Virus record (IMG/VR): IMGVR_UViG_3300024346_000137
Coordinates: 1-43,898 of that record
Direction: 5' to 3' (one strand)
Length of the DNA stretch: 43,898 bases
DNA from: a virus
The stretch's first letter is position 1. Every line of letters begins with the position of its first letter. The position numbers were made by a program, and so were the translations under genes. The notes beneath the pieces are model-generated. The model saw nothing but the letters and a program-made list of their open reading frames with translations, did not search any database and was not told where the DNA came from. Of the stretch, positions 1-43,898 are shown piece by piece.

Positions 1-924
1 TTCTTTTTGCGATCTGTTTCTTTTTGGAGGAGAAGCTTGCGAGTATGACCTCATGAGATGTTTAGCACCAGCAGGTGTATCTACCGTGAATGGAGAATAG
101 TCTTCTGGGATTGGTGTTGAGATATGCAGTCTTCCTTGACAACGAATTCGCAGGTAAAGATACGTTCCACTTCCTCCCGGCGTAGCTCGCATTTCAACAA
201 AAAACTTGTTTTTGGAAGCTAGGTTTGATAAACGAGGAACACCAATAGCAGAAAGATTGGCTGGATCTGCACCAAGAATATAGAAACCTCTGTGGTCGTT
301 TTCTTTTCCACCAACTTGTGCATAATACACACCTTTTTGTGAATAAAGCGTTGTCATAAACTTTGCATGCGCAAGAACGTTGATGTTCAAGGCTTCGAGC
401 AATCCTCGTTCTTGTGCGGCTGCCCACGCCAATCGTGTGCATTTTAAACCATCTCCTGCAACGTTGTAAGCTTCGCCATCCTTTGTTTCTCTGAACTTTT
501 TACCTTTTACGATATACGTTCCTGCTGCAAAGTTTTTAAGAAATCTCCGCAAACGTTTCAACGCTCCACCGGTTCCAAGAGCAGCTTCAAGTACAGCTTT
601 CATTTCATCATGAACCTTTATCATGACTCTGCTTGTGCCAAGATCAGAAAGAAAACGTATATTTTTTGGATCGCTGATATCCCAGCTACTTCCACCGAGT
701 TGCGCTTTGAAATCTTTTTTGATTTCCAATCTATATGGACCAACGACATTACCTTCATTATCTTTTAGAGAGAATGCGGCATCCACACTATGACGATCAG
801 AACCTGCCCCAGCAATTGATTTAGGACTCATTCCAGCAGCTACAAGAGAAGATATGACTTGCTCCTCGTACCCAGCTCCTTCGTTCTCATATTCTTCGTA
901 TAAAAGATCTTCAAGTAGGATCAT
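1..924 (-). CDS. Partial putative PD-(D/E)XK-like nuclease with capsid-targeting-like N terminus
   Basis: The frame stays open for 308 codons from the ATG at 924 to the left edge, so the C terminus lies outside the window. The N terminus, MILLEDLLYEEYENEGAG, resembles the short helical leader followed by Glu seen on many proteins near 28-37 kb (capsid-targeting-like, possible LYE cut). Residues D48, E67-I-K69 and Q75 in a DAAF..YRLEIKKDFKAQ context fit the D...ExK core of the PD-(D/E)XK nuclease fold; this is inference by eye. Next comes a basic stretch (about residues 120-140), then a beta-rich region. A weak AAGG lies 12 bases upstream. It is divergent from the small gene at 982. Confidence 0.72.
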   Translation of the reverse strand, partial: MILLEDLLYEEYENEGAGYEEQVISSLVAAGMSPKSIAGAGSDRHSVDAAFSLKDNEGNVVGPYRLEIKKDFKAQLGGSSWDISDPKNIRFLSDLGTSRVMIKVHDEMKAVLEAALGTGGALKRLRRFLKNFAAGTYIVKGKKFRETKDGEAYNVAGDGLKCTRLAWAAAQERGLLEALNINVLAHAKFMTTLYSQKGVYYAQVGGKENDHRGFYILGADPANLSAIGVPRLSNLASKNKFFVEMRATPGGSGTYLYLRIRCQGRLHISTPIPEDYSPFTVDTPAGAKHLMRSYSQASPPKRNRSQKE

Positions 925-981
925 AATAACAAAACACCTTACACTATACATAGTAAGTTATAATTCATAGGAGTTACAAAC

Positions 982-1218
982 ATGAAAATCTGGCCAAGTA
1001 TTGAACGAACTTATCATAAACGAAAAGATGGTTATTACCAAGAGGTTGTCAGTCATTTTGTTCATTTCCAAGATGCGTCTGGGAATACGCAAACAAAACT
1101 TGACAATCAAACTCTTGGTGGTGTGTTTACCGAGAACTATACCCACAATTCATTTAGCGGTGTTGTGACGTTTATTGAAAACGGACAAGAAAAACGTCTT
1201 GTTGCTGTGGAGAAGTAA
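982..1218 (+). CDS. Small hypothetical protein, 78 aa
   Basis: The ATG at 982 follows a clear AGGAG ribosome-binding site (ATAGGAGTTACAAAC) and a TATAAT-like hexamer at 959-964. The product is soluble and beta-rich, with aromatic and polar residues and no signal peptide or membrane segment. I recognise no family. It is a lone plus-strand gene between a divergent nuclease-like gene and a minus-strand block, and it stops 5 bases before the convergent gene end at 1224. Confidence 0.65.
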   Translation: MKIWPSIERTYHKRKDGYYQEVVSHFVHFQDASGNTQTKLDNQTLGGVFTENYTHNSFSGVVTFIENGQEKRLVAVEK

Positions 1219-1223
1219 AACCG

Positions 1224-1556
1224 TTAGCCCAGCAGGATTTTTTTACCTTGTGTTGGTTGTTGATTGTTAACAATCAACTTACTGTCTTCGATAGTATCTT
1301 TGCACTCGCTAATCACTTTAACGATTTTCATCATGGAATCACGATTCTCTAGTTCGAGTGCTAGAAGATAAATCAGATAAAGCTTCATACGTTGTGAAAC
1401 GCCATATTGATTAATTGTTTTTACAATACCTCGGCATTCCATACGTTTTTCTTTTGATAGTTTGGTTTCAACATAGTTTGGAACAACATATGCTTCACCT
1501 TCAACTGTTTCGTTTTCATCTGTAAGCATACCATCAAAATTGCCTTCGTTACTCAT
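1224..1556 (-). CDS. Hypothetical protein, 110 aa
   Basis: Its ATG overlaps the stop of the upstream gene by four bases (ATGA, 1553-1556), so translation is probably coupled to the zinc-ribbon gene. The N terminus is acidic (about 20 residues). A helical middle with KEKRMECRGIVK and a run of leucines (about 60-75) follows, then a polar tail. No catalytic motif, signal or membrane segment is evident and I do not recognise the family. Confidence 0.68.
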   Translation of the reverse strand: MSNEGNFDGMLTDENETVEGEAYVVPNYVETKLSKEKRMECRGIVKTINQYGVSQRMKLYLIYLLALELENRDSMMKIVKVISECKDTIEDSKLIVNNQQPTQGKKILLG

Positions 1557-2011
1557 ACATCCTCCGTTGAGAAGTTTTCAATTCTCCAAAGTGTTTTCCC
1601 AGCCATTAACAAATATTTTCCCTGTGTATCTTCACCGTGAGTTTCTTTATATAAGATCACGGGTCGATCCCATTTTTCGTTTTGATAATTAAACTGTATT
1701 TGTTGCCATGCTGGCGTGTCAAGTTCATATTTGACCAACAAACCAACAAGTTTTTCTGGTAAGCTTGTTTTGATTTCTTCGATGTCTGGAACCAAATGAC
1801 TGTCTTCTTTTTTTATTCTTTCAGAAGTGTTTACTTCGGTTACTTTATGGATTGCACCACAGTTGTTGCATCTAGCATATGAAGGCTTGATTGCACCATC
1901 TGGGCTGATTACAGAAAACACAACAAACTTATGAAAAACAGGAGGATCGTGTTCTTCATATTGACGAAGAACACAATTACACGTTATTAGATGTTTGATT
2001 GATTCAAGCAT
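1553..2011 (-). CDS. Conserved zinc-ribbon-like phage protein, 152 aa
   Basis: Two cysteine pairs, C11-x-C13 near the N terminus and C48-x-x-C51 (ARCNNCGAIHKV), look like a zinc ribbon. The stretch PPVFHKFVVFSV between them looks like a beta hairpin. The C-terminal half has tryptophan-rich segments (TPAWQQIQF, KTLWRIENF). The pattern resembles uncharacterised proteins I associate with T4-like marine phages, but no function is known to me. The gene is translationally coupled to the 110-aa gene downstream. It may bind nucleic acid or protein; that is inference only. Confidence 0.72.
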   Translation of the reverse strand: MLESIKHLITCNCVLRQYEEHDPPVFHKFVVFSVISPDGAIKPSYARCNNCGAIHKVTEVNTSERIKKEDSHLVPDIEEIKTSLPEKLVGLLVKYELDTPAWQQIQFNYQNEKWDRPVILYKETHGEDTQGKYLLMAGKTLWRIENFSTEDV

Positions 2012-2053
2012 AACGACAGCAGACTGCCAAAAACAATAATAGAAACGTTGGAA

Positions 2054-2380
2054 TCAAGCGTGAACTTCTGCTGTCTTTTTGTTTTTTGGGAAGGTAGCTT
2101 TTGGGGCTACCGATTCGGTAGGGTTTTCATCGCCTGCATATGCATCAAGCTCACGTTTGATGTGTGCATGAAAAGAATCAATATTCTTAAGTTCGAACTC
2201 AGTAATCGAGATCTGGACTAGTCTAAGAATATGAGTAAGCACATCATGATCGATAGGCAAATTTTCTTTGCGAGCTTGCAATTGTATCCGATCAAATACT
2301 CCTTCTGATATTGAATGAATCAGTCGATGTACTTCACGTTCGATAGTTGAATCAAGTTTTACTCTTTGTGGATCGCTCAT
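2054..2380 (-). CDS. Hypothetical helical protein, 108 aa
   Basis: This is a mostly helical small protein with amphipathic segments (residues 10-35 and 45-80) and a flexible Pro/Lys/Thr-rich tail. There is no recognised domain, signal peptide or membrane helix. It lies in a minus-strand run between the zinc-ribbon gene (42 bases downstream) and the DUF458-type gene (51 bases upstream), so it is probably co-transcribed with them. The start at ATG 2380 is preceded by a GGAGACAAT stretch (CACGGAGACAATAT), a plausible ribosome-binding site. Confidence 0.66.
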   Translation of the reverse strand: MSDPQRVKLDSTIEREVHRLIHSISEGVFDRIQLQARKENLPIDHDVLTHILRLVQISITEFELKNIDSFHAHIKRELDAYAGDENPTESVAPKATFPKNKKTAEVHA

Positions 2381-2431
2381 ATATTGTCTCCGTGTTGCTT
2401 ATTCTTTTTATGAATATATGATAATGTATTG

Positions 2432-2917
2432 CTACTTGCTATGCTTATTTGCAATCCCAGAAGAAACAAAACTCCATGGTTTAAGAACACCCTCAAATCC
2501 AGAAGACGTAACATATCCTCGTAACTGGTCTGAAAACAAACTAGTAACTTCCCCAGCGTCAGGTGGAGAAGCATCGATATGAATAACTGGAACTTTGCCC
2601 GTTGTCTCTTGTATTTTGGTTGCGAGTTCAATTGCAAGAGTTACCTCGTAAAACATACGTGCTTTAACTTTAACAGGATATGCTCCCTTGAACTCTCTGC
2701 GATTTTGTTGTGAACTAGAATAATAATAAAAACCACCACGGCCCTTGCGATACACACAAACAACAGTAATGAATCGATATTCGTGACCATGAAGGTGTGA
2801 ATCTACACCTACAATCAACTCATAGTCAGTCGCATACATCGGATAGCTTTCCTTTATCCAAGCATACATCTCTTCATCAGTTATAACGTTACCATCTGCG
2901 TCGTTCCAAGTTCTCAT
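2432..2917 (-). CDS. YkuK/DUF458-family RNase H-fold protein
   Basis: The 161-aa product matches the DUF458 (B. subtilis YkuK) pattern. A first strand, LIVGVDSHLHG, carries D39. A second strand is FITVVCVYRKGRGG. Helices carry FYEVTLAIELA with E91, then VIHIDASPPDAG with D115, and a C-terminal GY-x-x-S-GFEGVLKPWS segment. D39, E91 and D115 are placed like the acidic triad of an RNase H-like fold. Family members are usually about 150-170 aa, so this is full length. The cellular role is unknown; nuclease activity is possible but unproven. No strong ribosome-binding site precedes the ATG, which sits inside a small inverted repeat (2916-2932). Confidence 0.8.
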   Translation of the reverse strand: MRTWNDADGNVITDEEMYAWIKESYPMYATDYELIVGVDSHLHGHEYRFITVVCVYRKGRGGFYYYSSSQQNRREFKGAYPVKVKARMFYEVTLAIELATKIQETTGKVPVIHIDASPPDAGEVTSLFSDQLRGYVTSSGFEGVLKPWSFVSSGIANKHSK

Positions 2918-2932
2918 AATGTTTTACATTAT
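2916..2932. promoter_or_regulatory. Inverted repeat over the start codon of the DUF458 gene
   Basis: ATAATGT-TTT-ACATTAT is a perfect 7-base inverted repeat with a 3-base loop, and it contains the initiator ATG of the minus-strand gene ending at 2917. It could mask the start codon in mRNA or be a small operator. It may also be chance in AT-rich sequence. Confidence 0.3.
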
Positions 2933-3010
2933 CACAATCAAATCGATTTTTATAGGTTTTCTTTTGGTAATCGCTACAATTGGCTCTTCCCCAGCGAGGC
3001 GTTTTAAAAA

Positions 3011-3721
3011 TTATCTCGCTTTTTGCCACGTATTTGGTTTGTTTTTCGTCTTTACGAGGAAGTTTGTAACGACGTATTGGCACAAATATTCTCGGCACAT
3101 TTTGGGTCTAACTTCATAAATCTGACATTTATACGTTGTTGGATTCATAAACTTGCACACATAACGTGGACCAAGAACCTGAAAACGTAAAAAAGGGTAA
3201 GCTTTTTTATCTCTGAACACTGCATTGTTTGGTGCATCTTTAAACAAAGTATCACCAATTACAACACCTTCTTCGTAATCGATCACAATATCTTGTCTAG
3301 AAAAGTTCATACCTTTCTTACGGAACCATTTTACAATATCTTTGATCCACTCTTCGTCAAGTGGACCAAGTACATGTTCCATGTCAACTGGATCTAAATG
3401 ACAACATCCACCTTTCAAACCGGGTACACCACAACAATTACCAAGACAAGTGTTCATCGCAACTTCGTCGGTAAAATGTTTGCGCTGATCTACCGGTTTA
3501 CTTTCCCACTCTGGGGCGTGATTGATGTTCAATACAGGCAAATAATACTTGTCACGATAGTCTTTTTCGTTGTTGGGATCAAGCTCTTTTTCTTTAATGA
3601 ATTTATCACGAGCAGGAGATTTAGCCACAGCAGCAATCTCGGCTTTCTCTTCCGCTGTGCGTTGTTTATCAAGCTCGACTAGATCCTCCAGCGAGATCAT
3701 TTTCTTTTGTTTAATATGCAT
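3011..3721 (-). CDS. YkgJ-like CxxxCxxCC cysteine-cluster protein
   Basis: The product has the Cys signature of the YkgJ family (putative zinc/iron-chelating): CLGNCCGVPGLKGGCCHLDP, then CKFM...CQIYEVRPKMCREYLC toward the C terminus. These could supply eight or more metal ligands. The family is common in bacteria and in T4-like phages; its biochemical role is not firmly known. I place the start at ATG 3721 (MHIKQKK); an upstream GTG at 3742 is in frame, and neither has a convincing ribosome-binding site. The first 50 residues are charged and helical. The gene diverges from 3808 across a long palindrome. Confidence 0.82.
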   Translation of the reverse strand: MHIKQKKMISLEDLVELDKQRTAEEKAEIAAVAKSPARDKFIKEKELDPNNEKDYRDKYYLPVLNINHAPEWESKPVDQRKHFTDEVAMNTCLGNCCGVPGLKGGCCHLDPVDMEHVLGPLDEEWIKDIVKWFRKKGMNFSRQDIVIDYEEGVVIGDTLFKDAPNNAVFRDKKAYPFLRFQVLGPRYVCKFMNPTTYKCQIYEVRPKMCREYLCQYVVTNFLVKTKNKPNTWQKAR

Positions 3722-3763
3722 GACATGTCTAGCATAACGCACACAAATCAGATTTCTAAAACG

Positions 3764-3795
3764 TTTTGTTTATAAGTCGCTACTTATAAACAAAA
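3764..3795. promoter_or_regulatory. 14-bp-arm perfect palindrome between divergent genes
   Basis: TTTTGTTTATAAGT, a CGCT spacer, and ACTTATAAACAAAA form a perfect inverted repeat centred between the starts of the YkgJ-like gene (minus) and the 198-aa gene (plus). Each arm holds a TATAAA hexamer pointing at its gene. A symmetrical bidirectional promoter/operator is the simplest reading; an AT-rich hairpin is the alternative. Confidence 0.5.
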
Positions 3796-3807
3796 TCTGG
3801 AGTTATC

Positions 3808-4404
3808 ATGACAACCTTAAAGCAAGCATATTCTAAGCATCAATCAAACCGTCTAATGGAAGCGAGATTAAGTCTTCTGGAGAAGGGCGTGTACCCTTTT
3901 GATGTTTTTCTCAAAGAGCATTCTGAGGCAATAAACGCCGCAGAGAAAATTGAACAACTGGAGGAGACTGTGAATCGATTCAAGACACAGGTTCCTACGT
4001 TGTATATGTTTGTGCAACAAAACTCTTTGGTTCTTCTTGAGGGCAAAGCACAACCAATCGCAATCAAAGCTGCAATGGTCAATTACACATTCATCTGCGA
4101 AGCGTTAAACAAGTGTGTTCATGAAGCCGTCAAACATATTGTGACCAAAGTTCCAGCAAACAAATCTTTGTTTTCAACATACAAACATGATGCCACTCAG
4201 CTTTTAGAGTTTTGTATCAAGAAAGCACAAGCCTATAAACTCATGGAAGGTAATGTCGATCCAATCGTAAAAACCCTTGCAGTTGAACTTGCAAATCTTT
4301 CAACAAATGAGCTGAGAACGCTTTGCGAAAGCGTACCAGCGATGCGTTTGTATGTCTCAAACGATGTTTATAATCAACTCACAAAAACCATGTTAGATGG
4401 TTGA
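3808..4404 (+). CDS. Hypothetical helical protein, 198 aa
   Basis: The ATG at 3808 follows a good GGAG (TCTGGAGTTATC). The predicted protein is almost entirely alpha-helical, with a charged KIEQLEETVNRFKTQV heptad-like segment around residues 48-63. It has no signal peptide or membrane span, and I recognise no family. Its end overlaps the convergent GroEL-like gene by 12 bases. The divergent palindrome upstream probably controls it together with the YkgJ-like gene. Confidence 0.7.
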   Translation: MTTLKQAYSKHQSNRLMEARLSLLEKGVYPFDVFLKEHSEAINAAEKIEQLEETVNRFKTQVPTLYMFVQQNSLVLLEGKAQPIAIKAAMVNYTFICEALNKCVHEAVKHIVTKVPANKSLFSTYKHDATQLLEFCIKKAQAYKLMEGNVDPIVKTLAVELANLSTNELRTLCESVPAMRLYVSNDVYNQLTKTMLDG

Positions 4405-5763
4405 CACAATAGCCCCAGAAGCTGTAAAATAACTTCCTGCTAAATTAGCGCCATACATTCCTGCCAAATATAAACCAATACTCGACACAGGCTTGTTGTT
4501 CTTAACCATATAGCTGTGCGCACGCTGCCAATCCTCTGTCAAACCGCTTGTATCGATTTCTAATGGCTTGCAAAAGCCATAGGTATACGCAGCCCTACAA
4601 GCTCTAATAGCGTTGTCTGCTGGGCCTTTAAACCGGTTTGCTGACCCTTTTGAAATATTGATCTTGACAATGTGTGCAAGTAGGTTTTGCATGCGTTTGG
4701 TTGTTAAATCGGTGAGATCGGATATCGATGTGTTTTCTGCCTGATCTTTGCGTCGTGTGTTTAGATAACTCAGATGTGCTAAAACATTACCTCTTGTTTT
4801 GCTGTTTTGAATTGTAAGAATTTTGTCAGTAAGAGACACACGCTCAACAGTTGGTAGTTTGTCATAATCAACATACGTTAACATCTCGCCTTTAAGAGTA
4901 GACACAACATCACCCCCAGATACCACAGCAATGTCATTAAGCATATTGAGTGCATCTAAAGACTGTTCCAAACGAATAGGCATGATATCAAACCCACCCC
5001 TCGTGTTGTTTGCATGCAACGTAGCAATAATCTCTTCAGAAAATCCTTGAGCAATAAACACCAAAGGAATCTTAGTCTCAAAACTCTTCGACAAAATTTT
5101 GTCTAGCTCACTTACCCTTTCAACCATACCATCAACAAGCAATATTTTGACATCGCTTCTTAGCCATGTCCCAAACTGAGGAATAAAACCATTAAATGGG
5201 TACATTTTGAAGTTATAACCAAACTGAAGTTCAACTAACGTATTTGGCTGGTCATGCTCCTCTAGCACAATATTACCTTCAATTCCAGCCAGTTTTGTAG
5301 CTTCTTTAACTGCCGTAGCTATATACAAGTCAGCAGTAATGTCATCGATTAAATCAGAGACAAGTTGTGAAGTAGCTGGATAGCAAGACTTCAATATTGT
5401 TTGAAGGTATTTCCCTCCTTCTCCTTGGTTGTGTTCCACTACTTCTTTATGTGTTATGTTTTCTTTTTTTACAAGATGGTATGCATGAGAGATAAACGAT
5501 CGAAGAAACAAACCGCTCGTATTATGGCATTTAAGTTCTAGCTGAAAACACGTTTGAAGCAGTTCTTGGTACAGCATGCGTTCCCAAGGATTTTCTGGAG
5601 TTAAAAGCTTTGCTATAAGCTGATAAGAGTCTTTTTGCAAATAGGTTTGATTTTGTTGAGAAATAGCAAGGGTTATTATATCTAGATTATTTTCAAGCTT
5701 TTGAAGGGTTTGAAGCAAGTTTTTTTGAGTGGACATTTTCTCGACAAAAGTGTTGTGGTTCAT
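4393..5763 (-). CDS. Divergent GroEL/Hsp60-like chaperonin, probably ATPase-dead
   Basis: The 456-aa product aligns by eye to GroEL across its middle: IEGNIVLEE...LVELQFGY (start of the apical domain), IPLVFIAQGFSEEIIATL, NNTRGGFDIMPIRLE, DIAVVSGGDVVS, and a helix DNAIRACRAAYTYG matching GroEL EDALHATRAA. In that alignment the ATP-site GDGTT is replaced by CHNTS (79-83) and catalytic Asp398 by N384, while a KDS near residue 44 may keep Asp52. The region after the RAA helix is only about 65 residues against about 140 in GroEL, so the C-terminal equatorial part is reduced. AAAGGA precedes ATG 5763. It may be a subunit or holdase for virion assembly (inference). Confidence 0.75.
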   Translation of the reverse strand: MNHNTFVEKMSTQKNLLQTLQKLENNLDIITLAISQQNQTYLQKDSYQLIAKLLTPENPWERMLYQELLQTCFQLELKCHNTSGLFLRSFISHAYHLVKKENITHKEVVEHNQGEGGKYLQTILKSCYPATSQLVSDLIDDITADLYIATAVKEATKLAGIEGNIVLEEHDQPNTLVELQFGYNFKMYPFNGFIPQFGTWLRSDVKILLVDGMVERVSELDKILSKSFETKIPLVFIAQGFSEEIIATLHANNTRGGFDIMPIRLEQSLDALNMLNDIAVVSGGDVVSTLKGEMLTYVDYDKLPTVERVSLTDKILTIQNSKTRGNVLAHLSYLNTRRKDQAENTSISDLTDLTTKRMQNLLAHIVKINISKGSANRFKGPADNAIRACRAAYTYGFCKPLEIDTSGLTEDWQRAHSYMVKNNKPVSSIGLYLAGMYGANLAGSYFTASGAIVSTI

Positions 5764-5786
5764 TAGATATCCTTTTATTTAAAGTA

Positions 5787-5794
5787 TATTTATA
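5787..5794 (-). promoter_or_regulatory. TATAAATA octamer upstream of the GroEL-like gene
   Basis: On the minus strand TATAAATA lies 24-31 bases before ATG 5763. It is identical to the T4 late-promoter core, so it may drive the GroEL-like gene. The reverse complement, TATTTATA, sits 17 bases before the plus-strand start at 5811, so the orientation in use is uncertain. Confidence 0.3.
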
Positions 5795-5810
5795 ACGAAG
5801 AGGTGATCTA

Positions 5811-6269
5811 ATGGCTACGAGTTCCGAACGAGAATTACTTGAGATGCTCGTCAAGAAAATGGGGGAAAGCTCTGCCCTCAACGGCGGCTTCGAAAAGTTA
5901 TGCATAATGATCGAACACATTCAAGAAGAGCAAACCAAAAGTGGAATAAAACTCGACAAGGTTTCGGAAGCCCTCTATGATCCAAACAATGGATTATTTT
6001 CCCGTGTAAAAGCTATAGAGTCAAAGCTAGACACCAACATCGAAAACTTGAATCGTAAGGTTGACAATATTCCTGATGTAAAGGATGATGTTGATGACCT
6101 AAAAAAATTTCAAGCGGCAGTGGAGAGCATTGCGGGAAAGCAGCTAGAAGAACTAAACGAACTCGTGAAGCTGCGTAAAAACCTCGCCCACGTTTATTGG
6201 GCACTTGCTCTTTCTGCCGCTGCTGCATTCCTGTCGATGCTTTTTAACCTCTGGAAGCACACAAATTAG
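5811..6269 (+). CDS. Coiled-coil protein with one C-terminal membrane helix
   Basis: A strong site (GAAGAGGTGATCTA) precedes ATG 5811. Residues about 30-125 are charged heptads (KAIESKLDTNIENLNRKVD, DVDDLKKFQAAVES) typical of a coiled coil. Residues about 127-148 (VYWALALSAAAAFLSMLF) form a single membrane-spanning helix followed by a short basic tail. The architecture recalls XhlA-type lysis accessory proteins and other phage spacer/tether proteins, but there is no sequence match I would name. It is probably an inner-membrane-anchored oligomer. Confidence 0.75.
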   Translation: MATSSERELLEMLVKKMGESSALNGGFEKLCIMIEHIQEEQTKSGIKLDKVSEALYDPNNGLFSRVKAIESKLDTNIENLNRKVDNIPDVKDDVDDLKKFQAAVESIAGKQLEELNELVKLRKNLAHVYWALALSAAAAFLSMLFNLWKHTN

Positions 6270-6343
6270 CCCTCACGCCTATACAAACGCCAAACCCCAC
6301 GCCACCATATTGTATAAACCCTCATTTCAAGGAGAAAACAATC

Positions 6344-6568
6344 ATGAGCGATTCACGTTTAACATTAGATGTTTGGTCAGAGTTCAAGGTTCTCGTAGAA
6401 GCAGTAGAAGCCGACGTACACAAGAACGCAACGAAGGGCAACCATTCGGCGGGCGTTCGTGTACGTAAGGGTGTACGCAAGCTTCGTCTTCTCGGAGCCG
6501 AACTTATCAAGGCAACCCTTGCTGCTGATGAAGCTCGCAAGGCCGAAAAGCTAGCTAAGTCCGAATGA
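6344..6568 (+). CDS. Small histone H1/Hc1-like basic helical protein
   Basis: The 74-aa product has the pattern seen in chlamydial Hc1 and in small phage/bacterial relatives: an acidic helix (EFKVLVEAVEADVHK), the turn KGNHSAGVRVRKGVRKLR, then a second helix of Ala/Lys/Glu. Hc1-type proteins bind and compact DNA; here the role could be DNA condensation or nucleic-acid binding (inference). AAGGAG precedes the ATG. It is followed directly by a strong terminator, so it ends a transcription unit and may be made in large amounts. Confidence 0.7.
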   Translation: MSDSRLTLDVWSEFKVLVEAVEADVHKNATKGNHSAGVRVRKGVRKLRLLGAELIKATLAADEARKAEKLAKSE

Positions 6569-6598
6569 CTAATCTTTTCAATTCGAAAGTATGATAAT

Positions 6599-6628
6599 AA
6601 AAAGGGCAGCAGGAAGCTGCCCTTTTTT
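6599..6628 (+). terminator. Rho-independent terminator
   Basis: GGGCAGC-AGGAA-GCTGCCC (6604-6622) is followed by a run of six T and preceded by a run of A, giving a near-symmetrical terminator after the Hc1-like gene. It separates that gene from phoH. Confidence 0.9.
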
Positions 6629-6653
6629 GTTGCTAAACTACTTAGGACTAGAT

Positions 6654-8048
6654 ATGAAAAAAACATACATTCTCGATACAAACGTTTTGCTTTCTGATGC
6701 TAATAGCTTGTTTGGATTCGAAGAGCACGATCTGGTTCTTCCATTGATTGTTCTCGAAGAACTTGATCGGCACAAAGATCGACAAGATGAAGTAGGCCGA
6801 AATGCTCGTGAATTCGTGCGTAAACTCGCAGATCTCACAAAAGTAAACAAGGATTTCAAAGCAGGCATTCCACTTGGAAAAAAACTCGGAACCCTAAAAA
6901 TCCTTTCAATCGAAGACATCGCCCCAGATAACGTTCCTCATAAACTTCCAATCGAAATGGAAACCAAAAAGAGCGGCGATAACATTATTGCTCAATTTTG
7001 TGTGAATTATATTGCAAGCAACTCAACAGAGACCGTTGCTTTAGTCACTCGTGATACCATCCTGCGGCTTAAAGCACAATCGTTGGGCGTTGCATGTGAA
7101 GATTACCGCAAGTTTAATGTTGCCTCTTCTGTAGGGGCTCTATATTCGGGCGTTAAAGTGGTTGAGCGAGAAGATATAAACGTCGATGAGTTTTATGCGA
7201 CCGATGGTTATGTTCTCCCAGAAGATCTTGCAGCAGACATGTTTCCCAATCAATTTGTCATTCTTAAGAATGGTCAAAAATCTGCTATGGCACGCTTTAT
7301 AAACAAAACATCGCCGTTAAAGAAATTAGCAGAAATTCAGAGTAAGCTTACCGCAAGAAACAAAGAACAAGAATTTGCCAGAGAATTACTATACGATCCA
7401 ACAATTAAATTGGTAACCCTTGCAGGACAAGCCGGAACTGGAAAAACTCTTTGTGCGATCGATGCAGGTCTGGAGCAAGTTTTAAACACAAAAACGTATA
7501 ATTCTCTTGTTATTTGTCGTCCTGTTATGCCACTTGGCAAAGACATTGGTTTTCTCCCCGGCGATTTAAATGAAAAACTCGAACCTTGGCTCGCACCAAT
7601 CAAGGATAACCTTCGTTTTCTTCTTGGAGCCTATAACACAAATCCTTCCGCTCCTAGCAGTAAACGTACTAGCAAGTTTGCAGGGAACGTTCGCAAAACC
7701 AAATTTGATGAGCAGGTACTTCAAAGTTATTTCGATGAAGGTATTATCGAAGTTCAAGCTCTTACCTTTATTCGTGGTCGCTCCATCGCTAATGCTTACA
7801 TCATCATCGATGAAACACAAAACACAAACCTGCACGAGATCAAAACCATTCTTACTCGTGTAGGCGAAAACACCAAGATTGTTCTCACTGGAGATCCTGA
7901 ACAAATTGACAACACGTATGTTGACAGCGTAAGCAATGGTTTGTCAATTGTTGCCGAACGTTTTAAAACACATTCAATTGCCGGTCATGTTCAACTCATC
8001 AAAGGTGAACGTTCAGCTTTGGCAACGCTCGCATCAAGCACGCTTTAA
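6654..8048 (+). CDS. phoH: PIN-PhoH fusion ATPase (PhoH2 type)
   Basis: This 464-aa protein starts at ATG 6654 (AGGA seven bases upstream); an in-frame ATG at 6591 lies before the terminator and is rejected. Residues 1-155 are a PIN nuclease domain (YILDTNVLL with D8, E35/E36, D109-N110, VTRD ending at D134). Residues 245-464 are a PhoH P-loop ATPase: Walker A GQAGTGKT (258-265), CRPVMPLGKDIGFLPGD, Walker B YIIIDETQN (382-390) and LTGDPEQID. PIN-PhoH proteins of bacteria have ATP-linked RNA unwinding and RNase activity. Phages often carry phoH, but its role there is unsettled. Confidence 0.95.
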   Translation: MKKTYILDTNVLLSDANSLFGFEEHDLVLPLIVLEELDRHKDRQDEVGRNAREFVRKLADLTKVNKDFKAGIPLGKKLGTLKILSIEDIAPDNVPHKLPIEMETKKSGDNIIAQFCVNYIASNSTETVALVTRDTILRLKAQSLGVACEDYRKFNVASSVGALYSGVKVVEREDINVDEFYATDGYVLPEDLAADMFPNQFVILKNGQKSAMARFINKTSPLKKLAEIQSKLTARNKEQEFARELLYDPTIKLVTLAGQAGTGKTLCAIDAGLEQVLNTKTYNSLVICRPVMPLGKDIGFLPGDLNEKLEPWLAPIKDNLRFLLGAYNTNPSAPSSKRTSKFAGNVRKTKFDEQVLQSYFDEGIIEVQALTFIRGRSIANAYIIIDETQNTNLHEIKTILTRVGENTKIVLTGDPEQIDNTYVDSVSNGLSIVAERFKTHSIAGHVQLIKGERSALATLASSTL

Positions 8049-8118
8049 AGCCAAAGCGTGTCTCCACTGTAATGTACAGCGTTTATAAAAAAGAGCCATA
8101 TACTTAACTGTATAGAAT

Positions 8119-8832
8119 ATGGCCGGTTTTAATCCAAATAGAAAAAAGAAAACATATTCATTACAACGTTCGCAGCCATCAAAAATCGTTGCAACCGTTG
8201 TTGATGGTAAGGTTGAATATTTTGACGAAACGTTAACGGCAGTTGACAATCCGTATTATGTTTTAAATCAAACGGTTAGTCAAGGTATAGCTCCATCCCC
8301 ACCGCCCGTTCTTGCTGAATATGACGAAGATGTAATCGATTTTCTTTGGACAGATACCCAATCCGCAACATTCAACTTAACAGGAGGATTCTCTAGTGTT
8401 CCATATTTGACACTGGAGGTTCTCCCGGCGGAAGGATTTGAGAACATAGCATTTTTTGCTAGCAATCTTTCGACAAACGGTTTCACTGCAAACGTTTCAG
8501 CGCCGTTTAGCGGTCAGTTGGTTTATAGAGCGTTGGTTACACCATCGTTCCCAGTCATCATTGAACGTATTGTTGTTAGCAGTTCGTTTTATTATACGGC
8601 CTCTGCTGGTATTTTACCAGCCAGTTCGAATGACACGTTTGTTGCAACGTATACTTCTGTTGATGGTGTTAACCCACCCGACCATATATTCTTTACACCA
8701 GTGGACGATGACAACAATGGAGATGCAGGTGTAGCTCTTGAAGAAACTGGATCAATGACAGCAACTTCGACGGCATTATCCTATTCAGCACCAGTATATA
8801 ACTCTATACACTATCTTGTAGTTAAGTCCTAG
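8119..8832 (+). CDS. Putative virion structural protein, fibre-cluster first gene
   Basis: The 237-aa product begins with a basic segment (NPNRKKKTYSLQRS). It continues as a Ser/Thr/Val-rich beta protein with no signal peptide, ending in HYLVVKS. Composition and position, directly before the fibre genes and only 19 bases from the next start, suggest a fibre or fibre-associated virion protein. No named family was recognised. No strong ribosome-binding site is visible before ATG 8119. Confidence 0.68.
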   Translation: MAGFNPNRKKKTYSLQRSQPSKIVATVVDGKVEYFDETLTAVDNPYYVLNQTVSQGIAPSPPPVLAEYDEDVIDFLWTDTQSATFNLTGGFSSVPYLTLEVLPAEGFENIAFFASNLSTNGFTANVSAPFSGQLVYRALVTPSFPVIIERIVVSSSFYYTASAGILPASSNDTFVATYTSVDGVNPPDHIFFTPVDDDNNGDAGVALEETGSMTATSTALSYSAPVYNSIHYLVVKS

Positions 8833-8851
8833 AACTTGGAGAGATGTTATA

Positions 8852-10525
8852 ATGGCATACGATTTTAGAGCAAATCAAATACGACTAAACCGAATCATCT
8901 CCTCTGGTTCCGTTCCAATCTTAATATATCCATCTAGTAGCGCAGCAGACTTTTCTGGGAATCTTGTTCCAAGTTTTTCAACAGCATCGATTGGCACCGA
9001 CGTATTCTTCTTTATTTCCGGAAGCTCTACTGCCAAAACTGTTTTCGGTGGCGATATCCTAACCTCTGGGTCATTCCGTTCACTCAAAGGAATAACCGGC
9101 TCCGTTCGGTACACCGATACCGCCAGCACACCTTTTATAATTGGTGGTTCAGATGTAACTGTAAACTATAACTCTCTTGGACAATGGGAAATCTCGGGCT
9201 CAGAAGCTAATTTCTTTACATCCCCAAGTAACGGTATAGTTCAAACAACCGGATCACTGTTTGTTGCTGGTTTATCCTCCTCTGGCGGAGCACAAATAAC
9301 CGGTAGTTTAGAAGTCCTAGGAGGAATAACAGGATCTCTGAGTGGTACCACTTCTGGGAATCCCTTTATTGTTGCTGGTCCAAACATAACCGCAAGCTAC
9401 AACTCTCTTGGACAATGGGAGATAACCGGTTCTGCGGTCGGCGGCACAAACAATGATTTCTTTTTCTCCAGTACAGCCAATATCATCGAAGGTTCTGGGT
9501 CTCTTTATATATCTGGTGCTCTAAGGACAACAACACTCTCTGCATCGATTGGAGCGTTTATCACAGGAAGTGTAGTTCAAGGTACAGGTGGAACTGCATC
9601 TGGTTTGTATTCACACGCAGAAGGATATCAAACACAAGCTACTGGGCTAGCTTCTCACGCAGAAGGAAGCACAACAGTTGCTAGTGGAGATTATTCTCAC
9701 GCAGAAGGTATATCAACAAACGCAACAGGTCTTTATTCTCACGCAGAAGGTAATTCAACTTATGCTACAGACGATGGTGCTCACGCAGAAGGTGAACAAA
9801 CAACAGCCAGCGGTCGCTATTCTCATGCTGCTGGCTATAATACTACGGCAGCAGGAGATTACTCATATGCTGGAGGAACTGACACCGAAGCATTTGCGAA
9901 TAATCAAACGGCTATTGGCAAGTATAACATTTTAGGTAACTCCACTAGTTTGTTTGTTGTTGGTGATGGTTTAAACACAGGAAATCGTCATGACGTGCTC
10001 AGAGTTAACAGTGGTTCTATAGAAGTAACCGGTTCACTAGTTGCAACTCAAACATTATCGGCAAGCATTGTCAGTGCATCATATGTTCGTGCAAATGGAT
10101 TCGATATAACACCAATTTTAGGACAGCTTACAATTGGTGGAGACAATACGAACAGAGCAAGTGGTTCAATATCTGGTTTGTTTGAATCTGGTTCTCTTAT
10201 GACTCCCGGCAGTATTGGGAAGTTCGATGTGGAAGTTCTCGCCATGGATTATAACTTCGAAACAGGAGCCAGTTGGAAATTCACAATCACTGCTCTTTGG
10301 CCTTATAGCGGAAACTTCACATTTATTGCATCAACGGAACTAGCAGCAGAATATGGTCCATCGGCGGGTTCATATAACCCAGCAGTTGAGTGGGATGTTA
10401 ACTTCAACAATCTTGGACAGATTGAGCTCACAGGCTCAACGCCTGCATTTCCTATGGGTGGAACCAGTTTCTATGTACAAGTTACGAAAAAAATGATTGG
10501 TGGCTATGCAACCATTATTGCATAG
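8852..10525 (+). CDS. Tail fibre with YadA-head-like SHAEG repeats
   Basis: The 557-aa fibre protein begins MAYDFRANQIRLNRII, an adapter shared with 20396 and (as TIDFRSDQIQTNKII) with 14667. Two copies of a SYNSLGQWEITGS-type module follow (about residues 103-115 and 185-198). Then come about eight SHAEG repeats (residues about 250-340) typical of trimeric YadA-head beta-rolls, then TSLFVVGDG and a TGS-rich neck. The C-terminal beta sandwich (FDVEVLAMD...SWKFTITA) is related to the ends of 10600 and 23577. GGAGAG precedes the ATG. It is probably a homotrimer exposed on the virion for host recognition (inference). Confidence 0.85.
   Translation: MAYDFRANQIRLNRIISSGSVPILIYPSSSAADFSGNLVPSFSTASIGTDVFFFISGSSTAKTVFGGDILTSGSFRSLKGITGSVRYTDTASTPFIIGGSDVTVNYNSLGQWEISGSEANFFTSPSNGIVQTTGSLFVAGLSSSGGAQITGSLEVLGGITGSLSGTTSGNPFIVAGPNITASYNSLGQWEITGSAVGGTNNDFFFSSTANIIEGSGSLYISGALRTTTLSASIGAFITGSVVQGTGGTASGLYSHAEGYQTQATGLASHAEGSTTVASGDYSHAEGISTNATGLYSHAEGNSTYATDDGAHAEGEQTTASGRYSHAAGYNTTAAGDYSYAGGTDTEAFANNQTAIGKYNILGNSTSLFVVGDGLNTGNRHDVLRVNSGSIEVTGSLVATQTLSASIVSASYVRANGFDITPILGQLTIGGDNTNRASGSISGLFESGSLMTPGSIGKFDVEVLAMDYNFETGASWKFTITALWPYSGNFTFIASTELAAEYGPSAGSYNPAVEWDVNFNNLGQIELTGSTPAFPMGGTSFYVQVTKKMIGGYATIIA
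9592..9890 (+). repeat. SHAEG (YadA-head-like) coding repeats
   Basis: Tandem units of about 42 bases (14 residues, consensus G-x-YSHAEGxxTxAxG) recur about eight times, with TCTCACGCAGAAGG repeated at the DNA level. The last copies decay to SHAAGY and SYAGGT. These are coding repeats of the fibre, and a likely site for recombination with the related block at 15.1 kb. Confidence 0.8.
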
Positions 10526-10599
10526 TTAAGACGAACTTATTCCTCTATTTATAGTGTGTCCATAAAAATCATGTGGACCACAAAGAGGAGATAACTGTC

Positions 10600-11619
10600 A
10601 TGGCTATTAAACGTAAAACTCATTTGAATCTAAGTGGTTCCCACCATACCTTAGATTCAGACAATGCATTTGTTGGTGGATTTTTATACACAACAGGCTC
10701 AATTTCAGCTTCTTTAGGTATTAGCGCCTCTGCTGGATTCCAAGCCGGTGGTGCATCTACATTCAAAGCTGCTACCTTTGGTGGTTATGTCAGTGCATCA
10801 AACTATATTGCCACTGCAAACAACTTGCAAGTTGGACAAAATGCATATGTAACTGGCTCCGTGCAAGTAACCGGTTCTGTGTTTGCTCAAAACACTGTAT
10901 CTGCTTCTCAAGGTATTTTTACACAACTAACCGGTTCTCTCAGTGGAACAACAGCAGGTTTACCATTCCTTGTGAATGGTGGAAACATGGCCGGTGTAAA
11001 TTATAATGATGCAACCGGACAATGGGAAATCACAGGATCGACAGGCACAAGCGTTGCAGGTGCTAACGCACAAATTCAATTCAACGCTGATGGTGTGCAC
11101 GGCGCCAGCTCTGACCTTATATTTTACTCAGCAAGTTTCGGGCAATATCCTGCTGGAACTCTTGCTGTTCCGACTGCTTCAATAGGTGATACACTTTTTG
11201 TTCAGGGAATTAATGTAACACCACTTTATAAGAACACTAGCTCATCTGGTCCCGGCGGAACAACAAATATTGCATCCGCAGATTTTCTTACATTTACAGA
11301 TTTTCTTGGTCAAACACTTGGAAACTACTCGATTGCTGCATACGATTTTACAATCGTTGCTGTTTCACAAACCTCAGACGACTATGCATCATGGAACTTT
11401 ACCACAACAGGCATCAAAAATTCCACAGGCGCAACAAAACTTATTGACTATCTCGAAGTATCTCAAGGTAGCTCCGGTTCGGATGGTGATACATGGGCCG
11501 TTAACGTATATGATGATCTCTCAGTAGGTCTTACCGGCTCAACATCAGTAACCGTTCAATGGTGGATGAAAGCTTCGATGAAAGCTGCTCTGTCCGGTTC
11601 TGGTAACACAAGATACTAA
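10600..11619 (+). CDS. Tail fibre-like structural protein, MAIKRK adapter
   Basis: The start is ATG 10600 with AAAGAGGAG 10 bases upstream; the upstream GTG at 10573 is rejected. The 339-aa product begins MAIKRKTHLNLSGS, related to the N terminus of 23577 (MAVIKRYAHIDQ). It has many TGS turns and one GQWEITGS module. The C-terminal domain (YDFTIVAVSQ...ASWNFTTTG, TVQWWMKASMK) is related to the ends of 8852 and 23577. It is probably a short fibre or fibre-cap protein. A TATTTATA octamer lies 47 bases upstream. Confidence 0.8.
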   Translation: MAIKRKTHLNLSGSHHTLDSDNAFVGGFLYTTGSISASLGISASAGFQAGGASTFKAATFGGYVSASNYIATANNLQVGQNAYVTGSVQVTGSVFAQNTVSASQGIFTQLTGSLSGTTAGLPFLVNGGNMAGVNYNDATGQWEITGSTGTSVAGANAQIQFNADGVHGASSDLIFYSASFGQYPAGTLAVPTASIGDTLFVQGINVTPLYKNTSSSGPGGTTNIASADFLTFTDFLGQTLGNYSIAAYDFTIVAVSQTSDDYASWNFTTTGIKNSTGATKLIDYLEVSQGSSGSDGDTWAVNVYDDLSVGLTGSTSVTVQWWMKASMKAALSGSGNTRY

Positions 11620-11657
11620 GCTGTAGTCAAATATAAAACACCCATAACGTTGTACTT

Positions 11658-13232
11658 ATGGGCATGACTATACCTCAAAGCAAACCTCTCCTAATCAATC
11701 TAAACGTCAACAATAAGACATACGATTTGCCTACCACGGCTAGTGCCGTAGGTATAGATCTCAACACAGGCAAACAGTTATACTACAGCACCAGTTCTTT
11801 CGATTGGGCAACACTAGAAACCATAACAGCAAGTTATGGCATTTTCTCTCAAAATCTCACAGCTTCAAATTTGTATCTAACTGGTAATCCCGGTCGCATA
11901 ACAAACGAAGTTGGGCCGCTAATCATAGCTAGTTCTATTGGTATTACAACAAGTGGTTCTATTATCTTCTCTGGCTCACGTTCTTCTCTTGGAACAGAAC
12001 AAACTTCTGTTCTTGTTAACGGCGATATTTTTGTTTCTGGCGGTGTAGGAACAAACGATTATCTCCAGTTAAAACCAGTAAACCTTTTGCGCATACCAAC
12101 CAACACAACAGCAAGCTACATTTATACTTCTGGTAGTACAAACGATCTTTATTTCACTCAGTATAGTGGACCTTATACAAACACAACACGCTTGCGTTGG
12201 TTGGAGGGAGTTCTTGCATCAGGTCTTTTAAATGGTGGGGTTCTTTCAACAGTAAATGGAACAACAGCTTTTTCTGTTACATCTGGATCTGGTATCATTG
12301 TAAGCTATAATGCATCAACAACAACCGATCCATATCCAACCATTCAAAAAGTTGATTGGCCAACATATACAAGCCAATCATTAACTTATAGCTCAAGCGC
12401 ACAGATCACATATATTGTAATAAATCCATCAAACAATCAAATCATTCAACAAACAACTCCATTTATTGATGGAGACTATGAACAATATTTTATTCTTGGC
12501 CGTATTTTGCATCAAACTAGTTCTGTCACGAACGGCGCAGTAACATCCCCGTTTGTTTCATATGCAAGAACTACATCACACGATCAGTTCGTTCGTAGTT
12601 TTGGAGCTTTGAAGCTTCTTGGGCATGTTCTTGCTGCTTCTGGATCGACTCTTAGTTTGACAAAAACAGGCGGAGATTCTTACTATCAAGGTAGAAACTA
12701 CACTGTAAATCCAAGCAATCCAGATTACGTTAAATCAACATCTGATTATTCTCTAACAACCTCAAAGATATTTTACGAATATGTGAACGGCTCAGGTAAT
12801 CCAGTTATAAATTCTGGTATAGCAAACGCCGGGTTTACAGTTATCGATCCAGCAAACTACAACGACAACGGAACTCTTACAACTGTTCCCGGTGGCAAAT
12901 ATACAATTCAACGTGTATATTGGTTTCCAAACGCTGTCACAAGAGCTCTTTATGTTTATTATGGTAGTGCCACTTATAACTCTTTAAATACTGCTCAAGC
13001 GGGAATAGCAACAGAAGCTTTTACAGAAGGCCAAAATACATTAGATGGAGCTATCTTTGTCGGATATATACTCGTCTATAGCAACGCAACCGACCTATCA
13101 AACACAAGTCAAGCAAGATTTATTCAAGGTGGTACATTTCGCAGTGCTGGTGGTGGAGGTGGAGGTGGAGGTGGAGCAGGGGCAACAACTCCGGGTGGTT
13201 TAGACACTTATGTACAGTTCAACGATGGATGA
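11658..13232 (+). CDS. Large tail fibre, part before an in-frame UGA
   Basis: Reading from ATG 11658 gives 524 residues and stops at TGA 13230-13232. The protein is Ser/Thr-rich beta structure. It has no strong similarity to the DFR-type adapters, though its first 40 residues look like an attachment segment. Near the end there is a run of Gly (13149-13175), then GGLDTYVQFNDG followed by the TGA. Phage fibres commonly contain QFNDGGS.F here, so the TGA sits where a second Gly codon (GGA) is expected. The same frame continues open to 14099 with fitting fibre sequence. The full product would be 813 aa by readthrough or in an uninterrupted parent. Confidence 0.82.
   Translation: MGMTIPQSKPLLINLNVNNKTYDLPTTASAVGIDLNTGKQLYYSTSSFDWATLETITASYGIFSQNLTASNLYLTGNPGRITNEVGPLIIASSIGITTSGSIIFSGSRSSLGTEQTSVLVNGDIFVSGGVGTNDYLQLKPVNLLRIPTNTTASYIYTSGSTNDLYFTQYSGPYTNTTRLRWLEGVLASGLLNGGVLSTVNGTTAFSVTSGSGIIVSYNASTTTDPYPTIQKVDWPTYTSQSLTYSSSAQITYIVINPSNNQIIQQTTPFIDGDYEQYFILGRILHQTSSVTNGAVTSPFVSYARTTSHDQFVRSFGALKLLGHVLAASGSTLSLTKTGGDSYYQGRNYTVNPSNPDYVKSTSDYSLTTSKIFYEYVNGSGNPVINSGIANAGFTVIDPANYNDNGTLTTVPGGKYTIQRVYWFPNAVTRALYVYYGSATYNSLNTAQAGIATEAFTEGQNTLDGAIFVGYILVYSNATDLSNTSQARFIQGGTFRSAGGGGGGGGGAGATTPGGLDTYVQFNDG
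13149..13175 (+). repeat. Glycine-coding (GGTGGA) microsatellite
   Basis: Nine consecutive Gly codons, mostly alternating GGT and GGA (four perfect GGTGGA units at 13152-13175), lie 55 bases before the in-frame TGA. Slippage by whole 6-base units would change linker length without shifting the frame. Confidence 0.75.
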
Positions 13233-14099
13233 AGCACTTTCAATGGTGTTTCTACCTTTACGTTCAACAAAACAACCAATACGCTTTCCACAACAAACAT
13301 TCAAGTCTCTGGGGTTGTTGGGACGAGCGGAAGTGTAACTCTAGGTGGTGCGTCAAGCGATGCTGTAACAATAACAGGACAACTAACAGCATCCCAAGGC
13401 GTCAGTGCTTCAACCAACATAGCAACTGCTGGTAACCTGTATGTTCAAGGTACATCATTTCATACAGGCTCTGCATATTTTGGTGGGGCTGTTGGTCAAA
13501 CTATTATAAACACAAACGATACCACACAACCGATCTTGTATGTTTCTGGAACAGACACAAGGGGCGGTGCCGGATATTTTAATTTTCTAAAAGCTTCAAA
13601 CAACTATTCAACAGGAACAAATCGTGACAAATATTTCCGATTGGATAGTGCTGGGGCTATACAAGTTATAAACAACGCATATTCGGCTACTCTATTTGAA
13701 CTTACTGATACAGGGAACTTAAAAATTCCGGCAGGAAGTTCATACCTAGGCCCAGTAAAAGAACTGTTTGCGACTAAAACCGGTGCAACAGGTGTTGTAA
13801 CTCATGACTGTGTAACTAGTAGCGTATTCTACCATACAAGTCCGAGTAACAACTGGACTGCAAACCTTACTAATTTGAACTTATCAGCTTCTTATGCAAC
13901 AACGGTAACCATGGTTATTTCTGAAGGTGTTACGGCATATCTTCCAACTGCGGTTCAAATTGAAGGTTCCGCACAAACGTTAAACTGGCAAGGAAATGTA
14001 ACTCCTACCGGAACACCAAGCAGAGTCAATATTGTTACATTTAGTATTCTGAATAACGCTGGAACGTACACAGTATTAGGCCAAATTGTATCCTTCTAA
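13233..14099 (+). CDS. Tail fibre C-terminal part beyond the in-frame UGA
   Basis: This is the same frame as 11658, directly after the TGA: STFNGVSTFTFNKTTNTL, TGS-type repeats and then a typical fibre C-terminal domain (SVFYHTSPSNNWTANL, ITVTM-like strands, INWQG-type NWQGNVTPTG, TYTVLGQIVSF). No ATG with a ribosome-binding site lies in this frame; the first candidate start is a TTG at 13536 with no ribosome-binding site. The segment therefore depends on UGA readthrough, or it is a broken end if the TGA is a true nonsense mutation or a sequencing error. The stop is TAA at 14097. Confidence 0.7.
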   Translation, partial: STFNGVSTFTFNKTTNTLSTTNIQVSGVVGTSGSVTLGGASSDAVTITGQLTASQGVSASTNIATAGNLYVQGTSFHTGSAYFGGAVGQTIINTNDTTQPILYVSGTDTRGGAGYFNFLKASNNYSTGTNRDKYFRLDSAGAIQVINNAYSATLFELTDTGNLKIPAGSSYLGPVKELFATKTGATGVVTHDCVTSSVFYHTSPSNNWTANLTNLNLSASYATTVTMVISEGVTAYLPTAVQIEGSAQTLNWQGNVTPTGTPSRVNIVTFSILNNAGTYTVLGQIVSF

Positions 14100-14116
14100 T
14101 GTTGGAGTAGATTTAT

Positions 14117-14635
14117 ATGTTTAGTTCATTCAATGGTGCAAATCAAGCTGGCAGAAAATCTGTAGCACGTTTCAGATATTACAGATTTTACGCAACAAAA
14201 GTAAGAACTCCCGGTGTTGATGCTGGCTATCCAAACGGAATCATTCATATGAGCGAGTTTATTATGTTGCTTGGTAATACTAGAATCGATTATACTGGTG
14301 CAACAGCAACAAATCCCGGTGGAAGTAATCCTGTGGGTGAAGAACCATCAAAAGCTATCGACAACGATCAAGCAACAAAATGGTTAGACTTTGAATTCAA
14401 CAGTAACCTTTATTCCATTTTACAAGTTGATTTTGGTTCTGTGCGTCAAACTGACGCTTTTCAATATCGTACAGCAAACGACGTAGATGGGAGAGATCCC
14501 ATCCGCTGGTTAGTTCAAGGCAGCAACGATACTTCTACTTGGTATACTGTTCATGACCAAAACTCTTCGGATGCTACGATCACAGCATCCAGATATACTC
14601 TAACTCAAGTTTTCTATTTCAACAAAAACTACTAA
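14117..14635 (+). CDS. Discoidin (F5/8 type C)-like carbohydrate-binding virion protein
   Basis: The 172-aa product has the order of a galactose-binding-like discoidin domain: YYRFYATKV, MSEFIMLLG, PSKAIDNDQATKWLDF (the usual A-x-D-x-x-x-x-T-x-W site), LQVDFGS, and IRWLVQGSNDTSTWYTVHDQ. Such domains bind sugars, which suits a fibre-associated receptor-binding subunit. TTGGAG precedes ATG 14117, and the gene lies 17 bases after the fibre it follows. No signal peptide or membrane segment is visible. Confidence 0.8.
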   Translation: MFSSFNGANQAGRKSVARFRYYRFYATKVRTPGVDAGYPNGIIHMSEFIMLLGNTRIDYTGATATNPGGSNPVGEEPSKAIDNDQATKWLDFEFNSNLYSILQVDFGSVRQTDAFQYRTANDVDGRDPIRWLVQGSNDTSTWYTVHDQNSSDATITASRYTLTQVFYFNKNY

Positions 14636-14666
14636 TTGCTATTTAAATTCGATAGGATTATAACAC

Positions 14667-16139
14667 ATGACCATAGACTTTCGTTCTGATCAGATTCAAA
14701 CAAACAAAATCATCGTAACTGGCAGTACCCCTCAAAAAACCTTATTGATTTACGGTATCGATGCTGATGCGAGCCCAAACAACCAAGGGAATATCGACCC
14801 AGCGGTTTTTGATACCACAGTTGTTGGTTCTGATGTTTTCTTGTTTGTGTCGGGTGTTATTGGTGGCAAAGATGGAATTGATCCCGGTATAACAGTTATC
14901 GGTGGAGATTTACACATCTCTGGAAACTTGACCATCAATGGAACATACCCCAGCGGGGGTGGAGGAACCAATTTTTTTACCGAGATTGACAGCACACATA
15001 TTTACACAACTAGTTCGGTTCGTGTTGCTGAACTGAGTGCTTCACTCGGAGCAATCATTACAGGCAGTGTAGTGCAAGGTGCAGATGGAACAGCTTCCGG
15101 TTTTTATTCTCATGCAGAAGGAGGGCTCTGCACAGCATATGGAGATTATTCTCACGCTGAAGGTACTGGTTCAGTAACATATGGAGACTACGCACACGCT
15201 TCTGGTATCAAAACTATAGCTTTTGGCACGGGATCTTATGCTGGTGGATTGTGGACTATTGCTTCTGGTGCCGTTGATGGTGCTCCTATAGCAACATCTC
15301 AAACTGCTGTTGGCAAATACAACAAAAGAAACAATACAACTTCCTTGTTTGTTGTAGGTGATGGAACAGGAGATTCTGATGCGTTACGTCATGACGTTTT
15401 AAGAGTTGAGTCTGGTTCTGTTCAAGTTACAGGAAGTTTGTTTGTTAATGGAACACAAATAACAGGTACTAGTGGAACTACATTGTACGCTTCAGATGGT
15501 GTAGCTTCTTTCGGGACAGGAAATGCATCGATTACTGGTCTTGGTGATGCATCAACGTTTACCTTGTCTGGCTCTGCTTCAAGTATATTTGCGTATAACA
15601 CATTAGGAGATACAACAGCTCCAAAGATCATTTGGAGCTTGCCAGTAGGCGCTAGAAAAATAACCATGTATACTAGAGTTACTGCTACAAACGGTTGGAC
15701 AACTTCGGCAAGTAACCGTTATTTTCAAACCGTTTTAAAATATGCTGGTGACGGAGGTGCTCCAACCACTGTGTTGTTCGGTTTTAGCATTAACGGCGGT
15801 AGTACTGCATATATTGGTGATAAAAGAACTGGATCTAATCAAGGATCTGGGCCGTATTACTCTGGCCCCGGTTTTTTTGAACTAACAACCACAGACACAT
15901 GGCTTCGTGTTATTTGGGATTTGGAACAGCAAGTAATGATATATGCTTTTGGGGTGGGTACACATACCACAAAACCTAAACTGTGGAAAACCGGCGGAAC
16001 CGGTTACATATATGCTACCAGCGCAGGAGGCCCATGGCCAGTATCAGATGATGCACAAATTGTTGCATCTATTGAAAGCTTTGATAGTACCACTCCCGGT
16101 TTCACCCTAACAATGCAACCAGAAATCATTGTAGAATAA
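14667..16139 (+). CDS. Tail fibre with DFR adapter and SHAEG repeats
   Basis: The 490-aa product is a paralogue of 8852. It begins TIDFRSDQIQTNKIIVTGS and has an SGxLTINGTYPSGGGG linker. Four to five YadA-head-type repeats (YSHAEGG, YSHAEGT, YAHASG, SYAGG; about residues 145-200) are followed by the nearly identical QTAVGKYNK...TSLFVVGDG...HDVLRVESGSVQVTGS block. The C-terminal 200 residues (about 290-490) differ from 8852 and look like a beta-sandwich tip, suggesting tip exchange on a common shaft. It is probably trimeric and surface exposed. Confidence 0.85.
   Translation: MTIDFRSDQIQTNKIIVTGSTPQKTLLIYGIDADASPNNQGNIDPAVFDTTVVGSDVFLFVSGVIGGKDGIDPGITVIGGDLHISGNLTINGTYPSGGGGTNFFTEIDSTHIYTTSSVRVAELSASLGAIITGSVVQGADGTASGFYSHAEGGLCTAYGDYSHAEGTGSVTYGDYAHASGIKTIAFGTGSYAGGLWTIASGAVDGAPIATSQTAVGKYNKRNNTTSLFVVGDGTGDSDALRHDVLRVESGSVQVTGSLFVNGTQITGTSGTTLYASDGVASFGTGNASITGLGDASTFTLSGSASSIFAYNTLGDTTAPKIIWSLPVGARKITMYTRVTATNGWTTSASNRYFQTVLKYAGDGGAPTTVLFGFSINGGSTAYIGDKRTGSNQGSGPYYSGPGFFELTTTDTWLRVIWDLEQQVMIYAFGVGTHTTKPKLWKTGGTGYIYATSAGGPWPVSDDAQIVASIESFDSTTPGFTLTMQPEIIVE
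15085..15280 (+). repeat. SHAEG-type coding repeats, second block
   Basis: A shorter, more diverged set of 14-residue YadA-head units (GFYSHAEGG, GDYSHAEGT, GDYAHASGI, GSYAGGL). It is flanked by the same ITGSVVQG and SLFVVGDG boundaries as the block at 9.6 kb. Confidence 0.7.
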
Positions 16140-16163
16140 CACAAGGTTTATATCAAGAATATC

Positions 16164-17369
16164 ATGAGCTACGCTTGTAACACGAGCGTAATGACAACAC
16201 TAGAAACTATCTCCGATATCATCCTAAAAAACGAACTGTATATTCTTCCTCTCTACTCGGTTAGAGATGGAGGCGTATGTTCTTGCGGAAAAGAAGATTG
16301 TGCTTCTCCGGGCAAACATCCTCTTTTTCGTTATAATTGGAAAATAATTGCATCGAACAAACCAGAAAAAGTTTTAGGTTGGTTTGAAGCCTACAACAAA
16401 ATGAACTTTGGTCTTGCCACAGGAAGACTGTCAAAAATTACAAACAAATATCTTGTTGTTATTGATGTTGATGCAACAGAACATCCATTCATCAAAACAC
16501 TTCCAAATACTTTTTCATATCGAACAGGTAGCGGGGGTCACCATTTTTGGTTCTGGAGCAAATATCCGGTCAAAAACTCTGTATCCCTTCTAGCAAACAA
16601 AGTAGATGTGAGAGGAACAGATGGTTATGTTGTTATCCCTCCCAGCAAACATAAAAAGGGAAACTATAACAATATCAATAACGTTGCCATTGCAGATCTA
16701 CCTCAATCGATTGTCTCTGTGTTGCTTGCCAAACCTCAACCAAAAGTTGTGGCAAAAAAACCAAAATCACAAACATCGTCTGTGCAACATAGCGCATGGG
16801 TCACACAACCTATTCCAACAATCAGAGATATGATGCAAACAACGCTTGTTCCGGAAGGTGTAAGAAACGTTGTAATGCATCGACTGCTATCCTCTGATCG
16901 TGCTAAAGGTGGACTTAAACCAAACCTAGAAACCAACGCAAAAACTTATCTCAAACGTTTCGAACACCCAGAAACATTCAGAAATGAGTTGGCTGGAATC
17001 GTCAACTCCGTTTTGACTTATCCAGCTTATAACAACAATCATGAGAAAATTAACGAGCAATATGTCGCTTGGCTAAAAAAGAACGCAAAAAATAAAATCC
17101 CTCCAAAGGATCTGTTGGCTACATTAAACTCCCTCGACAACGAGTTCTTTGGATTATTAGCAGCCTTACCAAGATCAACCAAAGGTTGCTCGCTCGAAGA
17201 AATCCTTGCTGCTAGAAAGGCGCATATGCGCTCTAAAGGGCATGTTGATTTTGTCTCCAATTTTAAACCACAATTGCTAGCTAAAAAACTAGTTTCTCTT
17301 GGATTCACCAGAACACGAACAGCAAAGCGTAATATTTGGAATGTGGTTTTACCGCAGGAAATAAGCTAA
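16164..17369 (+). CDS. Bifunctional primase/polymerase (prim-pol) family protein
   Basis: The 401-aa product has an N-terminal prim-pol domain: PLYSVRDGG, a C-x-C...C cluster with SPGKHPL (39-54), NFGLATG, VVIDVDA with D101/D103, SYRTGSGGHHFWF with H126, and DVRGTDGYVVIPPSKH (148-163). The C-terminal part has PEGVRNVVMHRLLSSD, resembling the PriCT helical module that follows prim-pol domains. No helicase domain is fused. It probably primes DNA synthesis with the DnaB-type helicase at 40.2 kb. An alternative start is ATG 16191; neither has a strong ribosome-binding site. Confidence 0.88.
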   Translation: MSYACNTSVMTTLETISDIILKNELYILPLYSVRDGGVCSCGKEDCASPGKHPLFRYNWKIIASNKPEKVLGWFEAYNKMNFGLATGRLSKITNKYLVVIDVDATEHPFIKTLPNTFSYRTGSGGHHFWFWSKYPVKNSVSLLANKVDVRGTDGYVVIPPSKHKKGNYNNINNVAIADLPQSIVSVLLAKPQPKVVAKKPKSQTSSVQHSAWVTQPIPTIRDMMQTTLVPEGVRNVVMHRLLSSDRAKGGLKPNLETNAKTYLKRFEHPETFRNELAGIVNSVLTYPAYNNNHEKINEQYVAWLKKNAKNKIPPKDLLATLNSLDNEFFGLLAALPRSTKGCSLEEILAARKAHMRSKGHVDFVSNFKPQLLAKKLVSLGFTRTRTAKRNIWNVVLPQEIS

Positions 17370-17379
17370 AAATAATACC

Positions 17380-17408
17380 TTTAGATATTGTTTTTTGCAT
17401 GTTATACT
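17380..17408 (+). promoter_or_regulatory. Candidate promoter TTTAGA-N17-TATACT
   Basis: TTTAGA at 17380-17385 and TATACT at 17403-17408 are 17 bases apart. The same layout (TTTAGT-N17-TATACT) lies before the helicase gene. The ATG of the next gene is only 6 bases past TATACT, and no ribosome-binding site is seen, so the mRNA might be leaderless, or the match may be chance. Confidence 0.35.
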
Positions 17409-17414
17409 GTTTAT

Positions 17415-18518
17415 ATGAAGTCCAAGAAGACCAAGGCCGTTGCTTCTACCTCTAAGCTTGCGAAGCTCGTTGCATCGCTTGGTGGGTTCACTCGTTCATG
17501 CAATGATGTGCGTCATTGCTCACGATGTAACTTGCCTCTTAAAGATCCCGCTTCATGGGAACGTGGTATCGGTCCTGTCTGTGCTCGGAAGGATACGCAA
17601 ATCTTTGCAAAGACTATTCCTGCAAACTTCACCCTTGCCACCGCACATGCGGTTGGTGTGAAGGTTGCGATGCTGCCTGTTGCTTTGCAACCGGTTTGGA
17701 ATACCTTGCATGATGCACTCTTTGAGAAGAGCGAATCTGCTATGGCTGCTGGTAGCGGCGATACATTCACCTTCTATTTCTCTGGTGAGGATTGCAGGCA
17801 GATTGCGAAAGTCATCGACTTTATGCTTTCTTTTGCGATGGATCGTGATAGCAAGCACCATCTCATTCAAATCGTGAAGCATCTTGGTTTTGTTGGCCTC
17901 GCTGGTGTTCTTTCTGGGCAAAGCTCTACCGGTGAAGCAGAGCTCAAGTTTGAGAATGGTAAGCTGTTTCTTACTGGTTCTAGCAACAAAGCTGGTTTCC
18001 TCGCTATGCGTGTGATTCCCGGTATCGTTGTTCCTCGCAAGCGTGGTGGTGGAGCGTATGAGGCTCCTGCTGTTCAACATGAAAAATTCATTGCTGCATG
18101 CATGGAGTTTTGGCCTTGCTTTGATGGTAAGGTTGACGAGATTGTTGAGCAGTGTAAGGGTTGGATTGCCGCTAATCCTGTGAAGATCGCAGAACAGCGC
18201 AAACTTACTGGGAAGCCTGTGGCTAACATCACCAACCGTTCGACGGACTTTACGCTTGGTTTTGCTTGGGATAAAACTGTAACACGTAGGCTTGTTGACG
18301 AGATCAAGAGCATTCCTGCGAAGGATCGTTCTTATGATGCTGTGTCCAAACTCTGGGCGATTAACAATCAACACAAGGATAAAGTTGTGAAGCTGTTTGG
18401 CGAGCACTATGATATTCTTGAGGTTAACGGTGGTGCGACGCCTCCGCCCGTTAAGAGCTCTTATAAGCCTCGGTATGGTGGACGGGGCTATGGTTTCAAT
18501 TACTATTACAGCCGCTAA
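17415..18518 (+). CDS. DUF6011 zinc-finger protein with C-terminal HARP-like domain and RGG tail
   Basis: The start is taken at ATG 17415 (MKSKKTK), giving 367 aa; a start at 17388 is less likely. Residues 29-56 form a DUF6011-type zinc site (C35-x-x-C38, NLPLKDPASWERGIGPVC ending at C56). The middle region is unrecognised. Residues about 275-335 (DFTLGFAWD...VDEIKSIPAKDRSYDAVSKLWAI) resemble the HARP/SMARCAL1-type motif that binds branched DNA. The tail YKPRYGGRGYGFNYYYSR is Gly/Arg/aromatic-rich, as in nucleic-acid-binding tails. Base and codon use are GC-richer than the neighbours, suggesting high expression. A role in DNA handling near the primase is an inference. Confidence 0.8.
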   Translation: MKSKKTKAVASTSKLAKLVASLGGFTRSCNDVRHCSRCNLPLKDPASWERGIGPVCARKDTQIFAKTIPANFTLATAHAVGVKVAMLPVALQPVWNTLHDALFEKSESAMAAGSGDTFTFYFSGEDCRQIAKVIDFMLSFAMDRDSKHHLIQIVKHLGFVGLAGVLSGQSSTGEAELKFENGKLFLTGSSNKAGFLAMRVIPGIVVPRKRGGGAYEAPAVQHEKFIAACMEFWPCFDGKVDEIVEQCKGWIAANPVKIAEQRKLTGKPVANITNRSTDFTLGFAWDKTVTRRLVDEIKSIPAKDRSYDAVSKLWAINNQHKDKVVKLFGEHYDILEVNGGATPPPVKSSYKPRYGGRGYGFNYYYSR

Positions 18519-18587
18519 AAAATAAACCACACATGGATTTGGTTTATGTTTCGTGAATGATTACAACCCCAAAAGGAGAATAAACGG

Positions 18588-19106
18588 ATGAATATCGATA
18601 GAAGTCGAATCAGGTTTCTTATTACCGAGCTTGAATATCGAGCAAAGACGATTGCTTTTGTATATGCTGGACTGTTTAGTGTTTTTGCTTATGGCCTATC
18701 ATATGTGACCCTGAATGCCGATGCGACGTTGCTTGATCGTATTTGTTTGGCTCTTGTCGGTGTAGGAATTGGTAGCAGTATTGCTTCAATGCGTAAAGTG
18801 GATCTAGAAGTTCATCGCTTGATTTTGCAAGGGCTTCTAGAAGTTGAAGAGCAACCATCAACCCAACCAGAAACACGGCCCGCTCCGGCACCGGCCACAA
18901 TCGATCAAACGCAACCGAACTCCAACCTAGTTAATGATGCTGTTGCAAAAGTAAAAATTCCGACAGAGCCGAAAGTCCCAGACGTTCCTTCTATAGGAGT
19001 TCCAGCGGAAGTTAACGAAGCTTTGAAAGCTGGAAAAACAAGGGGGAAGCCTACAAGACTTCCCCCAAGACGTAAACCTAAGACTGCCCCGCCTGTTCAA
19101 GCCTGA
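18588..19106 (+). CDS. Two-helix membrane protein with Pro-rich tail
   Basis: AAAAGGAG precedes ATG 18588. Two hydrophobic segments (about residues 20-42, TIAFVYAGLFSVFAYGLSYV, and 50-68, ICLALVGVGIGSSIA) form a membrane hairpin. The remaining 100 residues are a soluble, Pro/Ala/Thr-rich, basic-ended tail. It is probably an inner-membrane protein with the tail on one side. No family is recognised; a holin-like or membrane-tether role is possible but unsupported. Its end overlaps the convergent gene at 19097 by 10 bases. Confidence 0.72.
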   Translation: MNIDRSRIRFLITELEYRAKTIAFVYAGLFSVFAYGLSYVTLNADATLLDRICLALVGVGIGSSIASMRKVDLEVHRLILQGLLEVEEQPSTQPETRPAPAPATIDQTQPNSNLVNDAVAKVKIPTEPKVPDVPSIGVPAEVNEALKAGKTRGKPTRLPPRRKPKTAPPVQA

Positions 19107-19345
19107 GCTATTGTAGTCCGCATCTCTTCCTTAATTTCTTCTGCTTCGGCCAACATTTTATCGATGCTGGCCTCGAAGTTTTTCTTATACTCTGGCGCTA
19201 GAACAAGCTTGCCATCTTCGTTTGGCGTTAATTGCACCATACGCATATTGTCGCCGATGCTTGTTCCTGTAAGCAGAGCCATTTGTAGAAGTTTGGCTAT
19301 TTGGGCAATAAACTCATCGCTTAGATTATAAACTGGTTGACTCAT
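19097..19345 (-). CDS. Small conserved helical phage protein, 82 aa
   Basis: The start is ATG 19345, with AGAGGA eight bases upstream (inside the end of dnaJ). In-frame upstream starts lack a site. The product (MSQPVYNLSDEFIAQIAKLL...LTGTSIGDNMRMVQL...LTP/LAPEY) has an N-terminal helix, a small beta unit and a C-terminal acidic helix. I associate this pattern with short conserved proteins in T4-like phages, but I know no function. It overlaps dnaJ by 20 bases, so translation is probably coupled. Confidence 0.75.
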   Translation of the reverse strand: MSQPVYNLSDEFIAQIAKLLQMALLTGTSIGDNMRMVQLTPNEDGKLVLAPEYKKNFEASIDKMLAEAEEIKEEMRTTIAQA

Positions 19346-20312
19346 CGTTGGAATCCTCTCTGCTGTATAGCTTGGCAAGCTGCTCTATGATTGTCTTATG
19401 TTCATCAGACATATTCTCTGGAATCTCTACGTGTGGAAGTAAAAACAAATCTCCACGTTCTGTTGAATAAGGAGAAGAATAAACTCCCTTGCCTTTGATT
19501 TTTATCATTTGGGTTGTAGATTTTAGCGGCGGAAATTTGACGTTGATTTTGGTATCCTCCAACGATTTAATGGAATGCATACCACCTAATACCGCAACGT
19601 GGTAAGGAATGCCCACGTTCATTATCAATCGACCCCCAGCGCCTAACTTGATGTTATCCGGATACTGCACAACAATCGATGTTAAAACCGTACCATGTTC
19701 GGTGTTGGATTGCAGTTGAGTGTTTGAAAGCATACCTTTTGGTATTTTTATTTTCACTTGTTTGGTTTCTTCTGACCCACCAATTCCCTTGCATCCCTCG
19801 CAAGCTTCGTATTTAACTCCTGTTTCTCCACAATTTTGACAACCACTTCCACCACACTTGGTACATCTGCCGCCTTTACCAACCGCCGTCCCAAAGCATT
19901 TAATGCATTTGGTGCGAACAGTAATTGGCACCATTCTTTCTTGTTCTTCTAAAGACTCAGCAAGGGTAATAGAAATGTTAGCTTTGAAGCGGGGAAACGC
20001 TTGATGGCGGGCTGTGGAGGAAGAGCGGGTGTTAAATCCACCAAATAAATCATCGAACATTACTTCTGGAGAAAAGAATGTATCTTGTCTGGGTATACCG
20101 TTTATGTGATCTTGTTGTTGATCGTACCTTAAACGTTGCTGTTGATCCCCAAGTGTTTCGTATGCAGTGTTAACTTCTTTGAATTTTTCTTCTGCCTGCG
20201 GATTGTCTGGATTCCGATCTGGGTGGTATTGCAGAGCTTTTGTTCTGAATGCGGCCTTGATTTCTTCTGCTGTTGCTGTTTTCTTTATGCCTAATACTTC
20301 GTAAAAGTTCAT
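19326..20312 (-). CDS. dnaJ: DnaJ/Hsp40 co-chaperone
   Basis: From ATG 20312 (GGAA upstream; an ATG at 20342 lacks a site) the product is 328 aa. It has a J-domain (1-65) with HPD at 30-32. A Gly/Phe-type stretch includes LFGGFNTRSS. The zinc domain has four CxxC pairs (C136/139, 150/153, 158/161, 171/174), and the client-binding C-terminal domains end before residue 328. All key residues of a type I DnaJ are present. It would stimulate the host DnaK, or a phage Hsp70 not seen here. It diverges from the fibre gene at 20396. Confidence 0.92.
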   Translation of the reverse strand: MNFYEVLGIKKTATAEEIKAAFRTKALQYHPDRNPDNPQAEEKFKEVNTAYETLGDQQQRLRYDQQQDHINGIPRQDTFFSPEVMFDDLFGGFNTRSSSTARHQAFPRFKANISITLAESLEEQERMVPITVRTKCIKCFGTAVGKGGRCTKCGGSGCQNCGETGVKYEACEGCKGIGGSEETKQVKIKIPKGMLSNTQLQSNTEHGTVLTSIVVQYPDNIKLGAGGRLIMNVGIPYHVAVLGGMHSIKSLEDTKINVKFPPLKSTTQMIKIKGKGVYSSPYSTERGDLFLLPHVEIPENMSDEHKTIIEQLAKLYSREDSNDESTSL

Positions 20313-20395
20313 AGTATTGCTTCCATTGTGAGAAGCGTTCATATATATGAATAGAATGCAAGCCAGTTCGGCCCAAAGACAAAAGATGTCTCGTT

Positions 20396-22342
20396 ATGGC
20401 ATATGATTTTAGAGCTTCCCAAATACGTACGAACAAGATCATTGCTTCTGGCTCAACAGGAACCAGTGCATCGATCATGCTTTACAGTCATGAAGATGAT
20501 GGAGTACCGCCCATTCGAGGTAATCTAGATGCATCTTTTGACACATCGGCGATTGGTTCAGACACGTTTCTTTTTGTGTCTGGTTCGGAAGAAAAAAGAA
20601 CGGTTATAGGTGGTGGTCTTACACTCTCTGGAACAATTCAACCCCTTCAAGGATTGCCTATAGGCGACATAGGAATTACTTCATATGCCGATGGATTGTT
20701 CGAAGATTGGGCGGGAAGCACAACAGTCACCACGGCCATACACGAAATTAACCTTGTTTTAAAAGCTCTGGCACCCAGCCGTCCACCGAATTTATCTTCA
20801 ATATCTTCAAACACAACAGGCGTTACAGCTAAACTTATAGTAGACGACACGCATCCATTTGCAGGCTATACTGCCATTCCTTCTGTTAATGCTGATGAAA
20901 CTTATGGCAATAACGGAGACATTCTTGGTGTTATAACCAGTGGTACAGATTTGACCGGTTATCTTGCTAGCAACGTTTCATTAGGACCGGGTGAGCCTTA
21001 TCCTTCATATATAGCAAAAGCTCTGAGCAAAGGAAATCTAGGAACACTTAGATTGTATTTGAATGATGTTATTGTACGTGCAATTGATTTAACAAACCCA
21101 AGCGCCGTTAATGATCCGGGTACAGGTTTTGCTTTGTCTGAGGCTTTGCCTGTGTTATTTTCCACAACAGGAATTGCTTTCGATGGTTTCAAGTATCGTA
21201 CAGGAACATGGCGTATAGCCGCAGCAGATCAAATAAACGGATATAACACTTTTAAAGTGGAGCATTACATCGATGCTTTAAACACGTACACAACGAACAC
21301 TTTCGAATGGTTTTCTGATGCTGGTGGACCAGCTATCGCATACAACAACGAACAAACATCTGATTTAAGATTTACTGCGACTCGTTATATGTCTGGTGTG
21401 AAATATCATACCGCAGGTAATTTTGTGTATGCACTGACAAGCTCGAACGTATACGGCAATAGCGTATATAGCATCAACCCGGTAACCTTTACAACGACAT
21501 ATGGTTTGCAATCGATAAGTTCAGAGGCCATTCCTGCTTCTCTTGGTATACACACAACAGATTTAAACTATGCAAAAAATGTACTGTTTCAAACTTCTGG
21601 GGTGCGATTGATTGATGGAAATGTCACAGTTCGAACTGTGACACCAACAGTTTTCTCAGGCAGCGCAACTAGTACCGGTGCAAGCATTAGCGGTTTGTTG
21701 ATTGACAACGTTAATGATACTGCAACAACAACCAATGAAACATTCACGTCAGAAACTTATCGTTTGCCATCTAACCTAGATTTTTCAGATAAAACGTTGG
21801 CAACACCTGTTTGGGATAGCTCGATCTCTCTGCAAACTGGTGGTGCTGGGTACAATGATGGTTTGCAGGTTGCCGAGAGCAGACTAATAAAACCTTATAG
21901 GAATTATACAACCATTTCCAATGGCCCAGTAAGCAACGTTGATTATAGTTCTAATATGGGATCTGAGGACAGAACATATTATCGTATGTTTATGGGAACA
22001 GATGCATCGGCAAATTTTGTTATGCGTTTAAACGGTTCTGGTGCGGTGATTGTTCACGTTGTCGATATATTTAGTGCAGCCAATCAGATGAAAGTGGAGT
22101 TTAGAGCTCCAACACAAACCGGTTGGTTATGCGCATATGATGATTTTGTGAGCGGACAATATAGTGACGGCAGCGGTGGCCGTGCGGCATCATTTGGTGT
22201 AGGAAGAGCATTGAACACAAACTGGGGATTGACTATTGGAATAAAAAATATTGTAAATACCAACTATAAAATTTATCTTAGGATAACTGTGCCAAGCAAC
22301 TTTTCGGGTTATCTATCCAGTATCTCTTTTACGTTTATGTGA
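20396..22342 (+). CDS. Tail fibre with DFR adapter, 648 aa
   Basis: It begins MAYDFRASQIRTNKIIASGS, nearly the adapter of 8852, followed by a domain sharing DTFLFVSGS with 14667 (SDVFLFVSG). The rest is different: a 500-residue beta-rich body (GTWRIAAADQINGYNTFKVEH; TNTFEWFSDAGG; RFTATRYMSGVKYH) with no SHAEG repeats, ending SGYLSSISFTFM. It therefore seems to attach to the same virion site as 8852 and 14667 while presenting another tip. No strong ribosome-binding site is evident. It is followed after 10 bases by 22353. Confidence 0.82.
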   Translation: MAYDFRASQIRTNKIIASGSTGTSASIMLYSHEDDGVPPIRGNLDASFDTSAIGSDTFLFVSGSEEKRTVIGGGLTLSGTIQPLQGLPIGDIGITSYADGLFEDWAGSTTVTTAIHEINLVLKALAPSRPPNLSSISSNTTGVTAKLIVDDTHPFAGYTAIPSVNADETYGNNGDILGVITSGTDLTGYLASNVSLGPGEPYPSYIAKALSKGNLGTLRLYLNDVIVRAIDLTNPSAVNDPGTGFALSEALPVLFSTTGIAFDGFKYRTGTWRIAAADQINGYNTFKVEHYIDALNTYTTNTFEWFSDAGGPAIAYNNEQTSDLRFTATRYMSGVKYHTAGNFVYALTSSNVYGNSVYSINPVTFTTTYGLQSISSEAIPASLGIHTTDLNYAKNVLFQTSGVRLIDGNVTVRTVTPTVFSGSATSTGASISGLLIDNVNDTATTTNETFTSETYRLPSNLDFSDKTLATPVWDSSISLQTGGAGYNDGLQVAESRLIKPYRNYTTISNGPVSNVDYSSNMGSEDRTYYRMFMGTDASANFVMRLNGSGAVIVHVVDIFSAANQMKVEFRAPTQTGWLCAYDDFVSGQYSDGSGGRAASFGVGRALNTNWGLTIGIKNIVNTNYKIYLRITVPSNFSGYLSSISFTFM

Positions 22343-22352
22343 TGTGAACTAA

Positions 22353-23390
22353 ATGGCGTTATCAGATGCAAACAAAGCCGCTTTAGCTTTTAAAAACACT
22401 CAAGGCAAAGCGCATACAGCAACAAACAAAGAACTAGGAAACGAAGAAGAAGAATTTCGTTTTATTGTTGGTGCTGATACTGTTTGGCTCTCTGAAATAA
22501 CAAACACACCAGATCCGACTCTTGTTGAACAAATTGTTGCAGACCTCGTTGCCGATCCTACATCAAACGGCAAAGCTTATCTAACCTACTATCCAGCCTC
22601 CCACCCAACTTCAGCTAGCCAACGACTTTATAACGCCGTTCCTCATTCTTTTGGTAACGCATATGAAGCTGTTATTAGAGCAGCCGACGGAACCAGAATA
22701 ACTGAATTCGACGCTCGTGATTGGGTTTATCAATATCAGCCCGGTATATTTTTTCAGCAAACAGCAGCAGCTATTCCAGCTCCCGCAACAGCAACTGTAT
22801 ACGTTTACAAAGGCGATACACTTAAAAGCTTGTTGCAATCTGGGAGTGGTTCATTAACCGGTGGTTCTCAACAATGGGAAGTTACAACTCTAACCAGTAG
22901 CTCTTCTCCCACATTCACAACAACAGCTTCTGTCGTTATCGCTGGGCCTACCTTTACGCTTACAGGTTCTGGTACCGTATTCAGTAACGAAGTTCTATCG
23001 AACTATACAGTAGATCCGGCCACAAAAGAACTCACCATAACCTCCATTTATCCTATGACATGTTCCGTCGCAAATACTGGGACAATCTTTACTCTGACTG
23101 TTCCAACAAGTGGAAGATACCTCGATGCAGATATTACCATCCTTGGTAAAACTCCAGACATGAATAAACGTGCCCACTTTAAATACAACATGGTGGCTTA
23201 TACCTCCGCTTCTGCAATGCATGCAACCGACGAATTAACAGTTCTCCGCCCAGACATAAAAAATGATAGAAATTGGGATTATAACGTCGATATCAATGGC
23301 AATGATATACTTTTTACCCTAACTGGTTCCAACCCCGCAACCAACGATCTAATCGATTGGTCACTGCATGGATCATTCCATATCTTATAA
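22353..23390 (+). CDS. Virion structural protein, fibre cluster
   Basis: The 345-aa product begins with an Ala/Lys-rich helix (ALSDANKAALAFKNTQGK). The segment TRITEFDARDWVYQYQPGIFF recalls the DW-x-Y-DYQSGIL pattern I associate with structural proteins of large T4-like phages. TGS turns follow, then a beta-rich C terminus. The gene is packed 10 bases after 20396 and is probably co-transcribed with it, suggesting a partner of that fibre. No catalytic motif was seen. Confidence 0.75.
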   Translation: MALSDANKAALAFKNTQGKAHTATNKELGNEEEEFRFIVGADTVWLSEITNTPDPTLVEQIVADLVADPTSNGKAYLTYYPASHPTSASQRLYNAVPHSFGNAYEAVIRAADGTRITEFDARDWVYQYQPGIFFQQTAAAIPAPATATVYVYKGDTLKSLLQSGSGSLTGGSQQWEVTTLTSSSSPTFTTTASVVIAGPTFTLTGSGTVFSNEVLSNYTVDPATKELTITSIYPMTCSVANTGTIFTLTVPTSGRYLDADITILGKTPDMNKRAHFKYNMVAYTSASAMHATDELTVLRPDIKNDRNWDYNVDINGNDILFTLTGSNPATNDLIDWSLHGSFHIL

Positions 23391-23391
23391 A

Positions 23392-23428
23392 TTTTCTAAA
23401 ACATCTTGTTTTATAGCGTTTTAGAAAA
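23392..23428 (+). terminator. AT-rich hairpin after the fibre pair
   Basis: TTTTCTAAAAC (23392-23402) and GTTTTAGAAAA (23418-23428) are an 11-base inverted repeat with a 15-base loop, 2 bases after the 22353 gene. It is low in GC and has no clean T run, so it may be a weak terminator or an mRNA-end structure. The remaining 150 bases to 23577 hold TATTTATA (23459-23466), a GACCA-CTT-TGGTC mini-hairpin (23471-23483) and a ribosome-binding site. Confidence 0.4.
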
Positions 23429-23576
23429 AATCTTCTAGTAAAATGTTTTTCTATACAATATTTATAGGAAGACCACTTTGGTCAAAGTTTGGAGATCAGA
23501 AGAGCGACATATAGCAGATATTGGTTTCTGTTGGTAGTTCTTTTGATAACTGAACGATAAGAAGAGGAATAAGATC

Positions 23577-25823
23577 ATGGCAGTTATTAAGCGTTATGCA
23601 CACATCGATCAAGCTTCAAACGCAACACAAAACGAGCTTGACGCTGCGAATGCACACATCACTGGTTCTCTTTACGCAGGTGGCGCAGCAAACCTCGGCG
23701 ATACACTCACCGTAGCAGCAGCATCACAACTCAACAGCACCCTCGACGTAATTGGTGCTGTTACAATGGCAGATACACTTGCTGTAACAGGCCAAGCTGA
23801 CTTCTCAGACAAGGTAGTTGCACAAGGCGACATCTCTGGTAGCGCCGCTCTCTTTATCCAAAACCATGCACAAATCCTTGGCATGGCATACATTGGTGGC
23901 GAAGCAACAGTCGCTGGTAACCAATTCGTAATTGGTAACCTTGAAGTACAAGGCCAAATCACAGGTAGCGCACCTGCTCTGTTCGTGCAAGCTGTCAAAA
24001 TTGAAGGCACAGCAGATATGCATGATGTGCTTCCAAATTCTGACCTAACCTACGATCTAGGTTCAGCATCAAAGCGTTGGGACAACCTCTTTGTTGGTTC
24101 AATGCAAGCACTCACAGTATCAGCAGAAGTTCTCTCAGCTTCAGTTGATGCAGATCTCAATGGTACACTTCATGTTGCAGGCCAAGCAGACTTTGCTGGC
24201 GCAATGAACGTAACAGGCGCAGCACAATTTTCTTCATCTCTCGGCGTAACCGGTGCCGCAACCCTCGCAAGCACAATCACAGTAGCAGGCGATGCAGATC
24301 TTAATAGCAACCTCGACGTAGCAGGCACATCAGATCTCCACGGTGACGTACACATGTACGCCAACGCAGACCTCGATGGCACACTCAACGTAGACGGTCA
24401 AGCAGATCTCCAAGCTAAACTAGTTGCACATGATGATGTTGAAGTGCAAGGCGGCCTCACAGTTGCCCTCACAGCAGCAGTAGCAGGCAACTTCTCAGTC
24501 AACACCAACAAGTTCACAGTTGCAGCCTCAAGCGGCGACACAGCAGTAGCTGGTGATCTTATTGTTAGCGGCGACCTCACCGTAATGGGTGACCGTATCG
24601 AAGCTCAAGTAACAGAACTCAAAATCGAAGACGGTCTCGTAACCCTCATGAGCGGCTCATCAAGCCGTGCAATGTCAAACGACGCCGGTATCGAAGTTGA
24701 AGTTGGTGGCGGCGAAATGCCAGCAATCAAGTTCGCAAACGCAGTTGGTGGTGCATCAGGTTCATGGGTTTCAAACCTCGACTGGATTCCAGCCGTCGAT
24801 CTAACTTATGATCTTGGTGTTCCATCACAACGCTGGCGTGAACTCAACCTCTCTGGTGATGCCAACGTTGGTGGTGATCTCTCAGTAACAGGCGCAGCAA
24901 GCGTAGGCGCACTCGATGCATCAAGCCTTGCAGTAGCTGGTGCTGCAACATTTGCAGCAGGCATTGCTGTAACAGGCACAGGCTCATTCTCAGGCGCCAT
25001 CGATGCAGCTTCAGCCACCCTCGCAGGTGACCTTTCAGCATCAAATGGCATCTTCAGCGCAAACGTTTCAGCAGTAGATGCAACACTTTCTGGTGACCTT
25101 TCTGCTGTAAATGGCACATTCAGCGCAGATATCTCAGCAGTAAGCGCATCATTTGATTACCTCGCAGTATCTGGCGCATCAGCACTCCACGCTGTTTCAG
25201 CAACAACAATCGATGCAACAAGCGCAACACTCACAGGTGACCTCTCAGCAGTAAATGCAACCCTTTCTGGTGATCTATCAGCAGTAGATGGTACATTCTC
25301 TGGTGACCTCTCACTAGTGAGCGCAAGCCTCTCAGGCGACCTAACAGTTGCTAAGGATGCAATCTTCAACGGCACAGCAACCTTTAATGGTACCTTCGCA
25401 GTACCGGGAACAGGTTCGTTCGGTGCTCTCGTAGTTGGTGGCGTAAACCTCTCACCAATTTCAGCATCACTCACAACCGTAAACGAACAAAAAGTTTCCG
25501 GTCTTGAATTCCCACTCTCAAATGGCGAATTGCTCAAACTCGAAGTAGAAGTTATTGCTAAAGGTTCAGCAGCAGCAGCTTCATTCAAATACACCATCGC
25601 TGCTCGTAAAACAGCAGGCGGCATCGATGCAAGCGCAGTTGAACTCGCTAAGGATATCCTTGGTACAACAGCAACAGGCGCCCTCTTCGATGTTGAAGTA
25701 ACTGAAGACGGCAGCAAAGTTGTTCTTGAAGTGAACAGCACAGGCGTAACAGGCAACGTATACTGGAACATCCAAGTCGTTAAGATGATGAAGATGGCCG
25801 CTAACGGTTCAGTAGCATACTGA
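23577..25823 (+). CDS. Very highly expressed repeat-rich fibre/virion protein, 748 aa
   Basis: An AGAGG site precedes ATG 23577. The N terminus MAVIKRYAHIDQ is related to 10600. The body consists of many 12-20-residue beta-repeat units (V-TG-A-DLSG, SGDLSAVNGTFS) likely forming a long beta-helix or prism. Two copies of the fibre motif DLTYDLGxxSxRW occur (about residues 160 and 402). The C-terminal domain (LKLEVEVIAKG...SFKYTIAARK, VYWNIQVVKMMKMA) is shared with 8852 and 10600. Codon use is strikingly uniform (Ala GCA, Leu CTC, Thr ACA), unlike its neighbours, implying very strong expression. It has its own leader and a strong terminator. Confidence 0.85.
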   Translation: MAVIKRYAHIDQASNATQNELDAANAHITGSLYAGGAANLGDTLTVAAASQLNSTLDVIGAVTMADTLAVTGQADFSDKVVAQGDISGSAALFIQNHAQILGMAYIGGEATVAGNQFVIGNLEVQGQITGSAPALFVQAVKIEGTADMHDVLPNSDLTYDLGSASKRWDNLFVGSMQALTVSAEVLSASVDADLNGTLHVAGQADFAGAMNVTGAAQFSSSLGVTGAATLASTITVAGDADLNSNLDVAGTSDLHGDVHMYANADLDGTLNVDGQADLQAKLVAHDDVEVQGGLTVALTAAVAGNFSVNTNKFTVAASSGDTAVAGDLIVSGDLTVMGDRIEAQVTELKIEDGLVTLMSGSSSRAMSNDAGIEVEVGGGEMPAIKFANAVGGASGSWVSNLDWIPAVDLTYDLGVPSQRWRELNLSGDANVGGDLSVTGAASVGALDASSLAVAGAATFAAGIAVTGTGSFSGAIDAASATLAGDLSASNGIFSANVSAVDATLSGDLSAVNGTFSADISAVSASFDYLAVSGASALHAVSATTIDATSATLTGDLSAVNATLSGDLSAVDGTFSGDLSLVSASLSGDLTVAKDAIFNGTATFNGTFAVPGTGSFGALVVGGVNLSPISASLTTVNEQKVSGLEFPLSNGELLKLEVEVIAKGSAAAASFKYTIAARKTAGGIDASAVELAKDILGTTATGALFDVEVTEDGSKVVLEVNSTGVTGNVYWNIQVVKMMKMAANGSVAY
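25022..25350 (+). repeat. SGDLSAV coding repeats
   Basis: Units of about 36-48 bases encoding A-T-L-S-G-D-L-S-A-V-(N/D)-G-T-F recur at least five times in the 748-aa virion protein. They are similar at the DNA level (GGTGACCT(T/C)TC). Confidence 0.7.
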
Positions 25824-25855
25824 ACAAACTAGTCGGTTTATCTGACTAACTGATA

Positions 25856-25891
25856 GATCGGGGAGGTATTAATACCTCCCCGATCTTTTTT
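25856..25891 (+). terminator. Strong rho-independent terminator (30-base perfect palindrome)
   Basis: GATCGGGGAGGTATT is followed directly by its exact reverse complement, then TTTTTT. It lies 33 bases after the 748-aa fibre gene and before the convergent gene end at 25890, so it should end the fibre transcript. Confidence 0.92.
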
Positions 25892-26108
25892 ATCCTCTAT
25901 GATAGTTTTCTTCTGCAAACGCTTGAAGAGCGACGGCAATTTGTTGCAAGTCTTCTAAACCAAATCCAGTTTCATCATGGCCCATTTTTTCGAATACTAC
26001 CTCGGGACGATAATGCTTCCCACGATCTTTTGTGTGGTATTCGACATATCGTGCTTTAAATACCCAGGGTCCTCTTGTACCAATAATTTTTTCATTTAGA
26101 ATGCGCAT
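25890..26108 (-). CDS. Small hypothetical protein, 72 aa
   Basis: I choose ATG 26108 because GGAG lies six bases before it. Three upstream in-frame ATGs (26153, 26135, 26120) lack good spacing. The start lies inside the 3' end of the upstream 193-aa gene, so translation is probably coupled. The product is charged (KARYVEYHTKDRGKHYRPEVVFEK) with a C-terminal helix (LQQIAVALQAFAEEN). It has no recognised domain and is probably cytoplasmic. Confidence 0.62.
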   Translation of the reverse strand: MRILNEKIIGTRGPWVFKARYVEYHTKDRGKHYRPEVVFEKMGHDETGFGLEDLQQIAVALQAFAEENYHRG

Positions 26109-26673
26109 GTGTGACTCCATCTCTAGGATATTCATTGTGTCGCTTAAGATCACAAGCCGGTGTATTTGGGTTTATTTTTGGCCGGTTCGAACCTCTAAGG
26201 AAGTCTTTTTCATTTTGCACTCGCAGTTGTCGAGCTAATTCTTCACCAATACTTGGACCGGGCTGTGGAAATGCTAACGCTTCCCAACGAGCTCGCAGTG
26301 TCTCTTCAGGCGGAGTTTCACCTTCGTTGCAGAATGCAACTTCTTTTTCTGTCTCTTGTGTTGATTGTTCTTGTGTTGATTGTTTTTCTGCCAATGAAGC
26401 TCTAAGACCTAGAAGGCCATAACCCATAAGATCTGAATAAGCGTCTACCTTTTTTTCTTCTGTACCTTCATAACTTGTAGCAATACGCATTAGCTTGTCA
26501 AATACTCTAACAATGCAAAGCATATCTTTATATTGCTCTGGTTTAATACCTTCTGGGTATAACACTCGTAGGAAATCTCCAGCTTTATCAAAGGCTGATC
26601 CGTAAGCTTTTTCCTTCTCTGTTACTAGGTCCGCAATTCCTTTTGCTAGTTCTGTGAATGATTTCATTGTCAT
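26092..26673 (-). CDS. DUF1599-like phage protein with variable tail, 193 aa
   Basis: Residues 8-95 (LVTEKEKAYGSAFDKAGDFLRVLYP...YKDMLCIVRVFDKLMRIATS...DAYSDLMGYGLLGL) fit the pattern of the DUF1599/nucleotide-modification-associated helical domain found in many phages, in which a KxxxYG start and an R-x-x-DK-x-x-R core are typical. The 100-residue tail is polar, Gln/Glu-rich and poorly conserved-looking (STQEQSTQETEKE). A DUF1599-like role in nucleotide metabolism fits its place three bases after dihydrofolate reductase. AAAGGA spans the end of folA. Confidence 0.68.
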   Translation of the reverse strand: MTMKSFTELAKGIADLVTEKEKAYGSAFDKAGDFLRVLYPEGIKPEQYKDMLCIVRVFDKLMRIATSYEGTEEKKVDAYSDLMGYGLLGLRASLAEKQSTQEQSTQETEKEVAFCNEGETPPEETLRARWEALAFPQPGPSIGEELARQLRVQNEKDFLRGSNRPKINPNTPACDLKRHNEYPRDGVTHAHSK

Positions 26674-26675
26674 GT

Positions 26676-27212
26676 TTAGAACATCCTTTCATATTCTTCT
26701 ATTGTGTAGTCTACCCCAACTTGATCCGGTTTCTCAAGCAAATACCCTTGTGGGTCGGTGTGCTTTGTTGAACTTATAAGCTCCCAAAGCTCTGGTTTAA
26801 ACGTAGGAAACAATGTATCTCCACCACACTCTTTGTCAATGGTTGTCAATATCATTTTATCTGCACGTTTAATGAACTGTTGATATACTCCTGCGCCACC
26901 AATAATCCATATATTTTCAATCTTATGTTGCAAACATAGCACTCTAGACGCTTTTAAAGCCTCTTGAGGGTTGGTAGCAAGAACTACATCGTTTGGTAGG
27001 TATAGATCTTTTTTGGTGCTTATAACGACGTTTAAACGTTTCGGCAGTGGTTTACCAATTGATTCATAGGTTTTTCTTCCCATGACTACAACACTGTTTT
27101 CTGTGAGTTTTTTGAAATGTTTTAGATCAGAAGGCAACTTCCAAGGTAGTTGATTGTTGTTTCCGATTGTGTTGTTTTTTGATCGAGCTGCAATGATTGT
27201 TACAGTACACAT
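26676..27212 (-). CDS. folA: Dihydrofolate reductase
   Basis: The 178-aa product has the full DHFR pattern: IIAARSKNNTIGNNNQLPW (W24), acidic D29 in LPSDLKHFK, VVMGRKTYESIGKPLP, NVVISTK, IWIIGGAGVYQQF, and a C-terminal substrate strand. It reduces dihydrofolate to tetrahydrofolate using NADPH, restoring the cofactor used by the phage thymidylate synthase at 28.4 kb. GTAGGAG lies upstream. It is in a minus-strand unit with the DUF1599-like gene and the clpP-like gene. Confidence 0.95.
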   Translation of the reverse strand: MCTVTIIAARSKNNTIGNNNQLPWKLPSDLKHFKKLTENSVVVMGRKTYESIGKPLPKRLNVVISTKKDLYLPNDVVLATNPQEALKASRVLCLQHKIENIWIIGGAGVYQQFIKRADKMILTTIDKECGGDTLFPTFKPELWELISSTKHTDPQGYLLEKPDQVGVDYTIEEYERMF

Positions 27213-27272
27213 GACATCTGCCTGTCTCCTACTTTATAGTAGCATTAGCAGATATATAAATAAAACGATATA

Positions 27273-27902
27273 TCAGCCGAAAGTCATATCAACGTCGAAA
27301 GCTAGTTTTACTTTGGGAATACGAAGATGATTGACCATGTTGTGCTTCTTTACTTCTTCGGCATCCAAGAACCAATCAGCATGACCTTTCTCATGCACAA
27401 GCTTTGAGAAATAAGCTTCTGGTTTTCCGCAGTTGTCTGACATGATCTTGAAAATCAATTTATTCAGGCGTTCAACTTCTTTTGCTTCCGCTTTAATTTC
27501 TTCACACTTACCAAAAGCAAAGGTTGCAACGTCGTGAATCATAACAGTTGCTGTTGGAGCCATATAACGATGACCTTCTGCACCACATGTGAGAAGTACA
27601 GCACCACACGACATAGCTTTGCCTAGACAAATAGTTGCAACAGGCACAGACGATGCCCGAATCACATCGATCATCTTAAGAAGCGAATATACTTCGCCAC
27701 CGTATGAGTCTATTACAATAGGAATTATGGTTTGCCCCGTGTTTTGAGCGTTAACCATCGCTTCAACAAACTCTTTGGCCGACTCTTCATTAAACTTGTT
27801 TACGTAGATAATGTTAGGGGATTTATACTTCACCGTAACTTCTCCAGAGTCAGTAATCTCTGGCTTCGAAAGCAGTGGATTTTTTACTTGTAATTCGAAC
27901 AT
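27273..27902 (-). CDS. ClpP-like serine protease (S14)
   Basis: The start is ATG 27902 with AAGGAG 9 bases upstream (longer in-frame start at 27941 rejected), giving 209 aa. The catalytic triad is intact by motif: S98 in GKAMSCGAVLL, H123 in MIHDVA, D176 in ADWFLDAEE. IDSYGGEVYSLLKMID matches the oxyanion loop. ClpP works as a tetradecamer with an AAA+ partner, and no such partner is seen here. In some phages S14 proteins act as prohead proteases, and this gene diverges from a capsid-targeting-like gene (27972). Either role is possible. Confidence 0.88.
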   Translation of the reverse strand: MFELQVKNPLLSKPEITDSGEVTVKYKSPNIIYVNKFNEESAKEFVEAMVNAQNTGQTIIPIVIDSYGGEVYSLLKMIDVIRASSVPVATICLGKAMSCGAVLLTCGAEGHRYMAPTATVMIHDVATFAFGKCEEIKAEAKEVERLNKLIFKIMSDNCGKPEAYFSKLVHEKGHADWFLDAEEVKKHNMVNHLRIPKVKLAFDVDMTFG

Positions 27903-27971
27903 ATGTTTGCTCCTTTTTACTACATCACAATAGCATAACACAAATCTATGATAAAGCTATATCTATAAACA

Positions 27972-28343
27972 ATGAAAACTGTTAAGCTTTTTCAAATTCT
28001 TTTCGAAGCAGATGATGCAGGTATGAATCTAGACATTGGTAAAGATGTTGCTGATGCCGTCACGCAAGCAATAGAACCTGTTACCAAAGATGTTGAACAG
28101 ATGAAAAAAGATATCAACGTGATTCAAAAAACAACTGGGAAACGTAAAGAGGAACCAACAAACGCACGTTCAACCACAGGAGCTTCCCAATCAGTTTCTG
28201 CTACAACCGTTCCTAAAGGACCGGGAACAGTTTCAACAACAGGAACCAGTAAAACTTCTACTCAAGATGATGGTCTTAAAAAAGATGTTGATGTTATCAA
28301 AAAACAAGTTGGTGACTTAACAGCGATGGCCAAAAACGTTTAA
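27972..28343 (+). CDS. Putative capsid internal protein, coiled coil, 123 aa
   Basis: The N terminus MKTVKLFQILFE-A is the cleanest capsid-targeting-like leader in the window: a short amphipathic helix, then LFE followed by Ala, the form cut by T4-type prohead protease ((I/L)-x-E). Residues 20-50 and 98-123 are charged helices (DVEQMKKDINVIQK; DDGLKKDVDVIKKQVG), bracketing a Ser/Thr/Gly linker. The size and low-complexity charged nature match T4 internal proteins. The function after cleavage is unknown. No clear ribosome-binding site precedes ATG 27972. Confidence 0.72.
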   Translation: MKTVKLFQILFEADDAGMNLDIGKDVADAVTQAIEPVTKDVEQMKKDINVIQKTTGKRKEEPTNARSTTGASQSVSATTVPKGPGTVSTTGTSKTSTQDDGLKKDVDVIKKQVGDLTAMAKNV

Positions 28344-28356
28344 ACAAAAACAGAAC

Positions 28357-29946
28357 CTAAATAGCCACAGGCAACTTAATCGACGGGTGATGCTCGTAAC
28401 TATCCAGTGTCACTTTATCAAAATCAAATCCATCAATATCCATAACAGACTTATCTAACACCAACTTAGGCATTGGATATGGTGTTCTATGCAACTGTTG
28501 TTTCAACGCTTCAACGTGGTTTGAATAAATGTGCAAGTCGCCAAAGGTCATAATTAACTCTCCAACCTCTAGCCCACACACTTGAGCAATCATATGTGTT
28601 AGAAGAGCATATGAAGCAACATTAAAGGGGTTCCCAAGTCCAAGATCATTTGATCTCATATATAACTGACAACTGAGCTTACCATTTACCACATAGAATT
28701 GGAACATCATATGACATGGAGGAAGAGCCATCTTTGGTAATATCGGAACGTTCCATGCAGACACAATAATTCTACGTGAGTCTGGATTTGTTTTTATCTG
28801 CTGAATCACTTCCTTGATTTGGTCTACGATTCTTTTGCGTCTATAAACCATACCCATAGGCGGTTCTATTTTTTCTATTTCAGTATATTTGCCAATAGCC
28901 AATCGTTTACCTGACAATATCTCGGATATCCTTCTGGCATCTAGACTATATTTCTCTGCACATTCTTTTTGCGAGATAAACAACTCTTTTTTATACGTAA
29001 AAGGCATGGTCGCTTTGGCTAATTCTCTGTTGTAAGAAGTATCCAAAAAGATCGTGGTAAATGGACTATATTGTTTTGAACCATAATAGTCTTTGTCCAA
29101 ACAAAAATCAGATGGATTGTGAATCCAAGCGTAGTAAAATGGTACTTGTGTTATAGTTTTACAGAACTCAGCAAAACAATGCCATTGTTCAGAAACAGTG
29201 ACACCATTTCCTCCATATAAAGGATAAGATGGGTGATTTTTGTCATAACAACGAACTATCATATTTGCCCAAAGATTGTATAGTTTACCATCCGTTTTAA
29301 CTGTAGCCTCACCAAGATACCCCACTCCCGCTACGCTTCGATCTAGATAATTCCGAATTTGACCATTTAGTAAATTTGGTCGAGAAACAACAGTGATAAA
29401 CCCATCAGACTGGAATTGTACCTTGTACCTTGTGTTTTTTTCTCCTTTTTTTGATACTTTTTCCAAAACCATGACCATTTGCCCGCTCTTGGTAGAGTGT
29501 AACGTCCCAATTAGTGGATCATTTATATCTGATGAAGGTAATTGTAACGGAATAGCTTTAACTGGCCAAGGAGTCAAATCTGGCGACTTTACGGGTACAA
29601 GAACAATATCATTACTGATTGTTTCCCATCGTCGCCAGGAAAAACCATAAACAGGACCAAGGTTTCCATCTTTATCTGCCCATTCATCCCAGATAGAAAT
29701 ACCGTTTTCTTTTAGCCACTTGATATTAGTGTTCCCTTGGAGGAACCATAGGAGTTCTCCTACAACAGACTTCCAGTGGACTCGTTTCGAGGTTAGGATA
29801 GGGAATCCTAGAGAAAGATCATAACGAGCTTGCCTACCGAAAACCGAGATGGTTCCTGTGCCTGTGCGGTCAGTTTTTTCTACACCATTGGTGAGAACGT
29901 CATTGATTAGATCGAAATAGGTTTGGTCAACGTGATGATATGTCAT
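28357..29946 (-). CDS. thyA: Thymidylate synthase with an in-frame HNH endonuclease insertion
   Basis: The outer parts are ThyA: residues 1-109 (DRTGTGTISVFGRQ, FPILTSKRVHWK, ELLWFLQG, GPVYGFSWRRW) and 374-529 (SRRIIVSAWNV, ALPPC411H, RSNDLGLGNPFN, FGDLHIYSNH, ending KLPVAI). Together they are 265 residues, the normal ThyA length, with catalytic C411 intact. Between them, in one open frame, sits a 264-residue homing-endonuclease-like insert (28828-29619) at the surface loop where E. coli has PTPDGRH. No stop, intein splice residues or space for a group I intron core are seen. The enzyme makes dTMP from dUMP and methylene-THF. Confidence 0.92.
   Translation of the reverse strand: MTYHHVDQTYFDLINDVLTNGVEKTDRTGTGTISVFGRQARYDLSLGFPILTSKRVHWKSVVGELLWFLQGNTNIKWLKENGISIWDEWADKDGNLGPVYGFSWRRWETISNDIVLVPVKSPDLTPWPVKAIPLQLPSSDINDPLIGTLHSTKSGQMVMVLEKVSKKGEKNTRYKVQFQSDGFITVVSRPNLLNGQIRNYLDRSVAGVGYLGEATVKTDGKLYNLWANMIVRCYDKNHPSYPLYGGNGVTVSEQWHCFAEFCKTITQVPFYYAWIHNPSDFCLDKDYYGSKQYSPFTTIFLDTSYNRELAKATMPFTYKKELFISQKECAEKYSLDARRISEILSGKRLAIGKYTEIEKIEPPMGMVYRRKRIVDQIKEVIQQIKTNPDSRRIIVSAWNVPILPKMALPPCHMMFQFYVVNGKLSCQLYMRSNDLGLGNPFNVASYALLTHMIAQVCGLEVGELIMTFGDLHIYSNHVEALKQQLHRTPYPMPKLVLDKSVMDIDGFDFDKVTLDSYEHHPSIKLPVAI
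28828..29619 (-). mobile_element. HNH-type homing endonuclease inserted in thyA
   Basis: The insert (ThyA residues about 110-373) has an N-terminal tether (IGTLHSTKSGQMVMVLE...VQFQSDGFITVV) and then VAGVGYLGEAT. The HNH-like core follows (YNLWANMIVRCYDKN...VSEQWHCFAEFC...FCLDKDYYGSKQYSP), and then a NUMOD1-like DNA-binding helix pair (ISQKECAEKYSLDARRISEILSGKR in parts). This order is typical of phage HNH homing endonucleases found in introns or freestanding. Here it continues the ThyA frame. It lacks the Cys/Ser start and the HN-Cys/Ser/Thr end of inteins. Confidence 0.8.
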
Positions 29947-29977
29947 ACAGGTACCATATCAAACAAACGAAACTATA

Positions 29978-30778
29978 TCAACCATTTAGTATCGATTTAT
30001 AAAGCTTTTGGAGGAATATGATGTTCTCATACAATGGTTTTGAATTAAGAGACAGAGATTTCTCTTTATAAACCAACCCAGCTTTTCTTAGTTTGTCTAG
30101 AGTTACAATCCCATTATCAAAATAAGCATGATTCACAGCTTTACGTATAGTTGCATGCTTATCCTTCGTTTCTTCCGTATCCTCGATCCATGTGTTCCAT
30201 CTTTGATCTTCATGATGACCTGCATAGCAATCATCATCAGTCTCTGGGGTTGAGCCATCCAGATCTAATGGTTTTTTGATTACTTCTGGTCTGGAAGTGA
30301 GGTAGTTTGCCCAAATGTTTGCAGCTTGTGGAGAGACGAGATCTCGGTCGGCAATGAGACCTATTCCCGATTCTCCAAGTTTTGCCAACAAGCAATCGTA
30401 CAGCATCGGCCCGTAACCTTTTACGGCTTCGGACATGCTTATAACCCATGCATTATGACAGGTATATTGATCAAATTTTCTATTTTTTTTACAATCGGCT
30501 GATCCCCATGGGAACAATAATTTTTCAGATTGTGGTTCTTCGTAACGTTTAATACCCGCTCTCGACGCTTGATCGGTCTTCCATTTGTAGCTTACCGGAA
30601 GCTCATAATATTTAATTCGTTCATCGCTGCGTTGATAAACTTGGTACCCATTTGTCAGAAAACAAAAATATACTTCGAGGTGCTGCCCCGACGCATCCTT
30701 AAACGCTATCCCAACTTTATATTCATCGGGCACATGTTTGTTAAACTCTATCAAATCGTCTACTGTTTTTGCTGGCAT
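29978..30778 (-). CDS. GNAT-like phage protein without capsid-targeting leader
   Basis: The 266-aa product carries the motif AVKGYGPMLYDCLLAKL...GLIADRDLVSPQAANIWANYL (about residues 121-165). This is the same core as the four paralogues at 31.8-35.0 kb (RFGPLAYQ...SD...S..A..VW). It resembles GNAT motif A (pantetheine loop) plus the N..A..lY helix, but acetyltransferase function is inferred only. The N terminus (MPAKTVDDLIEFNKHV) does not show the leader of its relatives. AAAAGG lies inside the end of the upstream gene, so translation is coupled. Confidence 0.75.
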   Translation of the reverse strand: MPAKTVDDLIEFNKHVPDEYKVGIAFKDASGQHLEVYFCFLTNGYQVYQRSDERIKYYELPVSYKWKTDQASRAGIKRYEEPQSEKLLFPWGSADCKKNRKFDQYTCHNAWVISMSEAVKGYGPMLYDCLLAKLGESGIGLIADRDLVSPQAANIWANYLTSRPEVIKKPLDLDGSTPETDDDCYAGHHEDQRWNTWIEDTEETKDKHATIRKAVNHAYFDNGIVTLDKLRKAGLVYKEKSLSLNSKPLYENIIFLQKLYKSILNG

Positions 30779-30782
30779 GTTA

Positions 30783-31073
30783 TTAACCTTTTTCTCCGCT
30801 TGTCCACGAGATACCCATCGCAGGAGGATCTTTCAATGTGTCCCGTTCTTTGCTACGATAGTAGCCACCTTTGTTTAAGTTTTTGTTAATACGTTTCGTT
30901 AGAGTTTTATGGTAGCTTGGGTTGTTATCATCTTTGGCATGAATGAAAGTGTCGGAACCAATCCGACGATTTCTTCCAATGTATTTGTATCCCATTTTCT
31001 TAAGAAGTTTGGGATTAAATGCAGCTTCCAAAACAAGAAGATAAACAAGGTGTTTTAATTCGCTCAGATCCAT
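30783..31073 (-). CDS. Hypothetical basic protein, 96 aa
   Basis: The start is taken at ATG 31073 (MDLSELKHL); an in-frame TTG at 31094 is an alternative. The N-terminal helix LKHLVYLLVLE-AAF ends in LVLE-A, faintly like the capsid-targeting leaders, but longer. The rest is basic and polar (KKMGYKYIGRNRRIG, KRINKNLNKGGYYRSK), suggesting nucleic-acid contact. No domain is recognised. The gene lies between the 110-aa gene and the GNAT-like gene with only 4-17-base gaps. Confidence 0.6.
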   Translation of the reverse strand: MDLSELKHLVYLLVLEAAFNPKLLKKMGYKYIGRNRRIGSDTFIHAKDDNNPSYHKTLTKRINKNLNKGGYYRSKERDTLKDPPAMGISWTSGEKG

Positions 31074-31090
31074 AACAATATATATTCGTT

Positions 31091-31423
31091 TCAAAGGTTG
31101 ATTAATTGAATCGATTGAATCTCGCCATGCATCACGACATATTCTTTTCGTGTTGCTACGTTGCCATTAACAACCAACCCAACAACTTCAACATAAACAT
31201 GGTTTGTTGTGTCGGCAACATAAACAGCTTTAACCAATCCTTTAAGTTTGTTGGTTGACATAACAGTTTCATCAAATCGTTGCGTACCTTTCAACTTATG
31301 TTGAGCACATATGTCGGGGTTCAGTGATAAAACAATAAAACTTCCCAGAGGTACCTGTAAAAGTTGCTGCTGAATCGTTTTGTCTTTTGGTTGAGAGTTA
31401 TTTCGTTTGAAAAAGTTGAACAT
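31091..31423 (-). CDS. Hypothetical protein, 110 aa
   Basis: The product has a short basic/aromatic start (MFNFFKRNN), then a predominantly beta region (LGSFIVLSLN, LKGLVKAVYVAD, VYVEVVGLVVNG, EYVVMHGEIQSIQLINL) that could be a small SH3-like or OB-like barrel (inference). It has no signal peptide or membrane span. It diverges from the DUF192 gene, with 24 bases between the two starts. The family is unknown to me. Confidence 0.66.
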   Translation of the reverse strand: MFNFFKRNNSQPKDKTIQQQLLQVPLGSFIVLSLNPDICAQHKLKGTQRFDETVMSTNKLKGLVKAVYVADTTNHVYVEVVGLVVNGNVATRKEYVVMHGEIQSIQLINL

Positions 31424-31447
31424 GGCTTGAGAGAAATATATATCGTT

Positions 31448-31807
31448 ATGTATTGCTTCTCCTCTATTGGTTATCTTCCACTAGCACTAAAAATGCTTAA
31501 TAATCCAAAGCTTCGTGCGAAAGGTTTTATGGGATGGCAACAAGCTCCCAATGATCATTATGGGATGCTTTTTATTCACGATCATGAACATCCACAATCT
31601 TATTGGATGCATACCGTTCCTTTTGATCTAGATTGCCTTGGTTTTGACAAGAACAACAACCTTGTGGAGATCATGCATCTAGATGCCCTCTCAAAGACCT
31701 CCAGAGGTTTTTCTGTGCCCGTAAAGTACGTGGTTGAAGTAAGAGGTGGTTGGTGTAAAGACAAGGGTTTAAAAGGCGGAGAAAAACTAGTTATAAGGAA
31801 GTTATGA
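31448..31807 (+). CDS. DUF192-family protein
   Basis: From ATG 31448 (119 aa; ATG 31493 is an alternative start) the product has the DUF192 pattern: KGFMGWQ, HYGMLFIHDHEHPQSYWMHTV, FDLDCLGFDKNNNLVEI, SVPVKYVVEVRGGWC, and KGLKGGEKLVI. DUF192 proteins are small beta barrels. Most bacterial ones are secreted or lipid-anchored; this one has no real signal peptide. The function is unknown. Its stop overlaps the start of the 31804 gene (ATGA), so it is translated together with the capsid-cargo array. Confidence 0.82.
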   Translation: MYCFSSIGYLPLALKMLNNPKLRAKGFMGWQQAPNDHYGMLFIHDHEHPQSYWMHTVPFDLDCLGFDKNNNLVEIMHLDALSKTSRGFSVPVKYVVEVRGGWCKDKGLKGGEKLVIRKL

Positions 31808-32571
31808 AATTATATCAGATATTATATTCTTTGGACGAAGGTGCAAGAACTGTAATAGAGTCACTAGAAAAAAACGTAGCTGCCAAGGTAATTTTAGATG
31901 ACACGGTTGTTTTATTTTCGACCACTCGAATGCTAAGAATTTTCTTGAAAGGGATGAAATCATCTTTATATCAAGCGAATTTTGAATACTGGAGGGATAG
32001 GATGATCGGCAATGTTGCAAATTCTGCGATTGTTGCGTCCGTTTCTTTCGAACCAACCGCTTCTGATTTATACTCAGTGGGAACTGCTGCGGGTGTTTCC
32101 CGTTTTGGACCTTTGGCATACCAATTAGTCATGCAAAAGATAAAACCAACTAATAGCTGGTTAAAAAGCGATGCTTCTGTTTCTTCAGAGGCTCATAACG
32201 TTTGGAACAAAATGTATCAGCTTCCGGATTTGTATGAGCGTAAATGGCTTGGAGATTTCAAAAACATGTATGTCAGGAATGCTTTACGTACCCATGCTAT
32301 AAAGAACTATGATCCTTCCGTACATGGCACAACTGAAGCTGAAGTTGCTGTATTCTTAGGCGGCACCGGGCAAAATCCACAAGACGTGTTCAAATCTCAT
32401 GGAAATTTGTATGCATACCGCCTTAAAAACGATATCCCAGACTATAAACTGCTTTTCGAAAAAGGCGATATGTTCTTTATAGATTTGGACAAATATGGTA
32501 CATCCCAAATGGAGTTTAAGGATATCTTCGAGAGGGCTGCTAGCAGATTTTTTGGACGACTTTACAAGTAG
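31804..32571 (+). CDS. Capsid-cargo-like GNAT-fold paralogue 1
   Basis: The N terminus MKLYQILYSLDE-G is capsid-targeting-like (L-D-E followed by Gly). The core (residues about 75-160) has AIVASVSFEP, then GVSRFGPLAYQLVMQKI, WLKSDASVSSEAHNVWNKMYQL and LYERKWLG. These match, in order, a GNAT beta4-alpha3 pyrophosphate loop and the later A-x-x-(V/L)-(W/Y) helix. The C-terminal domain has YAYRLKN and FERAASRFFGRLYK. If packaged, it could be delivered with the DNA, as T4 Alt is; the enzyme activity is unknown. It is the first of four tandem homologues. Confidence 0.78.
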   Translation: MKLYQILYSLDEGARTVIESLEKNVAAKVILDDTVVLFSTTRMLRIFLKGMKSSLYQANFEYWRDRMIGNVANSAIVASVSFEPTASDLYSVGTAAGVSRFGPLAYQLVMQKIKPTNSWLKSDASVSSEAHNVWNKMYQLPDLYERKWLGDFKNMYVRNALRTHAIKNYDPSVHGTTEAEVAVFLGGTGQNPQDVFKSHGNLYAYRLKNDIPDYKLLFEKGDMFFIDLDKYGTSQMEFKDIFERAASRFFGRLYK

Positions 32572-32579
32572 AATTAACC

Positions 32580-33383
32580 ATGAAATTATATCCGCTCATT
32601 TACACCAACGAAGCTGCACGAACAACAGAAGAAGCAACGGCCAAAGGCGTTGCAGCTTTTCTAACTGAAGAGAATACCATTGTTTTATTTGTCATAAAAA
32701 GAGTTATTGATATCACAAAACGTTTCGTGGAGAAATACCTAGTAAACGTGCGAAAAGCTTATCACAATGAAATGCTAGGAACAGAGTTGGCCAAAAGATC
32801 GATTGTTGCCGAAATCACAACTGTTTCTGTCGGCGCTAGCACTTCCGATTTAAACAAAGTTGATAGCAGCGCAGGAGTTAGCAGGTTCGGTCCACTGGCA
32901 TATCAACTTGCTATGGCAAACATTCACCCAAACTGGTTAATAAGCGACGTAAGCTTGACAGAAGGCGGTGGCAGCGCCGATGTTTGGAACAAGATGTACG
33001 AGCTATCCACCAAAGGTGTTTATGAAAGAAAATGGCTGGGGGGATATAATCGAAACTCTGCTTATTCACCATTAGTCAGAAGAATGCACACGACTAAAAA
33101 AGGTAGAGAATTGTTTTCCGGCTATACACCAATATATGGTACTTCAGAGGAAGGAATTCAAGCGTTTTTAGAAGATCACGGAAGAGAAAACGAATATTCT
33201 CCTTACGAGTTTGGTTTCTTTTATGCATACCGATTAACCAATCCACAGTCTATTCAAACAACCGGGCTATTCAACGCTGGTGATAATGTTGTGATGGAAA
33301 TGAAGAAACTTGGAATAGATGATCCGAATGAAGTTTTGTCTTCGGCTGGATTCGAATTTTTTGAAAGAAGATATAGGAGTTGA
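32580..33383 (+). CDS. Capsid-cargo-like GNAT-fold paralogue 2
   Basis: The leader is MKLYPLIYTNE-A. It is the closest relative of 31804: SIVAEITTVS, GVSRFGPLAYQLAMANI, WLISDVSLTEG, DVWNKMYEL, VYERKWLGGY, then FFYAYRLTN and a terminal FEFFERRYRS like FGRLYK. It is 267 aa against 255. A GGGS insertion lies just before the VW helix. Close spacing (8 bases after 31804) indicates one mRNA. The divergence (roughly 40 percent identical by eye in the core) suggests old duplication and separate targets rather than redundancy. Confidence 0.78.
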   Translation: MKLYPLIYTNEAARTTEEATAKGVAAFLTEENTIVLFVIKRVIDITKRFVEKYLVNVRKAYHNEMLGTELAKRSIVAEITTVSVGASTSDLNKVDSSAGVSRFGPLAYQLAMANIHPNWLISDVSLTEGGGSADVWNKMYELSTKGVYERKWLGGYNRNSAYSPLVRRMHTTKKGRELFSGYTPIYGTSEEGIQAFLEDHGRENEYSPYEFGFFYAYRLTNPQSIQTTGLFNAGDNVVMEMKKLGIDDPNEVLSSAGFEFFERRYRS

Positions 33384-33385
33384 CC

Positions 33386-34369
33386 ATGAAGTTGAACGAA
33401 ATACTGTTCGAAGGTGCCAAAACCCCCGAGCAAGCTGTTCAGGTTGGTTTGGGTTTGTATATTTCGAAAACGAGTGAAGAGTTGATCTTTATATTGTTTA
33501 GCCCGAAACGTTGCAATGAAGTGATTACATCTTATCAACAAAGACACAAAGGAACTTTAGGTAAAACAGAAAAAGAAAGCACAAAACAATCAGAGCTTTC
33601 AGATCCTTCAAACTTCCCACCGCATGTCATTGGTACTAGTACAAGTAGACGAGTTAATTCAACAATTCCGCCTTGGAAAACAAAAGAAGAACATGAGGAA
33701 TATCTTCGTCAGCAAGCTTTGCAAGAAGCCGTCGATCCTAAACATGCAATGCTAAATTGGCTGGCAATTCAACTTGGTAATCGGGCAGTTATCGGTTCTG
33801 TAACAGCTACATGGAAAAATACCGAGGAGAGAGATGATCTTTGGAAAGTTGACACTTCTTCGGCGGTTCAAAAATACGGACCTTTGATATATGAAATGGT
33901 AATGGGTTCGATATACCCAGAATATTTACGCTCTGATTACTCACTTACACCAGCCTCACGCAAAGTTTGGAATGTAATGATTACTCGTGAAGACGTACAA
34001 CGTAGCTGGGTCGGTGAGTGGGGACCGGCTGAACTAGTAACCAGTTGGGCTGTGTCTGATATGTCTAGACAATTAAATCTACTGGACATCTTAACCAAAA
34101 TAGAAGAAGAAGAACCAATGACCGAGAAAGCGTTCAATTCTAACTTCGTTAGAATACTAGATGCCAACAACATGCAAAAGCTTGGTCCATTTTATGCATA
34201 TCGCCGCAAATCGAACGTCCCAGCGAAACTTATTGAAGCTGGTAACTCAGCGATTCAAGACTTAGCTGATAGCTTTAAAGTCAGCGAAAATGATATCAAA
34301 ACAGTATTAGAAAATGCTTCCGGCATACAGTTCGAACGTTTATACAACAAAAACAGGAGAACAACATGA
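33386..34369 (+). CDS. Capsid-cargo-like GNAT-fold paralogue 3
   Basis: The start is ATG 33386 with AGGAG nine bases before it. The leader MKLNEILFE-G has an ideal LFE cut before Gly. At 327 aa it is the longest paralogue, with an inserted linker (residues about 50-110: KGTLGKTEKESTKQSEL through the Pro/Lys-rich TIPPWKTKEEHEEY). The core follows: AVIGSVTATW, AVQKYGPLIYEMVMGSI, YLRSDYSLTPASRKVWNVM and SWVGEWG. It ends FYAYRRK and IQFERLYNK. It starts 3 bases after the previous stop and overlaps the next start by 4 bases. Confidence 0.78.
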   Translation: MKLNEILFEGAKTPEQAVQVGLGLYISKTSEELIFILFSPKRCNEVITSYQQRHKGTLGKTEKESTKQSELSDPSNFPPHVIGTSTSRRVNSTIPPWKTKEEHEEYLRQQALQEAVDPKHAMLNWLAIQLGNRAVIGSVTATWKNTEERDDLWKVDTSSAVQKYGPLIYEMVMGSIYPEYLRSDYSLTPASRKVWNVMITREDVQRSWVGEWGPAELVTSWAVSDMSRQLNLLDILTKIEEEEPMTEKAFNSNFVRILDANNMQKLGPFYAYRRKSNVPAKLIEAGNSAIQDLADSFKVSENDIKTVLENASGIQFERLYNKNRRTT

Positions 34370-35028
34370 AATTATATCCATTGCTGTTTCTAAACGAAGC
34401 TCAAGTTTTTGCTTCCGAGGCTTATAAACAAGGTTATGTTTTGGTTGAAACAAATTTTGATTCAAAAATCACTTTGGTTTTGATCAACAAAAATCAAATC
34501 AAGGATGCTGCTGGAAACTTGAGACAAACTGGAGACGGAATTGTGCAAGGATATCTCTCATTCATGCTTCTAGAAGAAGGAGATGTTGCAGAGGTTCGTG
34601 CGGCGAGTGCTATCCAAGGTTGGGGTCCGTTGCTTTACCAAGCCGCAATGAAAAAAATCTCACCAAATTGGCTGGCTAGCGATACCAATCTGTCTGAAGA
34701 TGCAAACGAAGTTTGGAACAAAATGTACCAGTTAACAAACTTGTATATTCGCAAATATATCGGCAATATGAGCAGTGATAGATACGAATGTTGTGCTAGT
34801 GTGCTTAATTCAATTCCTAGCGATGATGAATTGTTAACGGAACAAGATTTCCTGAATTTCTTACAAACTCAAAATATACCACCAGAGAATGCTGGTTGTT
34901 TCTGGGCTTACAAAAAGAAAAATCATGAACCGCAAATCAGTATCATGCTTAAAGAAGGAAACACAATACTAAAAACTGTTGGGACCGATCAAATCTTCGA
35001 ATGGGTTAACTCAGCAAATTTGCCGTAA
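34366..35028 (+). CDS. Capsid-cargo-like GNAT-fold paralogue 4
   Basis: The leader is MKLYPLLFLNE-A (L-N-E followed by Ala). This is the shortest member (220 aa). A compact N-terminal sheet is followed by AIQGWGPLLYQAAMKKI, WLASDTNLSEDANEVWNKMYQL and LYIRKYIGNM, then CFWAYKKKN. The terminal FERLY-type motif of its siblings is replaced by IFEWVNSANLP. It is coupled to 33386 by an ATGA overlap and is the last gene of the tandem set. Confidence 0.78.
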   Translation: MKLYPLLFLNEAQVFASEAYKQGYVLVETNFDSKITLVLINKNQIKDAAGNLRQTGDGIVQGYLSFMLLEEGDVAEVRAASAIQGWGPLLYQAAMKKISPNWLASDTNLSEDANEVWNKMYQLTNLYIRKYIGNMSSDRYECCASVLNSIPSDDELLTEQDFLNFLQTQNIPPENAGCFWAYKKKNHEPQISIMLKEGNTILKTVGTDQIFEWVNSANLP

Positions 35029-35033
35029 GGTTA

Positions 35034-35639
35034 TCAAGTATTTTCGATATCTTTATCTAACTTAGGTGAGCCTGTCTTTACAGGTTCTTCTGGATCTTCT
35101 AAACCTTTCCACAACCCCGGCATAGCTGGACCTTTGAAATCTGGTTTGTGCATCGCTCCAAAGCTTTCTTGAATATCGTGTTCGTATTCTAAAGTAACAT
35201 CAAGCCTTGGAAAGCTTTCATCTGCAATTTCTGCTTTGGTTGCTGGACGAACATCGTCAAGATTGCATATCATCCATTGCCCATCTGGACCATGGCAAAG
35301 AACGCCGTTATTACGGAAAGCCAACATAAGCTTTCTTTTCTCTTCTGGGGGTATGTCGAGTTTTTCTATTTCGAAATCTTTTGGTTCATAGTCGTTATAT
35401 GCTACGTGAGGCATTTCTTGAAGAGCCAAAGCTTTTGGATCATGCAAAGCCGGAGAGCCGGTGGTGACTTTTCCTTTACGACGTTTCTTTACCTTTTGAC
35501 CCGGTTTCATTCCAAGAGGAAGTTGCATACCGCCACTGATTTGACCAGAAGGAGCCAAAGAAGCTCCTCCTGCACTTATAGCCATCGCTTCTTCTAGCTC
35601 TTCTTCTTCAAACAAAAAATCTTTTAGTTTGTTTCTCAT
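35034..35639 (-). CDS. Putative capsid internal protein, 201 aa
   Basis: The leader is MRNKLKDFLFE-EEELEEAM, with two candidate cuts (LFE, LEE-A), as on the neighbouring cargo proteins. A Gly/Ser-rich segment follows, then KPGQKVKKRRKGKV, strongly basic (residues about 47-58), which could contact packaged DNA. The C-terminal part is acidic and proline-rich (DPEEPVKTGSPKLDKD). There is no named family. It faces the GP88-like gene divergently and ends 5 bases from the GNAT array. Confidence 0.7.
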   Translation of the reverse strand: MRNKLKDFLFEEEELEEAMAISAGGASLAPSGQISGGMQLPLGMKPGQKVKKRRKGKVTTGSPALHDPKALALQEMPHVAYNDYEPKDFEIEKLDIPPEEKRKLMLAFRNNGVLCHGPDGQWMICNLDDVRPATKAEIADESFPRLDVTLEYEHDIQESFGAMHKPDFKGPAMPGLWKGLEDPEEPVKTGSPKLDKDIENT

Positions 35640-35678
35640 ACTCCATAACTACTTATCGATGCATTAAAAGGTGATATT

Positions 35679-37082
35679 ATGAGAGACAAAAGTTATCGTC
35701 GGTTCTTGTTCAAAGAAGCAACACAAGCTTCTGGAGAAAATATCTTTGCAAACGCTGAAGTTATGACACCCGCAGAGTTCGTTCAAAACTACGGGAAAGA
35801 AGAAGAATCACAAGAAATGACAAACGAACAAAAGCTTGTCAGCCTTTATGAGATTCTTTTCGAAGCAAAGAAAGGTTATCAAAAACGTTTTGCGAAACCG
35901 CCACAAACAGTTCTGACTCCCGGTGGAGATATCAAAGGTGTCGAAGTAGATCCAGAAAGACTAAGCGGTGTTCTTGCAGCTCGTGCTGGTAAAGGAAAAC
36001 TTCCGCAAGATATTCCATACATTCACCCTGGTACTGCTTCATCAACCTTGGTGCCGCCATCATCTTTAACAAAAAAGAAAACCGAAGAACAACCAGCATC
36101 TCCGGATGAAATTGTTGTTGTAGACGAACATAACAAACCCATCGATTTGCGGATTCTTGCTCGTAGTCTAACAGACTACAGCAATCCAAAATTCGAACTT
36201 CTAAAACAAAACGAAAAAATGAAGAAGAGTTCAACTGGAGAATACGAAGCCTTTTATAACATTGGGATACCAGCTATCATGGGTATGGTCTTTGATGAAA
36301 AAGACAATAAATTCAAGATCATCAACACCTGTCCATCGGCAGGATCATGTATGCATGTATGTTATGCTACCAAGGGTGGCTATGTCCAATACCAAGCTGT
36401 TTCAGAAAAACAAAACCTTACATTAAACCTTCTTTATAATCACCCAGATCAATATGTTGATAAGGCTGTTGATGAAATCGTTGAGGTTGTAAAAAAACAT
36501 GCTGGCCCATCGAAAGATCTACCAAAAGGCATCAAAACAGTTATTCGCTGGCACGACTCTGGGGATTTTTTCTCTGAAGATTATCTTCGACTAACACTAC
36601 ACATCATCGAACGTGTAAGATCTTCACTCCCATCTTTTTACCATGATTTTGTTCAATTTTACGCTTATACAAAACGTGCCAAAATGGTGGAGCCATTTCA
36701 AGGCAAAGGTCTACTTCTCCGCAAATCTATTGGAGCAAAACCGGAGGAAGAACGTGAGATTCACCCAGACAAAGATCTGTTCTCTCAAATCGTTCCCAAG
36801 TCTGTAAAAGATGACATGATGAAACAAGGTGTAATCGAAAAAACTGAAGACAAATGGATTGTCAATCCCGGCAAGGACGACGTTTTAAAGAAAGCCATCA
36901 AAGCTAGCTCGGAAGTAAAATTCAAAAACTCCTACCCGATGCTTACAATGGCCGAATACGAAGATATCGAAGATACACTCAAAGGAACCGACAAAAAAGT
37001 CAACGTCGTCATTCTTCCCGGCGAAAATGATCGTCCAGCTAAAGATCCAAACGTTGCCGGTGTTTATCTAATGTTCCATTGA
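35679..37082 (+). CDS. GP88-family protein with two capsid-targeting-like motifs
   Basis: The 467-aa product follows AAAGGTGAT at the ATG. Its N terminus MRDKSYRRFLFKE-A looks like the shared leader. A second, better copy lies at residues 47-62 (MTNEQKLVSLYEILFE-A). The rest matches the phage GP88 family: TC218PSAGSC224MHVC228YA, IRWHDSGDFFSEDYL (289-303), QFYAYTKRAK (326-335), and a C-terminal VVILPGENDR-type end. The three Cys suggest metal or [Fe-S] binding (inference). The function of GP88 proteins is unknown. About 80 residues between the leaders and the domain are Pro/Lys-rich. Confidence 0.8.
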   Translation: MRDKSYRRFLFKEATQASGENIFANAEVMTPAEFVQNYGKEEESQEMTNEQKLVSLYEILFEAKKGYQKRFAKPPQTVLTPGGDIKGVEVDPERLSGVLAARAGKGKLPQDIPYIHPGTASSTLVPPSSLTKKKTEEQPASPDEIVVVDEHNKPIDLRILARSLTDYSNPKFELLKQNEKMKKSSTGEYEAFYNIGIPAIMGMVFDEKDNKFKIINTCPSAGSCMHVCYATKGGYVQYQAVSEKQNLTLNLLYNHPDQYVDKAVDEIVEVVKKHAGPSKDLPKGIKTVIRWHDSGDFFSEDYLRLTLHIIERVRSSLPSFYHDFVQFYAYTKRAKMVEPFQGKGLLLRKSIGAKPEEEREIHPDKDLFSQIVPKSVKDDMMKQGVIEKTEDKWIVNPGKDDVLKKAIKASSEVKFKNSYPMLTMAEYEDIEDTLKGTDKKVNVVILPGENDRPAKDPNVAGVYLMFH

Positions 37083-37094
37083 CCGGTCACTACG

Positions 37095-37505
37095 ATGAAA
37101 CAAAAGCTAAAAACAATCATTAAACGTATCATCGCTGAAGAACTTCAAAATGAAGGCAAAGGATATCTTAGAGGCGCTGCACTTGCTGGTTTGCTGGCTC
37201 TAGGCGCAGGCAAAATGGCTGGTGGCGCAAAACCTGACTCAACAACTCAAACACAACAAATTGATACCGTAAATTCTCTTGCAGAATTCGCTGTGAATAA
37301 TCTTGGTAATGACATCGATGGAATGAGTCAAGAAGAAATGCTTGTTGGCAACAAGCTTGAAGATATCAAAAATTTTCAGGGAAATGACGAAAGTTTATTT
37401 GAGGAGCTCAGAGTTTTAGCCGTTAGACTTCAACGAGCTCATATCGATTCTGCAAACGCAGATGAATATCTAGAAAGATATTTTAAACTAAAAACAAGAA
37501 GATAA
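37095..37505 (+). CDS. Putative capsid internal protein, 136 aa
   Basis: The basic leader MKQKLKTIIKRIIAE-E (I-A-E) with a following LQNE-G resembles the cargo leaders. It is succeeded by a short Gly/Ala-rich hydrophobic segment (residues 26-44, AALAGLLALGAGKMAGGA) that could be a weak membrane or packing helix. The remainder is an acidic, helical domain (SLAEFAVNNLGNDIDGM; DEYLERYF). It starts 12 bases after the GP88-like gene and ends flush against the convergent nrdA stop at 37506. No family is recognised. Confidence 0.68.
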   Translation: MKQKLKTIIKRIIAEELQNEGKGYLRGAALAGLLALGAGKMAGGAKPDSTTQTQQIDTVNSLAEFAVNNLGNDIDGMSQEEMLVGNKLEDIKNFQGNDESLFEELRVLAVRLQRAHIDSANADEYLERYFKLKTRR

Positions 37506-39221
37506 TCACCCTTCACAAGCCTTACACTCTGTACTTTCTCGCTTATATTCTCTACTTCCACTATCACCTCTAATAACCGAACTTGTACGTAGATAATACA
37601 ACGAGTTCAATCCTTCTTCGTATGCCATCATGTGAACTTGATGAATATATCTTGGATCAGCATTTTCTGGAAAGAAAAGATTCAAGCTTTGACCTTGATC
37701 GATCCAACGTTGACGCTGACTTGCCAATTTGATCAAACTAAATTGATTCAACTCTCTTGCCGTCAAAAATACTTCCTTCTCTTCCACTGTCAAGAAGTCT
37801 AGATGTTGAACTGAACCATTCTCACGTTCAATGCTCTTCCATACCTCGTCTGTGTTCTTGTTCTTTTTTTCTAGAAGAGCAACAAGAGTTCTATTCTGTT
37901 GAATAATGGTTCCCTTTGCACTCTTTTGAACGAACACGTTAGCTGCCCAAGGTTCAATACTTGGAGAAACGTTTCCAGAGATAAGTGAATTAGAAACCGT
38001 TGGTGCTAGCGCAATAAGGTGGGTATTGCGTCTTCCAGAACCAAGACACCACTCTGGTTCACCATATTCTTTTGCGAGCTCTGTAGAGGCTTTTAAAGCC
38101 TTTCTTTGAAGGCCAGAAAACATTTGAGCGTTAATTCGAAACGCATCGAATGAATCTACTGGGATCATGTGTTCTTGAAGATATGTGTGAAACCCCATAG
38201 CTCCAAGACCGACAGCTCTGCCCTTCTGTGCTGAACGTACCGCACGTTCAAATCCAGAAATCTTCGAAGCTTTGTCAATAAACTCGGTAAGAATACCATC
38301 GAGGAACCATGTAGCTAGTTCAACGGCATCTGTATCTTTCCATTCATCCCAACGAGCAAAGTTCATCGAAGAAAGACAACAAACAAACGAATGATCATCG
38401 TCTGTGTGAAGAAAAATCTCAGTGCAAATATTTGAACCTTTTATGTCTAAATTGCGTTCTTTATAACAATCTGGACGATTTCGTGCAACGTTATCTGAAA
38501 AGAAAAGATAGGGCTCACCTGTTTCCATACGAGCTTTTAGAATCTCTCCCCATTTTTCTCTTGCCTCTTTATCTCCAGCTTTTGCTCTTGCAATAAAATC
38601 ATCGGTAATACAAATACCGTGATGAACATTTAAACATTGACGATTCTGATCACCCTCTGGTCTACGCATACGAATAAACTGCCAAAAGTCACCATGATCC
38701 ACAGGAAGATATGCGGCAGAAGCTCCTCTGCGAACACCACCTTGAGAGACACCAATGGTGGTAGAGTCTTGAATCTTTATAAAGGGAACAACACCTTCCG
38801 ATTTACCGTTGCCACGAATAGTAGCTCCTTGTGGACGTACACCATTCCAGTGAACACCTACACCACCACCATTCTTGGTCATAGCAGCGAGCTCATGCAT
38901 CGAACTCATAATACCGTCAATAGAATCCGGTACCGCAAGAGAGAAACATGAAATAGGTAGACCTCTTGTTGTGCCTGCGTTGGCTGCAACGGGAGAAGCA
39001 AGACCTAACCAGTTTTTCCACATAAGATCGAAGAATTTCTCAGCAAGTTCCATTTTGCCTAGATTGCGAGCAGAAGAATTGGAAACACGTTGCCACATTT
39101 GACGGGGAGTTTCTCCTTCTAGAAGATACGTTCCACGAAGCATTCGATAGCTTTCTTCCGTAAGCCATTCTGGTGCATTGCTTTCTGCTTTTAGCCGTTG
39201 CAGTTCTTCTGCTGTTGACAT
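37506..39221 (-). CDS. nrdA: Ribonucleotide reductase class Ia, large subunit
   Basis: The start is ATG 39221, with GAAGGA upstream (a TTG at 39242 is rejected), giving 571 aa. It has no N-terminal ATP-cone, so allosteric activity control is probably missing. Active-site residues are present: C92 in PISCFS, N264-x-C266-x-E268 in SNICTEI, C281, a YYLRTSS pair of tyrosines and the C-terminal tail CKAC. With NrdB it makes dNDPs from NDPs. It is shorter than E. coli NrdA (about 760). It lies directly after nrdB. Confidence 0.95.
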   Translation of the reverse strand: MSTAEELQRLKAESNAPEWLTEESYRMLRGTYLLEGETPRQMWQRVSNSSARNLGKMELAEKFFDLMWKNWLGLASPVAANAGTTRGLPISCFSLAVPDSIDGIMSSMHELAAMTKNGGGVGVHWNGVRPQGATIRGNGKSEGVVPFIKIQDSTTIGVSQGGVRRGASAAYLPVDHGDFWQFIRMRRPEGDQNRQCLNVHHGICITDDFIARAKAGDKEAREKWGEILKARMETGEPYLFFSDNVARNRPDCYKERNLDIKGSNICTEIFLHTDDDHSFVCCLSSMNFARWDEWKDTDAVELATWFLDGILTEFIDKASKISGFERAVRSAQKGRAVGLGAMGFHTYLQEHMIPVDSFDAFRINAQMFSGLQRKALKASTELAKEYGEPEWCLGSGRRNTHLIALAPTVSNSLISGNVSPSIEPWAANVFVQKSAKGTIIQQNRTLVALLEKKNKNTDEVWKSIERENGSVQHLDFLTVEEKEVFLTARELNQFSLIKLASQRQRWIDQGQSLNLFFPENADPRYIHQVHMMAYEEGLNSLYYLRTSSVIRGDSGSREYKRESTECKACEG

Positions 39222-39223
39222 GA

Positions 39224-40189
39224 TCATTTTCCTTCTTCCCAAATATTCGAAAAATCAACGTGACCCTTACTGTAGCTTGTAACTTTTTGCGCAAAAAAAT
39301 CGGTGTGTTCAACCCCTGCGGTCATTAGATCAAACCATGCCATACGTTTTATCGCATCTTGATCAATGTTCTTCCAGTTCCTCTTAAGCCCAAGCTCACC
39401 CAGCTTTGTGTTGGCTCGATAACGAACGAACTGTTTAATGTCCTTGGAATCGATACCTTCTATTTTACAACCCTGAAAAACTTTGTCAATAAAATCATCT
39501 TCAAGTTCTATGGTAACTCTTGCAGCTTCGTATACACTCTTCTTTACTTCATCTGTCCACACTTCTGGGTATTCTTTGATGAATTCACGAAACAACCAAC
39601 AACCCGCTTCGCTGTGCAACGATTCATCTCTAACAGACCATGAGATAATTTGCCCGACGCCCTTAAGTTTGTTCCATCTGGAGAAATTGAACAGAATAGC
39701 GAAAGACGAGAACAAAGAAACTCCTTCTGTAAAACCAGAAAAGATAGCAAGAGAGCGGGCGATATCATGTTTATCATCACCTTTCACATCTAACAAACGA
39801 TCGATTTTTGCTTTAGCTGTTGGTTCTTGAAGAAACGCATCATATTCAGTTAAACCAAGTGAATCGTTGAGATAAGCATAACCGATTGTATGAACAGTTT
39901 CCATGTTTCCAAAGGCTGTTCCCATCATAACAATTTCTGGATGAGGGAACCACTTTGCAATCTTTGTTGTCCAATAATCATTTACAACTAGTTCCGTTTG
40001 AATGAAACCTTTCAGCACTCCGCCAACGACCTGTTTTTCATCTGGTGTTAGATGTTCCGCCCAATCCTGAATATCCGAAGCCATTTGAACTTCTGATGGA
40101 AGCCAATGGGCTTGCTGTTGTTTAAGCCAATAGTCGTGAGCTTTATCATACAAAAACGGTTTATAAGTTATACGTCCATCTAACAACAT
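39224..40189 (-). CDS. nrdB: Ribonucleotide reductase class Ia, small subunit
   Basis: The 321-aa ferritin-like subunit has the diiron/tyrosyl pattern: E66 in FIQTELVVND, E97-x-x-H100 in NMETVHTIGY, and radical Tyr Y104 four residues after H100. SGFTEGVSLFSSFA holds the next Glu, and DESLHSEAGCWLF holds the last Glu-x-x-His. The C-terminal end (GHVDFSNIWEEGK) is likely to dock to NrdA. It is upstream of nrdA with a 3-base offset and downstream of the helicase gene by 16 bases, so it is likely one operon. Confidence 0.95.
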   Translation of the reverse strand: MLLDGRITYKPFLYDKAHDYWLKQQQAHWLPSEVQMASDIQDWAEHLTPDEKQVVGGVLKGFIQTELVVNDYWTTKIAKWFPHPEIVMMGTAFGNMETVHTIGYAYLNDSLGLTEYDAFLQEPTAKAKIDRLLDVKGDDKHDIARSLAIFSGFTEGVSLFSSFAILFNFSRWNKLKGVGQIISWSVRDESLHSEAGCWLFREFIKEYPEVWTDEVKKSVYEAARVTIELEDDFIDKVFQGCKIEGIDSKDIKQFVRYRANTKLGELGLKRNWKNIDQDAIKRMAWFDLMTAGVEHTDFFAQKVTSYSKGHVDFSNIWEEGK

Positions 40190-40205
40190 GTTGTAATCCT
40201 ATCTT

Positions 40206-41648
40206 TCAGTGGTTACCTGCATTCAGCTTTGTTAGCTGAAATTTTTCCTTGCTCTTTTTGATAGCGTCCTTGAAACGGCTTACAGTATCATCCTGTATAC
40301 GTTCCCTTTCAGTTTCCATCTCAAACTGTAGACCTTCAACTTCATCGCTACTAAGTACACGAAGTTTGCTTCTTGCTGTATCAACATGAACCTTGTACTG
40401 CAATCCATCGATGCCAAATCGGTTCTTGGCTATGAACAATGTACCAAGTCCAGTAGCCTTTTGTGTGCTCAGACGTTGAAGACCGATAACAAAATCTGCC
40501 TCTGCTGCTTGACCATACGATTCAGCTAGGTTTGTAAGATCTACAATATCGCTCTTTGCACCGTCCTTGTTTGATTGCAAAGCTGTCCAAACAGGACAAT
40601 CAAGCTCCTTGGCCATCTTACGAATCTCTTGGATGACATATTGCATCTCAAGACGTGGAAGATCATAGCGTTCAGTTGATCGAATAATCCCAGCATAATC
40701 AATCAAAACAAGATCTGGTTTAACTCCTTTGTAACTCATCTTATCGATGTGTGCTTTGATGGTGTTGCAAGTAATAGATCGTGCTGGATATTCTTTAATG
40801 ATCAGTCTACCCAGATGCTCTTTGTTAGCTTCAAAATAGTTTTTAATCAGATCCTTGGCATCGATGCAATCGCTACTGTTGATTTCTGTCAGGTGCGAGT
40901 CATAACGAATACCAACGTAGCGTTCATTGAGTTCCATTGTGTAGTGATAAACATTCTTACCTTTGAGCAAAGCTTGAGCTCCAAAGTGTGTGAGAAGGTG
41001 AGATTTACCTACGCCGGATGGGGCACAAACAATACCAATTTCTCCTGCTCCAAGTCCACCAGCCATTACCTTTTTTTCATCCAACTCAGCAATACCGGTA
41101 GCGATCGGGTGACGGAACGTTACTGAGTAACGTGCATCGATATCATTGTTGTAATCATGACCGGGAGAAGATGCCATGCCAGCAGCAATTGCTGTTTTCA
41201 TGATATCTACAACGGTTTCATACTTGTCGGTCAGAATGATATCAACTGATTCAGACAAAGCTTTCTTAAGCAATTGTTGCCGACAGAAGGTAAATGCTTT
41301 TTCTTTTACCCAAGGCAGATCATTCATTTCCTCGCTACGAATAACCTTTTGAAGAAAACCGTGACATTGCTCACGTAGAACAAGATCGGAATTGCTGCTT
41401 AGTTCATCTTTGATAATGGTGATAAGAAGTTCCATTGTGGGAAACTCTTTGTATGCTTGATAGTAGTTGATGAACTTATTGGCAATAAGTTTGAGATAAA
41501 CAGGCTCAAGACATTCATCGACAGAAAATACTTCGATGAACTGAGTTGCCCAATTGCGATCTGTAAGAAGTGCTTGAAGAACTTTTTCTTGAAAGCTTTT
41601 GCCAAGATTACCAAAACCTGATGTACCATTTGTTTTTGCTGAAGACAT
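40206..41648 (-). CDS. DnaB/T4 gp41-like replicative helicase
   Basis: The 480-aa protein has an N-terminal helical DnaB-type domain, then a RecA-like core: Walker A APSGVGKSH (209-217), HYTMELNERYV, Walker B LVLIDY (313-318), VWTALQSNKD, and LRVLSSDE near the C terminus. By family it encircles DNA, unwinds it 5'-3' at the fork and works with a primase, here likely the prim-pol at 16.2 kb. ACGGAG precedes the ATG, and a candidate promoter lies 42-70 bases upstream. It is first in the nrd operon. Confidence 0.92.
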   Translation of the reverse strand: MSSAKTNGTSGFGNLGKSFQEKVLQALLTDRNWATQFIEVFSVDECLEPVYLKLIANKFINYYQAYKEFPTMELLITIIKDELSSNSDLVLREQCHGFLQKVIRSEEMNDLPWVKEKAFTFCRQQLLKKALSESVDIILTDKYETVVDIMKTAIAAGMASSPGHDYNNDIDARYSVTFRHPIATGIAELDEKKVMAGGLGAGEIGIVCAPSGVGKSHLLTHFGAQALLKGKNVYHYTMELNERYVGIRYDSHLTEINSSDCIDAKDLIKNYFEANKEHLGRLIIKEYPARSITCNTIKAHIDKMSYKGVKPDLVLIDYAGIIRSTERYDLPRLEMQYVIQEIRKMAKELDCPVWTALQSNKDGAKSDIVDLTNLAESYGQAAEADFVIGLQRLSTQKATGLGTLFIAKNRFGIDGLQYKVHVDTARSKLRVLSSDEVEGLQFEMETERERIQDDTVSRFKDAIKKSKEKFQLTKLNAGNH

Positions 41649-41689
41649 ATTCTTGTTGCTCCGTTTGGGATGAAAGATAGCCTAGAACT

Positions 41690-41718
41690 AGTATAGTTGC
41701 TTAAAAAGCGAAACTAAA
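41690..41718 (-). promoter_or_regulatory. Candidate promoter TTTAGT-N17-TATACT
   Basis: On the minus strand TTTAGT (41718-41713), a 17-base spacer and TATACT (41695-41690) lie 42 bases before the helicase ATG, in the only sizeable gap (41649-41778) of this operon. The same pattern precedes the DUF6011 gene at 17.4 kb. Sigma70-like use is inferred. Confidence 0.45.
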
Positions 41719-41778
41719 GTCGGACACCACGTTTGGGAAGTAGAGTTAACTATCACCCAACTTGAAGGTTGCCCAACA

Positions 41779-42771
41779 TTACCTAATCAATGTTTTTGCC
41801 ACAGAAAACGTAAAATCTAAATCATTTGTAAGCGGAATGTCGGCACCAGTAAACGTTTTTATATAACCCAACTTATCAGCAACAGGTTGAAAATTTTCAA
41901 CCTTATAATCAATCTTGCTAATCTGGGATGCTGCCAAGCAAGATGTATCCAAATACATCAATCTCCAATTCCTGTCAACCATGCTGGCATGACCAACAAT
42001 GTCACCAAAACATTTTGGAGGTTTTTTACTGTTTTTCAGTTCGTTGTTTGCAGTTTCTAGAAGCCAAGTTTGATCTAGATCCACATCAGTCCTTGAAAAA
42101 TCTTTAAACCGGCTTGCAAGCGTTTTAAACCCAATGCCGGGTACACCCTCGATGTTATCGCTTACATCACCAATAACAGATCGAGCCAGTGTTATGTTTC
42201 GTGCAGATATCCCAAAATTCTTTAACACATATTCAGAATCAATCAAGATTTTTCTTGCTGGATCGAAAATCCTTACCGTCGAATCTTCCAAAAGCTGATA
42301 AAAATCTTTATCGCTGGATACCACAATCTTTGTGCTAGCTTCGGTTTGAAGCTTACGCTTTACAAGATATGCGATGATATCATCTGCTTCTGTATCTTGC
42401 ACATAAAGTTGACATATTGGCAAAAACCCCAAAGCTTTGCTTAACAACTGCAATTGATAAGCTTTGTTTTTCATATTGCTGTTCGGGTTATATTTGCCAT
42501 CGTTTCGATACACTTCTTGCAAGCCTTTGTTTGCCGCACGATTAGCTTTATAATCCGCATAAATGTGTTTGCGCCTTGGTGATGCACCACCCTGCTCCCA
42601 AACAACAAACACACGATCCGGATGTAGCTGCGAAACAAGCTTGCCAAGCCCACGAATAAATCCAACAACCCCACCAACTAAATCTCCCCCAGCCGTTACA
42701 GCCTCATTAACCATAAAACTTCGAGTGAAATAGTTTAAACCATCGATCACTAATATAGGCTTCGAAATCAT
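41779..42771 (-). CDS. 5'-3' exonuclease / flap endonuclease (T4 RNase H-like)
   Basis: The 330-aa product follows the FEN/5' nuclease pattern: VIDGLNYFTRSF with D10, VFVVWEQGGASPRRK, YKANR, TEADDIIAYL, VVSSDKDFYQLL, and the helix-3-turn-helix DVSDNIEGVPGIGFKTL that grips DNA. These acidic clusters bind two metals. It would remove RNA primers and flaps in lagging-strand synthesis, matching T4 rnh. Its ATG overlaps the preceding gene by 4 bases. Confidence 0.92.
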   Translation of the reverse strand: MISKPILVIDGLNYFTRSFMVNEAVTAGGDLVGGVVGFIRGLGKLVSQLHPDRVFVVWEQGGASPRRKHIYADYKANRAANKGLQEVYRNDGKYNPNSNMKNKAYQLQLLSKALGFLPICQLYVQDTEADDIIAYLVKRKLQTEASTKIVVSSDKDFYQLLEDSTVRIFDPARKILIDSEYVLKNFGISARNITLARSVIGDVSDNIEGVPGIGFKTLASRFKDFSRTDVDLDQTWLLETANNELKNSKKPPKCFGDIVGHASMVDRNWRLMYLDTSCLAASQISKIDYKVENFQPVADKLGYIKTFTGADIPLTNDLDFTFSVAKTLIR

Positions 42772-43235
42772 ACAAGCTCCATGTTATGGCATAAGTCCGA
42801 ACATACCGATAACGCAAGATATCCCACTTTGCCAGAAGTGTGCAAAATCTTAGTATACAACATGATATAGTTTCCTTCATGTGTCGTATACAAAGCAAAC
42901 TCGTTCAAATGAACACCGATAGGATCGTTGTAATTAAATTCTATCCATTCAACGTGCGAAAATGCTTCCTCCTGATCTTCATGTTTAAGTGTAGCTAAGA
43001 ATTTTGGGGTTTTTATCAGCTCCGTTGCTGCTAGTCCAGTAAGCGTTGGTTGTGAAGATACGCATAAAAACAAAGGAGTTCTGATCTGATCCATACCATC
43101 TGCCATCGCACCTCGCCAACCTTCTATATTAAGGTGTGCCACTCTACCAAGATATCTTGGTCTTGAGTCGGCTTCTAAACTTAAGCCTTTTATAAAAGTG
43201 CCGGGTTTCAAATTAAAAAGATCTTTGGCAAACAT
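42768..43235 (-). CDS. Hypothetical protein, 155 aa
   Basis: The start is ATG 43235 because AGGAG lies six bases upstream, at the very end of the dUTPase gene; the ATG at 43262 lies inside it. The product begins MFAKDLFNLKPGTF and looks mixed alpha/beta (YLGRVAHLNIEGWRG, TPLFLCVSSQ, GVHLNEFALYTTHEGNYIML). It may be a small conserved phage protein in the replication operon. I cannot name a domain. Its stop overlaps the flap-endonuclease start (ATGA). Confidence 0.7.
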   Translation of the reverse strand: MFAKDLFNLKPGTFIKGLSLEADSRPRYLGRVAHLNIEGWRGAMADGMDQIRTPLFLCVSSQPTLTGLAATELIKTPKFLATLKHEDQEEAFSHVEWIEFNYNDPIGVHLNEFALYTTHEGNYIMLYTKILHTSGKVGYLALSVCSDLCHNMELV

Positions 43236-43236
43236 A

Positions 43237-43725
43237 TCAAGCTCCTGTTGAACCAAATCCACCAGCCCCCCTATTCGATTCTTTAATCGTGTTTACCTCA
43301 CTAAACACAACCCTGTTATGTGGGCCGTTAGCTACAATCAACTGAACAACCAGTTGCGCAATTCGATCCCCTTGTTTAAGGATATACGGCTCTTTGCCAA
43401 GATTGGCTAGAACAACACCAATCTCTCCTCTATAGTTCCTGTCAACTGTTCCGGTAACAGGAAACACAAGCTTTCTGGAGAGCCCCGACCGTGATCTAAC
43501 ATCCAGATAATATTCGAATTCCTCTTCCTTGTCGGATCTTCCGGTACCCCACATATCCGTACCCGCCAACTGCAATCCTGTACGTACAACACTTACAGTT
43601 CCCGGTTCTAGTGTTTGATCTTCTACTGCATAAATGTCAAAACCTGCATCACCTTCTTGGTGCGCAGATTTGGGTAGTTGTGCGTTTGGGTGTGTTTTAA
43701 CAAAATCGATGTGAACTTGTCGCAT
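43237..43725 (-). CDS. dut: dUTPase (deoxyuridine triphosphatase)
   Basis: The start is ATG 43725 with TAGGAG seven bases upstream, giving 162 aa. Trimeric dUTPase motifs appear in order: AGFDIYA (1), RSRSGL (2), GTVDRNYRGEIGV (3), GDRIAQLVV (4) and RGAGGFGSTG (5) at the C terminus. About 12 residues (DMWGTGRSDKEEEFEY region) are inserted before motif 2. It turns dUTP into dUMP, the ThyA substrate, and keeps uracil out of DNA. It is the first gene after the terminator at 43.8 kb. Confidence 0.95.
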   Translation of the reverse strand: MRQVHIDFVKTHPNAQLPKSAHQEGDAGFDIYAVEDQTLEPGTVSVVRTGLQLAGTDMWGTGRSDKEEEFEYYLDVRSRSGLSRKLVFPVTGTVDRNYRGEIGVVLANLGKEPYILKQGDRIAQLVVQLIVANGPHNRVVFSEVNTIKESNRGAGGFGSTGA

Positions 43726-43778
43726 ATGGTAACTCCTACCCACAAGATAGCAATCGAAAACCTCGAAATCAAACAAAA

Positions 43779-43812
43779 GAAAAAAGGCCCGATACGAAGG
43801 TATCGGGCCTTT
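43779..43812 (-). terminator. Rho-independent terminator
   Basis: GGCCCGATAC (43786-43795), a 4-base loop and GTATCGGGCC (43800-43809) form a perfect 10-base stem. On the minus strand it is followed by six T. It ends the partial gene at the right edge before dut; a short T run on the other side may give some plus-strand activity. Confidence 0.88.
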
Positions 43813-43846
43813 CTGTTGTCAAGGCTAGCCTCTAGCTAGCGGGCTC

Positions 43847-43898
43847 TCAACGCTTGCGGGTGCGAGCCTTGACGGGAGCAGCGGGAGCCGCAGGAGCC
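43847..43898 (-). CDS. Partial gene, Ala/Pro-rich linker with basic C terminus
   Basis: The frame entering from the right edge reads APAAPAAPVKARTRKR and stops at TGA 43847-43849, 35 bases before a minus-strand terminator. An Ala-Pro linker ending in a basic tail is common in histone-like or nucleic-acid-binding proteins. Only 16 residues are visible, so no identity can be given. The other two minus frames give no coherent end. Confidence 0.5.
   Translation of the reverse strand, partial: APAAPAAPVKARTRKR

Follow-up and report, generated by a model that had tools for sequence, protein, structure and literature searches.

The vertebrate proteins BBS6/MKKS, BBS10 and BBS12 have been described as divergent chaperonin paralogues with an eroded ATP-hydrolysis motif in genomes that also encode a full chaperonin (PMC2846930), and in Chlamydia the divergent paralogues GroEL2 and GroEL3, with reported changes in their ATP and GroES sites, are found beside a normal GroEL1 (PMC1892554). 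Phages also encode chaperonins, among which that of phage EL is reported to hydrolyse ATP, with the nucleotide pocket described as its only highly conserved part (PMC7185714); the AR9 chaperonin has been treated separately (PMC9598537) and atypical chaperonins have been reviewed (PMC5904260). The literature searched, which included few subscription journals and preprints, yielded no example of an ATPase-dead phage chaperonin.

Here we identify non-catalytic group I chaperonins, termed pseudo-GroELs, which form a family of their own in large uncultured phages, the longest contigs of which also encode an ATPase-competent phage GroEL. Computation shows that the family has a chaperonin fold, that every aligned member has lost the nucleotide site, that constraint is retained mainly in the apical domain and that long contigs encode a canonical GroEL as well. 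The gene under study lies at 4393..5763 (-) of a 43,898-base virus record, probably a fragment, the whole of which was analysed and is referred to as the window; it begins with ATG and encodes a protein of 456 amino acids. The initial annotation had described this protein as GroEL-like and recommended HMM and structure comparison to GroEL, both of which were carried out and match a group I chaperonin in sequence profile and predicted fold. The PHROG 'chaperonin groEL' matched residues 145-397 (E 6.8e-21), phmmer searches of the PDB returned GroEL chains (best E 1.5e-14) and profile-profile comparison of the family with GroEL by hhalign gave a probability of 99.8% (E 3.9e-30); the window protein has ~17% identity to E. 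coli GroEL. NCBIfam GroEL models matched with E values down to 5e-20, all far under their curated cut-offs (53 bits against 582.1 for TIGR02348), and the model with the longest reach on the protein, GroEL3_Chlamy (residues 8-373), likewise scored 53 bits against a cut-off of 600. Pfam gave no match for the window protein, and at E 1e-3 none of 27 family members matched it either; as pseudo-GroELs are missed by both Pfam and the GroEL cut-offs, such proteins sit unnamed in phage genomes.

An AlphaFold monomer model built from the 27 family sequences (pLDDT 83.4, pTM 0.60) was used for structural comparison in place of an earlier model from 5 sequences (pLDDT 43). The top 50 PDB rows returned by Foldseek for the predicted model were all group I chaperonins (best E 7.2e-23), and VIA aligned 441 of its residues to Thermus Cpn60 and 439 to GroEL (Z 25.8) with a whole-chain rmsd of ~6 Å, as expected with moving domains, so that the three-domain fold is matched from end to end. 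The apical portion of the model, residues 182-363, fits a solved Cpn60-alpha apical domain to 1.8 Å over 178 residues. Taken with the sequence profiles, this makes for strong evidence that the product of 4393-5763 (-) is a group I chaperonin homologue. We set domain borders from the alignment, giving an N-terminal equatorial part (residues 1-129, 5377..5763 (-)) and an ascending intermediate domain (residues 130-176, 5236..5376 (-)), both drawn with the predicted model, followed by the apical domain (residues 177-363, 4675..5235 (-), from the structure alignment), a descending intermediate domain (residues 364-396, 4576..4674 (-)) and a reduced C-terminal equatorial part (residues 397-456, 4396..4575 (-)) made up of a short helix, a long helix and the C-terminal strand. 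The apical motifs pointed out in the initial annotation are present and some of them are among the most conserved positions of the family.

That annotation had further proposed that the protein seems to have lost its ATPase site and that other known phage GroEL homologues keep theirs. We aligned 27 pseudo-GroELs together with six companion GroELs encoded in the same contigs as family members and six divergent phage GroELs (from phage EL, AR9, Survivor, Vibrio phage 2 TSL-2019, AH04 and phi14:2, with 18.5-39.5% identity to E. coli GroEL) in three MAFFT modes. Asp87, Asp398 and Asp495 were each absent from 27/27 pseudo-GroELs in all three modes, as were Thr89-91 and Gly32, and Pro33 was found in 0-1/27. 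The companion GroELs keep Asp52, Asp87, Asp398 and Asp495 in 6/6, and the divergent phage GroELs keep the first three of these in 6/6 and Asp495 in 5/6, so that for Asp87 and Asp398 the claim about other phage GroELs holds in both sets. Because the divergent controls retain Asp52, Asp87 and Asp398 within the same alignment, alignment error is an unlikely cause, and on the basis of these six controls, in all three modes, the possibility that the loss is an artefact was rejected.

Individual details of the site were also as first described. The GDGTT loop is replaced in the window by CHNTS (residues 79-83, 5515..5529 (-), placed by MAFFT and hhalign) and in relatives by GSS, GAG, YSS and similar sequences, and Asn384 (4612-4614) in the descending intermediate domain stands opposite the catalytic Asp398 in both MAFFT and hhalign alignments. 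The window residue opposite Asp87 varies with the aligner, being Asn81 with hhalign and Lys78 or His/Asn with MAFFT, and is never Asp. The last equatorial part is indeed reduced, with ~73 residues between the Asp398 position and the C-terminal strand where E. coli GroEL has ~126; nothing corresponds to GroEL residues ~420-444 and ~458-492, and the Gly-Met tail is absent. The claim of a lost site thus stands for Asp87, Asp398 and Asp495 and is qualified at Asp52, which is apparently kept in the window, where hhalign sets Asp45 against it, and in just 6-12 of the 27 members depending on the aligner. The alignments support ATPase-site loss as a trait of the family; the Asp52 of the window counts against a complete loss of the site, and the sequences would leave room for a nucleotide bound in a remodelled pocket.

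Querying IMG/VR with the conserved apical segment identified 16 and then 30 contigs, giving a family of 31 virus contigs with the window included. Scans of viral contigs using the whole protein returned 1 relative, and those using N-terminal conserved stretches 2 and 4. No family member was found in scans of bacterial and archaeal genome contigs, the second of which returned only ordinary Streptococcus GroEL, and tblastn of 50,697 phage records gave no clear member: the window protein matched 66 records and L096 matched 10, all at canonical or unannotated GroEL-like places, and L098 none. The alignment of 27 members omits L046 and L047 (near-copies of L045), L053 (cut by a contig end) and L095 (nearly identical to L096 and likewise truncated), and includes L090 and L093, whose sequences lack an initial ATG and were translated from the open frame. 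Although members fall as low as 21% identity to the window protein, they form one clade relative to canonical GroELs (support 100/100) in an unrooted tree with a long stem, in which pseudo-GroEL may or may not descend from a duplicated phage GroEL. Loss of a catalytic site could be taken as the mark of a decaying pseudogene or an assembly artefact. The frames are however intact in unrelated contigs, they belong to a single clade with conserved synteny, and comparison of the window with four relatives (dN 0.13-0.28, dS 1.1-1.8) gives a dN/dS of ~0.11-0.16, a level of purifying selection strong enough to indicate that the gene is not decaying. Decay or misassembly is refuted as far as sequence allows, and we give it next to no weight.

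Constraint in pseudo-GroELs has shifted to the apical domain, where mean pairwise identity is 0.41 compared to 0.19-0.28 elsewhere (0.19-0.22 in the equatorial parts, 0.22 in the N-terminal one). Companion GroELs from the same five genomes show 0.51 in the apical domain, 0.51-0.54 in the equatorial domain and 0.61-0.80 in the intermediate domain. Eleven positions are invariant across the 27 members, including Gly212, Gly240, Asn273 and Leu290, which differ from the corresponding GroEL residues. Gly240 falls within the family signature AQGFSEE (residues 238-244, 5032..5052 (-)) at the start of apical helix I, and Leu290 within TLKG (residues 289-292, 4888..4899 (-)), a motif without a GroEL counterpart in which Gly292 is also invariant and Lys291 nearly so. 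A conserved head with family-specific invariant residues on a degenerate base is what might be expected of a natural 'minichaperone', a stand-alone binder that would hold one phage protein and never meet a GroEL ring, and the isolated GroEL apical domain has been reported to suppress aggregation (PMC4973282). Such a binder would leave unexplained why all six contigs of at least 119 kb carry a canonical GroEL, and if the head alone mattered the ~270 other residues need not keep a chaperonin fold; we consider this reading possible, if somewhat unlikely.

Most members are polar at the groove positions Leu234 and Val263, with Asp, Glu, His or Asn at Leu234 in 27/27. Divergent phage GroELs with an intact ATPase are often polar at these positions too, which weakens the proposal that a polar groove marks lost substrate binding. 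The polar groove would therefore speak weakly against both a general holding and a GroEL-like binding of unfolded chains.

The stem-loop hairpin of GroEL is the element that is given to the neighbouring subunit. No such hairpin was found in the predicted monomer model, since a long helix spans residues 9-37 and there is no strand between residues 9 and 163; strands are predicted at residues 4-8 and 450-454. Four of the five residues that we take to make the GroEL inter-ring contacts (Glu434, Arg452, Glu461, Ser463 and Val464) are deleted in the window, with Ser at the position of Arg452, and the missing GroEL segments ~420-444 and ~458-492 presumably cover the adenine-contact region in addition to most of the inter-ring residues. 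With no stem-loop predicted and most inter-ring residues gone, pseudo-GroEL alone appears unlikely to assemble into a GroEL-type ring or double ring, and rings like those of GroEL are less probable than the initial annotation had supposed.

When all 31 contigs were searched with the GroEL of G002, six proved to encode a second, full-length GroEL whose ATPase motifs are intact: G002 (119 kb), G004 (260 kb), G009 (241 kb), G011 (157 kb), G019 (320 kb) and G029 (298 kb). Co-encoding follows contig size, being found in 6/8 contigs >100 kb, in 6/6 of those of at least 119 kb and in 0/23 of those ≤91 kb. No canonical GroEL was found in the two remaining contigs >100 kb (106 and 101 kb) or in the window contig, all of which may be fragments. 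A distance of 42-144 kb separates the two genes, whose relative order varies. In G002, G004 and G009, the closest relatives of the window to encode both, GroEL is 42-51 kb downstream of the pseudo-GroEL; the window contig ends ~4.4 kb downstream of the gene, so a GroEL of its own could not be seen. Even where the companion shares as little as 46% identity with the query GroEL, pseudo-GroEL is kept. Among the companions, five group in a single clade (100/100), and the sixth, from G029, falls outside it without a resolved placement. The companions of G002, G004, G009 and G019 (L012 982-2712, L025, L057 and L101) carry ~35 extra residues near GroEL position 470, on the inter-ring side, and lack the Gly-Met tail.

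The initial annotation saw in the protein a possible holdase, ring partner of host GroEL or assembly scaffold. The presence of this companion in long contigs makes the phage's own GroEL, and not that of the host, the natural first candidate for a ring partner. A chaperonin fold without ATPase could also act on the host chaperonin as a decoy or a poison, joining or capping host GroEL or taking up host GroES and thereby redirecting folding to the phage. Consistent with this, the Cpn10 model detected no GroES in 15 of the 16 contigs searched out of 31, the exception being G019, where it lies near GroEL. We regard a decoy as improbable, since both GroES-contact positions checked are polar in most members and the phage carries its own GroEL and, in one contig, its own GroES. 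Using the G019 GroES as query in 7/31 contigs, and with the gp31 family found in 0/7 contigs searched, no GroES was identified in G002, G004, G009, G011 or G029. That pseudo-GroEL replaces GroES was also considered and rejected, G019 encoding GroEL, GroES and pseudo-GroEL together (loci G019:C1:133935-135629 and 143348-143614).

The reading we favour, with a probability of about 0.5, is that pseudo-GroEL works alongside the phage's own GroEL as a non-catalytic adaptor or binding subunit that needs no ATP. Working without ATP, its apical head would bind a specific phage protein, either a client or the phage GroEL itself, and its reduced equatorial base, without the predicted stem-loop and the inter-ring residues, would form no GroEL-type double ring by itself. 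Its likeliest job would be that of an accessory to the phage chaperonin that holds or presents a dedicated client, or that joins or regulates the GroEL ring. We rate this mechanism lower than the identity of the protein, which is strong, because the mechanism is inferred. Counting against an accessory role are the distance of 42-144 kb between the genes, with no operon and a changing order, and the window and the 106- and 101-kb contigs without canonical GroEL, though these may be fragments. The pairing may reflect only two old genes of one phage lineage. A more specific and, to us, unlikely version of the accessory reading is a chaperonin of two components, pairing a GroEL that burns ATP with a one-sided subunit devoid of catalysis. 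Pseudo-GroEL keeps both its N-terminal and its C-terminal strand, which could accept the stem-loop of a neighbour, and with its own stem-loop missing such a subunit might break, cap or asymmetrically mark the ring and so dedicate the machine to a phage client.

Certain neighbours of the gene persist even between members at ~21-29% identity (26 loci counted). A helical protein of 198 amino acids (3808..4404 (+)) is convergent with the pseudo-GroEL gene and overlaps it by 12 bases, with a relative adjoining in 8/26 loci, and a protein of 152 amino acids with a hydrophobic C-terminal stretch (5811..6269 (+)) has a relative at most 2 ORFs away in 17/26. A 152-residue two-CxxC-type protein occurs in the neighbourhood of 18/26 loci and an RNase-H-like PHROG (phrog_11311) near the gene in 15/26. 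Directly upstream in the five distant contigs L089, L092, L094, L096 and L099 are a PrkA-like ATPase (phrog_22605), whose tblastn matches are annotated as serine kinase, and phrog_35217, which we take to be SpoVR-like. A gene weakly similar to tubulin/PhuZ (PhuZ match E 0.042) lies downstream in L089, L092, L096 and L099 and not in L094. The initial annotation had placed DnaJ and ClpP-like genes in the same window, and both are present (19326-20342 and 27273-27941) at ~14 and ~22 kb from the pseudo-GroEL gene; as they are not adjacent they provide weak evidence of a shared pathway. A ClpP-like gene lies within ~4 kb of pseudo-GroEL in 3/26 loci. The conserved neighbour with a hydrophobic C-terminus, along with the many family-specific invariant residues, would suit a co-opted scaffold that has abandoned chaperone work for a part in assembly or the virion. 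We think this quite improbable, the recognised neighbours being PhoH, the RNase-H-like PHROG, PrkA-/SpoVR-like genes and a ClpP-like protease, not capsid genes.

The window also encodes PhoH, a DnaB-type helicase, ribonucleotide reductase, dihydrofolate reductase and thymidylate synthase, and Rfam gave no match anywhere within it. The thymidylate synthase (28357-29946 (-)) carries an in-frame insert of ~220 residues after YGFSWRRWE that matches an HNH endonuclease (phrog_2081) and is intein-like or intron-ORF-like, no Rfam intron being found. In the close relative L001 the PhoH gene (1482-4115 (-)) is interrupted at its Walker A motif (GCGK / TLLAID) by an intein-like, in-frame stretch of ~390 residues that the window PhoH lacks. 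Homing-endonuclease-like ORFs, which to us have a GIY-YIG look, lie beside PhoH in L001 (566-1402 (-)) and L009 (2745-3698 (-)), with none beside the window PhoH.

Pseudo-GroELs resemble chaperonins of the EL/OBP/AR9 type in being divergent, encoded by large phages and usually without an adjacent GroES. They differ in that EL and AR9 keep Asp52, Asp87 and Asp398, whereas pseudo-GroELs lack Asp87 and Asp398, and the pattern described for phage EL is reversed, the pocket being lost and the apical domain conserved. The closest parallels would appear to be the vertebrate BBS/MKKS proteins and chlamydial GroEL2/3. From their description the latter are likewise bacterial-type GroEL paralogues alongside a normal GroEL, although cellular. 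The likeness to BBS/MKKS, again drawn from description, would be a functional analogy, those proteins being group II and eukaryotic whereas the best structure rows of pseudo-GroEL are all group I; they are also reported to keep the Gly-Pro of the ATP-binding site (PMC2846930), which pseudo-GroELs have lost. If our favoured reading is correct, phages, like vertebrates and Chlamydia, would have made a chaperonin subunit into a non-catalytic part. The phage chaperonins in the literature examined are ATPases, from which an ATPase-dead lineage beside an active one would differ, and in pseudo-GroEL the binding head would have been naturally parted from the ATP motor.

Follow-up and report, generated by a model that had tools for sequence, protein, structure and literature searches.

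A tandem array of GNAT-fold proteins with predicted capsid-targeting leaders in a T4-related phage

The principle of capsid targeting was established on the internal proteins (IPs) of phage T4. T4 also packages Alt, a single-copy ADP-ribosyltransferase (ART) with leaderless intracellular relatives, ModA and ModB. The T4 IPs are small, basic proteins of 8-20 kDa that are targeted to the capsid and cleaved by gp21, and both IPI and Alt are carried in the virion and active in the host; IPIII with Asp at position 10 still reaches the head but escapes processing (PMC9026906). For the GNAT domains of phage polyvalent proteins, which comprise two families and sometimes stand beside ART domains, packaging and action on host proteins have been predicted (Iyer et al. 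2017, PMC5512222). Rac of phiKMV-like phages is a predicted GNAT acting on RNA polymerase alpha (PMC7552054).

We analyzed a 43,898-nucleotide stretch of viral DNA (hereafter the window), in which a preliminary description had recognized four tandem GNAT-like paralogs. These are genuine paralogs, whose open reading frames abut or overlap (Table 1; copy 3 starts at an ATG 6 nt into an ORF that opens with TTG). With copy 1 as the query, tblastn within the window recovers the other three copies at E-values of 6.8e-36, 3.3e-19 and 6.6e-15, and judged by sequence the relationship of the four is far beyond chance. They share, in the order originally described, the motifs [FYW]GPLxY[QE]xxM, [WY]LxSD, VWNxM and (F/L/W)xAY(R/K). 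The linker insertions also ascribed to the array apply mainly to copy 3, which is about 60 residues longer. The label "diversifying" suits the array as a set of old paralogous lineages with copy-number turnover, but current positive selection is unsupported: orthologs are under purifying selection, with a dN/dS of 0.10-0.15 in well-separated pairs, the higher values of near-identical pairs being based on few changes.

Table 1. Features of the array and its surroundings in the window; the arrow marks the predicted cleavage site.
Feature	Coordinates	Strand	Leader or motif	Remarks
Leader-bearing neighbor	27972..28343	+	MKTVKLFQILFE↓ADD	same leader in G001 ortholog
Leaderless fifth relative, 266 aa	29978..30778	-	KGYGPMLYD	profile match
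DUF192 protein (PF02643)	31448..31807	+		first gene of array operon; stop overlaps array start
Array copy 1, predicted GNAT-fold protein, 255 aa	31804..32571	+	MKLYQILYSLDE↓GAR	tblastn, model
Leader of copy 1, predicted capsid-targeting propeptide	31804..31839	+		cut after E12
Array copy 2, 267 aa	32580..33383	+	MKLYPLIYTNE↓AAR	
Leader of copy 2	32580..32612	+		
Array copy 3, 327 aa	33386..34369	+	MKLNEILFE↓GAK	~60-aa insertion before predicted GNAT core
Leader of copy 3	33386..33412	+		
Array copy 4, 220 aa	34366..35028	+	MKLYPLLFLNE↓AQV	
Leader of copy 4	34366..34398	+		
Leader-bearing neighbor	35034..35639	-	MRNKLKDFLFE↓EEE	
GP88-domain protein (PF17338)	35679..37082	+	LVSLYEILFE↓AKK (internal)	leader plus second, internal leader-like segment
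Leader-bearing neighbor	37095..37505	+	MKQKLKTIIKRIIAEE	

None of the four copies, nor the fifth relative, has a significant match in Pfam, PHROG or NCBIfam, and a PDB sequence-profile search returned nothing significant. The GNAT assignment made in the preliminary description is nevertheless supported by structural models, a bridging homolog and the position of the loop. Acetyltransferases make up 45 of the 50 top PDB matches of the AlphaFold model of copy 1 (pLDDT 86.7) and 43 of 50 for the compact homolog L059, although no match of either model has an E-value below 0.001 and TM-scores are about 0.2-0.4. An ART fold was rejected, as no ART is among the listed PDB matches of either model. The bridge, L071:614-1339, is detected by the array-only profile at E 1.5e-5 and passes the Pfam threshold for Acetyltransf_1 (PF00583; 24.4 bits versus 20.7). 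Homologs L058-L100 were gathered by motif pattern, and their motif conservation is partly built in. Together, these observations support a GNAT-like fold for the array proteins.

The CoA-binding loop departs from the usual Q/R-x-x-G-x-G/A, as had been remarked: the Q/R is absent from all 27 array copies and the first glycine is kept in only 8 of the 27, copy 4 being the one window member of the array that retains G-x-G (as GWG), where copy 1 has RFG. Single, non-array homologs keep G-x-G in 50/52 cases, and the bridge has a canonical QxxGxG loop (QDQGFG). Furthermore, the position of the usual GNAT tyrosine is occupied by tryptophan in the array copies (VWN). Given these losses the array could be non-enzymatic, and the degenerate loop makes its catalysis less certain; as the Q/R-x-x-G-x-G/A pattern is lacking, we claim a GNAT-like fold rather than a canonical GNAT enzyme. 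The likeness to Rac lies in a phage-encoded predicted GNAT and, as we propose for the array, a host-protein target; Rac is a single gene, whereas the array is a tandem family.

The leaders had been noted on all four copies, and they are indeed present there, but they are not confined to the array, for they also occur on adjacent genes on both sides (Table 1); in the minus-strand neighbor the residues past the leader resemble the mature N terminus of the capsid protein (SAGGASLAPSGQISGG). Within the family the leader is the most conserved segment (0.67 identity, compared with 0.32 over the remainder of the protein, and higher in 370 of 378 pairs), even though it is disordered in the copy 1 model (residues 1-12, pLDDT <50). 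M1 and the leader glutamate are invariant in A2, while leader Leu3 is encoded by all six leucine codons; the conservation is thus at the protein level.

The leaders end in (L/I/T)NE↓A/G, and the aligned cleavage site of the gp23-type capsid protein of the relatives is LNE↓S; T4 gp23 FLTE↓A aligns against MLNE↓S in these capsid proteins and matches the LNE/INE/TNE↓A/G of the leaders. They further resemble the capsid-targeting sequence of T4 IPII and IPIII, MKTYQEFIAE↓A (taken from NC_000866), and by comparison with T4 and the aligned capsid sites they have the form of short N-terminal targeting tags that close with a site for the prohead protease. Scored one by one for similarity to the T4 sequence, the leaders lie above the average of shuffled sequences and of other N termini, yet most copies fall within the range of these, so the resemblance alone is no proof; conservation, cleavage site and context together make the case. 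By a rule devised, like the others behind our leader counts, for this analysis, 12/149 N termini fit in a syntenic 119-kb relative (shuffles 1.8 +/- 1.3; internal methionines 3/477), two of the 12 being array genes and a few of them fitting without being leaders; applied genome-wide, the rule also catches probably unleadered proteins, such as G001 41672 and 66249. In a leader count of 60/79, starts were wrongly chosen for some of the matches, and the misses include cut or fused proteins. On this combined evidence, the prediction that the leader is a capsid-targeting tag is well supported. A T4-style late promoter (TATAAATA) was no commoner near the array than in shuffles and is uninformative, and Rfam gave no match in the 26-38 kb region of the window.

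Like the array, T4 IPI, IPII and IPIII combine a constant short N-terminal tag, with an MK-x-Y start and an x-x-E↓A end, with divergent bodies, and genes for the gp23 capsid protein and the T4-type prohead protease occur in related phages, the latter in those of full size; unlike the IPs, the array proteins are larger (220-327 aa), have a predicted GNAT-like fold and form one tandem family. Alt offers a second parallel, in that an enzyme fold loses a short N-terminal propeptide and is then delivered from the head, as is predicted here, and in that leaderless relatives exist alongside leadered proteins; it differs in having an ART fold and a single copy, as against the modeled GNAT-like fold and multiple copies of the array. 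As for the leaderless relative in the window, the previously reported YGPMLYDCLL and AANIWANYL segments are present and its N-terminal half differs. It is detected, at E 2.9e-6 over residues 108-172, by a profile made solely from array copies that bear a leader, and hence is a remote relative of the array. Its start aligns with the point at which the mature forms of leadered homologs begin (MPAKTVDD...VPDEYKV versus E↓AAKTIES-IPSEYKV in L070), and its orthologs adjoin thyA in L008 and L019.

The window is a fragment without head genes of its own, and these were deduced from syntenic relatives, which encode a phrog_138 capsid protein, portal, terminase and a Peptidase_S77 protein (E 4e-28); the S77 prohead protease and gp23 capsid protein are both present in G001, G006, G007, G008 and G031. 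The protease was found in only 9/22 large records carrying the domain, so some relatives either lack part of their genome in these records or rely on a different head protease or route, as the L060 fusion described below illustrates. Related phages have 2 to 6 array copies in varying combinations, and in the 273-kb phage G031 a near-constant leader recurs on about 18 genes in a row, of which nine are GNAT-like. Some 65 kb separate the array from the capsid gene in G001; in L022 a GNAT gene is directly 3' of the capsid gene, and in L026 two leadered proteins, an ART-PolyVal protein and a GNAT, are encoded downstream of it. Related domains also occur in fusions (L021, L060, L077, L098), in-frame with DUF192 in L021 and inside a tape-measure-like protein in L060. 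Each array protein has one recognized domain and its own targeting tag, whereas polyvalent-protein GNATs are domains of large proteins with several effector domains. Megablast and tblastn searches of INPHARED phages with array and homolog queries gave no match to the GNAT-fold domain, a 646-aa fusion matching only through its C-terminal nucleotidyltransferase part, and one scan of GTDB genome contigs yielded no confirmed relative.

Based on these observations, we consider it likely that the four array proteins reside as internal proteins in the head of a T4-related phage, being packaged, clipped and delivered with the DNA; we infer packaging, cleavage, injection, late expression, catalysis and targets as its steps. 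The phage would be a T4-related myovirus of the gp23/S77-protease type, in which the proteins are produced late, each with a leader of 9-12 residues that attaches to the prohead core. Cleavage by the prohead protease would occur behind the leader glutamate (L/I/T-x-E↓A/G), and the mature GNAT-fold protein would stay in the head and then enter the host with the DNA. There it may modify host proteins, or only bind them if the degenerate loop is dead, in the service of takeover or defense evasion. Tandem duplication may have generated divergent bodies behind one constant address tag, and the leaderless fifth copy would be a version made inside the cell, as ModA and ModB are to Alt. The earlier suggestion of effectors acting at the start of infection is thus plausible, although the leader points to head packaging and entry with the DNA rather than early expression; a purely structural place in the virion, which had been named as a refuting finding, would not be decisive, since in T4 both Alt and IPI travel in the virion and are active in the host as well.

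It is conceivable, though unlikely, that the proteins are packaged only for a structural or core-assembly task, their GNAT fold being dead, and tune head assembly or DNA condensation without acting on the host. This would explain the leader equally well, fits the degenerate CoA loop and has a precedent in the influence of T4 IPIII on head assembly (PMC9026906). However, copy number and identity vary among close relatives and the bodies are at about 27% identity, both unlike core-assembly proteins, and similarly tagged neighbors include an ART domain. Less probable still is that they are cytoplasmic, non-packaged GNAT effectors or anti-defense proteins, with the leader a localization or translation feature unrelated to the head: Rac is such a cytoplasmic phage GNAT, hitting host RNA polymerase (PMC7552054), and the fifth relative has no leader, but the x-x-E↓A/G/S leader end is that of the capsid protein cleavage site, and the leader is common to unrelated genes and like the T4 targeting sequence. 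Finally, another alpha/beta fold with a fortuitous loop likeness would accord with PDB matches all at E >= 0.001 and array proteins without a Pfam match, but is very improbable given nearly uniform acetyltransferase matches of two independent models and VEPALQDQGFGKLLY at the same loop of the Pfam-passing bridge.

If the reading as packaged internal head proteins is right, the array joins the T4 delivery trick and packaged GNATs, with single GNAT-fold proteins in tandem behind a readable tag. More speculatively, large T4-related phages might hold a re-dealt arsenal, in which a constant capsid tag and multiplied GNAT-fold (and other) bodies are delivered together from the head, each body being directed at the host in its own right, either as an acylating enzyme or as a binder derived from a GNAT; the CoA loop in the window array would then be in the course of being rebuilt, and some copies might carry out new chemistry or be pseudoenzymes. 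If the proteins are indeed packaged internal head proteins, the tag would make the protein cargo of a large phage's head legible from sequence alone, and host-directed effectors could be nominated without Pfam or PHROG matches, including islands of about 18 cargo genes. The array would also allow a direct test of phage delivery of acyl-transfer enzymes before any phage gene expression.

Based on its translations, the 43.9-kb virus record has tail-fibre-like, nucleotide-metabolism and replication gene content. Within it the four array ORFs abut one another, flanked by a DUF192 gene on one side and 35034(-) on the other. That they are tandem paralogues, as the preliminary description held, is borne out by tblastn against the first copy, 31804 (E 7e-36 to 7e-15). 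Invariant among 20 members are M1 and E12 of the leader and G102, P103, Y106, D123, W134 and Y205 of the body. None of the five proteins, including 29978, had a match in Pfam, PHROGs or NCBIfam, and tblastn against 50,697 phage records found nothing.

Array copies in the window and in syntenic IMG/VR loci with the same DUF192-array layout
Feature	Coordinates	Strand	Detail
Array copy 1	31804-32571	+	ORF
Array copy 2	32580-33383	+	ORF
Array copy 3	33386-34369	+	ORF
Array copy 4	34366-35028	+	ORF
Fifth copy	29978-30778	-	Array-only profile E 2.9e-6
L005, IMG/VR locus			Near-identical twin
L006, IMG/VR locus			6 array copies
L007, IMG/VR locus			4 array copies
L008/L009, IMG/VR loci			4 array copies and leaderless fifth
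L018, IMG/VR locus			2 array copies
L019, IMG/VR locus			6 array copies and fifth
L020, IMG/VR locus			2 array copies, contig end

The GNAT-like fold proposed earlier is very probably correct, because predicted models match mostly acetyltransferases and a homologue bridges the sequences. The AlphaFold model of 31804 (20 sequences; mean pLDDT 86.7, below 50 for residues 1-12) has acetyltransferases as 45 of its top 50 PDB matches (best YjdJ, probability 0.94, E 0.22), and that of the compact homologue L059 (35 sequences; pLDDT 78.9) has 43 of 50, including GCN5, PCAF, PaiA, RimI and Mom (best E 0.014, probability 0.97); neither model had a PDB match at E < 0.001. The bridge homologue, L071:614-1339, is matched by the array-only profile (E 1.5e-5) and clears Pfam PF00583 (24.4 versus 20.7 bits), reading VEPALQDQGFGKLLY at the position of GTAAGVSRFGPLAY in 31804.

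G-x-G is present in 50 of 52 single-copy relatives, mostly with Ala at the Q/R position; of 27 array copies, 8 have the first G and none has Q/R. The GNAT pattern A-x-x-L-Y-E-K bears the usual tyrosine at Y; setting the array A/S-x-x-V-W-N-K against it by eye aligns VWN to LYE and would place Trp at the tyrosine position. We do not assign the array copies as canonical GNAT enzymes, and consider their enzymatic activity possible, if somewhat doubtful.

Searching the 2572 ORFs of all loci with a profile built from 18 array copies that bear the leader gave 79 distinct ORFs at E < 0.01; most carry GYGP[LM]xY[DE], a count biased by the partial choice of loci on that motif, and the matches reach well past it. 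Tandem copies recur in L096, L065, L071, L092, L090, L063 and, most strikingly, the 273-kb phage record G031 (ten matches, nine at 250-262.5 kb). The domain is also fused with DUF192 (L021) or nucleotidyltransferase-like domains (L077, L098), and in L060 sits inside a tape-measure-like protein. At the junction of the L021 fusion (7470-8591), PSLSDILFE↓G looks like an internal protease site (arrows, predicted cuts). A maximum-likelihood tree contains several old paralogue lineages, a different subset being kept per phage. At a dN/dS of 0.10-0.15 between well-separated orthologues, the proteins are maintained by purifying selection.

The leader, MKLYPLLFLNE↓A and variants, is disordered in the model and exceeds the body in identity (0.67 versus 0.32; the leader being the more similar part in 370 of 378 pairs); Leu3 is written with all six Leu codons, so the constraint acts on the peptide. 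The relatives encode Peptidase_S77 (E 4e-28; 9 of 22 large records) and gp23-type capsid, portal and terminase. In most array leaders L/I/T-N-E↓A/G looks like a site that the phage's own protease would cut, since T4 gp23 FLTE↓A, its cut placed in keeping with the propeptide length, aligns opposite MLNE↓S of the capsid proteins of related phages (G001, G006, G007, G008). The gp23 propeptide has 65 residues (PMC9026906). T4 IPII and IPIII begin MKTYQEFIAE↓A (read from NC_000866); in IPIII ten N-terminal residues are enough for targeting, which depends most on residues 4 and 7, and processing on 8 and 10 (PMC9026906). The conserved targeting sequence is the only common feature of the diverse T-even internal proteins (PMC3012670).

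In a syntenic 119-kb relative, a strict leader rule fits 12 of 149 N termini versus 1.8 +/- 1.3 in shuffles. Leader-like N termini also occur at L010 10097-11176 and L013 9474-10708 (G001) on proteins with FDFD(D/H)T, a motif typical of HAD phosphatases. In the window, post-leader AISAGGASLAPSGQISGG of 35034-35639(-) resembles SLSTGGASLASSGQVAG, with which the relatives' mature capsid protein begins, and the GP88-domain protein at 35679-37082 has a terminal and an internal leader-like segment, as if processed twice.

In L022 a GNAT gene lies immediately 3' of the capsid gene, and in L026 (118-9442) a leadered polyvalent-type ADP-ribosyltransferase (PF18760, E 5e-10) and a leadered GNAT lie downstream of it. 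After these in L026 come another two genes with leaders, of which one has a weak ParB-like match, and this phage's S77 protease holds an intein-like insert. The G031 island (L103 2447-17663; 248.4-263.7 kb) runs through about 18 genes in a row. Their MKxLRQYIRKILLTE-type leaders are almost constant and the bodies behind them differ (identity 0.57 in the leader versus 0.27 in the rest; leader higher in 158 of 171 pairs). Nine of the genes are GNAT-like; none of ten others has a Pfam match, and one further gene reads YYHGTP, ART-like without Pfam support.

The fifth copy, 29978, is a more distant array relative and, as had been noted, lacks the leader, which is likewise missing from the L008 and L019 orthologues. 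By eye, the first residues of these proteins, MPAKTVDDL...VPDEYKV, align with the point where leadered homologues would begin after the cut (L070 E↓AAKTIES-IPSEYKV). Such a leaderless copy, if it acts inside the cell next to packaged ones, would be a counterpart of ModA/ModB beside Alt in T4. The adjoining thymidylate synthase gene (28357-29946(-), 529 aa) has an in-frame insert of ~260 aa after GFSWRRW, similar to HNH endonucleases (phrog_2081 E 3e-41), which may be an intron, intein or disrupting insertion; the gene is uninterrupted in L008 and L019.

In the open-access literature we found no paper joining a capsid targeting sequence with a phage acetyltransferase; reports elsewhere are possible. 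We consider a packaging-and-delivery route, observed here only in its sequence and predicted-fold parts, most likely for the array proteins, which would work as the T4 internal proteins and Alt do and share GNAT-like cargo with the polyvalent proteins. They would most likely be made late, bind the prohead core via the leader, lose it to the S77 protease, be retained mature in the head, be ejected together with the DNA and then act on host proteins.
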